This document shows, one piece after another, positions 1 to 64,000 of a DNA stretch of 64,000 nt. A program made the position numbers and the translations under genes. Every line of letters begins with the position of its first letter. Positions within the stretch are counted from its first letter, which is position 1. This DNA is from Streptomyces sp. A3M-1-3. GTDB taxonomy: Bacteria; Actinomycetota; Actinomycetes; Streptomycetales; Streptomycetaceae. The stretch spans positions 124,001 through 188,000 of the forward strand of contig NZ_JANAVP010000007.1 in the NCBI RefSeq assembly GCF_024213665.1. The letters run 5' to 3'. The notes beneath the pieces are model-generated. The model saw only the letters and a list, made by a program, of their open reading frames with translations, had not been told where the DNA came from and did no database searches.

Positions 1-318
1 GGTGAGCTGGTAGATGAACCGCTTGCGGTAGAAGTCCTCGACGGCGGTGACGCGGGCCGTGTCGGGGTCGGCGCGCAGGTTGCCCCAGCCGACGAGGCTG
101 TCCAGCGCCTTGACCAGACCGTCAAGCTCAGCCGGTCCCGCCTCGGCCGGCAGCGCGGCGTACACGTCCTCGGGACGCAGGTGGACGGCGAACCGCTCCT
201 TGGCGATGACGAATACCCGCATCACCTGACGGTAGAGCGCGGTGTTCTGCACGGTGAGGTGGGCAAAGGGGCTGAACCCGTCCAGCTGGGCGTCCGGAGC
301 GGTGGTGGTGGCACTCAT
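1..318 (-). CDS. Wadjet JetA-like protein (DUF2397/TIGR02677), N-terminal part only
   Basis: The first 106 codons of a leftward gene are present and the rest lies beyond the left edge. The N-terminus (FSPFAHLTVQNTALYR, then VGWGNLRADPDTARV and VEDFYRKRFIYQLT) matches what I know of DUF2397 proteins. These are encoded with DUF2398, an SMC/SbcC-like ATPase and a DUF2399 protein in one class of Wadjet anti-plasmid systems, where the JetA subunit is kleisin-like. The ATG at 318 has a weak GAGAGA upstream; an ATG 10 bases earlier is in another frame. Being the first gene of such operons, its partners should lie to the left. Family assignment is from motif memory; the rest of the system cannot be seen. 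Confidence 0.75.
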   Translation of the reverse strand, partial: MSATTTAPDAQLDGFSPFAHLTVQNTALYRQVMRVFVIAKERFAVHLRPEDVYAALPAEAGPAELDGLVKALDSLVGWGNLRADPDTARVTAVEDFYRKRFIYQLT

Positions 319-402
319 CGTCGGCCATTCTCTCGCAGCGGGCCCGCCCCCCGGAGAAGGACGAAAGTATTGGCTGATTCGCACCGGTATGAGTCACCGT
401 AA

Positions 403-552
403 CGCACCTGGCGCGCACGCCGACGGCTGGAATCGAGACCAACCGTCGAGGACGGCCTGGAGTCCATCCGCGAGAAACTCCCGGACTCCGGCCCGTTGCG
501 CGCCTGGCACTGGGCCGCGGCCACCCGGGGACGACGCACCACCAAGAAGTAG
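403..552 (+). pseudogene. C-terminal remnant of an unrecognised gene
   Basis: After a stop at 400-402, a rightward frame runs 49 codons to TAG at 550-552 with no start codon placed for a whole gene. Its end reads VEDGLESIREKLPDS followed by a basic tail ending in RRTTKK, which looks like a genuine protein C-terminus. It sits directly before a strong hairpin, as a gene end would. I do not recognise the family. It may be the tail of a gene truncated when the neighbouring defence-type gene arrived. A chance frame in GC-rich DNA is the alternative. Confidence 0.25.
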
Positions 553-570
553 GACCGCCGACAACGCCAA

Positions 571-604
571 CGGCCTCCGTGAACCCAGGCATTCACGGAG
601 GCCG
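571..604. terminator. Strong inverted repeat, probable bidirectional terminator
   Basis: Perfect 13-bp arms (CGGCCTCCGTGAA at 571-583 and its complement at 592-604) enclose an 8-base loop. It lies 19 bases past the stop of the leftward DUF397 gene and 19 bases past the rightward remnant ending at 552, so it could serve both. There is no long T-run, as is usual in Streptomyces. Confidence 0.75.
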
Positions 605-622
605 TTCGGTCGGCGCCGATGC

Positions 623-832
623 TCAGACGGGCAGCTGCCCGCCCTTGATGGCGGCAATGAAGGATGACCAGTCCGCCGCCGGGAACACGAGCACCGGACC
701 GTGCGGGTTCTTGCTGTCCCGCACGGGGATGGCAGCGGCGAAGTCGTCCGAGACCTCAACGCACTGGCCACCATCCGAGTTGCTGTAGCTACTCTTGCGC
801 CACGTAGCGGCGCTCAGGTCGACGGATCGCAC
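623..832 (-). CDS. DUF397 domain protein
   Basis: This 69-residue protein contains the DUF397 signature WRKSSYSNSDGGQCVEV, then IPVRDSKNPHGPVL and WSSFIAAIK. DUF397 proteins in Streptomyces are small partners of HTH/DUF5753 regulators, as in the WhiJ and AbaA families, and are thought to modulate them. The GTG start at 832 is preceded by GAGGAAGT and overlaps the end of the upstream HTH gene by 19 bases, so the two are probably translationally coupled. A longer in-frame version starting inside the HTH gene was rejected because the family is normally 60-75 residues. Confidence 0.85.
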   Translation of the reverse strand: MRSVDLSAATWRKSSYSNSDGGQCVEVSDDFAAAIPVRDSKNPHGPVLVFPAADWSSFIAAIKGGQLPV

Positions 833-1656
833 GGCACTTCCTCCAACACGCGCAGGATGCACTTCCGCGACTCGTCCGGGGACAGGGCCAAGTCGCGCAC
901 CGCATCGTACATTTGCTGCAGACACTCAACCTGGCTGGCGGCCTCGATGAGTTCGCCACGGCTGGCGCTCTCCACATAGGCCACGGTACGGCCGTCCGGC
1001 ACTCGCAGGAACATCACGTCGGTGTGCGACAGACTGTGCGGCCCCGCGCTGTGCGGAAGCACCTGAAGCGCCACGTTCGGACGCTCAGACATCTCGACCA
1101 AATGCGCCAACTGCTCACGCCAGGCAGCCGCATCCCTCAGCGGCGTACGCAAAACGGTCTCGGAGAGGATCGAGCGAAAGTGGGGCGCGTCGTCGCCTTC
1201 CAGCAGGTCGCGCCGACTCAACCGAGCCTTGACCTGCTTGTCGATCTCCTCCCCCTTCAGCCGCCCGGCCGCCAGGACCTCCCTCGCGTACCCCTGCGTC
1301 TGAAGGACCCCGGGTGGCACTCCTACCGCGAAGTGCCACAGGCTCACCGCCTCCGCTTCCAGCGCCATATACCGCCGGTACCGCTCGCGGAACTGCGTGT
1401 GGTCCCCCGCCGCCAGCTCCCACAGCGCGAGCAACAGCCCCGGCGTCCCGTAATGCTGGTCCAGTGCCTGGACGACCTCCGGGCCGCCCAGGGTCTCGCC
1501 CTTCTCCATCTTCCCGAACAGCGACCAGTCCCAGCCCAGCCGCTCCCCGAGCTGCCGCAGGCTCGACCCGCTCCCCGTCCGCAGTAACCGCAGCTCCTCC
1601 GCGAACCTCTGCCGGGGCTCCTGGCTCCGGCCCGTGATCACCCGCCGTGGCGGCAT
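814..1656 (-). CDS. Helix-turn-helix regulator with DUF5753 domain (WhiJ/Scr1 type)
   Basis: The 280-residue protein has an N-terminal Xre-type HTH (LRLLRTGSGSSLRQLGERLG, then SLFGKMEKGE) at about residues 16-50. A DUF5753 domain follows, marked by VGVPPGVLQTQGYAREVL and ALQVLPHSAGPHS. Such proteins act with DUF397 partners, and in some clusters with BldB-like proteins, in developmental or antibiotic regulation; the target is unknown. The ATG at 1656 is chosen because GGAGGGG lies nine bases upstream. It is divergent from the small gene at 1849, and the shared 190-base gap should hold both promoters. Confidence 0.9.
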   Translation of the reverse strand: MPPRRVITGRSQEPRQRFAEELRLLRTGSGSSLRQLGERLGWDWSLFGKMEKGETLGGPEVVQALDQHYGTPGLLLALWELAAGDHTQFRERYRRYMALEAEAVSLWHFAVGVPPGVLQTQGYAREVLAAGRLKGEEIDKQVKARLSRRDLLEGDDAPHFRSILSETVLRTPLRDAAAWREQLAHLVEMSERPNVALQVLPHSAGPHSLSHTDVMFLRVPDGRTVAYVESASRGELIEAASQVECLQQMYDAVRDLALSPDESRKCILRVLEEVPCDPST

Positions 1657-1848
1657 CGCGCGGCTCCCCTCCGTGACGTCCGTGGAAGGTGTGGAACTAA
1701 CGCCGTGGGGCGGGGAACCACAGCCCACCCACGGTGTCGCCGGCCTCCTGCGGATCCATGCTCGTAGTGCCCGGGCTACGCACAGTAATCCAAGCTGCGT
1801 CTGCAGGTCCGGGAAGCCGCAGAACAGCCAGCCGAAGGAGCCCGCGCC

Positions 1849-2088
1849 ATGACCACCCCGCCGCCCGCCACCCCCGACAAGGCCGCCCAGCGCAAGATCA
1901 AGGAGGCCATGGACGCCCGCGACGCCCTCGCCGCCGCCCTCACCCGGGCCGGCATCCAGTTGCCCGCCATGGACGTCCGTACCCCCTGGGCCGACGAGGC
2001 CCGCTACGCCCTCGTGCACCTCGGGCTGTGCTCCGCGCCCGTAGCACACGAACTGGCGGCCGTGATCGCGAAGGGCGCCTCCCGGTGA
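1849..2088 (+). CDS. Small hypothetical protein
   Basis: This 79-residue protein has an ATG preceded by GAAGGAG. It is Ala-rich and predicted helical (KAAQRKIKEAMDARDALAAALTRAG), with no membrane segment, signal peptide or cysteine motif. Small proteins of this kind are often found beside HTH/DUF5753 regulators in Streptomyces, and I recognise it only as that context type. Its stop overlaps the GTG of the next gene (GTGA), so the two are co-translated. No function is claimed. Confidence 0.75.
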   Translation: MTTPPPATPDKAAQRKIKEAMDARDALAAALTRAGIQLPAMDVRTPWADEARYALVHLGLCSAPVAHELAAVIAKGASR

Positions 2089-2336
2089 CAGACGCCCCCG
2101 GCCCCGCCCCCGCCCCCGCCCCCGCCATCGGCGAGACCGTCCGGGACACCCACCGCAACCGCCTCGGCATCATCACCGACCACCTCGGCCCGTACATCCA
2201 GCTCCGCCCCCTCGTCGGCGGCCGGGAGTGGGACGCGAACCCGGATCACATCGAGCCGGTGAGCCCACCCGAGGTGCTGAGCGCCCGGCTCGCGGAGGTG
2301 AACTCCCGCAGCCGGAGGCCCCGTCCGAGCGGCTGA
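2085..2336 (+). CDS. Small hypothetical protein, coupled to the preceding gene
   Basis: An 83-residue protein starts at a GTG that overlaps the previous stop. After a short Pro/Ala run (PAPAPAPA) the body reads GETVRDTHRNRLGIITDHLG and then EWDANPDHIEPV. This resembles small beta-rich proteins, annotated hypothetical, that recur near Streptomyces HTH/DUF397 clusters. No catalytic motif or membrane segment is visible. The coupling implies it works with the 79-residue protein. The alternative of starting far upstream in the same frame is unlikely, because that DNA is intergenic or codes in another frame. Confidence 0.7.
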   Translation: MTDAPGPAPAPAPAIGETVRDTHRNRLGIITDHLGPYIQLRPLVGGREWDANPDHIEPVSPPEVLSARLAEVNSRSRRPRPSG

Positions 2337-2419
2337 GCCCGCCGCCCACCACCGCGCGCCCCGTCGTTGTCAGTTGCGGCGCGGCAGGCACCCCACAGGC
2401 CGACGCACCGTCGGCATCT

Positions 2420-3313
2420 TCAAGGCGCGTCAAGAGGAGCGTTGTCGGTCTCGGGGTGCGCCTTGCGTGAGGTTCCGGAGCGTCGACGGCGGCCGAGCAC
2501 CACTCCTGCGATCAGAAGGGCGGCGACCAAGGCGGCGAGGGCTGCGGGACCGATGTTGTCCAGGCCGGTGGCGATGGTCCGCTGGATGGCGCCCGCGGCG
2601 TCGATGACCGGGTCCTGGGTTGCGGGGTCGTGCTGGACGCGGATCTCGTACCAGCCGTAGTACGCGACGTACGCGCCGACGAGCAGGAGCAGTCCGCCGC
2701 CGAGGCGGGGTGCGATGGCGCCGATGCGGCGCAGCCGGGTGACGGCGGTAGTGCGGGTGACGGCGACGGTCAGCGAGGCGGCGCCGACGATCAGGCCCAT
2801 CCCGCCCGCGTACGCGGTGAAGAGAATGATGCCTTCGGCGGTGGAGCCGCTACGGAAGGCGGAGACCACGATGGCGAGGAACGGGGCGATGGTGCAGCCG
2901 AGTGAGGCGGTGGCGTACGCCATCCCGAACAGCGTCATCGAGGGGATGGAGCGGGTGACGGCGGGCGCCCGCCGGACTTTCGGCGTCAGCGCGGGCAGTT
3001 GGCGGCCGGCGAGGAGCCAGGCCCCGGCCACGGCCATGAGGAGTCCGAAGGCGATGGTGAACCAGGGCAGATGTTCCTGGACCTGCCCGGCGACGGGCTG
3101 GATCGCGAGGCCGAATATGCCGAAGAGGGCTGCGAAGCCGACGGTCATCGCGGCGGTTGCGGTCAGGGCCCGGCCGACGGCGACGGTCCGGGAGGGAGAG
3201 TCGTCGCCGAGGACGAGGAGGGAGAGGTAGGCAGGGAGCAGGGCGAAGCCGCACGGGTTGACGGCGGCGAGCATGCCCGCGGTGAGTGCGAGGGCGAGGG
3301 GCAGGTCACTCAT
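2420..3313 (-). CDS. ccdA: CcdA-family thiol-disulfide transmembrane protein
   Basis: The 297-residue polytopic membrane protein opens with the CcdA signature AAVNPCGFALLPAYL (Cys21). A second conserved cysteine lies in ATASLGCTIAPFL (Cys140). The two would shuttle reducing equivalents from cytoplasmic thioredoxin across the membrane. About six to seven hydrophobic segments are visible, followed by a basic C-terminal tail. It starts six bases after the stop of the thioredoxin-like lipoprotein gene, forming a two-gene operon in which the lipoprotein is the likely electron acceptor. CcdA proteins support cytochrome c maturation or other extracytoplasmic thiol reduction; here the neighbouring metal and redox genes suggest an accessory role. 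Confidence 0.9.
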   Translation of the reverse strand: MSDLPLALALTAGMLAAVNPCGFALLPAYLSLLVLGDDSPSRTVAVGRALTATAAMTVGFAALFGIFGLAIQPVAGQVQEHLPWFTIAFGLLMAVAGAWLLAGRQLPALTPKVRRAPAVTRSIPSMTLFGMAYATASLGCTIAPFLAIVVSAFRSGSTAEGIILFTAYAGGMGLIVGAASLTVAVTRTTAVTRLRRIGAIAPRLGGGLLLLVGAYVAYYGWYEIRVQHDPATQDPVIDAAGAIQRTIATGLDNIGPAALAALVAALLIAGVVLGRRRRSGTSRKAHPETDNAPLDAP

Positions 3314-3319
3314 GACGGC

Positions 3320-3907
3320 TCAGCCGGTGATTCCGGCGACCTTCTCGGCGAGTCCCTTGCCCGCGGGCAGCACACCCTCGTACACGGTCTTGCCGTCCTT
3401 GTCGAGGATGACGTAGCGGCTCTGCTCGGTGACCTTGAACCGCTTCCAGACCTCGCCCTTCTCATCGGACAGGTGCGGGAAGCCGGAGGCACCCGTGTCG
3501 GCAACGAAGTCCTTCATGGCGGAGTTCTTGTCCAGGCCCGCGACGCCGATGACGTTGGCCTTCCCGGCGTAGTCCGCGGCGACCTTGGCGGTCTCGGATG
3601 CCTGGGCCTTGCACTTGGGGCACCAGGGCGCCCAGAACCACAGCACGGTCGGCTTGCCGGCCAGAGTCTTGGCGTCGAACGGCTTGCCGTCCACCGTGGT
3701 CGCTGTGAACCGCAGCGCCTCCGGCACCTGCGCCCCGGCGGCTCCGCTCTCGCCGCCGTCGGAGGAGGCGGGCGCCGGCGCGGGGGACGACGGGTTCGAG
3801 GGGGATGTACCCGCCGCCTCGTCGCTGGAGCCGCTTTCGGATCCGCATCCCGTGAGGGCGAGCAGGGCGGCGGCCAGGACGGCTGGGAGGACGGTGCGGG
3901 CGCGCAT
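3320..3907 (-). CDS. TlpA/ResA-like thioredoxin lipoprotein
   Basis: The 195-residue protein has a lipoprotein signal peptide (lipobox LALTGC, Cys21) and a Ser/Pro/Gly-rich linker to about residue 60. A redoxin fold follows with the active site WFWAPWCPKC (Cys96, Cys99). The later cis-Pro region reads GASGFPHLSDEKG. It should be anchored outside the membrane and reduced by the CcdA protein encoded immediately downstream. The order lipoprotein then CcdA with a six-base gap is a classic pairing. The substrate is not evident from sequence; cytochrome c apoprotein or a metal-binding partner is possible. Confidence 0.9.
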   Translation of the reverse strand: MRARTVLPAVLAAALLALTGCGSESGSSDEAAGTSPSNPSSPAPAPASSDGGESGAAGAQVPEALRFTATTVDGKPFDAKTLAGKPTVLWFWAPWCPKCKAQASETAKVAADYAGKANVIGVAGLDKNSAMKDFVADTGASGFPHLSDEKGEVWKRFKVTEQSRYVILDKDGKTVYEGVLPAGKGLAEKVAGITG

Positions 3908-3994
3908 GGAGGACTCCTGTGTGTTCGGGATGCGTGTGACTGTAGATCCACTGGGTCGGCAAGGTGGGGATGGTGGTCTTACGGTTTGGTGACG

Positions 3995-4716
3995 TCAGCC
4001 GGCGGCGTCCTTGAGGCGGGCTGTGTCGAGGACGGTGATGCGGCCTCGGGCGAGGCGGAGCATTCCCTGGTCGGCGTACTCGCGCAGCACCTTGGTGCAG
4101 GTTTCGCGGGAGGTTCCGGCAAGTGCGGCGAGCTGTTCGTGGGTGAGGGCGATCTGCGGGTGCCGGCCGCCGGGACGCAGCGGGCCGGCGGGGGGCTGGG
4201 CGGTGGTGAGGGTGGTGAGGGTGGTGGCGATGCGCTGTGCGACGGTTTTGAAGACGCTGTCGGACAGGCGCTGCTCCAGGTCGGAGAGGCGGCGGCCGAG
4301 GATCGCGGTGATCCGGGCGGCGATCCGCGGGTCGGTGAGCAGCAGACGGTTCACGTCGGCACGGCTCATCACGCAGACGGTGACATCGTCGAGGGCTTCG
4401 GCGTAATTGTCGTACATGTGCTGTCCGAGCAGAACCATCTCGCCGAAGATGGTGCCCGGGGTGATGATCGCCGTGGTGAGCGCGCGGCCGTCGGCGGAGA
4501 CCCGAAAGACGCGGACCCGGCCGCGCTTGAGGATGAAAGCACCTCGCTGGGCTGAGACGGCGTGTAGAGGATTTCGCCTGCGCCGTATGTCTTCATCGGT
4601 GCCGCGGTGGCGATGGCCTCCATCTCCCGCTCGTTCAGGTCGCAGAAGATGTCGACCTCGGCCATGCACCAGGTCTTGTCGGCGTCCCCGGCGGCATCCG
4701 TACCGGCGTCGATCAT
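3995..4716 (-). pseudogene. Crp/Fnr-family regulator, frameshifted
   Basis: Two frames together encode one protein. The N-terminus from ATG 4716 reads MIDAGTDAAGD and reaches KTYGAGEILYTPSQPSEV. It then leaves frame, and the continuation FILKRGRVRVFRVSADG runs to the stop at 3995. Restoring one base near 4535-4541 (GTGCTTTC to GTGCTGTTC) joins them. The rebuilt protein of about 240 residues has a cyclic-nucleotide-type beta-roll, a dimer helix and a winged HTH (LTHEQLAALAGTSRETCTKVL). It would be a transcription factor for the surrounding redox/metal genes. As written it is inactive unless rescued by a sequencing correction. Confidence 0.85.
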
Positions 4717-4905
4717 GGCGTGTGTCTCCTCGCGTCGTCCCGGTGCCCAGGGCGGGGGCGCGGCGCCCCACGCCGGGCTGGCCAGCGCATCGGCGCTGTC
4801 GGCCAGACAGTAGGACACCGCCATGCCGTCGTCGTGCGTCCGGCGCTTGGCTGCCCCCGGCCTACGCCCCCTGAGGGCCGGGTATTGACGCGGGCGCCGG
4901 AGGGC

Positions 4906-5394
4906 TCATCCCCCGGCCGGGCCCGTGCGCGGCTTGCCCGCAGCCTGGGCGATCGCGGCGAACGTCACTCCGGCGAGCAGCCCGAACACCAGGTGCGCGC
5001 CGAGGCTGGAGCGGGTGACGGCGTTCCACTCGAATACCGGCATGCCCATGTTCGCGGGCATGATCCACAGCGCGCCGACGGTCCACCACACCGCGCCATA
5101 GACCAGGCCGAGGGCGGCGGCGGGTGCGAGGCGCAGGGCGTACTGCCCGAGCAACGCGCCGAAGGTGATACCGGCGAGGGTGGCGATGGCCAGGTGGATC
5201 AGCCAGCCCGCGAAGGTGTTGGTCGAACCGAGGAGCCCGGCGACCATGGTCATCATCGCGGTGTCCGTCATCGGCTTCGACACGGACATCCAGATGCCCA
5301 TCCCGATCCCGCCGACCAGGCCGGCCGCGGCGCCCCATGCCGCATGGACCGGGATGGCTGCCGTTCTCGGCGAAATCTGCATGGTGGTGGTCAT
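4906..5394 (-). CDS. Small integral membrane protein, unrecognised
   Basis: The 162-residue protein has four hydrophobic segments: around AAWGAAAGLVGGIGMGIWM, a Met-rich stretch into AGWLIHLAIATLAGI, LGLVYGAVWWTVGALW, and AHLVFGLLAGVTFAAIA. The ATG at 5394 has GAGGGG eight bases upstream, and an in-frame ATG at 5382 is possible. I cannot name the family; the layout resembles small DUF-type membrane proteins. It lies between the broken Crp gene and the broken radical SAM gene on the same strand, so it probably belonged to the same redox/metal gene set. Confidence 0.7.
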   Translation of the reverse strand: MTTTMQISPRTAAIPVHAAWGAAAGLVGGIGMGIWMSVSKPMTDTAMMTMVAGLLGSTNTFAGWLIHLAIATLAGITFGALLGQYALRLAPAAALGLVYGAVWWTVGALWIMPANMGMPVFEWNAVTRSSLGAHLVFGLLAGVTFAAIAQAAGKPRTGPAGG

Positions 5395-5506
5395 GGTGAG
5401 TGCCCCTCACATTCGATGATGACTGCTTTCGGCCTCGACGCTATGGCCGAGGGACGGGGCAGGTATGTGAGGGCGCTTACGTACCCGGCGGTAGATCACT
5501 GCGCTG

Positions 5507-5757
5507 TCAGGGGGATTTCACCGCGGTCAGCAGGGCGTAGCCGAGTGTGCCGTCGGCGACGGCGGTACGTGCCGCGTTCAGCACGACGGGGGCCGCGTCC
5601 AGGTCGAGGCCGGCGCCGGCGAGCTTCGCGGGTGCGGTGATGCGCATCAGGTTCAGCCTCGCCTCGATCTGGTCGATCACGCGGAGCATGGCCGCATCGT
5701 GGCGCTCGGTGGTGTGGGTGCGCAGTCCGGCACCGGCCAGGATGTCGGCGTGTTGAC
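5507..5757 (-). pseudogene. C-terminal fragment of an unrecognised gene fused to the radical SAM remnant
   Basis: The frame ending at 5507 reads ADILAGAGLRTHTTERHDAA, MLRVIDQIEARLNLMRITAP and a helical tail ending TLGYALLTAVKSP. It looks like true coding sequence but has no start of its own, and its frame differs from the radical SAM frame that abuts it at about 5757. The iron-sulfur core of the radical SAM gene should be here and is not. I infer a deletion that joined two genes. The parent family of this tail is unknown to me. Confidence 0.45.
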
Positions 5758-6086
5758 CTCGATGAGCCCCAGGCAGGCGTGCTGCTTGTGCTCCGGGCAC
5801 AGCCCGCAGTCGCTCGGGCAGCCGTCGCGCACCTCGGTCTGGAAGGTCAGCGGGATCGTGCCGGGTTGTTGAACCGCGCGGAGGACATGTACTCCTCCGC
5901 GTCCCCGTACACCAGTGCCTCGAACTCGCCGTGATCGCGACAGCGCTTGCGCAGGTAGACCTTGCTGTCACGGATGTTGACCTGGGCGTCGACGGGCGTC
6001 TTGCACAGTGGGCAGATCGACTTGGTGAACTCTACGAACACTTCGTCGCGGTCCGCCTTGCGCCGTGGCGCAGATGCCCGGGTCAT
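5758..6086 (-). pseudogene. Radical SAM protein N-terminus (COG1964/Tes-like), truncated and frameshifted
   Basis: From ATG 6086 (GGAGGACC upstream) the protein begins with a rubredoxin-like zinc/iron site, SICPLCKTPVDAQVNIRDSK then RCRDHGEFEALVYGD. This is typical of the COG1964 radical SAM group that includes archaeal Tes. It leaves frame at about 5860-5865, where CCCGGC appears to have lost a G. In the next frame it continues as GTIPLTFQTEVRDGCPSDCG, LCPEHKQHACLGLIEVNT. The expected CxxxCxxC cluster motif just after this point is absent because the sequence changes to unrelated DNA. The gene cannot make an active enzyme. Confidence 0.75.
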
Positions 6087-6185
6087 CTCGGTCCTCCATT
6101 CGAATGCGACCGTGTTCCGTGAGGTGGCCGACGGATCGCGTGTCCCTGGCGGTGCGTCAGGGAATCGCAGGGTTGCTCATGCGGG

Positions 6186-6512
6186 TCAGCGGATGTCTCG
6201 ACGCTTCGGGGCGTCGTCACCGCTCCGTACGTGGCTATCGGGGTGGTGGGCGCCCTGGGGGCGCGGTTCGGGCGGGCAGCAGTCCTCGGGCACGGCGCCA
6301 CGTCGGCGGCCGGCCCGGCAGCGCAATACGTACCCGACAGCCATGACCGCCACCACCGCGGCGACAGAGATCAGCCACGGGTTACGCAGCGCTCCGCCGA
6401 CGGCACCGAGCGCCCCGGCCCCCACCAGCAGCGGTCCGGCGCAGCACAGCACCATCAGGAGCCCGGCGGCGACGAGTCCGACCCCACCGGAACGTCCACG
6501 CGATCCGGACAT
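6186..6512 (-). CDS. MerF-like small membrane protein with two vicinal cysteine pairs
   Basis: The 108-residue protein has a first hydrophobic segment carrying a Cys pair (LLMVLCCAGPLLVGAGALG, Cys23-Cys24) and a second (WLISVAAVVAVMAVGYVL). A further Cys pair follows after the membrane (VPEDCCPP, Cys78-Cys79). This layout, CC in helix 1 and CC after helix 2, is that of MerF mercuric-ion uptake proteins. Its ATG overlaps the stop of the MauE-like gene (ATGA), so the two are co-translated. The Arg/His-rich C-terminal tail is longer than in MerF. No mercuric reductase is visible nearby, so the metal is uncertain. Confidence 0.6.
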   Translation of the reverse strand: MSGSRGRSGGVGLVAAGLLMVLCCAGPLLVGAGALGAVGGALRNPWLISVAAVVAVMAVGYVLRCRAGRRRGAVPEDCCPPEPRPQGAHHPDSHVRSGDDAPKRRDIR

Positions 6513-6964
6513 CACGTACCACCTCCTCGGACCCGCTCGTGGCCGGCCCCGGCAGGCGCGGGCGAGACCCCGCGGGCCGCGCGGAGCAGGAGCCCCGCGT
6601 AGAACAGCAGCAATGCGTCCTGGATGAGGACGAACCAGCTCAGCGGCTGAGGCAGGTAGATCCCGAAGCAGCCGCAGTTGGCCACCGTGAGCCCGCGCGC
6701 GTACGCCTGGACGGCCAGAAGCGCCCACACCACCGCGACACCAGTGAACACCCACACCGGGGCCATCGCGCGGGACCGCGGGCGAGCCAGAAACCACACC
6801 CCGCACACCAGCTCGCCCACGATCAATGCCACGGCGAGCACGGTCGCAGCCGAACCGGCGACCAGGCCGTACCCAGCCAGAATCCCGGGCATCTGCGAGA
6901 AGGACGCCAGCTGCCCGGCCGCCATCGCGACGAACAGCGCGCCCAGCACGATCCGCAGCAGCAT
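6512..6964 (-). CDS. MauE/DoxX-type redox-associated membrane protein
   Basis: The 150-residue protein has four hydrophobic segments and the signature VANCGCFGIYL (Cys97, Cys99) at the end of the third. This is characteristic of MauE-like proteins that assist disulfide or redox-cofactor formation outside the membrane. It begins the leftward pair MauE-MerF and is divergent from the membrane-protein gene at 7087 across 120 bases, where promoters should lie. The start at ATG 6964 fits the hydrophobic N-terminus; an upstream in-frame extension has no coding character. Its partner in electron transfer could be the CcdA/TlpA pair at 2.4-3.9 kb. Confidence 0.75.
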   Translation of the reverse strand: MLLRIVLGALFVAMAAGQLASFSQMPGILAGYGLVAGSAATVLAVALIVGELVCGVWFLARPRSRAMAPVWVFTGVAVVWALLAVQAYARGLTVANCGCFGIYLPQPLSWFVLIQDALLLFYAGLLLRAARGVSPAPAGAGHERVRGGGT

Positions 6965-7086
6965 GCTCCGCACGCTACGCCCGGAGCCGGGCCGGGAACT
7001 GTAAGCGCGCTCACCGAACAACCGCCCTGCGGCGCGGGACGATGGTGGGGACCGTGGGGACCGTGTTCCGAAGCGGGTGATGCACG

Positions 7087-7682
7087 GTGAACGGTCAGCA
7101 GCGTCCCAGGCAGCAACGCCGGCAAGCCGTGAAGGGCGCCGGGGTGATCGGGGGCGTCGTCGTCCTGCTCGTGGGCGGCGGCGTCATCGGCTGGCAGGCC
7201 GTCTCGGACCGCCCGTCCGATCCGGTTGCGGTTGTGCAGCCGGGTCAGGATCCGTCGCTGGAACGGCATCCCCCTCGATCGACCGGCCGCGGTTCGTGTC
7301 GCAGGGTGACGCCGGATTCCTGGCGGACGACGAGCCGGTGTTCGGGTTGGAGTACCTGCTGCTCGCCGCAGTCGTGGCCGCGCTGGTCGGCTGCAACGTG
7401 GCGGTCGCGGGGCCGGCGGCGCGCCAGGCGGCCTCCTGCCGGCGCCCCGGAGGCCGCGCCGGACATACGCGGCTGCTCGGCGTGCTCCCGGCGTTCCTTA
7501 TCGGCTTCGCCTGCTGCGTGCCCACCGTGCTGCTCGTCTTCGGCACCGGCACCGCCGCCGCACTGCTGCCGGTACTGCTCCCGCTGCGCCCCTTGTTCTA
7601 TCCGCTCACGCTGGTGACGCTCATCGTCACCTTGGTCTGGGGGACCTCCCGGATCGACGCGCCCGCTCACCGGCCGGGCTGA
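7087..7682 (+). pseudogene. Cys-pair membrane protein, frameshifted
   Basis: The GTG start at 7087 gives a basic N-terminus and one membrane anchor (GVIGGVVVLLVGGGVIGW), then PGQDPSLERHP. The frame is then lost in a run of five C at 7270-7274. Adding one C continues as SIDRPRFVSQGDAGFLADD, GLEYLLLAAVVAALVGCNVAV and IGFACCVPTVLLVFGTG. Two more hydrophobic stretches follow to the stop at 7682. The rebuilt protein of about 198 residues has four membrane segments and a CC pair, reminiscent of MerT/MerF-type helices. As written the product ends up out of frame. The end overlaps the convergent DUF1707 gene by 16 bases. Confidence 0.6.
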
Positions 7683-7975
7683 TCGCGCCCGGACGGCGGC
7701 GGCAGCCAGCAGAAGACCGCACACCTGAGCGCCCGGACCAGCCAGTCACCCACCCGATCCCGCAGCGAGGGCGAGCCGACGGCAGCGGCGGGCTCGGCTG
7801 TGTCCACGGCAGGCACGGTCAGATCAGCCGGCAGCGGGCCCAGCCCTGCCCCCGTGCGACCGTCCACGACCCGGTCCTCGGATGCGCTGTCGCCGAGTCG
7901 GCCCCCGCCGGGTGGCGCCGCGAGGCGCTCGACGGCATGCTCCCGTTCGGCGTGACCGATGCGCGGTGAGGACAT
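7667..7975 (-). CDS. DUF1707-like protein
   Basis: The N-terminus reads RIGHAEREHAVERLAAPP then GGGRLGDSASEDRVVDGRTG. This follows the DUF1707 pattern (RIGDAERE..VERL, GRL...EFDERV) but is degenerate in the second half, with the usual Phe-Asp-Glu-Arg region altered. The 102-residue protein has no clear membrane helix, although many DUF1707 proteins do. A strong GGAGGGAGGAGG precedes the ATG. It is convergent with the broken membrane-protein gene. Function unknown; members often sit beside signalling or membrane genes. Confidence 0.6.
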   Translation of the reverse strand: MSSPRIGHAEREHAVERLAAPPGGGRLGDSASEDRVVDGRTGAGLGPLPADLTVPAVDTAEPAAAVGSPSLRDRVGDWLVRALRCAVFCWLPPPSGRDQPGR

Positions 7976-8244
7976 GACGGACCTCCTCCCTCCACCCTAT
8001 GCCCGCCGCGCCGGTGCCCCCGCGTGGAGGCGGATACGCGTACGTGCGCGACGAAAGGCTGGCTGACGTGCGTGTATCCGAGCTGACCGACAGCCGCGCG
8101 TGTGGCGGTGACGACGAGCTTCGCTCCGGCCTGGCGCCGGGCAGAGCGGCCGGGACATCCGGCGGCTGCCCGACGCGGCCAGTGACGACAGGGGTGGCCG
8201 GTGAGGTGGGGGCCACGCCGTGGCGCACGTCGGAGCCCATGCGC

Positions 8245-8829
8245 TCACCCCCTGAGCGGGCGGCCGGCCCGCCGCTCGGCCTCCTGCTTGACCGTGGCGA
8301 GCGATGCCGTGACGGTCGCCTCCCAGCGGGCGGCCACCTTCGCGCCCCACCACGCCCCGGCCCGCCACAAGTCGGTGCCGAGCTCCCCCTCGTACACCAG
8401 GCGGGTCCCCGCGGCCTCTTCGGCCAGGGTGAAGGATTCGACGACGTGCGGTACCGGTCCGCGCACCGGGCGGAAGTCGACCCGCTCGGGCCGGGTGAAC
8501 CGGACCGTCTCCACGGTGACGGCCTTCCACCGGCCTCCCAGGGGTGTGTAGTGGGCTGCGAGCACCATGTCACTGCCGCGCTCCAGCACCCGGACCTTCT
8601 CCCGCATCGCCCTCGTCGTCCGGCCCAGGTACGGCAGGGCGATCACGTCGGAGACGACCTCCCGAGGGGCTGCGATGTCCACCGTCAGCGGCCCGAGCCG
8701 CCGCATGCGCCTGCCCACCCCCAGGTCAACGGGGAGCGCGCCGGAGACCAGCCCTGCGTAGCCGCCGAGGGCGACGGCCGCGGCGGACGCGGTCCAGGCC
8801 GCCGCCCGGGCAGCTCGCCGGCCGGTCAC
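8245..8829 (-). CDS. SRPBCC-family protein with N-terminal membrane anchor
   Basis: The 194-residue protein starts at a GTG overlapping the DUF427 stop (GTGA). It has one hydrophobic segment (AAAVALGGYAGLVSGAL) and then a START/Bet v1-like fold: PLTVDIAAPREVVSDVIALP, WKAVTVETVRFTRPERVDFR and GTRLVYEGELGTD. SRPBCC domains bind hydrophobic ligands; in this polyketide-cyclase-like subgroup the ligand is unknown. Coupling to the DUF427 gene suggests joint function. The longer open frame reaching back through the DUF427 gene is only an overlap. Confidence 0.75.
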   Translation of the reverse strand: MTGRRAARAAAWTASAAAVALGGYAGLVSGALPVDLGVGRRMRRLGPLTVDIAAPREVVSDVIALPYLGRTTRAMREKVRVLERGSDMVLAAHYTPLGGRWKAVTVETVRFTRPERVDFRPVRGPVPHVVESFTLAEEAAGTRLVYEGELGTDLWRAGAWWGAKVAARWEATVTASLATVKQEAERRAGRPLRG

Positions 8830-9128
8830 GGTGCGGGCTCCGGCTCGCCCTCGACCCGTACCCCCTGCCAGAACGCGACATGGTTCTTGATCTTGCGCGC
8901 GAGGGGGCTGGGGCGCGGGTAGTACCAGGCCGCGTTCGGGTTGACCTGCCCGTCGACAGTGACTGAGTAGTAGCGGGCGAGCCCCTTCCAGAAGCACAGC
9001 GACCGAGAGCGGCTCTCGGTGAAGTACTGGCGGTGCAGCGACTCCGGCGGAAAGTAGTGGTTGCCTTCGACGATCACGGTGCGCGGCGCCTCCGCGATCA
9101 CCGTTCTGTTCCATACAGCGCGAAGCAT
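8826..9128 (-). CDS. DUF427 domain protein
   Basis: The 100-residue protein carries the DUF427 signature: VIVEGNHYFPPESLHRQYF, LCFWKGLARYYSVTVDGQ and AAWYYPRPSPLA. DUF427 is a small beta-barrel family of unknown function common in actinobacteria. The ATG at 9128 has GAGGAGCAGG upstream; an in-frame ATG five codons earlier lacks that spacing. It begins a two-gene operon with the SRPBCC gene by a four-base overlap. Confidence 0.85.
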   Translation of the reverse strand: MLRAVWNRTVIAEAPRTVIVEGNHYFPPESLHRQYFTESRSRSLCFWKGLARYYSVTVDGQVNPNAAWYYPRPSPLARKIKNHVAFWQGVRVEGEPEPAP

Positions 9129-9202
9129 GGCCCTGCTCCTCACCGTGCCCGTGCCGGGACCTTCCCCGCGCTGCTCACGCTATGCGCGGTCGGCGGGATG
9201 GT

Positions 9203-9286
9203 TCAGTGACGGTGCTCACCGTTCACCGCGTCACGTGCGCGCACGGCGAGCATCGAGCGGATCTCGGCAAGCGTGAGCCGGCAACG
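9203..9286 (-). pseudogene. Possible MerR-family regulator remnant
   Basis: A short leftward frame ending at 9203 reads [19 protein letters not shown] then NGEHRH. The LTLAEIR.ML..R pattern is typical of the end of a MerR DNA-binding domain, but no HTH precedes it and the rest is missing. It lies upstream of the DUF427 gene and downstream of metE. With the MerF-like gene nearby, a lost mer-type regulator is conceivable. The match is short, so chance is possible. Confidence 0.25.
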
Positions 9287-9323
9287 ACGGCGATGCCGGC
9301 CTGGGTGCTGACGGCGACGGCAG

Positions 9324-9350
9324 GGAGCGGGGTACTGAGTACCCCGCTCC
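9324..9350. terminator. Hairpin terminator of metE
   Basis: Perfect 12-bp arms (GGAGCGGGGTAC at 9324-9335, complement at 9339-9350) surround a three-base loop, starting 15 bases past the metE stop on the leftward strand. No other convergent gene uses it. Confidence 0.75.
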
Positions 9351-9365
9351 GGCAATCGCGTCGGA

Positions 9366-11690
9366 TCAGGAGGCGTTGGTCCCGAGCTCAGCCCGGACCT
9401 CCCGGGCCGCCGCAACGAGGTTCCCCAGGGAGGCCCGGGTTTCCGGCCAGCCGCGGGTCTTCAGGCCGCAGTCCGGGTTGACCCAGAGCCGTTCGGCCGG
9501 AATCGCTTCGAGCCCCTTGCGCAATAGGGCTGCTGCTTCCTCGGCACTGGGGACGCGCGGGGAATGGATGTCGTACACGCCGGGGCCGGCCTCGCGGGGG
9601 TAACCGTGGGCGGCCAGTTCGCGTGCGACCTGCATGTGGGAGCGGGCTGCCTCCAGGCTGATGACGTCGGCATCGAGGTCGTCGATGGCTTGGACGATGT
9701 CGCCGAACTCGGCGTAGCACATGTGCGTGTGGATCTGGGTGTCCGGGCGTACGCCGCTGGTGGTGAGGCGGAAGGCTTCCGTGGCCCAGGCCAGATACGC
9801 GGCGTGGTCGGCGGTTCGAAGCGGCAAGGTCTCGCGCAGCGCGGGCTCGTCGACCTGGATGACCGAGCTTCCCGACGCTTCCAGATCGTTGACCTCGTCG
9901 CGCAGGGCAAGGGCGACTTGACGGGCTGTCTCACCGAGCGGCTGGTCGTCGCGGACGAAGGACCAGGCGAGCATGGTGACGGGGCCAGTGAGCATGCCCT
10001 TGACCGGGCGCTCGGTGAGGGACTGTGCGTAGGAGGTCCAGCGGACCGTCATGGGCTCGGGGCGGGAGATGTCTCCGGCGAGGATCGGCGGGCGGACGTA
10101 ACGGGTCCCGTACGACTGGACCCAGCCGTGCTGGGTGGCGAGGTAGCCGGTGAGCTGTTCGGCGAAGTACTGCACCATGTCGTTGCGTTCGGGCTCGCCG
10201 TGCACAAGGACGTCGAGACCGATCTTCTCCTGAAAGGAGAGGACCTCTCGGATCTCGGCCTCGATGCGCTCCTCGTAGCCCGCCGTGTCGATCCGGCCGG
10301 CCCGTAGATCGGCGCGGGCGGTGCGCAGTTCGGTGGTCTGCGGGAACGAGCCGATGGTCGTGGTGGGCAGGAGTGGCAGCCCGAGGTGGGTGCGCTGAGC
10401 GATGGCCCGCTCGGGGTACTGCTGGGAGCGGCGGCCGTCCGTATCGGATACTGCGGCTGCCCGGGCGCGCACCGACGGGTCCCGGGTGATCGCCGAGCCC
10501 GCCCTGGAGGCCAGATCGGCCCGGTTGGCGGCCAGTTCCGCCGCGATGGTGTCCGTGCCCTGCGCAAGGCCGCGCGCGAGGACCACGATCTCGGTGGTCT
10601 TCTGCCGGGCGAAGGCGAGCCAGCGGGCGATCTGCGGATCGATGTCGTGCTCGGCGGTGGCGTCAAGCGGGACGTGCAGCAGCGAGCAGGAAGCGGCGAC
10701 GTCGACCTGGTCGGCCAGGCCCAGCAGGGTGCCCAGCGTGGAGAGGGACTTCTTGAAGTCGTTGATCCAGACATTACGACCGTTGACCACCCCGGCGACC
10801 AGGCGCTTGCCCGGCAACCCGCCGGCCGCGGCCAGGTCGTCGAGGTTCGCGCCCGCCGCCTCGGTGAAGTCCAGTGCGAGGCCGTCCACCGGAGCCTTGG
10901 CCAGCACGGGCAGGGCGTCGCCGAGCCGGCCGAAGTAGGAGGCGATCAACAGCTTGGGCCGGTCGGTGAGGGCTCCGAGGTCACGGTAGGCGCGCTCGGC
11001 GGCGTTCAGTTCGGCCGGGGTGCGGTCCTGCACGAGCGCGGGTTCGTCGAGCTGCACCCACTCCGCTCCGGCGGCCCTCACCTCGGCCAGCACCTCGGCG
11101 TACACCGGCAGCAACCGGTCCAGCAGCGTCAGCGGCTCGAAGTCCGCGGCGACCCCGGGCGCGGGCTTGGCCAGCAGAAGGTAGGTGACCGGACCGACCA
11201 GCACCGGCCGGGCGGTGTGGCCGAGCGCGAGCGCTTCCTTCAGCTCTGCCACCTGCTTGGTGGAGTCTGCCGTGAAGACGGTGTCCGGGCCCAGTTCCGG
11301 CACAAGGTAGTGGTAGTTGGTGTCGAACCACTTGGTCATCTCCAGCGGCGCCACGTCCTGGGTGCCGCGTGCCATCGCGAAGTAGCCCGCCAGGGAGCCT
11401 GCCTCGACAGCGGTACGGTGGCGGGCGGGGATCGCGCCGACCATCACCGTGGTGTCCAGGACGTGGTCGTAGTACGAGAAGTCGCCGGTCGGGACCTCGT
11501 GGATGCCTGCTTCGGTGAGCTGCTGCCAGTTGGCACGGCGCAGTCCTGCGGCCGTTTCCCGGAGGGCGTCTGCGGTGACGAGGCCCTTCCAGTAGCCCTC
11601 GATTGCCTTCTTCAGTTCCCGGTTCTGGCCGTGGCGGGGGTAGCCGTACACGGTGGCCCGTGCTGCCGCGGATGCGGGCTTGCTGGTCAC
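9366..11690 (-). CDS. metE: Cobalamin-independent methionine synthase
   Basis: This 774-residue cytoplasmic enzyme transfers the methyl group of 5-methyltetrahydropteroyl-polyglutamate to homocysteine. The N-terminal half begins [20 protein letters not shown]. The catalytic half contains [15 protein letters not shown], the zinc-site segment [14 protein letters not shown] and [13 protein letters not shown] near the C-terminus, which supply the His/Cys/Glu/Cys ligands. The length fits the family. The GTG at 11690 has AAGGAGAG just upstream; the open frame extends further but that DNA is the riboswitch leader. Expression should be shut off by adenosylcobalamin through the riboswitch at 11868-12032. 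Confidence 0.97.
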
Positions 11691-11867
11691 GGAACTCTCC
11701 TTCGCGAGTGTGTCTCCTGTGGAACCCGGCGACGGGCCAAGAACGCGAAGGGGTGACGAACCGGACGGAACGGTCTCGCGCCGTGGGCGCTGCCGTCCGT
11801 CTCGTGTGTGTCGCCGACCCGCCCTCGAGGTCACCGGGATCTCCGCACGCGATCGGTCGCGCACGGG

Positions 11868-12032
11868 CAACGGGCAGGTCTTCGGACTCGCGGGCACGTC
11901 TGCCGGTCTCCCGGCGGACTCCTACTGGCCGTCGCTTCCCAGTCCCGGACGGGTCCAGTGCGTATGACGGCGGTCGTTCCCGCTCACCGCTGCGGGGCAG
12001 TCCCGGATTTCCACCGGGTTCCCTCTTACGAC
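11868..12032 (-). promoter_or_regulatory. Cobalamin (B12) riboswitch upstream of metE
   Basis: On the leftward strand the leader reads GGGAACCCGGTGGAAATCCG, then GGACTGCCCCGCAGCGG. Further on comes GGGAAGCGACGGCCAGTAGG, then GGGAGACCGGC and GACCTGCCCG. These are the conserved boxes of the cobalamin riboswitch, including the B12-box region, in the right order about 180 bases before the metE start. It would repress the B12-independent synthase when cobalamin supports the MetH enzyme. Boundaries are approximate. Confidence 0.9.
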
Positions 12033-12341
12033 GCCTCCTGCCTGGCGGACAGGGCGAACCAGCTGCACCTGCCACCCTATGTCCTGTCCGGCCTGCCTGG
12101 CTCGCGGGCCCTGGCACGCACGCTCGACCCCGCTCCCTGATCCGGCCTGATCGACCGGACAGGACCTAGACGGAGCAGCTCGAGCGCGGGCGCAGGGTTC
12201 ACATCCCGGACGGCGAGGTGGGAGGCGCGGCCCGGAGGCGTACACGGCAGGGCGCGCAGCAGCTCACTCCGACTGCTCCGCGCCCTGCTCTCCACAGCAG
12301 CCGCATGGGCCCCTCAGCCCCCGGCCGCGGACCGGGGCCCC
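12033..12341. other. Intergenic region between the riboswitch and hbd
   Basis: No gene is supported in these 309 bases. On the leftward strand a TAGGGT near 12083 could be the -10 element of the metE transcript. Toward 12341 the DNA holds the 3' end of the hbd operon, with a weak GC hairpin (CCCCGG..CCGGGG) and a short direct repeat listed separately. Confidence 0.4.
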
Positions 12342-12348
12342 TCAGCCC
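12307..12348. repeat. 14-bp direct repeat spanning the hbd stop codon
   Basis: GGGCCCCTCAGCCC occurs at 12307-12320 and again at 12335-12348, 28 bases apart. The second copy contains the TGA stop of the leftward hbd gene (12342-12344); the first lies just past it. Confidence 0.8.
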
Positions 12349-13211
12349 TGGTCGTACGTGTGGAATCCCCGGCCGCTCTTGCGGCCCAGCAGTCCCGCCT
12401 CCACCATCCGCTGGAGCAGCGGAGGCGGGGCGTAGAGGGGTTCCTTGAACTCGTCGTAGAGGGATTCGGCGATGGAGGCCACCGTGTCGAGGCCGATCAG
12501 GTCCGCCAGCTTCAGCGGCCCCATGGGGTGTGCGCAGCCCAGCTCCATGCCCGCGTCCACGTCGGCGGCTGTGGCGAAGCCGGACTCCGCCATCCGGATC
12601 GCCGACAGCAGGTAGGGAATCAGCAGGGCGTTGACCACGAAACCGGCCCGGTCCTGGGAGCGCACCACGGTCTTGCCGAGGGTGTCGCGGGCGAAGCCTT
12701 CGACAGCGGTCACGGTGTCCGGCGCGGTGTGCAGGGACGCGACGATCTCGACGAGCGGCAGGACGGGTACCGGGTTGAAGAAGTGCAGGCCCACGACGCG
12801 GTCGGCACGGTTCGTCGCCATGCCGAGGCGCATGATCGGGATGGATGAGGTGTTGGTGGCCAAAATCGCCTCCGGATCCTCGACGACCTTGTCGAGGGCG
12901 GTGAAGATCTCGGTCTTCGCGTCGGCGTTCTCCACCACGGCCTCGACGACGCACTGCCGGTCGGCCAGATCGTCGAGGCTGCTGGTGAAGACCAGTCGCG
13001 CCAGGGCGTCCTCGGCGGACAGACAGTCCAGCTTTCCTCGCTGGACAGCGCGTTCAAGGGAGACCGCCACCCGTTCCCGGGCCCCGCGAGCCGCGGTGGC
13101 GTCCGCCTCGCAGACCACCGTGTCCAGCCCGGCGCGGGCGCAGACCTCGGCGATACCGGCGCCCATCTGACCGCCGCCGACAACGCCGACCCTGGTGATG
13201 GACCGCTTCAT
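12342..13211 (-). CDS. hbd: 3-hydroxybutyryl-CoA dehydrogenase
   Basis: The 289-residue enzyme has an N-terminal Rossmann motif VGVVGGGQMGAGIAEVCA for NAD(P). The catalytic region VVGLHFFNPVPVLPLVEIV carries the His/Glu pair, and the C-terminal dimer domain ends LGRKSGRGFHTYD. It interconverts acetoacetyl-CoA and 3-hydroxybutyryl-CoA. Its ATG overlaps the malate synthase stop (ATGA), so it is the third gene of an aceA-aceB-hbd operon. That context suggests a role in acetyl-CoA, butyrate or polyhydroxybutyrate turnover on C2/C4 substrates. In S. coelicolor I recall the same order beside metE. Confidence 0.93.
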   Translation of the reverse strand: MKRSITRVGVVGGGQMGAGIAEVCARAGLDTVVCEADATAARGARERVAVSLERAVQRGKLDCLSAEDALARLVFTSSLDDLADRQCVVEAVVENADAKTEIFTALDKVVEDPEAILATNTSSIPIMRLGMATNRADRVVGLHFFNPVPVLPLVEIVASLHTAPDTVTAVEGFARDTLGKTVVRSQDRAGFVVNALLIPYLLSAIRMAESGFATAADVDAGMELGCAHPMGPLKLADLIGLDTVASIAESLYDEFKEPLYAPPPLLQRMVEAGLLGRKSGRGFHTYDQG

Positions 13212-14800
13212 GACCGCACCCCCGATCGGCGGACGAGAAAGCGCGCGTACGCGTCTGCGGTGAAGAACGCCGGCAAGTCCTTGGCCATGGCCGTGCGTTC
13301 GAAGATGGCACGGGCGTCGTCCACCCGGGCCCAGGGGTACTCCGCGCCCAGGGCGGCGAACTCGTCCTCCAGCAGCTCGGCCACCGTGTCGCGCCCGACA
13401 AGACCGTGGCGTATCCACTGCCAGATCTGGCAGCGGGCGATCTCGGCGGTGGCCGCGTCCTCCATCAGCCCGTACAGGGCGACGGCACCGCTGCCGCGCA
13501 GCCAGGCATCGAAGTAGCGCAGGGCTACTGCGATGTTGGCGCGGACACCCTCGGGTGTCGGCGGGCCGGCGGTGCGGCGGACGGCAACGAGGTCCGCCGC
13601 GCTCACCTCGACGTCGTCGCGGGTGCGCTCGATCTGGTGGGGCCGGTCGGCAAGCACGCTGTCGAAGACGCTCCTGCAAACGGGCACGAGGCCGGGGTGG
13701 GCGACCCAGGAGCCGTCGAAGCCGTCCTCGGCCTCGCGTTCCTTGTCCAGCCGCACCATGGCGAGCGCCGCTTCGTTGACCTGCGCGTCTCGGCTGGGGA
13801 CGTGGGCGGCCATGCCGCCGATGGCGTGGGCGCCCCGCTTGTGGCAGGTGCGCACGAGGAGTTCGGTGTAGGCGCGCATGAACGGCGCGGTCATGGTGAC
13901 CTTGGCACGGTCGGGGAGGACGAAGTCGGGGCGGTGGCCGAGGTTCTTGATCAGGCTGAAGAGATAGTCCCAGCGCCCGGCGTTGAGTCCCGCGCTGTGC
14001 TCCCGCAGCTCGTAGAGGATCTCTTCCATCTCGAACGCGGCGGTGATCGTCTCGATCAGGACGGTGGCCCGAATCGTTCCGCGGGGGATCCCGAGCAGGT
14101 CCTGTGCGAGGACGAAGACGTCGTTCCACAGGCGGGCTTCGTAGCGGTTCTCCAGCTTGGGGAGGTAGAAGTACGGGCCGTGTCCGGCGTCGATCTGCCG
14201 CCTGGCGCAGTGGAAGAAGTACAGGCCGAAGTCGACGAGCGGGGCGGGAACGGGCCGGTCGTCGATGACGAGGTGCTTCTCCGTGAGATGCCAGCCGCGT
14301 GGGCGGACCATGATGGTCGCCAGGTCCTCGCCGAGCCGGTACTGCTTGCCCTCCGGCGTGGTGAAGTCGATGCGGCGCTCAATGGCGTCGAGCAGGTTGA
14401 GCTGGCCGCCGATGATGTTGTCCCAGGTGGGCGAGGTGGCGTCCTCGAAGTCCGCCATCCATACCGCCGCACCGGAATTGAGGGCGTTGACGGTCATCCG
14501 CCGCTCGGGCGGGCCGGTGATCTCCACACGGCGGTCGGACAGGCCGGGCGCCGGGGGCGCGACCCGCCAGTCAGGGTCGTTGCGGACACCGGCGGTGACG
14601 ATGGAGAAGTCGAGCGGGGTTCCGGCGGCGATCCTGTCGGCGCAGCGGCGTCGCTCGGCGAGCAGTGCGAAGCGCCGGCCTGCGAAGGCCGCGTCGAGGC
14701 GGCCGATGAATTCCAGCGCCGCGGGGGTGAGTATCTCGTCGAAGCGGTCGCCCGGTGCGCCGAGGACCTGGATCGTGCTGGTCAGAGCAGTGGTGGACAT
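13208..14800 (-). CDS. aceB: Malate synthase A
   Basis: The 530-residue cytoplasmic enzyme condenses glyoxylate with acetyl-CoA to give malate, the second step of the glyoxylate bypass. Family segments are clear: GAAVWMADFEDATSPTWDN, RATVLIETITAAFEMEEILY with the metal-binding Glu, HSAGLNAGRWDYLFSLIK, and the Asp-containing MEDAATAEIARCQIWQW near the end. The length fits the A isoform. The ATG at 14800 has GAGGAGACC upstream. It lies 125 bases downstream of aceA and overlaps hbd by four bases. Confidence 0.96.
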   Translation of the reverse strand: MSTTALTSTIQVLGAPGDRFDEILTPAALEFIGRLDAAFAGRRFALLAERRRCADRIAAGTPLDFSIVTAGVRNDPDWRVAPPAPGLSDRRVEITGPPERRMTVNALNSGAAVWMADFEDATSPTWDNIIGGQLNLLDAIERRIDFTTPEGKQYRLGEDLATIMVRPRGWHLTEKHLVIDDRPVPAPLVDFGLYFFHCARRQIDAGHGPYFYLPKLENRYEARLWNDVFVLAQDLLGIPRGTIRATVLIETITAAFEMEEILYELREHSAGLNAGRWDYLFSLIKNLGHRPDFVLPDRAKVTMTAPFMRAYTELLVRTCHKRGAHAIGGMAAHVPSRDAQVNEAALAMVRLDKEREAEDGFDGSWVAHPGLVPVCRSVFDSVLADRPHQIERTRDDVEVSAADLVAVRRTAGPPTPEGVRANIAVALRYFDAWLRGSGAVALYGLMEDAATAEIARCQIWQWIRHGLVGRDTVAELLEDEFAALGAEYPWARVDDARAIFERTAMAKDLPAFFTADAYARFLVRRSGVRS

Positions 14801-14925
14801 GCAGGTCTCCTCAGCGGAGCGGTCAGGACCGGACAGAGACGGTCGTCGGCCCTCAGCTGGACACGGGGTGACTGGGCGGGGAGGGCGAGCCGGGAGCTGA
14901 GGCCCCGGCTCACCCCCGGCGCTGC

Positions 14926-16215
<1,290 letters not shown>

Positions 16216-16483
16216 GACCGTCTCCCGGAGTCGCGTGAAATCACACGGTTCTTGTGAAGTATGCGTAGGGGTCATTGAGTGACGCCCCCTTGGTGCGGCC
16301 CGCCGCCCTCCCGGTGTGTGAAGCGGTGAGCAATGCGCCCGGGACTGCCGGGCCGGATGCCGAACGGACGATGTCAGGGCATGAAATCGTGCTCGGAGTT
16401 CCGACTCGTTCGCCAGGTCCGGCGGGCCGCACTCAGACTCTGACAGTGGCACCGAGTGCCATCAAGCGTGGCCTTCTGCTAAC

Positions 16484-16528
16484 TTCTGCGAATCTTCACT
16501 CGCCGGTTTGCCAAGGTTGCGAAGATCT
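16484..16528. promoter_or_regulatory. Candidate RamB-type operator repeats between aceA and ramB
   Basis: Two related elements, TTCTGCGAATCTTC at 16484-16497 and GGTTGCGAAGATCT at 16515-16528, share TTGCGAA-like cores 31 bases apart. A nearby GGTTTGCCAAGG adds a third partial copy. Corynebacterial RamB recognises TTTGC-containing sites, so these are plausible targets. This is inference from position and similarity only. Confidence 0.4.
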
Positions 16529-16575
16529 ACGGGACGCCCCGTGCGACTACGCTGTGGGCGACGGAAGGGGCCCGG

Positions 16576-18027
16576 ATGAGCAAGACATACGCGGGTGCGC
16601 GGCTGCGGCGGTTGCGTGAGGAACGGCGCATGAGCCAGGCCGAGCTGGCCCGCGTCCTGGCGATCTCGCCCAGCTACCTCAATCAGATGGAGCATGACTC
16701 CCGGCCCCTCACCGTGCCGGTGCTGCTGAGGCTGACCGAGGCGTTCGGTGTGGACCCCGGGTTCTTCTCGGAGCGTGACACCAGCAGACTCGTGGCCGAT
16801 CTGCGAGAAGTGCTCGCGAACGAGGTCACCGCCGCCCGGGTGTCGCCGTCCGACCTTGCTGAACTGGCGTCCCGTATGCCGGCCGTGGCTGCCGTCCTGC
16901 TCGATCTCGGACGGCGTAGCCACGCCCTGGCAGAGCGGCTGGCCGAAGCGGCCGAGAGCCGCGGCAACGAGGACCCCTCCCTGCCGCGCTCCCCTCACGA
17001 GGAGATCCGCGAGTTCTTCTACCGGCGGCAGAACTACCTGCATGACACCGACCTCGCCGCGGAGGAACTGGCCCGTGACGTCGGCGTCCGCCCCGGTGAA
17101 GTGGTGCGGGCACTCGCCGCGCGCCTGGTCGAGCGGCACCAAGTGCGCCTGGCCACGGGCTCCGGCCGGCTACATCACTTCGACCCCGCCGCCCGGGTCC
17201 TGCGTCTGTCCAACCGGCTGCGCCCCGGCCAGCAGGCGTTCCGCATGGCCACCCAGCTCGCCCTGCTCGAGTTCGGCGACCGGCTGTCCTCGCTCGCATC
17301 GGAGGACTACGAGGAGGGCTCGGCCACCTGGTCGCTTGCCAGGATCGGTGTGGCGAACTATTTCGCCGCGGCACTGATCCTGCCGTACAGCGCCTTCCAC
17401 ACGGCCGCGGAGGAGGTCCGCTACGACGTCGAGCGGCTCACCGACCGTTTCGGCCTCGGCTACGAGACCGTCTGCCACCGCCTCAGCACCCTCCAGCGGC
17501 CCCGGCTGCGCGGGGTGCCGTTCTCCTTCGTACGGGTCGACCGGGCCGGCAACATGTCCAAGCGCCAGTCCGCCACCGGCTTCCACTTCTCCCGCGCCGG
17601 CGGCACCTGTCCCCTGTGGAACGTGTACGAGGCGTTCGCCGCCCCCGGCCGCATCCATGTCCAGGTCGCCGCCATGCCCGACGGACAGCGCTACCTGTGG
17701 ACCGCCCGAGCCGTCACCCGCCACCGCGGAGGCTGGGGCGAGCCGGGCAAGACGTTCGCCATCGGCCTCGGCTGCGAGGTCCGCCACGCCTCCCGGCTCG
17801 TCTATTCCGACGGGCTCGACCTCGACAACACCTCGGCCGCCACGCCCATCGGCATGGGCTGCCGTATCTGCGAGCGCCTCGACTGCCCGCAACGCGCCGT
17901 GCCGCCCCTCGGCCGCGCACTCACCATCGACGAGAACAGCAGCACCTTCGTGCCCTATCCCGTCGCGGACGCGCCGGACCGAGAACCCTGGCGCTCGAGC
18001 ACTGCGCGCCCCTCGTCACGCGCGTAG
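16576..18027 (+). CDS. ramB: RamB-type short-chain acyl regulator (Xre HTH + ScfR domain)
   Basis: The 483-residue protein has an N-terminal HTH (LRRLREERRMSQAELARVLA, then SYLNQMEHDSRPL). The middle is related to IrrE/M78 peptidases but lacks a HExxH (TQLALLEFGDRL). The C-terminal ScfR region has LGCEVRHASRLVYSDGLDL and GMGCRICERLDCPQRA, a Cys-rich acyl-CoA-sensing type. Corynebacterial RamB controls aceA, aceB and acetate activation. Here the gene is divergent from aceA, so it probably governs the glyoxylate operon. An ATG with GGAAGGGGCC upstream sets the start. Confident on family, inferred on target. Confidence 0.88.
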   Translation: MSKTYAGARLRRLREERRMSQAELARVLAISPSYLNQMEHDSRPLTVPVLLRLTEAFGVDPGFFSERDTSRLVADLREVLANEVTAARVSPSDLAELASRMPAVAAVLLDLGRRSHALAERLAEAAESRGNEDPSLPRSPHEEIREFFYRRQNYLHDTDLAAEELARDVGVRPGEVVRALAARLVERHQVRLATGSGRLHHFDPAARVLRLSNRLRPGQQAFRMATQLALLEFGDRLSSLASEDYEEGSATWSLARIGVANYFAAALILPYSAFHTAAEEVRYDVERLTDRFGLGYETVCHRLSTLQRPRLRGVPFSFVRVDRAGNMSKRQSATGFHFSRAGGTCPLWNVYEAFAAPGRIHVQVAAMPDGQRYLWTARAVTRHRGGWGEPGKTFAIGLGCEVRHASRLVYSDGLDLDNTSAATPIGMGCRICERLDCPQRAVPPLGRALTIDENSSTFVPYPVADAPDREPWRSSTARPSSRA

Positions 18028-18147
18028 TGCAGCCTCCCCCAGGGCCGTGGCAGTTCGGCAGGGACCTGCCGCAGGCGATTCACATCACGTGCGTCGACTA
18101 TGCGTCAAGATATCGCGCACATAGCGCACACGGCACGAACCTGCACG

Positions 18148-19476
18148 TCAGGACCGCTTTTCCGCAGGCTCAAGGATCGCCACGCACTCCACGTGATGCG
18201 TCATCGGGAAGAGGTCGAACGCGCGCAGGGTGCGCGGCTTGTAGCCGCCCTCACGAAAGTACGCCAGGTCGCGCGCCAGCGCCGCCGGGTCGCAGGCGAC
18301 GTACGCGATCCGGCGGGCGCCCAGTCCCGTCAGGTGCCTTACCGTCTGCTTGCCCGCGCCGGCCCTCGGCGGGTCCAGGACGATCAGGTCGGCCTCGGTG
18401 ATCTTGGTGCGCGGCAGGACCTGCTCGACCTTGCCCTGCTCGATGCGTACACGTTCCAGGTCCTGGAGGTTGTGCCGGGCGTCCTCGACGGCGCGCTTGG
18501 TGGACTCGATCCCGAGCACCGCGCCGGTGTCCCCGACGCGCTCCGCGATGGCGCCCGCGAACAGGCCCACACCGCAGTACAGGTCGAGGGCCATCTCGCC
18601 CTTGCGCGGCATCAGCCCCTGCATCACGGCCTGCACCAGTACGTCGGCGGCCTGCGGGTGCACCTGCCAGAAGCCGCCCATGCCCACGCGGTACGTACGG
18701 CCGTCGGCGCGCTCACGTACGAAGGGGCGCCCGTGCACCCGGTGCACCCCGCCGTCCCGCTCCTCCACCCGCAGCACGGAGACCGGCTTGTCCAGCTCGA
18801 CGAGGGGCAGCCGGCCGCCCGGCTGCGGGGTGAGGATGACCTGCCGGTCACCCGACCCGCTGGCGGCGATCGCCTCGACCGTCGCCATCTGCGGCCACTC
18901 GCGCTTCTCGATGCCGAGCTCCGACACACCTTCGGCGGCGATCATGCAGTGCTCGATCGGCTCGACGTCGTGCGAGCGGTGCTTGCGCAGCCCGGCGCGC
19001 CCGTCGGCGTCGATCGCGTACTGCACGCGCGTGCGCCAGGCCGGCACCACACCCGCGGGCACCTTGTCGCCGGGTGCTGGGACGACCGTGCCGTCCCAGC
19101 CGGCCTCCTCCGGCGTGAGGCCCGCCAGGCGCTTCAGCTGCTCGGCGATCACCTCGCCCTTGAGCCGGCGCTGGGCGCCGGGCTTGGCATGCTGCCAGTC
19201 GCAGCCACCGCACTTGCCCGGTCCGGCGTACGGACAAGGCGCCTCGACCCGGTCCTTGGACGCTTCGAGGACGGTGACGGCGTCGGCGCGCAGGAACCGG
19301 GAGTCCTCCTCGCCCTCGGTGACCTTGGCGACGACCCTCTCGCCGGGCAGTGCGTGCCGTACGAACAGCACGCGGCCCTCTTCGGTACGGGCGATGCAGT
19401 GGCCGCCGTGCGCGACGGGGCCGACCTCGACCTCGTACTCATCCCCCACCAGTGACGCCTTCGGTTCGCTCTGCAT
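18148..19476 (-). CDS. TrmA/RumA-family RNA (uracil-5-)-methyltransferase
   Basis: The 442-residue protein has an N-terminal TRAM domain (VGPVAHGGHCIARTEEGRVLF). A Cys cluster follows (CPYAGPGKCGGCDWQHA), likely a 4Fe-4S site as in RlmD, then a Rossmann methyltransferase fold (MALDLYCGVGLFAGAIAERV). The C-terminal motifs are DLIVLDPPRAGAGK and the nucleophile region IAYVACDPAALARDLAY. It would methylate uridine C5 in rRNA or tRNA; the exact site cannot be told. It is a single gene; its leader contains an exact 15-bp tandem duplication at 19493-19522. Confidence 0.9.
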   Translation of the reverse strand: MQSEPKASLVGDEYEVEVGPVAHGGHCIARTEEGRVLFVRHALPGERVVAKVTEGEEDSRFLRADAVTVLEASKDRVEAPCPYAGPGKCGGCDWQHAKPGAQRRLKGEVIAEQLKRLAGLTPEEAGWDGTVVPAPGDKVPAGVVPAWRTRVQYAIDADGRAGLRKHRSHDVEPIEHCMIAAEGVSELGIEKREWPQMATVEAIAASGSGDRQVILTPQPGGRLPLVELDKPVSVLRVEERDGGVHRVHGRPFVRERADGRTYRVGMGGFWQVHPQAADVLVQAVMQGLMPRKGEMALDLYCGVGLFAGAIAERVGDTGAVLGIESTKRAVEDARHNLQDLERVRIEQGKVEQVLPRTKITEADLIVLDPPRAGAGKQTVRHLTGLGARRIAYVACDPAALARDLAYFREGGYKPRTLRAFDLFPMTHHVECVAILEPAEKRS

Positions 19477-19492
19477 GGTGGGGTGACTCCAG

Positions 19493-19522
19493 GGTCTGAG
19501 GGTGAAAGGTCTGAGGGTGAAA
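19493..19522. repeat. Exact 15-bp tandem duplication upstream of the RNA methyltransferase gene
   Basis: GGTCTGAGGGTGAAA is present twice without a gap (19493-19507 and 19508-19522), 17 bases upstream of the leftward start at 19476. It may lie in the untranslated leader. Confidence 0.9.
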
Positions 19523-19594
19523 AGGAACGGCCGGACAACAGCCCACCAGTCTACGTGGGCGTGGTCCGGCCGTTCACCACCTGAACGCAGGGCC

Positions 19595-21643
19595 TCAGCT
19601 CTTGGCGCTGGGCTCCTTGGGCCGCTGGTCCACGGGACCGCGGCGCACCGACCCGGGAGCGTTCCACTCCTGGCGCTTCTTGGCCCGCTTCTTCGCCAGC
19701 TCGGAGGACTCCAGCTGGTACGGCACCGAGGTCACCATGACGCCCGGAGTGAAGAGCAGCCGGCCCTTGAGCCGCAGCGCGCTCTGGTTGTGCAACAGGT
19801 GCTCGTACCAGTGGCCGACCACGTACTCCGGGATGTAGACACTGACCGCGTCGCGCGGGTTGTCGGTGCGCAGCCCCTTCACGTACTCGACGACCGGCCG
19901 CGTGATCTCGCGGTACGGCGAGTCGAGGATCTTCAGCGGCACATTGATGCCGCGCCGCTCCCACTCGTCCTTGAGCGCCTTGGTCTCGGCCGGGTCGACG
20001 CTGATGCTGAGGGCCTCCAGCGTGTCGGAGCGGGTCAGCTTGGCGAACGCGAGTGCGCGCAGCGTCGGCTTGTGGACCTTGGAGACCAGGACGATGGAGC
20101 GGACGCGGGAGGGCCGCACGCTGTCGTCGGACGGGCCTTCGGCGGCGGCGATCTCGTCGGCGACCCGGTCGTAGTGCTTACGGATCGCGCTCATCGTCGC
20201 GTAGAAGATCACCATGCCCAGCAGGGCGACCCAGGCGCCGTGGGTGAACTTGGTGGCGAGGACGACCACCAGCACCAGGCCGGTGAAGAAAGCGCCGAAG
20301 GTGTTGATCGCGCGGGAGCGGATCATGCGGCGGCGCGCGGCCGGGTCGCGCTCGGTCTTCAGGTGCCGGTTCCAGTGCCGGACCATGCCGGTCTGGCTGA
20401 GCGTGAAGGACACGAAGACGCCGACGATGTAGAGCTGGATCAGCTTCGTCGAGTCGGCCCCGTACACCCAGACCAGCAGCATGGCCGCGCCCGCCAGCAG
20501 CACAATGCCGTTGGAGAAGGTCAGCCGGTCGCCGCGGGTGTGCAGCTGGCGCGGCAGGTAGCGGTCCTGCGCCAGGATCGAGCCGAGCAGCGGGAAGCCG
20601 TTGTACGCGGTGTTGGCGGCCAGGAAGAGGACCAGCGCGGTGGCCGCGGCGAGCAGCACGAAGAAGAAGGTGCCGTCGCCGAAGACGGCGGCCGCGACCT
20701 GCGAGATCACCGGGTCCTGGACGTACTCGCTACCGACGGGAGTGCCGTTCTGCAGCAGGTCGTGGGCAGGGTTCTCGGCCATCTTCACATTCGTGGCCAT
20801 GGCCAGGCCGATGATGCCGCAGAACATGGTGACGGCGAAGGCGCCCATGAGAAGCAGGGTGGTGGCGGCGTTCTTGCTCTTCGGCTTGCGGAAGGCGGGG
20901 ACGCCGTTGCTGATCGCCTCGACGCCGGTGAGCGCCGCACAGCCGGAGGAGAAGGCCCGCAGGAGCAGGAAGACCAGCGCGATGCCGGCGAGGCCCTGTT
21001 CCTCGGCCTTGATGGTGAAGTCGGCGGTCGGGGCCTTCATGGTCTCGTCGAGGACGAGGCCCTGGAAGGCGCCCCAGGCGACCATGATGAAGACGCCCGC
21101 GACGAAGACATAAGTCGGGATCGCGAAGAGCTTGCCCGACTCCTTCACGCCGCGCAGGTTCATCAGCGTCAGCAGAACGATGATCCCGATGGCGCAGGCG
21201 ACCTTGTGCTCCACGACGAAGGGGATGGCGGAGCCGAGGTTCTCGACTCCGGAGGAGATCGACACGGCGACCGTGAGGACGTAGTCGACGAGCAGGGCGC
21301 TGGCGACGGTGAGGCCGGCCTTGGGCCCGAGGTTGGTGTTGGCGACCTCGTAGTCGCCGCCACCGCTCGGGTACGCGTGCACGTTCTGCCGGTACGAAGC
21401 CACAACGGTGAACATCAGCACGACGACCGCAGCCGCGATCCACGGGCTGAAGTGGTAGGCCGACACACCCGCGATGGAGAGCACGAGGAGGACTTCCCCG
21501 GGCGCGTACGCCACAGAGGAGAGCGGGTCGGACGCAAAGACGGGGAGTGCGATGCGCTTGGGCAGGAGGGTTTCTCCCAGGCGGTCGCTGCGCAGGGCCC
21601 GGCCGATCAGGATCCGTTTGGGCACGTCGGTCAGTTTGGACAC
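19595..21643 (-). CDS. KimA-like APC-superfamily potassium transporter
   Basis: The 682-residue protein has 12 membrane segments starting FASDPLSSVAYAPGEVLLVL and SYRQNVHAYPSGGGDYEV. Later segments are AFSSGCAALTGVEAISNGVP and FVSFTLSQTGMVRHW. A cytoplasmic C-terminal domain of about 200 residues contains the KimA-like segment HLLHNQSALRLKGRLLF. The pattern follows B. subtilis KimA, a K+/H+ symporter controlled by c-di-AMP, more closely than amino-acid permeases. It is divergent from two RCK/TrkA genes, which supports a potassium role. The GTG at 21643 is preceded closely by TACGAT and no Shine-Dalgarno, suggesting a leaderless mRNA. Confidence 0.85.
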   Translation of the reverse strand: MSKLTDVPKRILIGRALRSDRLGETLLPKRIALPVFASDPLSSVAYAPGEVLLVLSIAGVSAYHFSPWIAAAVVVLMFTVVASYRQNVHAYPSGGGDYEVANTNLGPKAGLTVASALLVDYVLTVAVSISSGVENLGSAIPFVVEHKVACAIGIIVLLTLMNLRGVKESGKLFAIPTYVFVAGVFIMVAWGAFQGLVLDETMKAPTADFTIKAEEQGLAGIALVFLLLRAFSSGCAALTGVEAISNGVPAFRKPKSKNAATTLLLMGAFAVTMFCGIIGLAMATNVKMAENPAHDLLQNGTPVGSEYVQDPVISQVAAAVFGDGTFFFVLLAAATALVLFLAANTAYNGFPLLGSILAQDRYLPRQLHTRGDRLTFSNGIVLLAGAAMLLVWVYGADSTKLIQLYIVGVFVSFTLSQTGMVRHWNRHLKTERDPAARRRMIRSRAINTFGAFFTGLVLVVVLATKFTHGAWVALLGMVIFYATMSAIRKHYDRVADEIAAAEGPSDDSVRPSRVRSIVLVSKVHKPTLRALAFAKLTRSDTLEALSISVDPAETKALKDEWERRGINVPLKILDSPYREITRPVVEYVKGLRTDNPRDAVSVYIPEYVVGHWYEHLLHNQSALRLKGRLLFTPGVMVTSVPYQLESSELAKKRAKKRQEWNAPGSVRRGPVDQRPKEPSAKS

Positions 21644-21665
21644 GCAGAGGATCGTATGCGTTCGA
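21644..21665 (-). promoter_or_regulatory. Candidate -10 element for a leaderless kimA-like mRNA
   Basis: On the leftward strand TACGAT (21656-21651) ends seven bases before the GTG at 21643, the right distance for transcription to begin at the start codon. No ribosome-binding sequence fits between. The -35 region is not obvious. Confidence 0.4.
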
Positions 21666-21865
21666 TATGAACGGCGCCCACCCACCACCCCCCAGGCGCT
21701 GCGGAATCTCGCGCTCGTACAGCACTCGCACAATGCTGTACGGCACTCGCACAGCACAAGGGGTCCCGGGTGCGACCGCGCATGTGTAGCTTTGGCGACG
21801 GTCTGAGACCCTGTTAAACCTGAGCACGATTTGGGCCAGAACTATTGACAGCCGGAAGGACGGGC

Positions 21866-22534
21866 GTGCACATCGTCATCATGGGCTGCGGAAGAGTGGG
21901 TTCCGCTCTCGCGCAGACCCTGGAGAAGCAGGGCCACACGGTCGCTGTCGTCGACCAGGACCCCACCGCCTTCCGCCGGCTGGGCTCGGGCTTCGGCGGC
22001 CGTCGGGTCACCGGAGTCGGCTTCGACCAGGACACGCTGCGGGAGGCCGGCATCGAGGACGCCGGCGCCTTCGCCGCCGTGAGCAGCGGTGACAACTCCA
22101 ACATCATCGCGGCCCGGGTGGCCCGCGAGATGTTCGGTGTCGAGAACGTCGCGGCCCGGATCTACGACCCCCGCCGCGCCGAGGTCTACCAGCGCCTCGG
22201 CATTCCGACGGTCGCCACCGTCCGCTGGACGGCCGACCAGATGCTGCGTCGGCTGCTGCCGTCCGGCTCCGAGCCGCTGTGGCGCGACCCGAGCGGCGGG
22301 GTGCAGCTCGCCGAGGTGCACACCTCCTCCGCCTGGGTCGGTCACAAGATCAGCAAGCTCCAGGACGAGACAGGCGTACGCGTCGCCTTCCTCACCCGGC
22401 TGGGCGAGGCGATGCTGCCCACGTCCCAGACTGTGCTGCAGGAGGGCGACCTGGTGCACGTGATGATGCGCAGCGACGAGATCGAGAAGGTCGAGGCGGC
22501 GTTCGCCGAAGGGCCCGAGGAGGCACACGCATGA
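21866..22534 (+). CDS. TrkA-family RCK potassium-uptake regulator (CeoB-like)
   Basis: The 222-residue protein has an N-terminal NAD-binding Rossmann fold (VHIVIMGCGRVGSALAQTLE, then VDQDPTAFRRLG) and a C-terminal TrkA-C/RCK_C domain (GVQLAEVHTSSAWVGHKIS to LVHVMMRSDEIEKVEAAF). It would regulate a K+ transporter by nucleotide binding. The GTG at 21866 has GGAAGGA upstream; the TTG seven codons earlier gives an atypical N-terminus. It overlaps the next TrkA gene by ATGA. No TrkH/KtrB pore is encoded nearby, and the divergent KimA-like transporter is the obvious partner. Confidence 0.9.
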   Translation: MHIVIMGCGRVGSALAQTLEKQGHTVAVVDQDPTAFRRLGSGFGGRRVTGVGFDQDTLREAGIEDAGAFAAVSSGDNSNIIAARVAREMFGVENVAARIYDPRRAEVYQRLGIPTVATVRWTADQMLRRLLPSGSEPLWRDPSGGVQLAEVHTSSAWVGHKISKLQDETGVRVAFLTRLGEAMLPTSQTVLQEGDLVHVMMRSDEIEKVEAAFAEGPEEAHA

Positions 22535-23208
22535 GGGTCGCGATCGCCGGGGCCGGTGCGGTGGGCCGTTCCATCGCGGGCGAACTGCTCGAGAACGGGC
22601 ACGAGGTCCTGCTCATCGACAAGGCGCCGACCGCCATCTCGGTGGAGCGGGTGCCGCAGGCCGAGTGGCTGCTGGCCGACGCCTGTGAGATCACCTCGCT
22701 GGACGAGGCCGCGCTGCAGCGCTGCAATGTCGTGATCGCGGCGACCGGCGACGACAAGGTGAACCTGGTCGTGTCGCTGCTCGCCAAGACCGAGTACGGG
22801 GTGCCGCGGGTCGTGGCCCGGGTGAACAACCCCAAGAACGAGTGGCTGTTCAACGAGTCCTGGGGCGTCGATGTGGCCGTCTCCACGCCGCGTCTGATGT
22901 CCGCCCTGGTCGAGGAGGCGGTGAGCGTCGGCGATCTCGTACGGCTGCTGCGCTTCAGCCATGGCGACGCCAACCTCGTCGAGCTGACCCTGCCGCCCGA
23001 GTCGGCCCTGGCAGGCACCCAGATCGGCGATGTTGCCTGGCCCGAGGACACCTCGCTGGTCACCATCATCCGCGGCAGCCGGGTGCTCACGCCGCACGGC
23101 GAGGAGACCCTGGAGCCGGGCGACGAGCTGCTGTTCGTGGCCGCCCAGGCACGCGAGGAGCAGCTGGAGGACCTGCTGTCGGTCCGCCGCGTCGACACCT
23201 CGGGCTGA
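22531..23208 (+). CDS. Second TrkA-family RCK protein (CeoC-like)
   Basis: The 225-residue protein repeats the Rossmann plus TrkA-C layout: MRVAIAGAGAVGRSIAGEL, LIDKAPTAISVERVPQAEWL, VVIAATGDDKVNLVVSLLAK, and a C-terminal domain ending GDELLFVAAQAREEQLEDLL. It is translationally coupled to the first RCK gene, and the two probably form a hetero-oligomeric ring. A strong terminator follows at 23230. Mycobacterial ceoB-ceoC beside an APC-type permease is the same arrangement as I remember it. Confidence 0.92.
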   Translation: MRVAIAGAGAVGRSIAGELLENGHEVLLIDKAPTAISVERVPQAEWLLADACEITSLDEAALQRCNVVIAATGDDKVNLVVSLLAKTEYGVPRVVARVNNPKNEWLFNESWGVDVAVSTPRLMSALVEEAVSVGDLVRLLRFSHGDANLVELTLPPESALAGTQIGDVAWPEDTSLVTIIRGSRVLTPHGEETLEPGDELLFVAAQAREEQLEDLLSVRRVDTSG

Positions 23209-23229
23209 GGCCCGTACGCATCTACGCAA

Positions 23230-23267
23230 GAAGGGCCCGGGAAACCTGACGGTTTCCCGGGCCCTTC
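23230..23267. terminator. Strong terminator between the RCK pair and the DUF3159 gene
   Basis: Perfect 17-bp arms (GAAGGGCCCGGGAAACC at 23230-23246, complement at 23251-23267) surround a TGAC loop. It lies between convergent genes, so it may act in both directions. Confidence 0.85.
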
Positions 23268-23281
23268 GGGCTTGCGAGGTC

Positions 23282-24025
23282 TCAGACCTCGCCGCGCGAG
23301 GCAGCGGCCTTGCGCTCTTTCTCGGCCTTCTCCTGCACCTCCACCTCGGCGAAGACGTCGATGGGCGGCGGTGCCTTGGCCAGGAAGACCCAGGTGAGGT
23401 AGACCGCCAGCAGGAACGGCGGGATCTTGAGCGCGACGAGCACCCAGCCGAGGTGTTCGGTGTCGGCCCACCAGTAGAGCGGGAAGAGGATCGCGCACTT
23501 GGTGAGCAGGATCAGGCCCCAGGCCCAGCTGGCCTTGGTGTATGCCTTCTTGCGGCCCGGGTTCCGGGTGCGCCAGGAGAGGTTCTCCTTGAAGACCGGG
23601 CCCAGGATCAGCCCGATCAGCGGGACGCCCGCGATCGAGGTGATGATGTACGCGAGTGCAAGGCCGAGGGTGTAGAGCATGCCCGGCAGGTAGAAGTCCT
23701 TGGCGTTGCCGGTCATCATCGCGAAGACCACACCGAAGGCGACCCCGAAGACGCCGCTGAACGCGTGCTTGACGGTGTCCTTCCTGACCAGCCGGACGGC
23801 GACGAGCAGCAGGGAGACCGTCAGGGCCGCGATGGCCGAGACATGCAGGTCCTTGTTGACCGTGAAGATCGTCACGAACAACAGACCGGGGAGGACGGTC
23901 TCCACCATGCCCCGGACCCCGCCGAAGGCCTCGAACAGCGCAGCTTCGGTCACGGCCCTCGCCTCGCCCTCGCTCTCACCCTCGCTGTCCTGTCCGGTCG
24001 TGGTCGGCTTGTCAAGAGACGTCAC
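23282..24025 (-). CDS. DUF3159 membrane protein
   Basis: The 247-residue actinobacterial membrane protein has an acidic N-terminus (DSEGESEGEA) and ALFEAFGGVRGMVETVLPGL. About six hydrophobic segments follow, including FSGVFGVAFGVVFAMMTGNA and IIGL-type helices, with the signature SWRTRNPGRKKAYTKASWAWG. The family (PF11361) is of unknown function and near-universal in actinobacteria, usually downstream of an OB-fold protein gene, as here with a three-base gap. That conserved pairing suggests shared function. A 19-base palindrome covers its stop codon. Confidence 0.88.
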   Translation of the reverse strand: MTSLDKPTTTGQDSEGESEGEARAVTEAALFEAFGGVRGMVETVLPGLLFVTIFTVNKDLHVSAIAALTVSLLLVAVRLVRKDTVKHAFSGVFGVAFGVVFAMMTGNAKDFYLPGMLYTLGLALAYIITSIAGVPLIGLILGPVFKENLSWRTRNPGRKKAYTKASWAWGLILLTKCAILFPLYWWADTEHLGWVLVALKIPPFLLAVYLTWVFLAKAPPPIDVFAEVEVQEKAEKERKAAASRGEV

Positions 24026-24028
24026 CGG

Positions 24029-24436
24029 CTACTCCTGTCCGAGCGGTCGCAGTTCGTACTTGGGATTGAAGAGCACCCGGCGTCCGTGGTTCATGGAGAT
24101 CCGGCCGGACGCGATCATTCGGCGGCCCGGCTCTATGCCCACGATGGAGCGGCGGCCGAGCCAGACCACGTCCAGGGCGGCGGAGCCGTCGAACAGCTCC
24201 GCCTCCAGGGCCGGCACACCGGCCCGCGGCCGCAGGGTGACCGTGCGCAAGGTACCAGTCACCTTGACTATCTCGCGGTCATGGCAGTCGAAGATCCGCG
24301 TACACCCCGCGGCCTCTGCGTCCTCCTGCAACTCCGCGGAGTGCAGATCCTCCTGCGAGGTGGACAGCCGCTCGATCATCCGGCGGAAGCGGCCTGCCGA
24401 CTTTGCCGGCTTCTCGGAACGAGGTACAGCACTCAT
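24029..24436 (-). CDS. OB-fold nucleic-acid-binding domain protein
   Basis: The 135-residue protein has a helical N-terminus (RFRRMIERLSTSQEDLHSAE). A single OB fold follows: IVKVTGTLRTVTLRPRAGVP, LEAELFDGSAALDVVWLGRR and RMIASGRISMNHGRRVLFNP. Similar domains occur in RecG and in tRNA/ssDNA-binding proteins; no catalytic part is present. It is transcribed with the DUF3159 gene. Family call is sound; ligand unknown. Confidence 0.85.
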   Translation of the reverse strand: MSAVPRSEKPAKSAGRFRRMIERLSTSQEDLHSAELQEDAEAAGCTRIFDCHDREIVKVTGTLRTVTLRPRAGVPALEAELFDGSAALDVVWLGRRSIVGIEPGRRMIASGRISMNHGRRVLFNPKYELRPLGQE

Positions 24437-24460
24437 ACATGAAGCCTACCGGGGCACGGT

Positions 24461-25147
24461 TCAGGAGCGTTCGAAGCGGTATCCCATTCCTGGCTCGGTG
24501 ACGAAGTGCCGAGGGTGCGACGGGTCGGCCTCGAGCTTGCGGCGCAGCTGCGCCATGTAGACCCGCAGGTAGTTGGTCTCGGTGCCGTACGAGGGCCCCC
24601 AGACCTCCTGGAGCAGCTGCTTCTGGCTGACCAGCCGGCCGGTGTTGCGGACCAGCACCTCCAGCAGGTGCCACTCGGTGGGGGTCAGGCGTACGTCGCG
24701 GCCCTCGCGGTTGACCTTCTTGGCGGCCAGATCGACGGTGAAGCCCTCGGTCTCCACGATCACCTCGTCGTCGCCCGCGCCGGTGGGCTCGGCTCGGCGG
24801 ACGGCGGCGCGCAGCCGGGCCAGCAGCTCGTCCATGCCGAACGGCTTGGTGACGTAGTCGTCGGCGCCCGCGTCCAGCGCCTCGACCTTCTCGTCGGAGG
24901 TCTGGCGGGCGGAGAGCACCAGGATCGGGACGCGGGTCCAGCCGCGCAGCCCCTTGATCACCTCGACGCCGTCCATGTCGGGCAGGCCCAGGTCGAGGAC
25001 GATCACATCGGGATGGCGGGCGGCGGCGAGCTGAAGGGCGGTCGCGCCGTCGGGGGCCGCGTCCACCTCGTACTTGCGCGCCTTGAGGTTGATCACGAGG
25101 GCGCGCACGATCTGCGGCTCGTCGTCGACCACGAGCACCCTGGTCAT
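24461..25147 (-). CDS. kdpE: KdpE-type response regulator
   Basis: An OmpR/KdpE-family regulator with receiver domain MTRVLVVDDEPQIVRAL, phosphoacceptor Asp in VIVLDLGLPDMDG, and Lys in DDYVTKPFGMDELL. The winged-helix output domain reads TPTEWHLLEVLVRNTGRLVS and RVYMAQLRRKLEAD. I start it at ATG 25147, where family members begin; a GTG at 25177 overlapping the kdpD stop would add ten residues and is possible. It is the partner of the adjacent KdpD. Its usual target operon kdpFABC is not in the window. Confidence 0.92.
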   Translation of the reverse strand: MTRVLVVDDEPQIVRALVINLKARKYEVDAAPDGATALQLAAARHPDVIVLDLGLPDMDGVEVIKGLRGWTRVPILVLSARQTSDEKVEALDAGADDYVTKPFGMDELLARLRAAVRRAEPTGAGDDEVIVETEGFTVDLAAKKVNREGRDVRLTPTEWHLLEVLVRNTGRLVSQKQLLQEVWGPSYGTETNYLRVYMAQLRRKLEADPSHPRHFVTEPGMGYRFERS

Positions 25148-25173
25148 GCGGGGGCCTGCTTTCTGCTGTCCGG

Positions 25174-27717
25174 TCACGAGGTGACCTGGGCGGGGAGATC
25201 GGGGCGGGCCGGGCTGAGCCCCGGCACCGCCTGGAGAGTGAGGACCATCGTCATGCCTCCGCCGGGCGTGTCCTCGGCCGTGAGGATGCCGCCCATGGCT
25301 TCGACGAAGCCCCGGGCAACGGCGAGGCCGAGGCCGACTCCGGCACCACGTGGAGCGTCACCGTAGCGCTGGAAGGGCTCGAATATCCGCTCTTTCCCGT
25401 CATCGGGGACGCCCGGGCCACGGTCCACGACCCGTAGCTCGACGCGGTCGGCGATCGCGCTCGCGGCCACGGTGACGGCAGTGGCGTCGGGGCTGTACTT
25501 GACCGCGTTCTCGACGATGTTGGCGACGGCGCGCTCCAGCAGCCCGCGGTCGACCGCCACCATTGGCAGCGACTCGGGGATGTCCAGTTCGACGCTGTCG
25601 TCGGGTACACCGACGAGGGCCATCGGGACGACCTCGTCGAGGTCGGTCTCGCGGATCACCGGGACGACCGTTCCGGTCTGCAGCCGGGACATGTCGAGCA
25701 GGTTGCCGACCAGGTGGTCGAGGCGGTCCGCGCCGTCCTCGATGCCTTCGAGCAGCTCGGCCTCGTCCTCCTCGGACCAGGCGACGTCGTCGGAGCGCAG
25801 CGAGGAGACGGCGGCCTTGATGGCGGCCAGCGGGGTGCGCAGGTCGTGGCTGACTGCGGCGAGCAGGGCCGTACGGATGCGGTTGCCCTCGGCGAGCCGG
25901 CGGGCCTCTTCGGCCTCGCCGACCAGGCGCTGGCGGTCGAGTACGACAGCGGCCTGGGCGGCGAAGGCGCCGAGCACGCGGCGGTCCTCGGCCGGCAGGA
26001 CGCGGCCGGAGAGGGCCAGTGCCATGTGGTCGCCGATCGGCATGTCGACGTCCGCGTCCTCCGGGCGGCTGAGCGGCTTCGGCCCCACGCTGCCCGCGCA
26101 GGTCCACGGATGCAGGTCGCTCGCGCGCTCCAAAAGGGCCACCGACTCCATGGCGAAGGTCTCACGGACCCGCTCCAGCAGGGCGTCGAGGGTGGTCTCA
26201 CCGCGCAGCACACTGCCGGCGAGGAAGGAGAGGATCTCGGACTCGGCGCGCAGCCGGGCGGCCTGGTGGGTGCGCCGGGCGGCCAGGTCCACCACGGAGG
26301 CAACGGCGATGGCGACCGCCACGAAGATCACGATGGCGACGATGTTCCGTGGGTCGGCGACCGTGAGGCGATGCAGCGGCGGGGTGAAGTAGTAGTTCAG
26401 CAGCAGCGACCCGAAGGCCGCGGAGGCCAGGGCCGGCATCAGCCCGCCGAGCAGGGCGGAGGAGACCGTCAGCGACAGGAACAGCAGCATGTCGTTGGCG
26501 AGGCCGAGGTCCGCGTCGACGTTGGTCAGCAGCAGCGCCAGCAGGGCCGGGCCGGCCACGCCGACCAGCCAGCCCCATATGATCCGGGAGCGGCCGAGGC
26601 GGGCTCCGCGCGCCACCGGGAGCCCGCGGCCCTTGGCGACCTCCTCGTGGGTGACGATGTGGACGTCGAGGTCGGGTCCGGAGTCGCGGGCGACGGTCGC
26701 GCCGACGCCGGGGCCGAACATGTACTGCCAGGTCCTGCGGCGGCTGGAGCCGAGGACGATCTGGGTCGCGTTGACGCCGCGCGCGAACTCCAGCAGGGCG
26801 TTCGGTACGTCGTCGCCGATGACGTGGTGGAACGTGCCGCCGAGGTCCTCGACCAGGGTCCGCTGGACGGCCAGCTCCTTGGGCGAGGCGGAGGTCAGAC
26901 CGTCGCTGCGGGCGATGTAGACCGCGAGGATCTCGCTGCCGGAGCCCTTGGCCGCCATACGGGCGGCGCGGCGGATGAGCGTACGGCCTTCGGGGCCGCC
27001 GGTCAGGCCGACGACGATGCGCTCACGGGCCTGCCAGGTCGAGCGGATGTTGTGCTCGCCGCGGTACTGCTGGAGGTACTCGTCGACGCGGTCGGCGACC
27101 CAGAGCAGGCCGAGTTCACGCAGGGCGGTGAGGTTGCCGGGGCGGAAGTAGTTGGAGAGGGCCGCGTCGACCTTGTCCGACTGGTAGATGTTGCCGTGGG
27201 CCATCCGTCGGCGCAGGGCCTGGGGCGACATGTCGACCAGTTCGATCTGGTCGGCCCTGCGGACCACCTCGTCGGGTACGGTCTCCCGCTGCCGTACGCC
27301 CGTTATCGACTCGACCACATCGCCCAGCGACTCCAGGTGCTGGATGTTGACGGTCGAGATGACGTCGATTCCGGCCTGCAGCAGTTCCTCGACGTCCTGC
27401 CAGCGCTTGGCGTTGCGGGAGCCTGGCACATTGGTGTGCGCGAGTTCGTCCACCAGGGCGACGGCGGGCCGGCGCTCCAGGCACGCGTCCACGTCCATCT
27501 CGGTGAACGTACTCCCGCGGTACTCGATCTCCCGGCGCTGGATCTGCTCGAGGCCGTGCAGCATGACCTCGGTGCGGGGCCTGCCATGATGCTCTACAAA
27601 GGCGACGACACAGTCCGTGCCACGCTCCACCCGGCGGTGCGCCTCGGAGAGCATCGAGTACGTCTTGCCGACGCCCGGTGCCGCACCGAGGTATATCCGG
27701 AGTTTGCCGCGTCCCAT
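25174..27717 (-). CDS. kdpD: KdpD sensor histidine kinase
   Basis: The 847-residue membrane kinase has the KdpD N-terminal domain with Walker A (RIYLGAAPGVGKTYSML) and LVDELAHTNVPGSRNAKRW. A USP-like domain follows (VGLTGGPEGRTLIRRAARMA), then four membrane helices, a GAF-like part, the phospho-His box VSHDLRTPLAAIKAAVSSL and an ATPase domain (GRP motif RVVDRGPGVPD, then GVGLGLAVARGF). It senses potassium limitation or turgor. The ATG at 27717 gives MGRGKLRIYLG as in relatives. In many bacteria its USP-like domain binds c-di-AMP; that is family knowledge, not seen here. Confidence 0.95.
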   Translation of the reverse strand: MGRGKLRIYLGAAPGVGKTYSMLSEAHRRVERGTDCVVAFVEHHGRPRTEVMLHGLEQIQRREIEYRGSTFTEMDVDACLERRPAVALVDELAHTNVPGSRNAKRWQDVEELLQAGIDVISTVNIQHLESLGDVVESITGVRQRETVPDEVVRRADQIELVDMSPQALRRRMAHGNIYQSDKVDAALSNYFRPGNLTALRELGLLWVADRVDEYLQQYRGEHNIRSTWQARERIVVGLTGGPEGRTLIRRAARMAAKGSGSEILAVYIARSDGLTSASPKELAVQRTLVEDLGGTFHHVIGDDVPNALLEFARGVNATQIVLGSSRRRTWQYMFGPGVGATVARDSGPDLDVHIVTHEEVAKGRGLPVARGARLGRSRIIWGWLVGVAGPALLALLLTNVDADLGLANDMLLFLSLTVSSALLGGLMPALASAAFGSLLLNYYFTPPLHRLTVADPRNIVAIVIFVAVAIAVASVVDLAARRTHQAARLRAESEILSFLAGSVLRGETTLDALLERVRETFAMESVALLERASDLHPWTCAGSVGPKPLSRPEDADVDMPIGDHMALALSGRVLPAEDRRVLGAFAAQAAVVLDRQRLVGEAEEARRLAEGNRIRTALLAAVSHDLRTPLAAIKAAVSSLRSDDVAWSEEDEAELLEGIEDGADRLDHLVGNLLDMSRLQTGTVVPVIRETDLDEVVPMALVGVPDDSVELDIPESLPMVAVDRGLLERAVANIVENAVKYSPDATAVTVAASAIADRVELRVVDRGPGVPDDGKERIFEPFQRYGDAPRGAGVGLGLAVARGFVEAMGGILTAEDTPGGGMTMVLTLQAVPGLSPARPDLPAQVTS

Positions 27718-27970
27718 GGCCTCATTGTCTTCCACCTGCTGCTGCGTACGTTCCACTACGTACTTCCACCGGCCGACGATGTCTCTGACCTCCTGAGGAA
27801 ACCTCCTCATCGCGCAGATGTGCGTAGCGTTGACGGCTCCCTTACGGCCATGTACGCGCCCTTGACGACATCCATACGCATACGTCTCTGACATGCCCCT
27901 GAGATGCGAAAAGGCCGGTGGCAAGCACCCTGGGAAGGGGATACCGGCCACCGGCACCGACGTTTTCCGG

Positions 27971-28750
27971 TCAGCGCACCTCAGTGATCTCGGGGCCGCG
28001 CTGCAGCTGCCCCATGCCACCGGAGAAGCGTGAGCCCTCCTGATCCTCCTGCTGGACGCCCTCGGGCACCATCTGCGCGTCGTTCGGCAGCTTCAGGACG
28101 ATCGGGTCGCGCGGGGCCATCGGGCCCTCGCCGCGTACGACGACCGTGTCCCGGAAGATCTGCTCCAGCAGACCGGCGGCCTCCGGCTGCACAGCGCCCT
28201 GCCCGGAGATCACTCCGCGCAGGAACCAGCGCGGTCCGTCGACACCGACGAAGCGCACCAGCTGTACGCCGTTGGTCCCGTCCGGCAGCTGTACGGGCAC
28301 CTGGGCACGCAGCTCCCAGCCCAGCGGACCCTCGACCTCGTCGATGATGCCGCCCTGCTGGGTGATGCCGGACGCGATCTCCTCGCGTACCTCGCCCCAG
28401 ATGCCCTCCTTCTTGGGCGCCGCGAAGGCCTGCAGCTGTACCGCGCTGTCGCGCAGGACGACCGTCGCCGCGACGATCGCGTCGCCCGCGACCTCGACCC
28501 GCAGCTCCATGCCCTCGACTCCGGGCACGAAGAGACCGCCGAGGTCCACCCGGCCCTCGCCGGGCTCCGAGACCTCGGAGACATCCCACGGACCGTCCGG
28601 CCGGGGGGCGGGGGGCAGGTTCACCCTGCGCTGCCCGCTCGCGGCGAGCTCCTCGTCGTCCAGTTCGTCACCGGAGACGCCGTCGACGACCTGCTCGGCC
28701 TCGCCCGCTGCGTCCTCAGCGGAACCGCTCTTCTTGCGACGTCCGAACAC
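27971..28750 (-). CDS. DUF3710 protein
   Basis: A 259-residue soluble protein of a family restricted to actinobacteria. It has a charged N-terminus (MFGRRKKSGSAEDAAG) and an acidic stretch. The body reads GRVDLGGLFVPGVEGMELRV, VQLQAFAAPKKEGIWGEVRE and GVDGPRWFLRGVISGQGA. The GTG at 28750 lies one base after the dut stop, so the genes form an operon (thioesterase, dut, DUF3710). Function unknown, but linkage to dut is conserved in actinobacteria as far as I recall. A weak hairpin (27914-27955) follows. Confidence 0.9.
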   Translation of the reverse strand: MFGRRKKSGSAEDAAGEAEQVVDGVSGDELDDEELAASGQRRVNLPPAPRPDGPWDVSEVSEPGEGRVDLGGLFVPGVEGMELRVEVAGDAIVAATVVLRDSAVQLQAFAAPKKEGIWGEVREEIASGITQQGGIIDEVEGPLGWELRAQVPVQLPDGTNGVQLVRFVGVDGPRWFLRGVISGQGAVQPEAAGLLEQIFRDTVVVRGEGPMAPRDPIVLKLPNDAQMVPEGVQQEDQEGSRFSGGMGQLQRGPEITEVR

Positions 28751-28751
28751 G

Positions 28752-29276
28752 TCACTGTCCTTCCCGGTCGGATACGACCGAAGCGTATCTATTCCCACCC
28801 TGTTGCCCACCGCTTGCTCCGCCCACAGCGGCATGACCGCCGGTGGACCCGAAGCCCCCCTCGGCCCGCGCCGATCCGGGAAGCTCCGCGACCTCGTGGA
28901 AGCGCACCTTCTCGACCTGCTGGACGACCAATTGGGCAATCCGGTCGAAACGCTCGAACCGCACGGTCTCGCGCGGGTCGAGATTGACCACGATCACCTT
29001 GATCTCTCCACGGTACCCGGCATCCACCGTCCCCGGGGCATTCACGAGGGCGACGCCGCAGCGGGCGGCAAGCCCGGACCGGGGGTGCACGAAGGCCGCG
29101 TAGCCGTCCGGCAGGGCGATGGAGACGCCGGTGGGCAGTACGGTCCGCTCGCCGGGGGCGAGCTCCGCGGCCTCGGTGGTCACCAGGTCCACCCCCGCGT
29201 CGCCGGGATGTCCGTACGAGGGGACTGGAACCTCGGGGTCGATGCGCCGGATCAGCACGTCCACCGGATTGCGCAT
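28752..29276 (-). CDS. dut: dUTP diphosphatase
   Basis: The 174-residue trimeric dUTPase hydrolyses dUTP to dUMP and pyrophosphate, keeping uracil out of DNA. Motifs in order: GHPGDAGVDLVTTE (motif 1), PRSGLAARCGV (2), NAPGTVDAGYRGEIKVIVVN (3), RIAQLVVQQV (4) and the P-loop-like ARAEGGFGSTGGH (5). The C-terminal tail after motif 5 is about 20 residues longer than usual. The start overlaps the thioesterase stop by one base. Confidence 0.96.
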   Translation of the reverse strand: MRNPVDVLIRRIDPEVPVPSYGHPGDAGVDLVTTEAAELAPGERTVLPTGVSIALPDGYAAFVHPRSGLAARCGVALVNAPGTVDAGYRGEIKVIVVNLDPRETVRFERFDRIAQLVVQQVEKVRFHEVAELPGSARAEGGFGSTGGHAAVGGASGGQQGGNRYASVVSDREGQ

Positions 29277-29860
29277 CAGGGGTTCACCTCGAAAGCACGT
29301 ACGCGCCTGGCCTGGTCCGGGTCGGCCATGGCCGCCTGGATCTCCTCGGGCCTGCCGTTGTCGATGAAGTGGTCGACCTTGACCTCTATGAACAGGGCCT
29401 CGGCGCGCACCGCGACCGGCCCCTGCGGGCCTCCTATCCGGCCGACGGCGGTCGAGTAGATCTTGCGGCCGGCCACTGCTGTGACCTCGGCCTCCAGATG
29501 CAGCACGGTGTCCACGGGCACGGGCCGTACGAAGTCGGTCTCCAGCCGGCCGGTCACCGCGATGACCCGCAGCAGCCAGTTCAGCGAGCCGAGCGTCTCG
29601 TCGAGCGCCGTCGCCAGGACCCCGCCGTGCGCCAGGCCCGGCGCACCCTGGTGGGCGGGCTTCACGGTGAACTCGGCCGTGACGCTCACACCGTCGCCGG
29701 CCCGCGCCGCCAGGTGCAGTCCGTGCGGCTGGCCCTCGCCGCAGCCGAAGCAGTGCGCGTAGTGCGAGCCCAGGAGCTCACCCGGGGCCGGGGCGTCGGG
29801 GTGCCGCTCGGGAGCCGTGGCATCGGCCGGGGGCGTCAGGGCTGTAGTTCGTCCACTCAC
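29276..29860 (-). CDS. PaaI-type hotdog thioesterase
   Basis: The 194-residue protein carries a single hotdog fold. After a Pro/Ala-rich N-terminus it reads YAHCFGCGEGQPHGLHL and then PGLAHGGVLATALDETLGSL with the catalytic Asp/Glu region. VTGRLETDFVRPVPVDTVLH follows. It should hydrolyse an acyl-CoA thioester. The CFGCG near the start is common in this actinobacterial subgroup. The GTG at 29860 gives VSGRTTALTPP; longer frames lack coding support. It is divergent from the DUF3093 gene across 58 bases. Confidence 0.88.
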   Translation of the reverse strand: MSGRTTALTPPADATAPERHPDAPAPGELLGSHYAHCFGCGEGQPHGLHLAARAGDGVSVTAEFTVKPAHQGAPGLAHGGVLATALDETLGSLNWLLRVIAVTGRLETDFVRPVPVDTVLHLEAEVTAVAGRKIYSTAVGRIGGPQGPVAVRAEALFIEVKVDHFIDNGRPEEIQAAMADPDQARRVRAFEVNP

Positions 29861-29918
29861 AGGCGCAGACCTTACCCGCGCGGATAGGGGCAGGTCGCGC
29901 CGTGCCAAGCTTGGTCCC

Positions 29919-30389
29919 ATGCAGCCTGCCGCCCCGCCCTATGACGAACGTCTGACCGCGCCCCGTTCGTGGTGGCTCATCGCCGCCCTCGTGGGGTGCT
30001 CGTGCGCGCTGATGCTGTTGCCGCTCGGGGGGCTGCCGCTGCTCGGCGGGCTGATCGGCGGCACAGCTCTCGCCGCGGTCATGGTGAGCACGTACGGCTC
30101 CGCGCGGATCCGGGTGGTGGCCGGCTCGCTCATCGCGGGGGACGCCAGGATCCCGGTCTCGGCGCTCGGGGAACCCGAGGTGCTGGACGCGGAAGAGGCA
30201 CGCGCCTGGCGCACGTACAAGGCCGATCCGCGTGCGTTCATGCTGCTGCGCAGCTATGTCCCGGCCGCGGTCCGCATCGAGGTGACGGACCCGGCCGACC
30301 CGACGCCGTACGTCTATCTGTCGAGCCGCGAGCCGGCGGCACTGGCGGCGGCGCTCACGGCCGTCGGAGCCGGACAGCAGGCGGGCTAG
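29919..30389 (+). CDS. DUF3093 membrane protein
   Basis: The 156-residue protein starts YDERLTAPRSWWLIAALVG with two adjacent hydrophobic segments. A PH-like soluble part follows: GSARIRVVAGSLIAGDARIP, ARAWRTYKADPRAFMLLRSY, and DPTPYVYLSSREP. DUF3093 is an actinobacterial family of unknown role, commonly beside dut. No good ribosome-binding sequence precedes the ATG. The last codons and the TAG stop lie in an 11-bp repeat present in three copies. Confidence 0.88.
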   Translation: MQPAAPPYDERLTAPRSWWLIAALVGCSCALMLLPLGGLPLLGGLIGGTALAAVMVSTYGSARIRVVAGSLIAGDARIPVSALGEPEVLDAEEARAWRTYKADPRAFMLLRSYVPAAVRIEVTDPADPTPYVYLSSREPAALAAALTAVGAGQQAG

Positions 30390-30414
30390 GGGCGGGCTGG
30401 AGGCGGGCTAGGGG
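30379..30414. repeat. 11-bp tandem repeat covering the DUF3093 stop codon
   Basis: AGGCGGGCTAG at 30379-30389, a variant GGGCGGGCTGG at 30390-30400, and AGGCGGGCTAG at 30401-30411 with GGG following. The stop TAG (30387-30389) is inside the first copy and is duplicated in the third. Confidence 0.85.
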
Positions 30415-30424
30415 CTCTTCCGGG

Positions 30425-31309
30425 TCAGTCCTCGATCACCTTGCGGAGGTGGTCCGGCAGCTCCGCGGGAAGCGTCTCGGGCTGCTCCAGCGGGGGCAGG
30501 TCGGGCAGCGCGTCCCAGGGGACCTGTCGGCTGCGCAGGTCCTTGCGGACCTTTTCGGCGAGTTTCTTGGTGTCGCGCCGGTTCATCACGGCGCCCACGG
30601 CCGCTCCGATCATGAACGGCATCAGGTTGGGCAGATTGCGCATCGTGCGCTTCATGATCTGCTGGCGCAGCTCGCGTTTCATCCGGCCGCCCAGCGCGGC
30701 GTTGAGGGTCGTCGGCTTGGTGACGTCGATGCCCCGCTCCTCCGTCCAGGCGGTCAGGTAGGCGAGGCCGCGCTCCCTGAGCGAGCCGGGCGCCCGCTGT
30801 CCGTACACCTCGTGGAGCTCGGCGATGAGCTTCAGCTCGATCATGGCTACCCCGGTGATCTCCGCCGCCAGCTCGGCCGGCATCGCGGGCGGTACGGGCA
30901 GCATGGCTGCCGCACCGATACCCGCGCCGATGGTGGAGGTGCCGTTCGCGGCGCCCGCGATGAGCTTGTCCGCGATCTCCTCCGGGCCGAGGCCCGGGAA
31001 ATGTCTGCGCAGGGTCCGCAGATCCCGGACGGGGACCCGCGGAGCGTTCTCGATGAGCCGGTCGGCGAGGTGGGCGAGACCCGCCCTGGCCTGCTCGACC
31101 CGCTTCTGCACGCCGTGCTTCACGGCACTCATCCGGCGAGCCCCGGACTTCCGCCGGGGCTCCTCGTCGTCCCCCGTGACCGACGGCAGCCCGGCGGAGG
31201 GCACGGCCGGGGCGCCAAGGCCCTCAGCCGGGCCTGTGCCGCCCTCGGCGGCCCCGGATGCACCCTGCCCCCGGAAGCGACGCTTCCGGGGCAGATTCGC
31301 CCCTGCCAC
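30425..31309 (-). CDS. EcsC-like hypothetical protein
   Basis: The 294-residue protein has a basic, Pro/Gly-rich N-terminus and a helical core: FPGLGPEEIADKLIAGAANG, a Gly/Ala-rich hydrophobic stretch IGAGIGAAAMLPVPPAMPAE, AMIELKLIAELHEVYGQ, and a later segment LPNLMPFMIGAAVGAVMNRR. This matches the general look of EcsC-family proteins, whose function is unsettled. The GTG at 31309 is 11 bases past the DUF4193 stop, so the two are probably co-transcribed. Family assignment is tentative. Confidence 0.7.
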   Translation of the reverse strand: MAGANLPRKRRFRGQGASGAAEGGTGPAEGLGAPAVPSAGLPSVTGDDEEPRRKSGARRMSAVKHGVQKRVEQARAGLAHLADRLIENAPRVPVRDLRTLRRHFPGLGPEEIADKLIAGAANGTSTIGAGIGAAAMLPVPPAMPAELAAEITGVAMIELKLIAELHEVYGQRAPGSLRERGLAYLTAWTEERGIDVTKPTTLNAALGGRMKRELRQQIMKRTMRNLPNLMPFMIGAAVGAVMNRRDTKKLAEKVRKDLRSRQVPWDALPDLPPLEQPETLPAELPDHLRKVIED

Positions 31310-31320
31310 GGCCGCCCTGC

Positions 31321-31617
31321 CTAATCGCAGTCGCGGCAGATCGGCTGACCGTTCTTCTCGCGGGCCAGCTGGCTCCTGTGGTGCACCAGGAAGCAGCTCA
31401 TGCAGGTGAACTCGTCGGCCTGACGAGGCAGCACCCGTACGGACAGCTCCTCGTTGGACAGGTCCGCTCCGGGCAGCTCCAGGCCCTCGGCCTGCTCGAA
31501 CTCGTCGACGTCTACAGCTGACGTCGACTTGTCGTTCCGGCGGGCCTTCAGTTCCTCAAGGCTGTCCGAATCGACGTCGTCGTCGGTCTTGCGTGGGGTG
31601 TCGTAGTCCGTTGCCAT
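31321..31617 (-). CDS. DUF4193 protein with zinc-binding cysteines
   Basis: The 98-residue acidic protein has a C-terminal zinc-ribbon-like pair of motifs, FTCMSCFLVHHRSQL and PICRDCD at the extreme end, giving four cysteines. The N-terminus reads MATDYDTPRKTDDDVDSDS. DUF4193 is highly conserved in actinobacteria, and an RNA-polymerase or stress link is often suspected, but I have no direct evidence. The upstream 380 bases contain several TGATCA palindromes that may regulate it. Confidence 0.9.
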   Translation of the reverse strand: MATDYDTPRKTDDDVDSDSLEELKARRNDKSTSAVDVDEFEQAEGLELPGADLSNEELSVRVLPRQADEFTCMSCFLVHHRSQLAREKNGQPICRDCD

Positions 31618-31836
31618 GTCGCGCTCTCCCCCTCTGGGTGTTTGCGGTGTCTCAGCGCACGTAACGCATGAGAGGCCGGACTTGTGCCCGACCCGAGGCG
31701 GAGATTTTGCCTCACATCAAGGTCTGTTACTCAATCGACACCCAGCCGCACCCCTGAAGAGGTGATCGGCGTGGATGGCGATCGGGACCGTACACGATCC
31801 GAATGGTGCGGTTCACGGGCGTCACCCCGTGTACTT

Positions 31837-31939
31837 CCCGTGATCAGGTGCCCTGAAAACCCGGACTTTCCCGGCTTTCCAACGGTCCCGTGATCACGGA
31901 GAGTAGATGGCCCGAAATGCGCCTCTGTGATCGATCACA
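31837..31939. promoter_or_regulatory. Cluster of GTGATCA palindromes upstream of the DUF4193 gene
   Basis: Within the 380-base gap 31618-31998 three related elements occur: CCCGTGATCAGGT (31837-31849), the perfect 12-bp palindrome CCGTGATCACGG (31888-31899), and the 14-bp palindrome TGTGATCGATCACA (31926-31939). The last sits in a larger imperfect hairpin just past the cutS stop. No gene is supported in this gap. Operator or terminator roles are both possible. Confidence 0.45.
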
Positions 31940-31998
31940 CAGGGGCTCTCCGGGAACAGGTCCCGAAAATTCCGCGCAAAGCGAACGCAAGCAGCATC

Positions 31999-33243
31999 TC
32001 AGATGGGAAGGGTGACGCGCATGACGAGCCCGCCGCCCTCCCGCGGCTCCGCGATGATACGGCCCCCATGAGCGCGCGCCACCGAGCGCGCGATCGACAG
32101 GCCGAGTCCGACCCCCTTGTCGCTGCCCGTCCGCTCGGTACGCAGGCGTCTGAACGGCTCGAAGAGGTTGTCGATCTCGTACGCGGGAACCACTGGTCCG
32201 GTGTTCGAGACCACCAGGACCGCCTGGCCGTGCTGGGCCTCGGTGGTGACCTCGACCCAGCCGCCGTCGGGGATGTTGTAGCGGACCGCGTTCTGCACCA
32301 GGTTCAGCGCGATCCGCTCCAGCAGGACGCCGTTGCCCTGCACGATGACCGGCGCACGTTCGCCTCGGATCTCCACGCCCTTCGCGTCGGCCTCCGCCCG
32401 GGTCTGGTCCAGGGCGTGCGAGGCGACCTCGGCGAGGTCGACCGGTTTGCGCTCGACGATCTGGTTGTCGCTGCGGGCGAGCAGCAGCAGGCCCTCCACC
32501 AGCTGCTCGCTGCGCTCGTTGGTGGCCAGCAGCGTCTTGCCGAGCTGGTGGAGCTCGACGGGCGCCCCGGGGTCGGAGAGATGCACCTCCAGCAGCGTGC
32601 GGTTGATCGCGAGCGGGGTGCGCAGTTCGTGCGAGGCGTTCCCGACGAAGCGCTGCTGGGCGGTGAAGGCCCGTTCCAGGCGGTCGAGCATCTCGTCGAA
32701 GGTGTCCGCGAGCTCCTTGAGCTCGTCGTCCGGCCCGTCCAGCTCGATCCGCCGGGTCAGGTCGGTCCCGGCGACCCGGCGGGCGGTACGGGTGATCTTG
32801 CCGAGCGGCGAGAGGACACGGCCGGCCATCGCGTAACCGAACGCGAAGGCGATGACGCTGAGGCCGAGGAGCGCGAGCAGCGAGCGGCTGAGCAGGTCGT
32901 CGAGGGCCCGCTGACGCTGGTGGTCGATGCAGGCGCTCATCGCGTTGTTGAACTCCTCGATGCTCTGGTTCCCGCCGATCCCGGAGCACGTCGCGCTCGA
33001 CACCTGGACGCCCTGCCCGCCGATGATCTTGAACGGAGGCGCACTGCCGACGTGCAGCGCCTGCGCCGCCAGCAGATAGATGATCGACAGCAGCAGGATC
33101 CCGGCGATCAGGAACATCCCGCCGTACAGCAGCGTGAGCCGTATCCGGATCGTCGGTCTCAGCCAGGGGAAGGTGCTCTCCGGCTGCCTCGGGTCCCAGG
33201 TCGGCTTCGGAGGCGCCATCGGTGGCGCCGGGGTCGTGGCCAT
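31999..33243 (-). CDS. cutS: CutS sensor histidine kinase
   Basis: The 414-residue membrane kinase has two membrane helices (LTLLYGGMFLIAGILLLSII and SLLALLGLSVIAFAFGYAMA) around a short extracellular loop. The loop holds two cysteines (SSATCSGIGG and NAMSACIDHQ). HAMP, the phospho-His box VGNASHELRTPLAINRTLLE and an ATPase domain (DKGVGLGLSIARS) follow. Length and partner match Streptomyces CutS, the sensor of a conserved envelope/secretion two-component system. The loop cysteine pair suggests redox sensing outside the membrane. It starts five bases after the cutR stop. Confidence 0.92.
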   Translation of the reverse strand: MATTPAPPMAPPKPTWDPRQPESTFPWLRPTIRIRLTLLYGGMFLIAGILLLSIIYLLAAQALHVGSAPPFKIIGGQGVQVSSATCSGIGGNQSIEEFNNAMSACIDHQRQRALDDLLSRSLLALLGLSVIAFAFGYAMAGRVLSPLGKITRTARRVAGTDLTRRIELDGPDDELKELADTFDEMLDRLERAFTAQQRFVGNASHELRTPLAINRTLLEVHLSDPGAPVELHQLGKTLLATNERSEQLVEGLLLLARSDNQIVERKPVDLAEVASHALDQTRAEADAKGVEIRGERAPVIVQGNGVLLERIALNLVQNAVRYNIPDGGWVEVTTEAQHGQAVLVVSNTGPVVPAYEIDNLFEPFRRLRTERTGSDKGVGLGLSIARSVARAHGGRIIAEPREGGGLVMRVTLPI

Positions 33244-33248
33244 GCCGG

Positions 33249-33902
33249 TCAGATCCGGTATCCGGAGCCGGGCACGGTGACGATGACCGGGGGCTCGCCG
33301 AGCTTGCGGCGCAGGGTCATCACGGTCACGCGTACGACGTTGGTGAACGGGTCGGTGTTCTCGTCCCAGGCCTTTTCGAGCAGCTGCTCGGCCGAGACCA
33401 CTGTTCCCTCGCTGCGCATCAGCACCTCCAGTACCGCGAACTCCTTGGGCGCCAGCTGCACCTCCTTGCCGTCGCGGAACACCTCACGCCGATTGGGGTC
33501 CAGCTTGATGCCGGCCCGTTCCAGGACGGGTGGGAGCGCAACGGTGGTACGGCGGCCGAGCGCCCGGACCCGCGCGGTCAGCTCGCTGAACGCGAAGGGC
33601 TTGGGAAGGTAGTCGTCCGCGCCGATCTCCAGGCCCTCCACCCGGTCGCTCACATCGCCGGAGGCGGTGAGCATCAGGACGCGGGTGGGCATACCGAGTT
33701 CGACGATCCGGCGGCAGACGTCGTCACCGTGGACGAGCGGGAGGTCGCGGTCGAGTACGACGACGTCGTAGTCGTTGACCTCGATCCGCTCCAGGGCCGC
33801 GGCGCCGTCGTACACGACGTCGACGGCCATGGCCTCCCGGCGCAGTCCGGTGGCCACCGCATCGGCGAGCAGTTGCTCGTCCTCGACGACGAGTACGCGC
33901 AC
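33249..33902 (-). CDS. cutR: CutR response regulator
   Basis: The 217-residue OmpR-family regulator has receiver VRVLVVEDEQLLADAVATGL, phospho-Asp in VVVLDRDLPLVHGDD, and Lys in LPKPFAFSELTARVR. The winged helix (LAPKEFAVLEVLMRSEGTVV, then RVTVMTLRRKLGEPPVIVTV) ends PGSGYRI. The size and sequence are those I remember for CutR of S. lividans. The GTG at 33902 has GAGGAAGGA upstream. It is first in the cutR-cutS operon. Confidence 0.95.
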   Translation of the reverse strand: MRVLVVEDEQLLADAVATGLRREAMAVDVVYDGAAALERIEVNDYDVVVLDRDLPLVHGDDVCRRIVELGMPTRVLMLTASGDVSDRVEGLEIGADDYLPKPFAFSELTARVRALGRRTTVALPPVLERAGIKLDPNRREVFRDGKEVQLAPKEFAVLEVLMRSEGTVVSAEQLLEKAWDENTDPFTNVVRVTVMTLRRKLGEPPVIVTVPGSGYRI

Positions 33903-34198
33903 GGCGCTGTCCTTCCTCTGAAGCCCATCAGGGCAGGGGTGGTTGGTTCGCTCACTGAGCGCTTCCATCCTGCCCCTTTCGGCCATAAACCGGCTGTAAG
34001 ACGATCCTCCGGGGACCGGAAGCGGGGGAATCGAGGATTCCCGGGTCTGGTGAGGTTTCTCCGGCGCGGGTGCAGGGGAGGACGACTGCACACCCGAGAT
34101 CACCCCCCGTATGTGCCGCGCCACGGCGTGCTCCAGGGGTGATCAAAACCCCGTCGGCACACCCCCGTGCCGCTGACCCACGACGAGGGGGCGCACCC

Positions 34199-34366
34199 AT
34201 GGACGCATTCACCGCTGGACTTCTGCAGCGCATAAGGACCACGGAATCGGACCTCACGCGGGCTCGCGAGACGGGCGACGACTTCCTCGCGGAGGTCGAG
34301 CAGGCAGAGCTGGACGATCTGCATCGCCTCGCCGCCGAGCACGGAGTGAAGGTCGCCGCCGCGTAG
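34199..34366 (+). CDS. Small hypothetical protein, helical
   Basis: The 55-residue protein has an ATG preceded by GAGGGGGCGC. It is almost wholly charged helix: MDAFTAGLLQRIRTTESDL, then EVEQAELDDLHRLAAEHGV. Heptad-like spacing suggests a short coiled coil. I recognise it as one of the small conserved Streptomyces proteins near cutR but know no function. A very strong terminator follows 22 bases later. Confidence 0.75.
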   Translation: MDAFTAGLLQRIRTTESDLTRARETGDDFLAEVEQAELDDLHRLAAEHGVKVAAA

Positions 34367-34388
34367 CGCCCGCCGCCCGGTCGCACGT

Positions 34389-34431
34389 ACGTAGGGCCCC
34401 GGCACCGCGGGACGGTGCCGGGGCCCTACGT
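34389..34431. terminator. Strong bidirectional terminator
   Basis: Perfect 18-bp arms (ACGTAGGGCCCCGGCACC at 34389-34406, complement at 34414-34431) surround a seven-base loop. It lies between the convergent small gene and the inositol monophosphatase gene, whose stop is at 34440. Confidence 0.88.
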
Positions 34432-34439
34432 GTCCACTG

Positions 34440-35240
34440 TCAGTCGTGCCAGGCGCCGAACTCCTCCAGCAGTGCCTGCAGCGGCTCGAAGACGCCCGGT
34501 GTCGCGGCCACCGTCAGCTCGCCCGACGGGCGTTCGCCGGGGCGGCCGCCGGTCAGGGCGCCCGCCTCGCGGGCGATCAGCTCGCCCGCCGCGAGGTCCC
34601 ACGGGTTCAGCCCGCGCTCGTAGTAGCCGTCGAGGCGGCCGGCCGCCACATCGCACAGGTCGACCGCCGCCGAGCCGCTGCGCCGGATGTCGCGCAGCCG
34701 GGGAATCAGGCGCTGGGCCACATCCGCCTGGTGGGTACGGACGGTGGTGACGTAGTTGAAACCGGTGGAGACCAGAGCCTGAGCGAGCGGCGGGGCAGGG
34801 CGACAGCGCAGCGCCCGCCCGGCTGCGTACGCGCCGCCGCCGCGCACCGAGTGGTACGTCTCGCCGCGCATCGGGGCCGCGACGACGCCCACCACGGTCT
34901 CGCCGTCGCGCTCGGCCGCGATCGAGACGGCCCAGGTCGGCAGCCCATACAGGTAGTTGACCGTGCCGTCGAGCGGATCGATGACCCAGCGGATCCCGCT
35001 GCTGCCCGCGGTGTTCGCGCCCTCCTCGCCGAGGACGCCGTCGTCGGGGCGGCGCTCTCCGAGGAAGCCGGTGATCAGCTTCTCGGCCGCGATGTCCATC
35101 TCGGTGACGACATCGATGGGGCTGGACTTGGTGGCGGCCACGCCCAGGTCGGCGGGGCGGCCGTCGCGCAGCAGATCCCCGGCCCGGCGGGCGGCCTCCA
35201 GGGCGAGGTCGAGCAGTTCGGACAGGAGAGGGTCGGTCAC
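34440..35240 (-). CDS. Inositol monophosphatase family protein
   Basis: The 266-residue metal-dependent phosphatase has the family motifs GVLGEEGANTAGSSG (metal Glu), WVIDPLDGTVNYLYGLPTW (the DPxDGT site) and GLNPWDLAAGELIAREAGA (WD...G). It would hydrolyse inositol-1-phosphate or a related sugar phosphate, which in actinobacteria feeds mycothiol and phosphatidylinositol. The GTG at 35240 has CGAGGAGC upstream. It lies 22 bases from the ferrochelatase stop, likely in one operon. Confidence 0.93.
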   Translation of the reverse strand: MTDPLLSELLDLALEAARRAGDLLRDGRPADLGVAATKSSPIDVVTEMDIAAEKLITGFLGERRPDDGVLGEEGANTAGSSGIRWVIDPLDGTVNYLYGLPTWAVSIAAERDGETVVGVVAAPMRGETYHSVRGGGAYAAGRALRCRPAPPLAQALVSTGFNYVTTVRTHQADVAQRLIPRLRDIRRSGSAAVDLCDVAAGRLDGYYERGLNPWDLAAGELIAREAGALTGGRPGERPSGELTVAATPGVFEPLQALLEEFGAWHD

Positions 35241-35262
35241 GGGTGCTCCTCGGGCGTAGGGG

Positions 35263-36399
35263 TTACGCGTACGGGCTGTCGGCGCCTGCCGCGGCGGGCC
35301 TCGGCGCGCGGGCCGGGCAGCAGCCGACCGGGCAGAGGTCGTGGCTCGGGCCGAGCGCCCCCAGCGCGCAGCGCTCCGGCGTACGCCCCCGCTCACTCGC
35401 CGCGCGCTCCAGCAGCAGGTCCCGTACCGCACCGGCGAAGCGCGGGTCGGCGCCGACGGTCGCCGACCGGGCGACGGGCAGGCCGAGTTCGGCGGCCTTC
35501 GCGGTGGCTTCGGTGTCCAGGTCGTACAGGACCTCCATGTGGTCCGAGACGAAGCCGATGGGGACCATCACGACAGCGGGTGCCCCGGCGCCGTGCAGCG
35601 ACTCGAGGTGGTCGCAGATGTCGGGCTCCAGCCAGGGGATGTGCGGGGCGCCGCTGCGCGACTGGTAGACGAGCTGCCAGGGGTGCTCGATGCCGGTCTC
35701 GGCGCGGACCTCCTCGGCGATCAACCGGGCGACCTCCAGGTGCTGCGCGACGTACGCGCCGCCCTCCCCGTTCCCGGTGTGCTCCTCCGCCGGGCCGGAG
35801 GCGTCGGCCGCTGCCTCCGGAATGGAGTGGGTGGTGAAGACGAGGTGCGCGCCGGCCCGTACGTCCTCCGGCAGCGCCGCCAGCGAGGCGAGCACCCCGT
35901 CGATCATGGGGCGTACGAAGCCGGGGTGGTTGAAGTAGTGCCGCAGCTTGTCGACGCGCGGCAGTTCCAGGCCCTCCGCCTCCAGCGTGGCGAGCGCGTC
36001 CGCGACGTTCTCCCGGTACTGCCGGCAGCCGGAGTACGAGGCGTACGCGCTGGTGGCCAGCACGGCGATACGCCGGCGGCCGTCCGCGGCCATCTCGCGC
36101 AGGGTGTCGGTCAGATGGGGCGCCCAGTTGCGGTTCCCCCAGTAGACCGGCAGGTCCAGACCGTGCTCGGCGAAGTCCTTGCGCAGGGCGTCCAGCAGCC
36201 GCCGGTTCTGGTCGTTGATCGGGCTGACCCCGCCGAAGAGGTAGTAGTGCTGACCGACCTCCTTGAGCCGCTCGCGCGGGATGCCTCGGCCGCGGGTGAC
36301 GTTCTCCAGGAACGGGACCACGTCGTCCGGGCCTTCGGGGCCGCCGAATGACAGCAGCAGGAGGGCGTCGTAAGGAGCTGCAGCGAGCTGATCGGGCAT
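35263..36399 (-). CDS. hemH: Coproporphyrin ferrochelatase
   Basis: The 378-residue protein inserts iron into (copro)porphyrin in the actinobacterial coproporphyrin-dependent haem route. Family segments: [44 protein letters not shown] with the catalytic His, and [17 protein letters not shown]. Near the C-terminus cysteines cluster in RCALGALG and [10 protein letters not shown]. Together with a more N-terminal Cys these could hold the 2Fe-2S cluster known in actinobacterial ferrochelatases. The ATG at 36399 is chosen from the [17 protein letters not shown] start. Confidence 0.95.
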
Positions 36400-36526
36400 G
36401 CCTCCGATCCTGCCACCCGTCTCTGACGGGTGATAACCCGCCACGGCCCCGGCAGATCGCGGTATTACCCGCCGTCCGCCGGACGTAAGCTCTAGTGGTC
36501 GCCCACATCCCTTACCGGAGCGCCTC

Positions 36527-37771
36527 TTGCCCAGTCCCTACCGCGCGATCTTCGCCGCCCCCGGCGCCAAGGCGTTCTCGGCCGCCGGCTTCATCGGCCG
36601 GATGCCCCTGTCGATGATGGGCATCGGCATCGTGACGATGATCTCGCAGCTCACCGGGCGGTACGGGCTAGCCGGCGCCCTCTCGGCCACGGTGGCCCTC
36701 TCCGCCGCCGCCCTCGGCCCGCAGATATCCCGGCTGGTGGACCGGCACGGCCAGCGCCGGGTACTGCGCCCCGCCACCCTGGCCTCGGTCGCGGCCGTGG
36801 CCGGTCTGCTTGTCTGCGCACAGCAGGACCTGCCGGACTGGACCCTCTTCGTCTTCTCGGCCGGCGTCGGCTGTGTGCCGAGCGTCGGATCGATGGTCCG
36901 GGCCCGCTGGGCGGAGATCTACCGGGGCTCGCCCCGCGAGCTGCACACGGCGTACGCCTTCGAGTCCGTCATCGATGAGGCGTGCTTCATCTTCGGGCCG
37001 ATCGCCGCCATCGGCCTGTCCACGATCTGGTTCCCGGAAGCGGGACCGCTGGTCGCCGGCCTCTGCCTGCTGGCGGGTGTGTACCTGCTGACCGCGCAGC
37101 GGGCCACCGAACCGGTACCGCAGCCGAAGGAGCACCACACCAAGGGCTCGGCACTGCGCTCTCCGGGCCTGCAGGTACTGGTGGCCACCTTTGTGGCCAC
37201 GGGCACGATCTTCGGGTCCGTCGACGTGGTGACCGTGGCCTTCGCCGAGGAGCAGGGCCACAAGGCGGCGGCGAGCGTGGTGCTGGCCGTGTACGCGCTC
37301 GGCTCCTGCCTCGCGGGAGTGGTCTTCGGTCTGCTGCACTTGAAGGGTTCGACCGAGCGCAGGTGGCTGCTGGGCGTCTGTGCGATGGCCGTGAGTATGA
37401 TCCCCCTCCAACTGGCCGGGAGCCTGCCGTTCCTGGCCGTGGCGCTCTTTGTCGCGGGCCTTGCCGTCGCACCGACGATGGTGACCACCATGGGTCTGAT
37501 CGAGCAGTATGTACCACGCGCGAATCTGACCGAGGGCATGACCTGGGTGGGCACCGGGCTCGCGGTCGGGATCGCGCTCGGCTCTTCGGCCGCCGGCTGG
37601 GTGATCGACGCCGCCGGGGCGGAGGCCGGGTACCTGGTCTCCGCGGCGGCGGGAGTGCTCGCGGCCGCGGTGGCGTTCCTGGGGTACCACCGGCTCAGCG
37701 GGCCGGTGAAACCGGAGGGGATCGATGAGCGTGACGAGCGGGACGAGCGGGACGAAGAGCGCGTGGCGTAA
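36527..37771 (+). CDS. MFS transporter
   Basis: The 414-residue protein has twelve hydrophobic segments in two sets of six, beginning [18 protein letters not shown], with the cytoplasmic-loop signature [14 protein letters not shown] between helices 2 and 3. The TTG start has CCGGAGCG upstream; no ATG fits. The substrate is unknown. The extreme C-terminus [12 protein letters not shown] is encoded by a 9-bp tandem repeat, which also underlies the 47-base overlap with the next gene. Confidence 0.88.
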
Positions 37772-39050
37772 CTGGGCGGGCAACGTGACCGCCCGTCCGG
37801 TACGGGAAGTCTCCCCGGCCTCGGTCGCGGAGCTGGCCGAAGCCGTCCGCAGGGCGGCCGAGGACGGCCTGCGCGTGAAGGCCGTCGGCAGCGGCCACTC
37901 CTTCACCGCGACCGCCGCCACTGACGGTCTTCTCGTACGCCCCGAACTGCTCACCGGTATCCGGGACATCGACCGCGAGGCCGGCACGGTGACGGTCGAG
38001 GCGGGCACCCCGCTGAAGCGGCTGAACGTGGCGCTGGCCCGGGAGGGCCTGTCGCTCACGAACATGGGCGACATCATGACGCAGACGGTGGCCGGGGCGA
38101 CCAGCACCGGCACCCACGGCACCGGCCGCGACTCGGCCTCGATCGCCGCGCAGATCACGGCGCTCGAACTGGTGACGGCCGACGGATCGGTGCTGACCTG
38201 TTCGGAGAAGGAGAATCCGGATGTCTTCGCGGCCGCCCGGATCGGGCTCGGCGCGCTGGGCATCGTCACCGCGATCACCTTTGCCGTGGAGCCGGTCTTC
38301 CTGCTGACCGCCCGCGAGGAGCCGATGGCCTTCGACCGGGTCACGGACGAATTCGACGGCCACGTCGCGGAGAACGAGCACTTCGAGTTCTACTGGTTCC
38401 CGCACACCGGCAACTGCAACACCAAGCGCAACAACCGCAGCGCGGGCCCGTCCGCCCCGACCTCGCCGGTCGCCGGCTGGATCGAGGACGAGTTCCTCTC
38501 CAACGGCCTCTTCCAGGTGATCTGTTCGCTGGGCCGGGCGGTGCCCGCGACGATCCCCGCCGTCGCCGAGGTCTCCAGCCGGGCGCTGTCCGCGCGTACC
38601 TACACCGACATCCCTTACAAGGTCTTCACCAGCCCGCGCCGGGTGCGCTTCATGGAGATGGAGTACGCCGTTCCGCGCGAGGCCGCGATCGGGGCGCTGC
38701 GCGAGGTGAAGGCGATGGTGGAGCGCTCGGATCTGCGGATCAGTTTCCCGGTGGAGGTACGGACCGCCCCGGCGGACGACATCGTGCTGTCGACGGCCGC
38801 CGGCCGGGACACCGCCTACATCGCCGTGCACATGTACCGGGGGACCCCGTACCAGGCGTACTTCACCGCGGTCGAGCGGATCATGACCGCGCACGGCGGC
38901 CGGCCGCACTGGGGCAAGGTGCACACGCGCGACGCGGAGTACTTCGCCGATGTGTACCCGCGCTTTGGTGAGTTCATCGCACTGCGGGACCGGCTGGACC
39001 CCGAGCGGCGGTTCGGCAACGACTATCTGCGGCGGGTGCTTGGCGCCTGA
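37725..39050 (+). CDS. D-arabinono-1,4-lactone oxidase family FAD enzyme
   Basis: The 441-residue flavoprotein has an FAD-binding part with VKAVGSGHSFTATAATDGLL, LTNMGDIMTQTVAGATSTGT and GLGALGIVTAITFAVEP, and an ALO C-terminal domain ending RPHWGKVHTRDAEYF. It would oxidise a sugar lactone or alditol with oxygen; which one is uncertain. The ATG has GGAGGGG upstream, and the gene starts inside the MFS gene, so the two are co-expressed. A 10-bp imperfect tandem repeat begins at its TGA stop. Confidence 0.9.
   Translation: MSVTSGTSGTKSAWRNWAGNVTARPVREVSPASVAELAEAVRRAAEDGLRVKAVGSGHSFTATAATDGLLVRPELLTGIRDIDREAGTVTVEAGTPLKRLNVALAREGLSLTNMGDIMTQTVAGATSTGTHGTGRDSASIAAQITALELVTADGSVLTCSEKENPDVFAAARIGLGALGIVTAITFAVEPVFLLTAREEPMAFDRVTDEFDGHVAENEHFEFYWFPHTGNCNTKRNNRSAGPSAPTSPVAGWIEDEFLSNGLFQVICSLGRAVPATIPAVAEVSSRALSARTYTDIPYKVFTSPRRVRFMEMEYAVPREAAIGALREVKAMVERSDLRISFPVEVRTAPADDIVLSTAAGRDTAYIAVHMYRGTPYQAYFTAVERIMTAHGGRPHWGKVHTRDAEYFADVYPRFGEFIALRDRLDPERRFGNDYLRRVLGA
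37727..37753. repeat. 9-bp tandem repeat at the MFS/lactone-oxidase gene overlap
   Basis: GAGCGTGAC, GAGCGGGAC, GAGCGGGAC (37727-37753) encode DERDERDE in the MFS frame. They also form the first codons of the lactone oxidase (SVTSGTSGT). Confidence 0.85.
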
Positions 39051-39067
39051 GAGCCCGTCAGAGCCCG
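39048..39067. repeat. 10-bp tandem repeat starting at the lactone oxidase stop codon
   Basis: TGAGAGCCCG at 39048-39057 is followed directly by TCAGAGCCCG at 39058-39067, one mismatch. The first copy begins with the stop codon. Confidence 0.7.
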
Positions 39068-39429
39068 CCGGGGAAGGGGCCTCCGGTGAAGTCGGGCGGC
39101 GTGCCGGTCCACCCAGGTGGCCCGAATGGAGTACTGTGGCGAGCCCTGGGGCCGGTCTTCTTCACGGATGCCCGACCCGAGGGAGGGGGCCGAACGTGGC
39201 ACTCGATCCGGCGGCGCCGCGGCACCGCACGGGCGCCTGCTGCACAGAGTGACCGACCGTCACTTTGCGTTGCAAGCAGGTAACCGTGCCATAACGGCGA
39301 TCCAGGGCCCACGCCCGACACGCCGGGCAACTCGGCAAGGTTGTGGCAGGCTGCACCCGGGCAGGCCACACTCGACTAGCGGAAGCAGCGACGCACGTGA
39401 CGTCGGCAGGCACCACCCGGGAGGTCCCC
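39051..39429. other. Intergenic region upstream of sepH
   Basis: No gene is supported in these 379 bases on either strand. Apart from the repeat at 39048-39067 it should hold the sepH promoter; TTGCAA near 39272 with a TA-rich CCATAACG downstream is a weak candidate. GGGAGG just before 39430 is the sepH ribosome-binding site. Confidence 0.4.
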
Positions 39430-40473
39430 ATGCCCGAACTGCGTGTCGTGGCCGTCTCCAATGACGGCACACGACTGGTGCTCAAGGCTGCGGACAGCAC
39501 GGAGTACACCCTTCCGATCGACGAACGGCTGCGCGCGGCCGTGCGCAACGACCGTGCCCGCCTCGGCCAGATCGAGATCGAGGTGGAGAGCCACCTCCGC
39601 CCCCGCGACATCCAGGCCCGTATACGCGCAGGCGCCTCGGCGGAGGAGGTCGCCCAGCTCGCCGGCATCCCCGTCGACCGCGTACGCCGCTTCGAAGGAC
39701 CCGTGCTGGCCGAGCGTGCCTTCATGGCCGAGCGGGCCCGGAAGACGCCCGTGCGCCGCCCCGGCGAGAACACCGGCCCCCAGCTCGGCGAGGCGGTGCA
39801 GGAGCGCCTGCTGCTGCGCGGGGCCGACAAGGACACCGTGCAGTGGGACTCCTGGCGCCGCGACGACGGCACCTGGGAAGTCCTGCTGGTGTACCGGGTC
39901 GCGGGCGAGCCGCACTCGGCGAGCTGGACGTACGACCCGCCCCGGCGGCTCGTCCAGGCTGTCGACGACGAGGCGCGCTCGCTGATCGGCGAGTCCGACG
40001 ACATGGCGGCCGCGCCCGAGCCCAGCTTCCCGTTCGTGCCGCGGATCGCCCGGCTGCCCAGGGACCGGCCGCTGGACCGCGCGCTCGACCGGCAGTTGGA
40101 GCGGCCCTCGATCCCCTCCCCCGCCGCGCCGCCGGAGCCGGAGGAGGAGCGGGACTCGCTGACCAGCCTGCTGGAGGCGGTACCGAGCTTCCGCGGCGAC
40201 CTGGTCGTCCCGGAGCGTCCGGCCGCGCCGGAGCCGACCCGGGACGAGCCCGAGCCGGAGGCCGAGGAGCCGCCGGCGCCGGCCGCTTCCGCCGGGGCCG
40301 GATCGGCGTACGCGGATGTGCTGATGCCGCGGGCGGTCGCCGGCCACCGTGACCGGCTCACCGGGACGACGGACCGCCAGGCAGAGGCCGACGGGGTCCG
40401 GCCGGGGCGGCGCGCTGCCGTGCCGAGCTGGGACGAGATCGTCTTCGGCACGCGGCGCAAGAAGCAGGAGTAG
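39430..40473 (+). CDS. sepH: SepH, FtsZ-associated septation protein
   Basis: The 347-residue protein has the DUF3071 N-terminal domain (MPELRVVAVSNDGTRLVLKA, then LPIDERLRAAVRNDRARLGQ). A helix-turn-helix-like motif follows (LRPRDIQARIRAGASAEEVA, QLAGIPVDRVRRFEGPVLAE). A Pro/Glu-rich disordered region leads to a basic end (VFGTRRKKQE). SepH binds FtsZ and promotes regular sporulation septa in Streptomyces. GGGAGG precedes the ATG. The stop codon lies in a 15-bp tandem repeat, and a terminator follows at 40505. Confidence 0.95.
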   Translation: MPELRVVAVSNDGTRLVLKAADSTEYTLPIDERLRAAVRNDRARLGQIEIEVESHLRPRDIQARIRAGASAEEVAQLAGIPVDRVRRFEGPVLAERAFMAERARKTPVRRPGENTGPQLGEAVQERLLLRGADKDTVQWDSWRRDDGTWEVLLVYRVAGEPHSASWTYDPPRRLVQAVDDEARSLIGESDDMAAAPEPSFPFVPRIARLPRDRPLDRALDRQLERPSIPSPAAPPEPEEERDSLTSLLEAVPSFRGDLVVPERPAAPEPTRDEPEPEAEEPPAPAASAGAGSAYADVLMPRAVAGHRDRLTGTTDRQAEADGVRPGRRAAVPSWDEIVFGTRRKKQE

Positions 40474-40491
40474 CCGAAGTAGGAGTAGCCG
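40466..40491. repeat. 15-bp-period tandem repeat covering the sepH stop codon
   Basis: AGGAGTAGCCG occurs at 40466-40476 and 40481-40491. The TAG stop at 40471-40473 is inside the first copy and reappears in the second. Confidence 0.8.
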
Positions 40492-40504
40492 GACCACGGC
40501 CTCG

Positions 40505-40535
40505 AGGGGCCCGTACGCGAGTCGTACGGGCCCCT
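40505..40535. terminator. Terminator downstream of sepH
   Basis: Perfect 13-bp arms (AGGGGCCCGTACG at 40505-40517, complement at 40523-40535) surround a five-base loop, 31 bases after the sepH stop. Confidence 0.85.
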
Positions 40536-40672
40536 GAGCGTGCCTGGCCAGGGGTGTTTCTCGGATCTCCGTGGGAGAAGGAGCGGGGTCTGGTGGCACC
40601 ACCCGTGCCCGAAGGGCTACGGGGGAGTGCGTGCCAGGGCTCGCGACGCCGCGGAGAGCCGAGAAGCATCCC

Positions 40673-41506
40673 CTAGAGCGGGTCGGGGCCGGTGGCCACC
40701 GGGCGGGACTCGTCCGCGGACCACTCGGACCAGGATCCCGCGTACAGCCCGGCGGGAATGCCCGCGATCTCCAGCGCCAGCACCTCGTGCGCTCCGGAGA
40801 CGCCGGAACCGCAGTAGACACCGACCTCCCCCGCGGTCTCCCCGAGCGCCTTGAAGCGGTCGGCGAGCGCGCCCGCGGGCAGGAACCGGCCGTCCGCGCC
40901 CACGTTCTCGGTGGTCGGCGCCGACACCGCGCCCGGGATGTGCCCGCCCACCCGGTCGATCGGCTCCACATCGCCGCGGTAGCGCTCGGCCGCACGCGCG
41001 TCCAGCAGCAGGCCGGAGCGGGCCAGCGCCGCCGCTGCGTCCGCGTCGAGGAGCGGCAGCGACCCCGGTACGGGCATGAAGTCGCCCTCGGCCGGAGCGG
41101 GGGTCGACTCGGACAGGACGCCCCCGTCGGCCGTCCACGCGGCCAGGCCGCCGTCCAGGACCCGTACCGACGGATGACCGGTCCAGCGCAGCAGCCACCA
41201 GGCGCGTGCCGCCGCCCAGCCCTGCCCGCCGTCGTACACCACGACGGGAGAGTCCTCGCAGACCCCGGCCCGGCGCATCACCGCGCCGAAAGCGGGAACC
41301 TCGGGAAGGGGATGCCGGCCACCGGATCCGGCCGGCCCCGCCAGTTCCTTGTCGAGATCCACATAGACGGCGCCGGGGATGTGCCCGTCCTCGTACTGGG
41401 GCCGGAGGTTCGGCCCGGCCAGCTGCCAGCGGACGTCCAACAGCACCGGCGGCCGCGGGCCGGCCAGCTCACTCGCAAGATCAGGTACGGAGATAATGGC
41501 GTTCAT
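40673..41506 (-). CDS. sseA: Rhodanese-type sulfurtransferase
   Basis: The 277-residue protein has two rhodanese domains. The first is inactive-type (LLDVRWQLAGPNLRPQYEDG, HIPGAVYVDLDKELAGP). The second carries the catalytic loop GVYCGSGVSGAHEVLALE with the persulfide cysteine. It resembles 3-mercaptopyruvate/thiosulfate sulfurtransferases. GAGG lies nine bases before the ATG at 41506. It is divergent from the VOC gene across about 220 bases. Confidence 0.93.
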   Translation of the reverse strand: MNAIISVPDLASELAGPRPPVLLDVRWQLAGPNLRPQYEDGHIPGAVYVDLDKELAGPAGSGGRHPLPEVPAFGAVMRRAGVCEDSPVVVYDGGQGWAAARAWWLLRWTGHPSVRVLDGGLAAWTADGGVLSESTPAPAEGDFMPVPGSLPLLDADAAAALARSGLLLDARAAERYRGDVEPIDRVGGHIPGAVSAPTTENVGADGRFLPAGALADRFKALGETAGEVGVYCGSGVSGAHEVLALEIAGIPAGLYAGSWSEWSADESRPVATGPDPL

Positions 41507-41725
41507 ACGTGACATCCTCGCGCAGAGACCGCCCCGGGTGACGACTCCGCAGCGGAAAGCCCCCCGCAAATCGGCCAACCTCCCACGGGAACACGCACAA
41601 TCCGGCGCGGCCGGGGCACAGAGCGCGACAGGTGGTGCAAGCATCTGGGCGGGAGCGCGCGTACGTCCCACCGCGCGCCCCGGATCCTGCGCACGGCCAC
41701 CCGATGGTCCGAGGAGAGAGTGACG

Positions 41726-42502
41726 ATGACGGAGGCAGTGACTCGGCGCACACCAGGCACGCCCTGCTGGGTCAGCCTGATGGTGCACGACCTTGCCGCG
41801 ACCCAGGAGTTCTACGGAGCGCTGTTCGGCTGGGAGTTCCGGCCGGGGCCGACGCAGCTGGGCCCGTACGTCCGGGCGCTGCTCGACGGCAAGGAGGTTG
41901 CCGGGATCGGTGAGCTGCCGCCCGAGCGTCATCTCCCGATCGCCTGGACGACGTACCTCGCCACCGACGACGCCGACTCGACCGCGGAAACGATCCGGAG
42001 CTGCGGCGGAACGGTCGCGGTCGGTCCGCTGCAGGCGGGCGACGCGGGGCGGCTCGCCATCGGATCCGACCCCGGCGGGGCGGTGTTCGGCATCTGGCAG
42101 GCCGGCTCGCACGTCGGCACGATGGTGGCGGGGGCGCCCGGCACACCCGTGTGGAACGAGCTGGTGACGCCGGAGACCATGACGGTCGGGAAGTTCTACG
42201 AGGCTCTGTTCGGCTATGAGTCCGAGGCGGTCGTCTCGGCCGACTTCGACTATCTGACGCTGCACCTGCAAGGCCGTCCGGTGGCCTCGGTGCACGGCGT
42301 CGGGCGGGCGCTGCCGAGGAACCGGGGGGCGCACTGGATGACGTACTTCGAGGTGGCCGACGCCGACGAGGCCGCCCGGCGGGTGACCGAACTCGGCGGT
42401 CAGGTGCTCCAGCCGCCGCGGGAAGGGGCGAGCGGGCGGCTGGCGTTGGTGGCCGACCCGGAGGGCGCGGTGTTCACGGTCGTACGGACAGGACCTAGCT
42501 GA
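41726..42502 (+). CDS. VOC-family protein with two glyoxalase-like domains
   Basis: The 258-residue protein has two tandem VOC modules. The first begins GTPCWVSLMVHDLAATQEFY and the second GTPVWNELVTPETMTVGKFY. Each ends with a motif of the LVADPEGAVFTVV type. Such pairs occur in hydroxylases and antibiotic-binding proteins; no substrate is evident. ATG 41726 is preferred to GTG 41720 because the GAGGAGAG site is then eight bases away. It overlaps the convergent tdk gene by eight bases. Confidence 0.88.
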   Translation: MTEAVTRRTPGTPCWVSLMVHDLAATQEFYGALFGWEFRPGPTQLGPYVRALLDGKEVAGIGELPPERHLPIAWTTYLATDDADSTAETIRSCGGTVAVGPLQAGDAGRLAIGSDPGGAVFGIWQAGSHVGTMVAGAPGTPVWNELVTPETMTVGKFYEALFGYESEAVVSADFDYLTLHLQGRPVASVHGVGRALPRNRGAHWMTYFEVADADEAARRVTELGGQVLQPPREGASGRLALVADPEGAVFTVVRTGPS

Positions 42503-43157
42503 CGCCCGAGCCGAGCTCGACGGGAAGGACATCCGGGGAGAGGGCGGCGGCGCGGGCGGCCGCGGCCGTCATCCGGCGCCGGTGGTGACGGCGGCACAGC
42601 ACCTCGTAGCCGATCTCGTCCGCCGACTGGTTGACGTCACCGACGACCACCTGGGCGCCCTCGACGACCATCCGGCCGTTTATCGTACGGGCGTTGTGGG
42701 TGGCCCGGGCACCGCACCAGCACAGTGCCTCGACCTGGAGGACCTCGACGCGGTCGGCGAGTTCGACCAGGCGCTGCGAGCCGGGGAAGAGCTTGGAGCG
42801 GAAGTCGGTGGTGATGCCGAAGGCGAAGACGTCGAGTTCGAGGTCGTCGACGACCCGGGCGAGCTGGCCGATCTGCTCCGGCGCGAGGAACTGCGCCTCG
42901 TCCGCGATCACATAGTCGGCCCGGCCGCCCTTGGAGAGATGGCCGACGAGGTAGGCGTAGAAGTCGAAGTCCTCACCCGCCTCGACGGCCTCGGTGACCA
43001 GGCCGAGCCGGGAGGACAGCTTGCCCTCGCCCGCGCGGTCGTCGCGGGTGAAGATCATGCCCTGCAGGCCGCGTGCCGAGCGGTTGTGCTCGATCTGCAG
43101 CGCGAGAGTCGACTTCCCACAATCCATGGTTCCGGAGAAGAACACCAGCTCGGGCAT
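42495..43157 (-). CDS. tdk: Thymidine kinase
   Basis: The 220-residue enzyme has the P-loop FFSGTMDCGKSTLALQIEHN, DEAQFLAPEQIGQLARVVDD (Mg/catalytic Glu) and lid region FGITTDFRSKLFPGSQRLVE. The zinc-site cysteines are seen in ALCWCGARATHNARTINGR and VLCRRHHRRR. It phosphorylates thymidine for salvage. The zinc site has CxC rather than CxxC in the first half and a lone Cys in the second half, as in some actinobacterial enzymes. ATG at 43157. Confidence 0.95.
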   Translation of the reverse strand: MPELVFFSGTMDCGKSTLALQIEHNRSARGLQGMIFTRDDRAGEGKLSSRLGLVTEAVEAGEDFDFYAYLVGHLSKGGRADYVIADEAQFLAPEQIGQLARVVDDLELDVFAFGITTDFRSKLFPGSQRLVELADRVEVLQVEALCWCGARATHNARTINGRMVVEGAQVVVGDVNQSADEIGYEVLCRRHHRRRMTAAAARAAALSPDVLPVELGSGVS

Positions 43158-43195
43158 GGAGAAGTGACAACCTTTCAGGACCGGTACGGCGGAAG

Positions 43196-43216
43196 GGGTT
43201 ACGGGTTACGGATTAC
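43196..43216. repeat. 7-bp tandem repeat covering the phosphatase stop codon
   Basis: GGGTTAC, GGGTTAC, GGATTAC (43196-43216). The TAA stop of the leftward phosphatase gene is read from the last copy (43213-43215), and the same trinucleotide recurs in the other copies. Confidence 0.8.
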
Positions 43217-44415
43217 GAACGTACTTCGAGCAGCGGGACCAGCTGCTCCGCGGCGGTCATCGAGCCGTGCATCCCGACCATCAGGGACTCGTGCGGCTCA
43301 TTGCGCGAGGCGGTGATGACCACATCGGCGTGGGCGGCGGCAACGACGTCGCCGATCCTGCCGTACACGCGCTCGTCGCATGCGCCGGGCGGGCCGAACC
43401 AGCCCGCCGCTATCGCCTCGTCCCGGCTCGCCACCCAGAACTGCTCGCCCAGCACCTCGCGCCAGACCGTGAGGACGTCGCTCTGGGCGCCGGGCACAGC
43501 GTACACATGGCGGGCCCGGCCCTCGCCGCCCAGCAGGGCCACGCCGGCCCGCAGCTCCCAGTCCTCGTCGAAGTCGATACGCGACTCCTCGTCGAACGGG
43601 ATGTCGATCATGCCGTGGTCGGCGGTGACATAGAGGGCGGCGCGGGGCGGGAGCTGTTCGGCGAGGCGCTGGACGAGCCGGTCGACGTACATCACCTGGC
43701 CGCGCCACGCGTCGGAGTCGACCCCGAAGCGGTGTCCCTTGCCGTCGACGTCGCTGTAGTACGTGTAGACCAGCGAACGGTCCCCCAGGGCCAGTTGCTC
43801 GGCGGCCAGATCCATCCGCTCCTCGCCGGACAGCCGGCCGTGGAACGTGCCGCCGCTGAGCGCGATCGTGGTGAGCGGGGTGTGCTGGAAGGTCGGCGAG
43901 GACACCTGTGCGGTGTGCACTCCCGCGGCGTCGGCCAGCTGGAAGACCGTCGGGTACGGCTGCCAGGCGTGCGGGTCGGTCCACGGCTTCCAGCGGAGCT
44001 GGTTCATCAGCTCACCGGTGTCCGGGTTGCGCGCGGTGTAGCCGGGCAGCCCGTGCACGGCGGGCGGCCGGCCCGTGCCGACGGAGGCCAGCGAGGTCGC
44101 CGTCGTGGCGGGAAAGCCCGCGGTGATCGGGAGCCCGGTGCCGCCGCGGGAGGTGGCGAGCAGCGAGGTGAGGTACGGGGCCTCGTCCGGGTGCGCCTTG
44201 ATCTGCTCCCAGCCGAGGCCATCGATCAGGAAGACGCAGTTCCGGTCGGCGGGGGCGAGTTCGGTGAGGGTGGCGTCGAGGCCCGGCACGCCCTGGCCGG
44301 CGGCGAGGGTGGGCAGCAGATCGGCGAGCGAGCCCGAGCCGTACGCCGGGACGGGGGCGGTGTCGAGGGCGAGCGGGGTGGCGTCCTCGTCGTACTGCCA
44401 GGCGGGCTGGACCAT
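43213..44415 (-). CDS. Alkaline phosphatase superfamily protein (nucleotide pyrophosphatase type)
   Basis: The 400-residue protein has the metal-site opening NCVFLIDGLGWEQIKAHPDE, nucleophile region PATTATSLASVGTGRPPAVH, YYSDVDGKGHRFGVDSDAW and the metal motif YVTADHGMIDIPFDEESRID. This is the type I phosphodiesterase/nucleotide pyrophosphatase pattern. No signal peptide is seen, so it is probably cytoplasmic. It starts at ATG 44415, overlapping the stop of the DUF5998 gene by one base. Confidence 0.9.
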   Translation of the reverse strand: MVQPAWQYDEDATPLALDTAPVPAYGSGSLADLLPTLAAGQGVPGLDATLTELAPADRNCVFLIDGLGWEQIKAHPDEAPYLTSLLATSRGGTGLPITAGFPATTATSLASVGTGRPPAVHGLPGYTARNPDTGELMNQLRWKPWTDPHAWQPYPTVFQLADAAGVHTAQVSSPTFQHTPLTTIALSGGTFHGRLSGEERMDLAAEQLALGDRSLVYTYYSDVDGKGHRFGVDSDAWRGQVMYVDRLVQRLAEQLPPRAALYVTADHGMIDIPFDEESRIDFDEDWELRAGVALLGGEGRARHVYAVPGAQSDVLTVWREVLGEQFWVASRDEAIAAGWFGPPGACDERVYGRIGDVVAAAHADVVITASRNEPHESLMVGMHGSMTAAEQLVPLLEVRS

Positions 44416-45002
44416 CAGCGGCCGGTCGCGGCGGTCGCTTCGGAGAGCGCCTGGGCGAACGCGAGCGTCTGGCGCACGGTGTCCGGGCCGTCACCGGCCT
44501 CGCTGACCCGCAGGCTGAGGTCGTCCGCGGTGGAGTTGCCCGTATAGCCGTGGTCGGCCTCGCAGTTGGGGTCGCCGCAGGCGGCGGGCTCAAGGTCGAG
44601 CCGGGAGACGGCGCCCCAGCCGATGGTGAGGACGACCTCGCGGGGCAGGGTGCCCGGGGTGTACGACTCCGGGTTGGCGACCACGCGGCTCAGCACGACG
44701 GAGGAGATCTTCGCCAGCTTGACCGACTCGGTGGAGGTCGTGGCGTACGGCGTCGGGGAGGTCGTGTCGGCGGCCTGCTCGTCGGTATGGCTGACGATGA
44801 AGCGGTTCCCGGTCAGGACCAGGACGGTGACATGGCGGCGCACTTCGTTGGAGTCGAAGGTGGTCTCCTGGTGCACCAGGTACGACGAGATGGGCTCGCT
44901 GCCGACAGCGGCCTCCACCGCCTCGGCCACAAGGGCCGGGTAGTAGCCGCTGCGCTCGATCGCCGCGCGCAGCCCCTGGGTCGTCGTACCGGTCTTCGCC
45001 AT
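44415..45002 (-). CDS. DUF5998 protein
   Basis: The 195-residue soluble protein starts MAKTGTTTQGLRAAIERSG and contains VHQETTFDSNEVRRHVTVLV and PAACGDPNCEADHGYTGNST. It belongs to an actinobacterial family of unknown role that regularly precedes the phosphatase gene. ATG 45002 has AGGA eight bases upstream; an ATG three codons earlier is possible. The cysteines in CGDPNC may bind metal. Confidence 0.85.
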   Translation of the reverse strand: MAKTGTTTQGLRAAIERSGYYPALVAEAVEAAVGSEPISSYLVHQETTFDSNEVRRHVTVLVLTGNRFIVSHTDEQAADTTSPTPYATTSTESVKLAKISSVVLSRVVANPESYTPGTLPREVVLTIGWGAVSRLDLEPAACGDPNCEADHGYTGNSTADDLSLRVSEAGDGPDTVRQTLAFAQALSEATAATGR

Positions 45003-45044
45003 GGGGTCCATCCTACGGGGCCCGGTGACTGCGGAGGCCGCCCT

Positions 45045-45142
45045 GTGGACAGGGCTCCGTGGACAGGGCTCACTGGGTGGGGCTCACTGGGTGGGGCTCA
45101 CTGGGTGGGGCTCACTGGGTGGGGCTCACTGGGTGGGGCTCA
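45045..45142. repeat. 14-bp minisatellite, seven units, overlapping the patA stop codon
   Basis: Two units of GTGGACAGGGCTC(C/A) at 45045-45072 are followed by five exact units of CTGGGTGGGGCTCA at 45073-45142. The whole array is 98 bases. The last unit contains the TGA stop of the leftward patA-like gene (45140-45142). The array fills most of the gap to the DUF5998 start at 45002. There are no spacers, so it is not CRISPR. Confidence 0.95.
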
Positions 45143-48100
45143 GTAGCTGGGGAGGGTGCGGGGGCCGAGGTCGGTTCTGGCGGGCGGCCGGGCGATCCGT
45201 ACGGTCGCGCCGAGCACCGACAGGCCCTGGGTGGCGACCACGACCGGTTCGAGGGCGACGCCGACCACCTCGGGATGGTCGTCCACCAGCCGGGACACCC
45301 GGAGCAGGAGTTCCTCCAGGGCCGCGGTGTCGACGGGTGCGGAGCCGCGCCAGCCGAAGAGGAGCGGTGCGGTCCGGATGGACCTGATCAGCTCGGCCGC
45401 GTCCCGGTCGGTGGCCGGGACGAGCCGGTGGGCGGTGTCGCCGAGCAGTTCGGAGGGCGCGCCGGCCAGCCCGAAGGACAGCACCGGGCCCGCTGCCGGG
45501 TCGATCACCGACCGTACGACCGTGTCCACGCCGCGCGGGACCATGGCCTGCACGACGGGCTGCAGCTCAGCGGGCTTGCCGAGCGCCTCGGTCAACTCGG
45601 CGTACGAGCGGCGCAGTTCCGCCTCGGCCGTCAGGTCGAGGCGTACGCCGCCGAGGTCGGGGCGGTGCCGCAGGTGGGGAGCGGTGGTCTTGAGCGCGAC
45701 GGGGTAGCCGAGGCGCGTGGCGGCTTCGACGGCGGCGTCCGGGCTGGGCGCGGGGAGGGTCGGCAGTACGGAGATCCCGTACCGCGCGAGGAGCTCGTGG
45801 GCGTCGGCGGCGGGGAGGGTGATGCCGCGCTCCCCCACGGTGGGGTCGAGCAGCCGCTCGAGCTGTGCGGCGGCGCCGGGCTCGTCGACGGTGTCGTTGA
45901 CGGCTTCGGGCACGCGCCCGGGCTCGGCGGCCTGCCGCCGCCACTGCGCATACCGCACGGCCTCGGCCAGCGCCCGCACGGCGCGCTCGGCGGCGGGATA
46001 AGCGGGAATCCGGGCGCCACGGCCGGCACCCGCGGCCGCGCGCGGGACAGCATCGCCGCGGGCGCCCAGGCCGGCACTGCTGCTCCCACCCGGCGCGATA
46101 CCCGCACGGGCGGCGGCATCGCCGCGGGCCCCTTGGCCGCCGCCGCGGCTCGCGCCCGGCGCGACGCCCCCGCCATGGGCGACGGCGTCGCCGCCGGCCA
46201 CGTTGCCCGCACGGACTGCGGCATCGCCGCCGGCGCCTTGGCCGGCGCTGCGACTCGCGCCCGGCGCGATGCCCGCGCCATGGACGGCACCGGTCGGGGC
46301 GTCGGCGTCGCCGTCGGCCAGATTGCCCGCACGGACGGCGGCATCGCCGCCTTGGCCGGCGCCGGCGGTCATCCCGGGCGCGGTTCTGCCTGCGCTGTCG
46401 CCGCCCGCGCCCGTCGAGCCCGGTGCGGGCGCACCGCTGGCGGCCGCGTCGGAGGTGGGTGTTCCGCTGTCCCGCCCCCTCCCGAAACCGTGGGCAAGCC
46501 CCCGGGCCCCCAAGGCGCCGAGGCCTCTGGCCCGCGCCACCAGGCCCTGCGGCGCCGGACCGGCAGGGGCTTCGCCGGGGCCGGGGCCATCCGGAGCGCC
46601 GGCTTCGGCGTGGCCCTGACCGCGGTCACCCGGTTCCGCGCCGTCGCTCCCCGAGCTGCCCGGAGCCGCGGCGCTCGCCTCACCCGGGGGGCCCGGTTCC
46701 ATGTTCGCCGCCATGCTTCCCGCGCCGTCCGGAACGGAGGCCTCCGCGCCATGCCCCGCGCTCGCCTCACCGGGGGCACCGGGTCCCCCGTCCCCGGGAC
46801 GGGGGCGGGTTGCCGTGCTCGTTGCTGCGGCCAGGGCTTCCGCCAGGCCGCCGATTTCCAGGTGGACCACCGCGACCGGCTTCGCCGGGGCGTCCGCGGC
46901 CGCCTCGCGCAGCGCCGCCGCCAGCACCTCGCCGTCGCCGGACTCCGTCGCGCCGTTCTCTCCCACCCAGGGAATCGCCGTCACCACCACCGCGTCACAC
47001 CCTTCGTCCGCGAGCGCTTCGGCCAGCGCGCCCCGGAAGTCCGCAGGCGTCGCGGCGGTGGTCAGGTCTCGGGGCGGCAGCGGGCGCAGCCCTTCGGTCA
47101 GGCAGGCGTCGTACGTGAGCAGGCCGAGCGACTCGGAGTTGCCGAAGATCGCCACCCGCGGCCCTGCGGGCAGCGGCTGGTCCGCCAGCATGAGGCCGAC
47201 GTCCACGAGCTCCGTGACCGTGTCGACCCGGATCACGCCGGCCTGGCGCAGCAGCGCCGAGACCGTCGCGTCCGGAATGCGCGTGACCGGCACCGCGTGC
47301 CCCGGCGGCGCGCTGCCGCTGTGCCGGCCGCCCTTGACGACGACGACCGGCTTGACCTGCGAGGTGCGCCGGGCGAGGCGGGTGAACTTCCGCGGGTTGC
47401 CGAGCGTTTCGAGGTACAGAAGGGCCACATCGGTGGCGGGGTCCTCGTACCAGTACTGCAGGAAGTCGTTGCCGGAGACGTCGGCTCGGTTGCCCGCCGA
47501 AATGAACGAGGACAGCCCCGCGCCGCGCCTCAGCAGCCCCGACAGCAGGGCGATCCCGATCGCGCCGGACTGGGTGAACAGGCCGATCCGCCCCGGCGTG
47601 GGCGGCTCGGGTGCCAGCGAGGCGTTCAGCAGGACGTCGTCCGCGGTGTTGATGATCCCGAAGGCGTTCGGGCCGATGATGCGCATGCCGTACGACCGCG
47701 CCTGGCGGACCAGTTCCCGCTGCCGCTCCCGGCCGTCCGCGCCGCTCTCCGCGTAACCGGCCGACAGCACGACGAGGCCCTGCACGCCGTGCTCGCCACA
47801 GTCCGCCACCGCTTCGGGCACCCGGTCGGCGGGGACGGCCACGACGGCCAGGTCGACGGGCTCACCGATCTCGCCGACGGACCGGTACGCAGGGACGCCG
47901 TCGAGCGTGGTCCCTCCGGCCGGGAGGGCGCGGTTCACGGCGTACGTACGTCCGGTGAACCCGGAGTCGAGGAGGTTGCGCAGCACGGACCGGCCGACAC
48001 CGCCGGGCGCGCGGCCGGCACCGATGACGGCGACGGCCCCCGGGGCGAGGAGGCGCTGCACGGAGCGCGCCTCGGCGCGCTGTTCGCGGGCGCGCTGCAC

Positions 48101-48685
48101 GGCCACCGACCGGTCGGTGGGTTCGAGGTCGAAGGTGAGATGGACGGAGCCGTCCTCGAAGCTGCGCTTCTGCGTGTACCCGGCGTCCGTGAACACCTTG
48201 ATCATCTTGGTGTTGGCGGGAAGCACCTCCGCGGCGAACCGCCGGATACCGCGCTCCCGCGCGACCGCGCCGATGTGTTCGAGGAGGGCGGAGGCGACGC
48301 CGCGCCCTTGGTGTGCGTCCTGGACGAGGAACGCGACCTCGGCCTCGTCCGCGGGGGCCGAGGCGGGCCGGCCCTCCGCGTTGATCCGGTCGAAGCGGAC
48401 GGTGGCGATGAACTCGCCGCCGACCGTGGCCGCGAGGCCGACCCGGTCCACGTAGTCGTGATGGGTGAAGCGGTGGACGTCACGGTCGGAGAGGCGGGGG
48501 TACGGAGCGAAGAAGCGGTAGTACTTCGACTGGTCCGACACCTGCTCGTAGAAGCTGACCAGGCGTTCGGCGTCCTCGGTGGTGATGGGCCTGATCCGCG
48601 CGGTGCCGCCGTCGCGCAGCACCACGTCGGCTTCCCAGTGGGCCGGGTAGGCGTGGTGCAGATTCGGGGCCGGCGAGGGCTGCAT
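45140..48685 (-). CDS. patA: PatA-like protein acetyltransferase (GNAT + NDP-forming acyl-CoA synthetase-like) with a long low-complexity insert
   Basis: The 1181-residue protein starts with a GNAT domain (ADVVLRDGGTARIRPITTED, acetyl-CoA loop VQDAHQGRGVASALLEHIG). A CoA-binding domain follows (PGAVAVIGAGRAPGGVGRSV), then CoA-ligase subdomains (GRIGLFTQSGAIGIALLSGL). It ends with an ATP-grasp-like domain (LGYPVALKTTAPHLRHRPDL). N-terminal GNAT order is that of Streptomyces PatA, which acetylates acyl-CoA synthetases. Between about residues 620 and 885 lies a Gly/Ala/Pro-rich insert with repeats such as GGDAAVRAGNVAGGDA. A 14-bp repeat array covers its stop. Confidence 0.88.
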   Translation of the reverse strand: MQPSPAPNLHHAYPAHWEADVVLRDGGTARIRPITTEDAERLVSFYEQVSDQSKYYRFFAPYPRLSDRDVHRFTHHDYVDRVGLAATVGGEFIATVRFDRINAEGRPASAPADEAEVAFLVQDAHQGRGVASALLEHIGAVARERGIRRFAAEVLPANTKMIKVFTDAGYTQKRSFEDGSVHLTFDLEPTDRSVAVQRAREQRAEARSVQRLLAPGAVAVIGAGRAPGGVGRSVLRNLLDSGFTGRTYAVNRALPAGGTTLDGVPAYRSVGEIGEPVDLAVVAVPADRVPEAVADCGEHGVQGLVVLSAGYAESGADGRERQRELVRQARSYGMRIIGPNAFGIINTADDVLLNASLAPEPPTPGRIGLFTQSGAIGIALLSGLLRRGAGLSSFISAGNRADVSGNDFLQYWYEDPATDVALLYLETLGNPRKFTRLARRTSQVKPVVVVKGGRHSGSAPPGHAVPVTRIPDATVSALLRQAGVIRVDTVTELVDVGLMLADQPLPAGPRVAIFGNSESLGLLTYDACLTEGLRPLPPRDLTTAATPADFRGALAEALADEGCDAVVVTAIPWVGENGATESGDGEVLAAALREAAADAPAKPVAVVHLEIGGLAEALAAATSTATRPRPGDGGPGAPGEASAGHGAEASVPDGAGSMAANMEPGPPGEASAAAPGSSGSDGAEPGDRGQGHAEAGAPDGPGPGEAPAGPAPQGLVARARGLGALGARGLAHGFGRGRDSGTPTSDAAASGAPAPGSTGAGGDSAGRTAPGMTAGAGQGGDAAVRAGNLADGDADAPTGAVHGAGIAPGASRSAGQGAGGDAAVRAGNVAGGDAVAHGGGVAPGASRGGGQGARGDAAARAGIAPGGSSSAGLGARGDAVPRAAAGAGRGARIPAYPAAERAVRALAEAVRYAQWRRQAAEPGRVPEAVNDTVDEPGAAAQLERLLDPTVGERGITLPAADAHELLARYGISVLPTLPAPSPDAAVEAATRLGYPVALKTTAPHLRHRPDLGGVRLDLTAEAELRRSYAELTEALGKPAELQPVVQAMVPRGVDTVVRSVIDPAAGPVLSFGLAGAPSELLGDTAHRLVPATDRDAAELIRSIRTAPLLFGWRGSAPVDTAALEELLLRVSRLVDDHPEVVGVALEPVVVATQGLSVLGATVRIARPPARTDLGPRTLPSY
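46030..46360. repeat. Degenerate repeats inside the patA insert
   Basis: On the leftward strand four diverging units of roughly 22-40 codons begin GGDAAVRAGNLA, GGDAAVRAGNVA, RGDAAARAGIAP and RGDAVPRAAAGA, each followed by Gly/Ala-rich text with an APGASR-type motif. They show expansion by duplication within the coding sequence. Confidence 0.75.
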
Positions 48686-48837
48686 GGGGAAAGAGTACGG
48701 GTCGCGGCGGCGCGGGGCGCGGGGCAGTCTGAGGAAGGCCGGACGGCCACCGGATTCGGGCCGGAGTCTGGACCCGAGCACTCCGCACCCCATGAGAGAC
48801 TGGTCTAGACAACCGTAAAAACCTGAAGGGCATCACC

Positions 48838-49119
48838 ATGGTTGAGCGCCGCGTCAACGTCGGCTGGGCCGAAGGCCTGCACGCCCGGCCCGCCTCGATC
48901 TTCGTCCGCGCCGCGACGGCCTCCGGCGTCCCCGTGACGATCGCCAAGGCAGACGGCAACCCGGTCAACGCCGCCTCCATGCTCGCGGTGCTCGGCCTCG
49001 GCGCTCAGGGCGGCGAGGAGATCGTGCTCGCGTCCGAGGCGGACGGCGCGGACGCGGCCCTCGACCGGCTCGCGAAGCTGGTCGCGGAGGGCCTCGAAGA
49101 GCTTCCCGAGACCGTCTGA
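48838..49119 (+). CDS. ptsH: HPr phosphocarrier protein
   Basis: The 93-residue protein has the active-site histidine motif WAEGLHARPASIFVRAA and the regulatory-serine region NAASMLAVLGLGAQGGEEI. It passes phosphate from enzyme I to sugar-specific IIA proteins in the PTS, central to N-acetylglucosamine uptake in Streptomyces. enzyme I is not adjacent. GAAGGG precedes the ATG, and a classical terminator with a T-run follows. Confidence 0.95.
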   Translation: MVERRVNVGWAEGLHARPASIFVRAATASGVPVTIAKADGNPVNAASMLAVLGLGAQGGEEIVLASEADGADAALDRLAKLVAEGLEELPETV

Positions 49120-49145
49120 CCCGTAACCGGCTCTTGCCGGACCGT

Positions 49146-49184
49146 GCAGCGAAAACGGCTTTGCCGTTTTCACTGCCTTTTTTG
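49146..49184 (+). terminator. Rho-independent terminator of ptsH
   Basis: A 13-bp stem with one mismatch (GCAGCGAAAACGG at 49146-49158, pairing with 49164-49176) and a five-base loop is followed by CTTTTTTG. This is the clearest textbook T-tract terminator in the window. Confidence 0.9.
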
Positions 49185-49276
49185 TTCCCCGCGTTTTCCG
49201 CGCCGACCGCGTCACCGAATGCGGGCAGCAAAAAACAGCCCCCGCCAATAGCCCCTCTTTATATACGGCGGATCTG

Positions 49277-49954
49277 TTAATTGTGGGCGCTCGCGATGTT
49301 TACGGCATGTTGCGAAGTCCTCACCCTTTCGGCGCGCCGCAGCCGGTGCGCCGCGGCCACCCGCTCCGAGTGCTGCGCCGTCAGCGCCCGTGCCCGCTCC
49401 GCGTCTGCGCGCGCCACCGCGTCCACGATCGCGCCGTGCTCCGCCCACGACTCCAGCGGCCGGGCGGGCGCCTCGACCGCGTACATCCAGGCGATCTTGT
49501 GCCGGAGCTGAGTGAGCAGCGCCGTGAGGCCGGGACTGCCCGAGGCCTGGGCGAGCGTCTCGTGGAACCAGCCGCCCAGCGAGCGCAGGTCCTCGCCCTG
49601 CCCCCGGCGGACCCGCTCCTGCCCCAGCCTCACCAGGCCGCGCAGCACCTTGAGGTGCGCCTCGGTCCGGCGCTGGGCGGCCCGCGCCGCACCCAGCGGC
49701 TCCAGCAGCATCCGGATCTCCAGCAGGTCGGCCGCCTCCTGCTCGGTGGGCTCGGCCACGCACGCGCCCGCGTGCCGGCGGGTGACGACGAAGCCCTCGG
49801 ACTCCAGGGTGCGCAGGGCCTCGCGGACGGGGACGCGCGAGACGCCGTAACGGCGCGCGAGCAGCTCCTCGGTGAGCCGGCTGCCGCGTTCGAAGACACC
49901 GGAGACGATGTCGTCGCGGATTGCCGTGCATACCGAGTGCGCGGGAATGCGCAT
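49277..49954 (-). CDS. GntR-family regulator (FCD subfamily)
   Basis: The 225-residue protein has a winged HTH (IRDDIVSGVFERGSRLTEEL, YGVSRVPVREALRTLESEGF) and an all-helical FCD ligand domain (EQEAADLLEIRMLLEPLGAA, then FHETLAQASGSPGLTALL, and a His near SWAEHGAIVDAVARADAERA). FCD domains often bind a metal plus a small acid. The DNA between it and ptsH is unusually AT-rich (TTTATATACG near 49259). The effector is unknown; the sugar PTS context is only proximity. Confidence 0.9.
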   Translation of the reverse strand: MRIPAHSVCTAIRDDIVSGVFERGSRLTEELLARRYGVSRVPVREALRTLESEGFVVTRRHAGACVAEPTEQEAADLLEIRMLLEPLGAARAAQRRTEAHLKVLRGLVRLGQERVRRGQGEDLRSLGGWFHETLAQASGSPGLTALLTQLRHKIAWMYAVEAPARPLESWAEHGAIVDAVARADAERARALTAQHSERVAAAHRLRRAERVRTSQHAVNIASAHN

Positions 49955-50102
49955 GACCGGACCTCCGCCTTAATCCCCGCGAAACGCGGTCGAACGACAC
50001 CTGTTCAGCGACTCTATTGCAGCGCGCGCCAATTTCCGATGGCGCCCGGGAATTCCTGCATATCTTTTGGCCGAAAGTCGTGCCGGAGAACGCGGGCGAA
50101 CG

Positions 50103-50135
50103 CTGAAGGCCCCGGCGGGGAGCCGGGGCCTTCAG
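50103..50135. terminator. Terminator of the M23 peptidase gene
   Basis: Perfect 14-bp arms (CTGAAGGCCCCGGC at 50103-50116, complement at 50122-50135) lie 20 bases past the leftward stop at 50155. Confidence 0.85.
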
Positions 50136-50154
50136 AAGCGGTGGGTACCTGGCG

Positions 50155-50949
50155 TCAGAGGTTGACACCGTGCGCGCGCAGGTAGCCGATCGGGTCGATG
50201 TCCGATCCGTACTCGGGGCTCGTCCGGGCCTCGAAGTGCAGGTGCGGGCCGGTGGAGTTGCCGGTCGAGCCGGCGAGGCCGATCTGCTGGCCAGGGGTGA
50301 CGGACTGGCCGACGGCGACCGAGAGGGATGACAGGTGGCCGTACTGGGTGTACGTGCCGTCGTTCATCTTGACCACGACGTTGTTGCCGTACGCGCCGCC
50401 CCAGCCGGCCTCGACGACGGTGCCCATGCCCACGGCCCGCACCGAGGTGCCGGAGGCCGCGTGGAAGTCGATGCCAGTGTGGCTGCCGGAGGACCAGGCG
50501 GCGCCGCCCGCCTGGTAGGCGGTGGAGACGTAGGAGCCGGCGATCGGGGAGACGAAGGTGTTCAGGCGCTTGCGCTCGGCCTCGCGGGCGGCGCGCTCCT
50601 TGGCCTCGCGCTCCGCCTTGGCCTTCGCCTCGGCCTTGCGCTTGGCCTCCTCGGCCCTCTTCTTCGCCTCGGCCTCGGCCTTGGCCTTGGCGGCGGCCGC
50701 GTCGGCGGCCTGCTGCTGGGCCTGCGCCTGGGCGTCGATCTGCTCGGCGAGGGTGTCGGCGACGACGATGGCGTTGAGGCCGGTGTCCTCGACCGTCGCG
50801 GCCACAGGCTCGGCGGCGGCGAAGGCCGGAGAGCTCAGGGTGCCGACGACGCCTGCGCCGGCGAGGGTGGCGATGCCCGCGATGTTCGCGCTCCTGCGCG
50901 TCATACGGCTCGGACGACGGTGCTTCCCGGTGGCACGGGTGAACGCCAT
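50155..50949 (-). CDS. Secreted M23 metallopeptidase (LytM-type)
   Basis: The 264-residue protein has a long signal peptide with a basic start and a hydrophobic stretch IAGIATLAGAGVVGTLSSPA. A Lys/Ala/Glu coiled coil spans about residues 70-130. The LytM domain has GSHTGIDFHAASGTSVRAVG (zinc His/Asp), YGHLSSLSVAVGQSVTPGQQ and GPHLHFEARTSPEYG. It should cut peptide cross-links in cell-wall peptidoglycan. The gene is preceded by a c-di-AMP riboswitch, the usual control for Streptomyces cell-wall hydrolases. Confidence 0.95.
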   Translation of the reverse strand: MAFTRATGKHRRPSRMTRRSANIAGIATLAGAGVVGTLSSPAFAAAEPVAATVEDTGLNAIVVADTLAEQIDAQAQAQQQAADAAAAKAKAEAEAKKRAEEAKRKAEAKAKAEREAKERAAREAERKRLNTFVSPIAGSYVSTAYQAGGAAWSSGSHTGIDFHAASGTSVRAVGMGTVVEAGWGGAYGNNVVVKMNDGTYTQYGHLSSLSVAVGQSVTPGQQIGLAGSTGNSTGPHLHFEARTSPEYGSDIDPIGYLRAHGVNL

Positions 50950-50961
50950 GAAGAGGCTGAT

Positions 50962-51130
50962 CCTTTCCTTCCTTCTCGCCTACCGGGTTAGCTGACGGGT
51001 TCGGAGCAGGAAGGTCTCCTACGGGCTTCCTCTGGCGAGGAGGCCCGATTCACCCCAGGGACGCAAGTGGGTCCCCGGCTCCCCAGGCTCGCGCCTGACG
51101 GGGACTCGGCGATGGCTGTCCGGTGCCGCG
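50962..51130 (-). promoter_or_regulatory. ydaO-yuaA (c-di-AMP) riboswitch
   Basis: On the leftward strand, before the M23 peptidase gene, the leader reads CGCCGAGTCCCCGTCAGGCG, then GGGGACCCACTTG, TGGGGTGAATCGGG and GTAGGAGACCTTCCTGCTCC. It ends GAACCCGTCAGCTAACCCGG followed by TAGGCG. These are the conserved parts of the ydaO class in actinobacteria, which turns genes off when c-di-AMP is high. Boundaries are approximate. Confidence 0.9.
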
Positions 51131-51277
51131 GGTGCGGCGCTCACATCTGACGGACAGCCGGACAGACGCTAAGCGGCTCATCTGTCAATCACCAAACAGA
51201 CACGCTTTTTTGTAGCGCACGCCACAGGCCAGACACCCAACCTCCACACCAAACCGGACATATAGCCGGACATGCAC

Positions 51278-51315
51278 GAGGGACCCGGGTGGCCGGCCGG
51301 CCACCGGGGTCCCTC
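51278..51315. terminator. Terminator of the M16 peptidase operon
   Basis: 19-bp arms (GAGGGACCCGGGTGGCCGG at 51278-51296, complement at 51297-51315 apart from one position) lie 30 bases past the leftward stop at 51345. The following TCCCTCTTG is itself a 9-bp tandem pair (51310-51327). Confidence 0.8.
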
Positions 51316-51344
51316 TTGTCCCTCTTGCTGCCGCTTACGCCCTA

Positions 51345-52751
51345 TCAGCCGGTGACAACAGTCACTTCGCCGATCCCGAGCGCCTTCACCGGCTCCTCGA
51401 TCTGCGACGCGTCGCCCACCAGCACGGTCAGGAGCCGGTCGACCGGGAAGGCGCTGACGACGGCCGTGGTGGCTTCCACGGTGCCGGTCTGGGCCAGCTG
51501 TACGTACAACTGCGCCTGGTAGTCGTCCGGGAGGTGCTGTTCGACCTGGTCGGCGAACGTGCCGGCGACGGACCCGGCCGTCTCGAACTTCAGCGGGGCG
51601 ACGCCCACCAAGTTCTGTACGGCGACGTCCCGTTCGGCGTCGGTGAGCCCCTCGGCCGCGAGCGTGCGCAGCACCTTCAAGAGGTCGTCCAGCGCCGGGC
51701 CGGTGTGCGGGGTGTCGACCGAGCCGCTGATGGCGAGCATGGCGGCGCCCGGAGCGGCTCCGGAGGGAGCAGGAGCGGCGGAACGCAGCACCTGGCCGAA
51801 GGCGCGAACGCCGTACGTGTAGCCCTTCTCCTCCCGCAGGACGCGGTCCAGCCGGGACGTGAGAGTGCCGCCGAGGCAGTACGTGCCGAGAACCTGGGCC
51901 GCCCAGACACGGTCGTGCCGGTCGGGGCCGACGCGGCCGATCAGCAGCTGTGTCTGCACGGCGCCGGGGCGGTCCACGATCACCACGCGGCCCGTGTCGT
52001 CGGCGGTGACCGGGGGCACCGGACGTGGCTGCGCGGCGCCGCCGGTCCAGGCGCCCAGGGTCTCGGCGAGCACGGCGTCCAGGTCGGTACCCGTGTAGTC
52101 GCCGACGACCACCGCGGTCGTGGTGGCGGGGCGAACGTAGGCCTCGTAGAAGCCCCTTACGGCCGTGGAGTCGATCCGCGCGACGGTCTCCTCGCTGCCC
52201 TGCCGGGGGCGCGACATGCGCGCCTCGGCGGGGAACAGCTCCGCGGAGAGCTGCTTGGCCGCGCGGCGGGAGGGGTTGGCCAGCTCGTGCGGGATCTCGT
52301 CGAGGCGGTTGCGTACCAGCCGGTCCACTTCGCTGTCGGCGAACGCGGGCGCCCGCAGCGCCTCGGCGAGCAGCCCGAGTGCCTTCTGCAGCCGGGAGGC
52401 GGGCACTTCGAGAGAGACCCGCACGCCCGGGTGGTCGGCGTGCGCGTCCAGCGTGGCGCCGCACCGCTCGAGCTCCGCGGCGAACTCCTCGGCGGTGTGC
52501 TTGTCGGTGCCCTCGGACAGGGCGCGCGCCATGATCGTGGCCACGCCGTCGAGGCCCTCCGGCTCGGCGTCCAGCGGCGCGTCGAGGATGATCTCGACCG
52601 CGACGACCTGCTGGCCCGGGCGGTGGCAGCGCAGCACGGTCAGGCCGTTGTCCAGTGTGGCGCGCTCAGGGGCCGGGAAGGCCCACGGCTTGGCCTCGCC
52701 CGCCTGGGGCTGCGGGTGGAACTCCATGGCGGTGATCTGTGCGTCGCTCAC
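51345..52751 (-). CDS. M16-family protein lacking the zinc motif
   Basis: The 468-residue protein is an M16 fold: LDNGLTVLRCHRPGQQVVAV, and where HxxEH should be it reads GVATIMARALSEGTDKHTAE, so the zinc site is absent. The C-terminal half keeps the R/Y-type segment REEKGYTYGVRAFGQVLRSA. It is translationally coupled (GTGA overlap) to an active M16 protein, and the two probably form the heterodimer known for bacterial M16B peptidases. It would contribute substrate binding, not catalysis. Confidence 0.9.
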   Translation of the reverse strand: MSDAQITAMEFHPQPQAGEAKPWAFPAPERATLDNGLTVLRCHRPGQQVVAVEIILDAPLDAEPEGLDGVATIMARALSEGTDKHTAEEFAAELERCGATLDAHADHPGVRVSLEVPASRLQKALGLLAEALRAPAFADSEVDRLVRNRLDEIPHELANPSRRAAKQLSAELFPAEARMSRPRQGSEETVARIDSTAVRGFYEAYVRPATTTAVVVGDYTGTDLDAVLAETLGAWTGGAAQPRPVPPVTADDTGRVVIVDRPGAVQTQLLIGRVGPDRHDRVWAAQVLGTYCLGGTLTSRLDRVLREEKGYTYGVRAFGQVLRSAAPAPSGAAPGAAMLAISGSVDTPHTGPALDDLLKVLRTLAAEGLTDAERDVAVQNLVGVAPLKFETAGSVAGTFADQVEQHLPDDYQAQLYVQLAQTGTVEATTAVVSAFPVDRLLTVLVGDASQIEEPVKALGIGEVTVVTG

Positions 52752-54121
52752 TGCTGCGCCCCTTCGGTGTCGCTCTCGTCCGTGTCCTGTGCGCCCTCGG
52801 CGGCCTCCGCGTCCTCGGCGGCCATCGGCTCGTACACGAGGACCGCCCGGTTGTCGGGGCGCAGCCGGGCCGCGGCCACGGCCTGCACCTCCTCGGCGGT
52901 GATGTCGAGAACGCGCTGTACGGCGGTCAGGGCGAGCTGCGGGTCGCCGAACAGCACGGCGTACCGGCAGAGTTCGTCGGCGCGGCCCGCGACCGTGGAG
53001 AGCCGGTCCAGCCACTCGCGCTCCAGCTGTGCCTGGGCGCGCTCCATCTCCTCCTCCGTCGGGCCCTCGGCGGCGAAGCGCGCGAGTTCGTCGTCGACGG
53101 CAGCCTCGATCGTCGGCACCTCGACGCCGCCGGACGTCTTCACGTCCAGCCAGCCGAGCGAGGGCGCGCCGGCCAGCCGGAGCAGGCCGAAGCCGGCGGC
53201 GACCGCGGTCTGGTCGCGGCGGACCAGCCGGTTGTGCAGCCGCGAGGACTCGCCACCGCCGAGGACGGTGAGCGCCAGGTCCGCGGCGTCGCATGCGCGG
53301 GTGCCGTCCTGCGGGAGGCGGTAGGCGGCCATCAGGGCGCGGGCCGGCACCTCCTCGACGATCTCCTCGCGCAGCTGCTTGCCGATGACGTCCGGGAGCG
53401 AGCCGTCCCGGGGCGGCTGCTTGCCGTCGTGGGACGGGATCGAGCCGAAGTACCTCTCGATCCAGGCCAGCGTCGTCTCGGGGTCGATGTCGCCGACGAC
53501 CGACAGCACAGCGTTGTTCGGCGCGTAGTAGGTACGGAAGAAGTTCCGCGCGTCCTCCAGGGAGGCGGCGTCCAGGTCGGCCATCGAGCCGATCGGGGTG
53601 TGGTGGTACGGGTGGCCCTCGGGGTACGAGAGGGCGGTCAGCTTCTCGAAAGCCGTGCCGTACGGGACGTTGTCGTACCGCTGGCGGCGCTCGTTCTTGA
53701 CGACGTCGCGCTGGTTTTCCATCGAGTCGTCGTCGAGCGCGGTGAGGAGCGAGCCCATCCGGTCGGCCTCGAGCCACAGGGCCAGCTCCAGCTGGTGCGC
53801 GGGCATGGTCTCGAAGTAGTTCGTCCGCTCGAAGCTGGTGGTGCCGTTGAGCGAGCCGCCCGCGCCCTGGACCAGCTCGAAGTGGCCGTTGCCCGGAACG
53901 CTCGCCGAGCCCTGGAACATCAGGTGCTCGAAGAGGTGGGCAAGGCCCGTACGCCCCTTGACCTCGTGCCGTGAGCCGACGTCGTACCAGAGGCAGACCG
54001 CGGCGACCGGGGTCAGGTGGTCCTCGGAGAGCACCACGCGCAGCCCGTTGGCCAGGCGGTGCTCGGTCGCTGTCAGGCCGCCGGAACCGGCCTGCGCTGT
54101 GGCCGTGTGACCCATGGGCAT
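52748..54121 (-). CDS. M16-family zinc peptidase, catalytic subunit
   Basis: The 457-residue protein carries the inverted zinc motif HLFEH in GRTGLAHLFEHLMFQGSASV, with the third ligand Glu about 76 residues later in DVVKNERRQRYDNVPYGTA. The body (RNFFRTYYAPNNAVLSVVGD) is typical. It degrades peptides, probably in the cytoplasm since no signal peptide is seen. The C-terminus is acidic (EDAEAAEGAQDTDESD). It starts the two-gene operon; GAAGGGA precedes ATG 54121. Confidence 0.93.
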   Translation of the reverse strand: MPMGHTATAQAGSGGLTATEHRLANGLRVVLSEDHLTPVAAVCLWYDVGSRHEVKGRTGLAHLFEHLMFQGSASVPGNGHFELVQGAGGSLNGTTSFERTNYFETMPAHQLELALWLEADRMGSLLTALDDDSMENQRDVVKNERRQRYDNVPYGTAFEKLTALSYPEGHPYHHTPIGSMADLDAASLEDARNFFRTYYAPNNAVLSVVGDIDPETTLAWIERYFGSIPSHDGKQPPRDGSLPDVIGKQLREEIVEEVPARALMAAYRLPQDGTRACDAADLALTVLGGGESSRLHNRLVRRDQTAVAAGFGLLRLAGAPSLGWLDVKTSGGVEVPTIEAAVDDELARFAAEGPTEEEMERAQAQLEREWLDRLSTVAGRADELCRYAVLFGDPQLALTAVQRVLDITAEEVQAVAAARLRPDNRAVLVYEPMAAEDAEAAEGAQDTDESDTEGAQQ

Positions 54122-54357
54122 GTACGTCCCTTCGATCGCGTGATGACTGCGTCACCAAAACAGTCCTGCCACTGTATGCAAGCGTGCCGAGACCTGGCGA
54201 AGTTCCCGTTCCGGAGCACCCGTACCGGGGACCACTCCTGTGAGGGAACTCCGAACGAACAGGGAACGAGGAGGGTCGAGGTCGGCGTTGTCAGTGGCGC
54301 GGTCCACAATGGTCCGCGACAGATCCAGACCATGTTGGTGAAGGAGCCGCAGCAGCG

Positions 54358-56802
54358 ATGGCCCGCCGCAGCACGAAGACCCCGCCGCCGGAGGATTTCG
54401 AGGAGAAGATCCTCGACATCGACGTCGTCGACGAAATGCAGGGCTCCTTCCTCGAGTACGCCTACTCGGTGATTTACTCGCGGGCCCTGCCGGACGCCCG
54501 CGACGGCCTGAAGCCCGTACACCGGCGCATCGTGTACCAGATGAACGAGATGGGCCTGCGCCCCGACCGCGGCTATGTGAAGTGCGCCCGCGTCGTCGGC
54601 GAGGTGATGGGCAAGCTGCACCCGCACGGTGACGCCTCCATCTACGACGCGCTCGTACGCATGGCGCAGCCCTTCTCCATGCGGCTGCCGCTGGTCGACG
54701 GCCACGGGAACTTCGGTTCCCTCGGCAACGACGACCCGCCCGCCGCCATGCGGTACACCGAGTGCCGGATGGCCGACGCCACCTCGCTCATGACCGAGTC
54801 GATCGACGAGGACACCGTCGACTTCTCGCCGAACTACGACGGGCAGGAGCGGGAGCCGGTCGCGCTGCCGGCGGCCTATCCGAACCTCCTGGTCAACGGC
54901 GCCTCCGGGATCGCGGTCGGCATGGCGACGAATATGCCGCCGCACAACCTGGGCGAGGTGATCGCGGCCGCCAGGCATCTGATCAAGCACCCGGGCGCCG
55001 ACCTCGAGACCCTGATGCGGTTCGTGCCCGGACCCGACCTGCCGACCGGCGGGCGGATCGTGGGACTCGCCGGGATCAAGGACGCGTACGACAGCGGGCG
55101 CGGCACCTTCAAGATCCGTGCCAAGGCGACCGTGGAGGACGTCACCGCGCGCCGCAAGGGCCTCGTCGTCACGGAACTGCCGTTCGCGGTCGGTCCGGAG
55201 AAGGTGATCGCCAAGATCAAGGACCTGGTCGGTTCGAAGAAGCTGCAGGGCATCGCTGACGTCAAGGACCTGACCGACCGGGCGCACGGGCTGCGCCTGG
55301 TGATCGAGATCAAGAACGGTTTCCACCCGGAGGCCGTCCTGGAGCAGCTCTACAAGCTGACGCCGATGGAGGAGTCCTTCGGCATCAACAATGTGGCGCT
55401 GGTCGACGGACAGCCGTTGACACTGGGCCTCAAGGAGCTGCTGGAGGTCTACCTCGACCACCGCTTCGAGGTCGTACGGCGGCGCAGCGAGTTCCGCCGC
55501 GGCAAGCGGCAGGACCGGCTGCACCTGGTCGAGGGCCTGCTGGTGGCGCTGCTCGACATCGACGAGGTCATCCGGATCATCCGGTCCAGCGACAACTCCG
55601 CGCAGGCGAAGGAGCGGCTCATCGAGCACTTCTCGCTGAGCGAGATCCAGACGCAGTACATCCTGGACACCCCGCTGCGCCGGCTCACCAAGTTCGACAA
55701 GATCGAGCTGGAGTCCGAGCGCGACCGGCTCACCGGCGAGATCGACGAGCTGACCGGGATCCTGGACTCGGACGCCGAGCTGCGCAGGCTGGTCTCCTCC
55801 GAACTGGCCGCGGTGGCCAAGAAGTTCGGCACCGACCGGCGTACGGTCCTGCTGGAGTCCGCGGGCGCCCCGGTCGCGGCGGTGCCGCTGGAGGTGGCGG
55901 ACGACCCGTGCCGGGTGCTGCTCTCCTCGACCGGCCTGCTGGCGCGTACGGTCACGGGCGAGCCGGCCGACGACAGCGGCAAGCGGACCAAGCACGATGT
56001 GATCGTCTCGGCCGTCCTGGCGACGGCCCGCGCGGATGTCGGTGTGGTCACCTCAGCCGGCCGGCTGCTGCGGCTGCCGGTGATCGACCTGCCGCAGCTG
56101 CCGGGCACGGCGTCGGCGCCGAACCTGGCGGGCGGCGCTCCGGCCTCGGAGTTCCTGACCCTGGAGACGGGCGAGCAGGTCATCTGCCTGACCACGCTCG
56201 ACGAGACCTCGCAGGGGCTGGCGATCGGCACCGAGCAGGGTGTCGTCAAGCGCGTCGTCCCGGACTACCCGGCCAACAAGGACGAGCTGGAGGTCATCGG
56301 CCTCAGGGAGGGTGACCGGATCGTCGGTGCGGTGGAGCTGGTCACCGGCGAGGAGGACCTGGTCTTCATCACCGACGACGCCCAGCTGCTGCGGTATCCG
56401 GCGGGGCAGGTCAGGCCGCAGGGCCGGGCGGCCGGCGGAATGGCGGGGATCAAGCTGACGGCGGGCGCGAAGGTGATCCACTTCTCGGCGGTCGACCCGG
56501 CCGCCGAAGCGGTGGTGTTCACGGTCGCCGGATCGCACGGCACGCTCGACGACTCGGTACGGACCGCGAAGCTCACCCCCTTCGACCAGTACCCGCGCAA
56601 GGGGCGGGCGACGGGCGGGGTGCGCTGCCAGCGCTTCCTGAAGGGCGAGGACCTGCTGGTCCTGGCCTGGGCGGGAGCGTCGCCTGCTCGCGCGGCGACG
56701 GCGAACGGCACGCCCGCCGAGCTGCCGTTCCCGGACCCGCGCCGCGACGGCTCGGGCACGCCGCTGACGGTGGCGGTGGCGTCGCTGGCGGGACCGGCGT
56801 AA
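54358..56802 (+). CDS. parC: DNA topoisomerase IV subunit A
   Basis: The 814-residue protein has the winged-helix breakage-reunion domain ([39 protein letters not shown]). The catalytic tyrosine is Tyr133 in [11 protein letters not shown], followed by the [20 protein letters not shown] segment and a beta-propeller C-terminal domain. A true GyrA box (QRRGGKG) is missing; [10 protein letters not shown] stands in its place, which favours ParC over GyrA. Its partner ParE is encoded 6 kb away in the opposite direction. It decatenates daughter chromosomes. Confidence 0.93.
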
Positions 56803-56821
56803 CCGGAGCCGGTACTGCCGG

Positions 56822-57862
56822 TTATTGCTGTACGAACCGCAGGACGCCCCACATGTTCCGCTCGTCGGCGGCGTCCTGCGGCGGCCGGGTCTCCCGGCAC
56901 TCGTCGAGAGCCTTGCGCAGCGCCTCGGCGTCAACGCCTGAGCCGATCAGCACCAGTTGGGTGAGGGGCTGCTGAGCCCGCGGCCACGGCTCCGGTGTGA
57001 AGCGGAGGAACCGGCCGACCGCGTGCAGTCCGTACCGGTTGCGCGGGTCGGCCGTCCCGAAGTCGACGAAGCCCTTGATGCGGTAGAGGCCGTCGGGCCG
57101 GGTGTCGAGGAAGTCCATCAGCCGGCGCGGGTTCATCGGCTGCGGCGAGACGAAGTCCACGCTTTCGTACGCCGAGTGCAGATGCGCGCAGTCGCCCTCG
57201 TGATCGTGGTCGTGTTCCTGCTCATGCAGGTCCTCGAAGGAGAGCTGGCCGAACACCTCGGCCCTGGGCTTGCACTCGAAGAGCAGCTCGGGGTCGATCC
57301 GGCCGTACGCCGCCGGGATGACGGGCGTACCGGGGCTGAGCCGTCCGATCACCTCGTGCACGCGGTCGAGGTCCCGCTCGGACGCGCGGTCGGTCTTGTT
57401 GAGCACGACGAGGTCGGCGATGCCCAGGTGCCGGTCGATCTCGGGGTGCCGCTCCCGCGTTGCGTCGAACTCGGCGGCGTCGACAACCTCGACCAGGCCG
57501 CCGTACATCACGTGCGGGTTCTCACTGCCGAGGATCATGCGCACGAGTTCCTGGGGCTCGGCGAGACCGCTCGCCTCGATGACGATGACGTCGAGCCGGG
57601 CGGCGGGGCTGGTCAGCGTCTCCAGATAGACGTCGAGTTCGCTCCCGTCGACGGCGCAGCACATACAGCCGTTGCCGAGCGAAACGGTCGAGCCGGCCTG
57701 GCCTGCCAGTGTCATGGCGTCGATCTCGATCGCCCCGAAGTCGTTGACGATCGCGCCGATCCTGTTGCCCCCGCGACGGCTGAGCAGGTGGTTGAGGAGC
57801 GTCGTTTTCCCGGACCCCAGGAACCCGGCGAGTACGACGACGGGGATGGGGCTCCTGGTCAC
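56822..57862 (-). CDS. CobW/COG0523-family GTPase (metal chaperone type)
   Basis: The 346-residue protein has Walker A (VVVLAGFLGSGKTTLLNHLL), the COG0523 metal motif GNGCMCCAVDG, DVIVIEASGLAEP (Walker B) and NKTDRASERD (base specificity). A His-rich loop HEQEHDHDHEGDCAHLH and a CobW_C domain follow. Such GTPases deliver zinc, cobalt or other metals to client proteins. It is convergent with parC at 20 bases and divergent from the sensor kinase gene. The client is not apparent. Confidence 0.93.
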   Translation of the reverse strand: MTRSPIPVVVLAGFLGSGKTTLLNHLLSRRGGNRIGAIVNDFGAIEIDAMTLAGQAGSTVSLGNGCMCCAVDGSELDVYLETLTSPAARLDVIVIEASGLAEPQELVRMILGSENPHVMYGGLVEVVDAAEFDATRERHPEIDRHLGIADLVVLNKTDRASERDLDRVHEVIGRLSPGTPVIPAAYGRIDPELLFECKPRAEVFGQLSFEDLHEQEHDHDHEGDCAHLHSAYESVDFVSPQPMNPRRLMDFLDTRPDGLYRIKGFVDFGTADPRNRYGLHAVGRFLRFTPEPWPRAQQPLTQLVLIGSGVDAEALRKALDECRETRPPQDAADERNMWGVLRFVQQ

Positions 57863-58030
57863 TGATCCGGTTCACCTTTCACACGGGTTTCGAGCTGCCC
57901 AGGATAGGTGTGCGGCTCGCGCGGCTTTCGGCTCGACGGCCCGGGGATGACTGGCCGACGGGAGGCCCGCATGCGATTTACGTAATTTGCGGATTCCGGA
58001 AAGCGGACCCGGGCCTCTAAGTTTCTGGAC

Positions 58031-59734
58031 ATGAGCGCTTCATCGACCGAAGCCGGAAGCCCCGGCAGCCCAGGCGACACGGCCGGCCCGGCCGGCACCG
58101 GGAGACCGGCACGCCACTGGCGGATCGGCTGGCCGCAGCGCGTCTTCTCCCAGGTGCTGCTGATGCAGCTGGCCATCGCCGGCGGTGTCGCGGTGCTGGC
58201 CACCGGCCTCTTCCTCGCCCCGCTCAGCGCGCAGCTCGACGACCAGGCGATGCGCCGCGCCCTCGCCGTCGCGCAGACCACCGCCGAGCAGCCGGGACTC
58301 GCCGAGCGGGTGCTCGGCTCGCGGCCGGCGCCGGGGAACCCGGTACAGGGCGAGGCAGAGCGGATCAGGGTCGCCACCGGGGCCGAGTACGTCGTGGTCG
58401 TCGACCGGCGGGGTGTGCGCTGGTCGCACCCCAACACCCGCGAGATAGGCCGGCTCGTCTCCACCGACCCCAGCGAGCCGCTGGCCGGCCGCGAGGTCAT
58501 GGAGATCGACAGCGGTACGCTCGGCCGCTCCGCGCGCGGCAAGGTCCCGCTGCGTGACGCGTCGGACCGGATCGTGGGCGCCGTCTCGGTCGGCATCGAG
58601 TACGACAGCGTCCGCAACCGGCTGCTGGCCGCGATCCCGGGCTTGTTCGCCTACGCGGGAGGGGCCCTCGCGGTCGGCGCCATCGCCGCATATCTGATCT
58701 CCCGCAGGATCCAGCGGCAGACCCATGACCTGGCCTTTTCCGATATCACCGCCCTGCTGGCCGAGCGCGAGGCGATGCTGCACTCCATCCGGGAGGGCGT
58801 CGTCGCGCTGGACGCCGGCGGCCGCGTACGGCTGATGAACGACGAGGCCCAGCGGCTGCTCGGGCTCGGCCCCGAGGCCACTGGACGGCCGCTCGACGAG
58901 GTGCTCGGCGCCGGCCGCACGACTGACGTGCTGGCGGGCCGGATCGCGGGCAAGGACCTGCTGACCGTCCGTGGCCGCCGCGTCCTGGTGGCCAACCGGA
59001 TGCCCACGGACGACGGAGGCGCCGTCGCCACTCTGCGCGACCGCACGGAGCTGGAGCAGCTGGGCCGTGAGCTGGACTCGACCCGGGGCCTGATCGACGC
59101 GCTGCGCGCGCAGGATCACGAGCACGCCAACCGGATGCACACCCTCCTCGGTCTGCTCGAGCTGGAGATGCACGAGGAGGCGGTGGAGTTCGTGACGGAG
59201 GTCGTGGGCGTCCACCGCGCCACGGCGGAGCAGGTCACCGAGAGGGTGCACGATCCGCTGCTGGCCGCGCTGCTGGTCGGCAAGGCGACGGTCGCCGCGG
59301 AGCGAGGTGTCTCCCTGACCGTTTCGGCCGCCACCCGCCTCCCCGACCGGCTGGTGGACCCGGGGGGCCTGGTCACGATCGTCGGCAACCTCGTCGACAA
59401 CGCGCTGGACGCCTCGGCGGGCTCCGCGGACCCCCGGGTCGAGGTCGAGCTGCGCGCCGAGGGGCGTACGGCCGTCCTCCGGGTCTGCGACAGCGGGCCC
59501 GGCGTCCCCGAGGAGCAGCGCGGGTTGATCTTTACCGAGGGCTGGTCCACCAAGGAGGTCCCGGCGCACGGCAAGCGCGGCCTCGGCCTCGCCATGGTGC
59601 GCAGGCTGGCGGAGCGGCAGGGCGGCAGCGCGCGGGTCACCACGGGGCCGGACGGAGGCGCGGAGTTCTCCGTCGTACTGCCCGAAGCGCTGACCGACGC
59701 CGGGCTGGCAGCGGCGGCCGAGGGGGCACCATGA
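58031..59734 (+). CDS. CitA/DcuS-type sensor histidine kinase
   Basis: The 567-residue kinase has two membrane helices (LLMQLAIAGGVAVLATGLFL and IPGLFAYAGGALAVGAIAAY) around an extracytoplasmic PAS domain with VATGAEYVVVVDRRGVRWSH. A cytoplasmic PAS follows, then a SpoOB-like phospho-His box (RAQDHEHANRMHTLLGLLEL) and an ATPase domain (NLVDNALDASAGSADPRVEV, GLGLAMVRRL). This class senses C4-dicarboxylates, citrate or related acids. It overlaps its regulator gene by ATGA and faces an ActP-type symporter gene, the likely target. Confidence 0.93.
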   Translation: MSASSTEAGSPGSPGDTAGPAGTGRPARHWRIGWPQRVFSQVLLMQLAIAGGVAVLATGLFLAPLSAQLDDQAMRRALAVAQTTAEQPGLAERVLGSRPAPGNPVQGEAERIRVATGAEYVVVVDRRGVRWSHPNTREIGRLVSTDPSEPLAGREVMEIDSGTLGRSARGKVPLRDASDRIVGAVSVGIEYDSVRNRLLAAIPGLFAYAGGALAVGAIAAYLISRRIQRQTHDLAFSDITALLAEREAMLHSIREGVVALDAGGRVRLMNDEAQRLLGLGPEATGRPLDEVLGAGRTTDVLAGRIAGKDLLTVRGRRVLVANRMPTDDGGAVATLRDRTELEQLGRELDSTRGLIDALRAQDHEHANRMHTLLGLLELEMHEEAVEFVTEVVGVHRATAEQVTERVHDPLLAALLVGKATVAAERGVSLTVSAATRLPDRLVDPGGLVTIVGNLVDNALDASAGSADPRVEVELRAEGRTAVLRVCDSGPGVPEEQRGLIFTEGWSTKEVPAHGKRGLGLAMVRRLAERQGGSARVTTGPDGGAEFSVVLPEALTDAGLAAAAEGAP

Positions 59735-60438
59735 ACGGTGTGAGCCGTGTGATCGAAGTACTGGTCGTGGACGACGACAATCGGGTTGCCCAGATCAACG
59801 CCGCATACGTGGAGAAGGTTCCTGGCTTCCGGGTAACCGGCCAGGTGTACTCCGCGGCCGAGGCGCTCGCCGTCATCGAGCGGGTCCCGGTCGATCTCGT
59901 CCTGCTCGACCACTACGTCCCGGACGAGAACGGACTCGCGCTCGCACGGAGGCTGCGCCGGCTCGGGCACCACACCGATGTGATCATGGTGACCGCGGCC
60001 CGTGATGTCGCCACCGTCCATTCGGCCATGCGCCACGGAGCCCTCCAGTACCTCGTGAAGCCGTTCGCCTTCGCCGGGCTGCGGGCCAGACTCGAGGCGT
60101 ACGCCGTGCTGCGCCCGCCGCACCCTGGACGAGGGCGGCGAGGCCGAACAGGACCAGGTGGACCGGATCTTCGGGGCCCTCGCGACGGCCCACGCGGGCC
60201 CCGCCGAGCTGCCGAAGGGTCACTCCCCCGCCACCGCGGAGGTGGTGCGCCAGGTACTGCTGACGGCCGAAGGCCCGCTCTCCGCCCAGCAGATCGGGAG
60301 CGGGCGGAGCTGAGCCGACAAACCGCGCAGCGCTGTCTCAAGCTGCTGGAGCGAACCGGCCGGGTCCGGCTCGGCCTCAAATACGGCGAGACGGGCCGCC
60401 CGGAGCACCGCTACACCTGGGCGTCCAGCCCCTCATAG
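59731..60438 (+). CDS. CitB/DctR-type response regulator with a mis-framed middle
   Basis: The receiver domain is normal (IEVLVVDDDNRVAQINAAYV, Asp in LVLLDHYVPDENG, Lys in YLVKPFAFAGLRARLEAYA), and the end is a normal winged HTH (ELSRQTAQRCLKLLERTGRV to EHRYTW). Between about 60115 and 60298 the proper frame is shifted by one: it reads RTLDEGGEAEQDQVDRIFGA through EGPLSAQQIG. An extra C in GCGCCCGCC and a missing base in ATCGGGAGC explain both ends. The 235-codon frame stays open, but some 60 linker residues are altered. It may be a sequencing error pair. Confidence 0.85.
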   Translation: MNGVSRVIEVLVVDDDNRVAQINAAYVEKVPGFRVTGQVYSAAEALAVIERVPVDLVLLDHYVPDENGLALARRLRRLGHHTDVIMVTAARDVATVHSAMRHGALQYLVKPFAFAGLRARLEAYAVLRPPHPGRGRRGRTGPGGPDLRGPRDGPRGPRRAAEGSLPRHRGGGAPGTADGRRPALRPADRERAELSRQTAQRCLKLLERTGRVRLGLKYGETGRPEHRYTWASSPS

Positions 60439-60450
60439 GGACGCTGAGCG

Positions 60451-62043
60451 CTAGACCGCTCCGGCCCCGGTCAGTGAACGGACTTCTGTCTCCGCGTGCT
60501 TGGCCTCGTCCGGGAGCTCGTGCGAGGTGACGGTGCCGATCCAGCCGGCCAGGAAGCCCAGCGGAATCGAGACCAGGCCGGGGTTCTGCAGCGGGAACAC
60601 ATGGAAGTCGACGCCGGGGAACAGGGCGTCCGGGCTGCCCGACACCACGGGCGAGAACAGCACCAGCAGCACCGCCGGCACGAGTCCCCCGTACACCGAC
60701 CAGACCGCGCCGCCCGTGGTGAAGCCGCGCCAGAACAGCGAGTACAGCAGCACCGGCAGGTTCGCCGAGGCCGCGACGGCGAAGGCGAGACCGACCAGGA
60801 ACGCCACATTGAGGTCCTGGGCGAGCAGTCCGAGTCCGATGGCGGCCGCTCCGATCCCCACCGCCGCCGCCCTCGCCACGGCGACCTCGCTGTGCTGCTT
60901 GGCATGGCGGCGCCTGAGTGAGGCGTAGAGGTCATGCGCGACGGAGGCGGACGAGGCGAGGGTGATGCCGGCGACGACAGCCAGGATCGTGGCGAAGGCG
61001 ATCGCGGAGACCACCGCGAAGAGAACCGTTCCGCCAGTGGAACCCGGACCTCCGCCCAGATCCAGCGCGAGCAGCGGAACTGCCGTGTTCCCTGCGGCGT
61101 TCGAGGCACGTACCTCATCCGGCCCGACCACCGAGGCCGCGCCGAATCCGAGCACGATCGTCATCAGATAGAAGCTGCCGATGAGTCCGATGGCCCAGAC
61201 GACCGATCGGCGGGCTGCCCGGGCGGTCGGCACGGTGTAGAAGCGCGACAGGATGTGCGGCAGACCGGCCGTACCGAGGACGAGCGCGAGCCCGAGGCTG
61301 ATGAAGTCGAAGCGCGCGGTCCAGTCCCCGCCGTACTTGAGGCCGGGGGCCAGGAAGTCCTTGCCGTGTCCGCTGCGGTCGGCGGCGGAGACCAGCAACT
61401 GGTTGAAGTCGCCGTGGAAGCGGACGAGTACGAGCACGGTGAGCGCGATCGCGCCGCCCATCAGCAGTACGGCTTTGACGATCTGGATCCAGGTGGTCGC
61501 CCGCATACCGCCGAAGGACACATAGATCACCATCAGCGCACCCACACCGACAACCGTCCAGGTGCGGGCGGCTTCGCTCGTCCCGCCCAGCAGCAGCGCC
61601 ACCAGGCTGCCCGCACCGACCATCTGTGCGACCAGATACAGCACGGAGACGGTGACGGCCGACGTGCCCGCGGCGATCCGCACCGGGCGTTCGGTCATCC
61701 GGGCGGCGACCACGTCGGCGAGGGTGAACCGGCCGCAGTTGCGGACGAGTTCGGCGACCAGAAGCAGCACCACGAGCCACGCCACGAGGAAGCCGACGGA
61801 GTACAGCAGGCCGTCGTAGCCGAAGAGCGCGATCAGGCCGGAGATACCGAGGAACGAAGCCGCGGACATGTAGTCGCCTGCGATGGCGAAACCGTTCTCC
61901 ATAGGGGAGAACAGCCGCCCTCCCGCGTAGAACTCCTCCGCGGAACCACGCCGGTTGCGGCTCACCCAGGTCGTGATCGCCAGGGTCACGGCGATGAACG
62001 CGCTGAACAGCAGGAGCGCGAGGGTCTGGTGGTCGCTGCTCAA
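60451..62043 (-). CDS. actP: Cation/acetate-type sodium:solute symporter
   Basis: The 530-residue membrane protein has about 13 helices: AEEFYAGGRLFSPMENGFAI AGDYMSAASFLGI near the start, LVSFIS-type repeats, and IVAGITLASSASVAHDLYAS with the sodium-site serines. It belongs to the SSS family, closest in pattern to ActP/MctC monocarboxylate permeases. It overlaps the DUF485 gene by ATGA; DUF485 partners are the usual companions of ActP. It is convergent with the sensor/regulator pair at 58-60 kb, which probably controls it. Substrate (acetate, pyruvate, propionate) is inferred. Confidence 0.92.
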   Translation of the reverse strand: MSSDHQTLALLLFSAFIAVTLAITTWVSRNRRGSAEEFYAGGRLFSPMENGFAIAGDYMSAASFLGISGLIALFGYDGLLYSVGFLVAWLVVLLLVAELVRNCGRFTLADVVAARMTERPVRIAAGTSAVTVSVLYLVAQMVGAGSLVALLLGGTSEAARTWTVVGVGALMVIYVSFGGMRATTWIQIVKAVLLMGGAIALTVLVLVRFHGDFNQLLVSAADRSGHGKDFLAPGLKYGGDWTARFDFISLGLALVLGTAGLPHILSRFYTVPTARAARRSVVWAIGLIGSFYLMTIVLGFGAASVVGPDEVRASNAAGNTAVPLLALDLGGGPGSTGGTVLFAVVSAIAFATILAVVAGITLASSASVAHDLYASLRRRHAKQHSEVAVARAAAVGIGAAAIGLGLLAQDLNVAFLVGLAFAVAASANLPVLLYSLFWRGFTTGGAVWSVYGGLVPAVLLVLFSPVVSGSPDALFPGVDFHVFPLQNPGLVSIPLGFLAGWIGTVTSHELPDEAKHAETEVRSLTGAGAV

Positions 62044-62546
62044 CGCCCGGTCCCCCGGGTCAGTTCCTGAGCTCGCTGCTCCTCGAAAACCGTCCAGCGG
62101 AGGTCGAGTGCGGCCCGGTCCCGGCGCAGCCGCGCGTGCCGTGCGTACGCCCAGGTGAGTAGGAAGGTGGAGAGGAACTGCCCCAGCCCGGCCAGCATGG
62201 CGACGTTGACCGCTCCGGCGACGGGACGCGCCATCAGTGCCGGTGCCGTGGTCGCGGCGACGACGTAGGCCACGTACCAGGTGAAGAAGGCGAGGACCGC
62301 GGGGACGACGAACCTGCGGTAGCGGCTGCGCACCTCCTGGAAGGCCGCGCTGCGCTGCACCTCCAGATAGATGTCGGCCGCGCTGTGGCCCTGGTCCGGG
62401 CCGGCGGGAGCGGGCGACGGTGCGGACGCGGTGGCGCTCGTGGGAGCGCCCGCACCGGCCGGCTCGCCCCAGCCGGAGGCGAGCGCGTCGTACCAGGGGT
62501 CGTCCAGCCGGATCGTTCCGGCATCACGCCCTTCGTGCTTCTCCAC
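62040..62546 (-). CDS. DUF485 membrane protein
   Basis: The 168-residue protein has a long hydrophilic, Ala/Pro-rich N-terminal extension. The DUF485 core follows: VQRSAAFQEVRSRYRRFVVP, membrane helix VLAFFTWYVAYVVAATTAPA and NVAMLAGLGQFLSTFLLTWA. The core matches YjcH, the small protein encoded with ActP, but is extended by some 60 residues. The GTG at 62546 has AAGGAGAG upstream; a start 30 codons earlier is possible but lacks such a site. Confidence 0.9.
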   Translation of the reverse strand: MEKHEGRDAGTIRLDDPWYDALASGWGEPAGAGAPTSATASAPSPAPAGPDQGHSAADIYLEVQRSAAFQEVRSRYRRFVVPAVLAFFTWYVAYVVAATTAPALMARPVAGAVNVAMLAGLGQFLSTFLLTWAYARHARLRRDRAALDLRWTVFEEQRAQELTRGTGR

Positions 62547-62687
62547 CGCACTCTCCTTGCCCGCCGCCGCGCTGGCCGCGTGCCCAAGGATGTGCAGAAC
62601 GGGAAGATCCCGGACTCTCCTCTCCCCGCTCTTCACCCCATTAGGTGATGGATCCGCCGGAACCCCGCCCCGGAACCTGCCCTGCGG

Positions 62688-64000
62688 TCACGCGTCGATG
62701 CGCGAGCGGTCCAAGGTCGCGGCCGAACTGGTGATGAACTCCTTGCGGGGTGCCACCTCGTTGCCCATGAGCAGGTCGAAGACCTGCTCGGCCGAGTCCA
62801 GGTCGCCGATGTTGATGCGCCGCAGGGTGCGGTGCCGCGGATCCATCGTGGTCTCCGCCAGCTGGTCGGCGTCCATCTCACCGAGGCCCTTGTAGCGCTG
62901 GATGGAGTCCTTGAAGCGCACACCCTTGCGCTGGAACTCCAGCAGTGTGGTGCGCAGCTCGCTGTCCGAGTACGTGTAGACGTACTTGTCCTGGCCCTTC
63001 TTGGGCTGGATCAGCTCGATCCGGTGCAGCGGCGGCACGGCGGCGAACACGCGGCCCGCCTCGACCATGGGACGCATGTAGCGCTGGAAGAGTGTGAGCA
63101 GCAGGCAGCGGATGTGCGCGCCGTCGACGTCGGCGTCGACCAGCAGCACGATCTTGCCGTAGCGGGCGGCGTCGATGTCGAAGGTCCGGCCCGAGCCCGC
63201 CCCTATGACCTGGATGATCGCGCCGCACTCGGTGTTCTTCAGCATGTCCGAGACGGAGGACTTCTGGACGTTGAGGATCTTGCCGCGGATCGGCAGCAGC
63301 GCCTGGAACTCGGAGTTCCGGGCGAGCTTGGCCGTACCCAGCGCCGAGTCGCCCTCGACGATGAAGAGCTCGCTGCGGTCCACGTCGTCGCTGCGGCAGT
63401 CCGCGAGCTTGGCGGGCAGCGAGGAGGACTCCAGCGCGGTCTTACGGCGCTGCGCCTCCTTGTGCTGGCGGGCGGCGATCCGCGTACGGGCGGCCGCGAC
63501 GATCTTCTCCATGACCGAGCGGGCCTGCTGCTTGTCGTCCCGCTTGGTGGAGGTCAGGAACGCCTTCAGCTCCTTGGCGACGACGCCCGCGACGATACGT
63601 GTGGCCGCCGAGGTGCCCAGGACCTCCTTGGTCTGGCCCTCGAACTGCGGCTCGGCCAGTCGTACGGTCACGACCGCCGTGAGCCCCTCCATGGCGTCGT
63701 CCTTGACGACGTCGTCCTCGGCGACGCGCAGCAACTTGGCGGAGCGCAGCACCTCGTTGACGGTCTTGGTGATCGAGCGCTCGAAGCCGGACACGTGCGT
63801 GCCGCCCTTGGGGGTGGCGATGATGTTGACGAAGGACTTGACCTGCGCGTCGTACCCGGTGCCCCAGCGCAGGGCGATGTCGACACCGAGCTCGCGGGTG
63901 ACCTCGGCCGGGGTCATGTGACCGCGGTCGTCGAGGACCGGGACGGTCTCCTTGAAGGTGCCCGATCCGGTCAGCCGGAGCACGTCGCAGACGGCCTTGT
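62688..64000 (-). CDS. parE: DNA topoisomerase IV subunit B, C-terminal part
   Basis: A leftward gene entering from the right edge; about 437 codons are present. Visible parts are the transducer region (GGTHVSGFERSITKTVNEVL) and the TOPRIM domain with SELFIVEGDSALGTAKLARN and the Mg motif LLVDADVDGAHIRCLLLTLF. The C-terminal SIQRYKGLGEMDADQLAETT and MDPRHRTLRRINIGD follow. The GHKL ATPase domain lies outside the window. With ParC it forms topoisomerase IV; a GyrB identity is less likely because no replication genes are near and parC is close by. Confidence 0.92.
   Translation of the reverse strand, partial: KAVCDVLRLTGSGTFKETVPVLDDRGHMTPAEVTRELGVDIALRWGTGYDAQVKSFVNIIATPKGGTHVSGFERSITKTVNEVLRSAKLLRVAEDDVVKDDAMEGLTAVVTVRLAEPQFEGQTKEVLGTSAATRIVAGVVAKELKAFLTSTKRDDKQQARSVMEKIVAAARTRIAARQHKEAQRRKTALESSSLPAKLADCRSDDVDRSELFIVEGDSALGTAKLARNSEFQALLPIRGKILNVQKSSVSDMLKNTECGAIIQVIGAGSGRTFDIDAARYGKIVLLVDADVDGAHIRCLLLTLFQRYMRPMVEAGRVFAAVPPLHRIELIQPKKGQDKYVYTYSDSELRTTLLEFQRKGVRFKDSIQRYKGLGEMDADQLAETTMDPRHRTLRRINIGDLDSAEQVFDLLMGNEVAPRKEFITSSAATLDRSRIDA

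Follow-up and report, generated by a model that had tools for sequence, protein, structure and literature searches.

The window, a 64,000-nucleotide stretch of DNA from Streptomyces sp. A3M-1-3, carries on its minus strand a reading frame (Table 1) whose product had been predicted to be a PatA-like enzyme. This assignment was correct, all four of the Pfam families GNAT, CoA_binding_2, Succ_CoA_lig and ATP-grasp_5 being matched. M37 (48685) is a likelier start than the first ATG, since homology appears to begin there. The GNAT match (PF00583) covers residues 96–206 and is thus N-terminal, as expected of a type II PatA, and the enzyme domains on either side of the Gly/Ala-rich spacer, which were anticipated to be intact, are indeed intact, both being recognized by Pfam.

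The GNAT domain matches chain 4nxy_A, which bears only the database title 'Acyl-CoA synthetase' and which we take to be the PatA of S. lividans (SlPatA). The query also matches 9it0_A and 9isq_A, both titled only 'Protein acetyltransferase' and presumably of the PatZ type; between the aligned parts there are approximately 113 residues in 9it0_A (309 to 423) and approximately 360 in the query (565 to 929). As in the query, SlPatA, a type (or class) II enzyme, has the GNAT domain first, followed by the CoA-ligase part (PMC4053389, PMC8556138). The class I enzymes, E. coli PatZ and Salmonella Pat, likewise consist of a GNAT domain fused to an NDP-forming acyl-CoA synthetase, but according to the same review their domain order is opposite to that of the query (PMC8556138).

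The entire gene is spanned by an antisense reading frame of 1249 codons, most likely a side effect of GC-rich codon usage. The PatA stop codon is overlapped by a perfect 14-bp tandem repeat of 5.5 copies which extends into the intergenic gap. The exact 14-mer was absent among the 87 loci searched, and the regions just downstream of the PatA gene in 71 loci contained unrelated arrays in L016, L050 and L073 and a weak array in L044.

Table 1. Features of the PatA-like gene and its surroundings (positions in the window)
Feature	Position	Strand	Basis or remark
PatA-like GNAT / NDP-forming acyl-CoA synthetase ORF	45140..48793	-	1217 aa from first ATG
GNAT acetyltransferase domain, residues 39-223	48125..48679	-	phmmer vs 4nxy_A residues 10-194 of 194, E 5.5e-102
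CoA-binding subdomain (CoA_binding_2), residues 254-382	47648..48034	-	PF13380
Succ_CoA_lig subdomain, residues 400-533, with H499	47195..47596	-	PF13607 and alignment to 8WZU
Hypervariable Gly/Ala-rich spacer, residues 655-928 (274 aa), placed in subdomain 5	46010..46831	-	
Repeat array within spacer, four decaying copies	46019..46351	-	
Last strand and helix of subdomain 5, residues 929-951	45941..46009	-	Aligned with 8WZU 430-452
ATP-grasp domain (ATP-grasp_5), residues 992-1200, with H1043	45194..45820	-	PF13549, E 1.6e-58, and alignment to 8WZU
Antisense ORF	45059..48808	+	1249 aa
14-bp tandem repeat	45066..45142		5.5 copies, perfect

Position and repeats of the spacer

The 274-residue spacer corresponds to an insert of about 265 residues which had been called at 46020–46830. 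It consists of 27% Gly and 26% Ala, and contains a single aromatic residue, one Phe. The original prediction located it between the CoA-ligase subdomains and the ATP-grasp part, which was right as to the region; its exact place is instead within the last CoA-ligase subdomain, as judged from alignment to 8WZU, the 4-hydroxybutyryl-CoA synthetase of Nitrosopumilus. The subdomains of 8WZU are described as following the order 1-2-5-4-3, with an 18-residue interdomain linker (W452–K469) after subdomain 5 (PMC11494057). The C-terminal part of the query aligns to this protein from residue 430 (E 3.3e-39), W951 falling on W452. A Nonomuraea relative without the long spacer aligns with 8WZU throughout the region and places the spacer site immediately ahead of the strand and helix that close subdomain 5. 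On the strength of these two alignments the query insert is placed so as to interrupt subdomain 5 ahead of its final strand and helix.

The query and 8WZU belong to the same enzyme superfamily and their C-terminal parts align. They differ in that the tether of 8WZU takes up 18 residues from W452, whereas its counterpart in the query (W951 onwards) is short and near-constant in length, the long spacer being situated some 22 residues upstream of the tether position, inside subdomain 5. Conservation in the 23 columns after the spacer ranges from 0.60 to 1.00 and exceeds 0.9 in 20 of them; in the 17 columns before the spacer it is 0.57–1.00.

Four decaying copies of a repeat, which had also been foreseen, were recovered above chance in the protein, where they begin at residues 815, 855, 891 and 913, as well as in the DNA, where they are spaced at 66–120 bp and are 66–83% identical to their reference copies. 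The self-match score of the query was reached by none of 100 residue shuffles (p 0.010, the minimum attainable). Tandem Repeats Finder returned a score of 173 at 46046–46199 on the plus strand and of 248 on the coding strand of the query linker, as against top array scores of 72–100 when the full set of 72 linkers described below was codon-shuffled ten times.

AlphaFold2 models based on alignments of close relatives reached a pTM of 0.32 for the query (1181-aa form). For the relative L020, whose spacer has 45 residues and which was modelled in a C-terminally shortened form of 930 residues, the pTM was 0.31. In the query, residues 623–893 of the 1181-aa form were devoid of predicted helix or strand, with block pLDDT values of about 24–39. 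Since parts of the ATP-grasp domain scored equally low and the pTM was poor, the models say little on disorder of the spacer, with which they are consistent.

The spacer among relatives

A scan of genome contigs confirmed at least 544 relatives, the best 80 of which were analyzed. All 80 are titled Streptomyces, with the exception of one filed under [Kitasatospora] papulosa; S. lividans is not among them, and close relatives are over-represented because the sample consists of the best 80 matches. Both flanks were measurable at 71 loci, giving 72 sequences with the query. Three loci were dropped since no in-frame C-terminal domain followed the spacer (L017, L025 and L077), and six since their contigs end in or just before it (L019, L029, L032, L048, L061 and L078). 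With six of 80 draft contigs stopping at this site, lengths taken from short-read assemblies may over-represent short and less repetitive spacers.

A low-complexity stretch was present at the same point in every one of the 71 measured Streptomyces relatives, with a length of 43–350 aa and a median of 77. The query spacer is the third longest of the 72, being exceeded only by those of L001 (350) and L028 (287). The next most variable place in the aligned core, taken from query residue 46 on, has a length range of 14 residues. The earlier view that such a long linker is not expected for the family did not hold, given its occurrence in all 71 relatives and a published description of what is probably the same stretch in S. 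lividans PatA (PMC4053389). The original prediction was to be abandoned if the same insert, with conserved sequence, occurred in most homologs; an insert is present in every relative measured, though without sequence conservation. The insert is real and is one lineage's long version of a spacer common to all 71 relatives.

Seven further relatives come from the first seven of 470 matching records in a plasmid collection. Six of these have 6–17 aa at the spacer point, and Streptomyces sp. BHT-5-2 has 64 aa. One of the six short-spacer relatives is from a Streptomyces plasmid; since the identity of the six is only 35–57%, some of them may be paralogs. In three, the alignment on the N-terminal side stops 8–11 residues early, so that the true spacer is if anything shorter.

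Alignment of Streptomyces homologs, proposed earlier as a check on variability, revealed lineage-specific length and sequence. A pattern search for the query repeat unit gave no match among the 71 other linkers, and the query linker shares any 6-mer with six of the 71, which is not above the shuffled query (mean 7.2). Among the 129 pairs (not independent) whose cores are at least 95% identical, the median difference in spacer length is 19 aa, only one pair having spacers of equal length. Internal repeats above shuffles (p ≤ 0.02) were detected in 24 of 72 linkers, where about 1.4 were expected; by inspection the repeat units differ between lineages, some close relatives sharing theirs. Tandem Repeats Finder identified 88 arrays in 52 of the 72 linkers, a density of 4.34 per kb; the coding DNA on either side of the linkers in these genes has 65 arrays in 195.9 kb, or 0.33 per kb. 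Arrays cover 30% of linker bases versus 5–8% after codon shuffling. An example of unit gain among close relatives is a run of AET which is present in L051 and absent from L066 and L056. Within the open-access literature searched, no paper on the variability of this PatA spacer was found.

Aromatic residues make up 0.6% and ILVM 4.9% of the linkers, versus 5.1% and 24.1% of the core. These linker values amount to 0.62 (aromatics) and 0.96 (ILVM) of a codon-position null, and the low hydrophobic content is therefore mostly explained by GC-rich DNA; composition was rejected as proof of selected disorder, base composition accounting for most of it. Cysteine is nearly absent from the 72 spacers, at 0.02 of the same null. 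Array periods are divisible by three in 70 of 88 cases in the linkers and in 214 of 306 codon-shuffled arrays (binomial P 0.029), an excess which largely follows from codon structure, and frame-preserving selection was for this reason not deduced from it. The absence of stop codons was likewise set aside as evidence, being true by construction, since an open frame as far as the C-terminal domain was a requirement for inclusion.

Origin and role of the spacer

The reading which we favor, with a probability of roughly 0.75, is that of a flexible, sequence-indifferent spacer in subdomain 5, lengthened by tandem duplications that keep the reading frame and having the role of a passive tether or bristle. 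This reading draws on the position of the spacer in the alignment, its range of lengths, the private repeats, the unconserved sequence and the fact that six of the seven further relatives have it only in short form. The spacer would loop out of subdomain 5 in the CoA-ligase (regulatory) half of Streptomyces PatA, where it is probably disordered. Its presence, open frame and unstructured composition would matter, the order of its residues seemingly not. Slippage or unequal crossing-over would duplicate and delete tandem units of its GC-rich DNA in frame and so lengthen and shorten it; both processes have been named as general sources of simple sequence of this kind (PMC1524752). Growth and shrinkage of this kind would leave each lineage with its own repeat units; the query spacer is long and holds a single array, private to it and decaying. 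Most likely the spacer would serve as a tether or bristle allowing the ATP-grasp and CoA-ligase parts, or the subunits of an oligomer, to move without fixed contact.

Counter-evidence to a passive role comes from SlPatA, whose collagen-like motif is probably the same feature as the query spacer. A review describes this motif as important for catalysis and as a possible cause of octamers (PMC8556138), and by that account the stretch would not be passive in the S. lividans enzyme. The spacer might accordingly be a collagen-like (Gly-X-Y) element of oligomerization, a triple helix or similar structure holding subunits together as proposed for SlPatA; but in-register Gly-X-Y runs extend to 4 in three of the 72 linkers (L016, L028 and L063) and do not exceed 3 in any other, and in this sample, which excludes S. 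lividans, no linker stands out from its residue shuffles at p ≤ 0.02 (L016 comes closest, with a printed value of 0.02). The query has a longest run of 3 (p 0.99) and shows no sustained Gly at every third residue. As against the SlPatA motif, the query stretch carries a private repeat unit and a Gly-X-Y register not above chance. Without such a register beyond chance in 72 linkers, a collagen-type function is not general in this sample, and we regard it as very unlikely for the spacer. Were the repeats themselves selected, spacer length would tune allosteric coupling or oligomer spacing, with lineages adjusting it through gain and loss of repeat units. The 24 repeat-bearing linkers are indeed scattered over several distinct branches in the core tree (by inspection), and the shortage of cysteine indicates that residue content is not wholly neutral; against this, length shifts freely between near-identical proteins and no preferred length is seen, which makes selected repeats an unlikely explanation.

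That the long array of the query arose in assembly is highly improbable. The site is hard to assemble, as the six contigs of 80 ending in or just before it and the three loci without an in-frame C-terminal domain attest, but the query copies have diverged to 66–83% identity, are in frame and are followed by an intact downstream domain, quite unlike a falsely duplicated perfect repeat. One further proposal makes the loop in subdomain 5 an evolutionary hot spot, at which repeat-driven length tunes the coupling of acyl-CoA sensing to protein acetylation lineage by lineage; if so, spacer length would set each lineage's own regulatory response, an idea which we consider decidedly unlikely.

PatA is a clear case of a conserved enzyme in which a single site evolves freely, driven by repeats. 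The collagen-like stretch of S. lividans PatA has been linked in print to activity and oligomer formation, and the natural series of spacers, 43–350 residues long and unlike in sequence, makes this proposal testable.

Histidines of the CoA-ligase half

H499 (47297–47299) aligns with the swinging-loop histidine H256 of 8WZU, and histidine occupies this position in all 72 sequences; the motif around it is changed, reading GH(A/R)VP in the 72 as against SHTG in 8WZU. H1043 (45665–45667) aligns with H535 and is present in all 48 sequences of alignment A3. In 8WZU both H256 and H535 are described as phosphate-relay histidines (PMC11494057). Type II PatA enzymes lack the catalytic histidine according to a review (PMC8556138), a statement of that review and not a definition of the family; in the query, by alignment, a histidine is in place. 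Since the aligned histidines are retained despite that statement, the presumed inactivity of the CoA-ligase half in Streptomyces PatA may be worth re-examining.

Among distant relatives, some are without counterparts of one or both of H499 and H1043. At the column aligned with H256, six of them are divided between one with histidine (L082), three with histidine one column off (L085, L086 and L087) and two without it (L083 and L084). AcuC is a relative of deacetylases, and in the Tsukamurella locus L083 a gene annotated as acetoin utilization protein AcuC (237–1466) is situated directly upstream of the GNAT-acyl-CoA synthetase gene, the start of which it overlaps.
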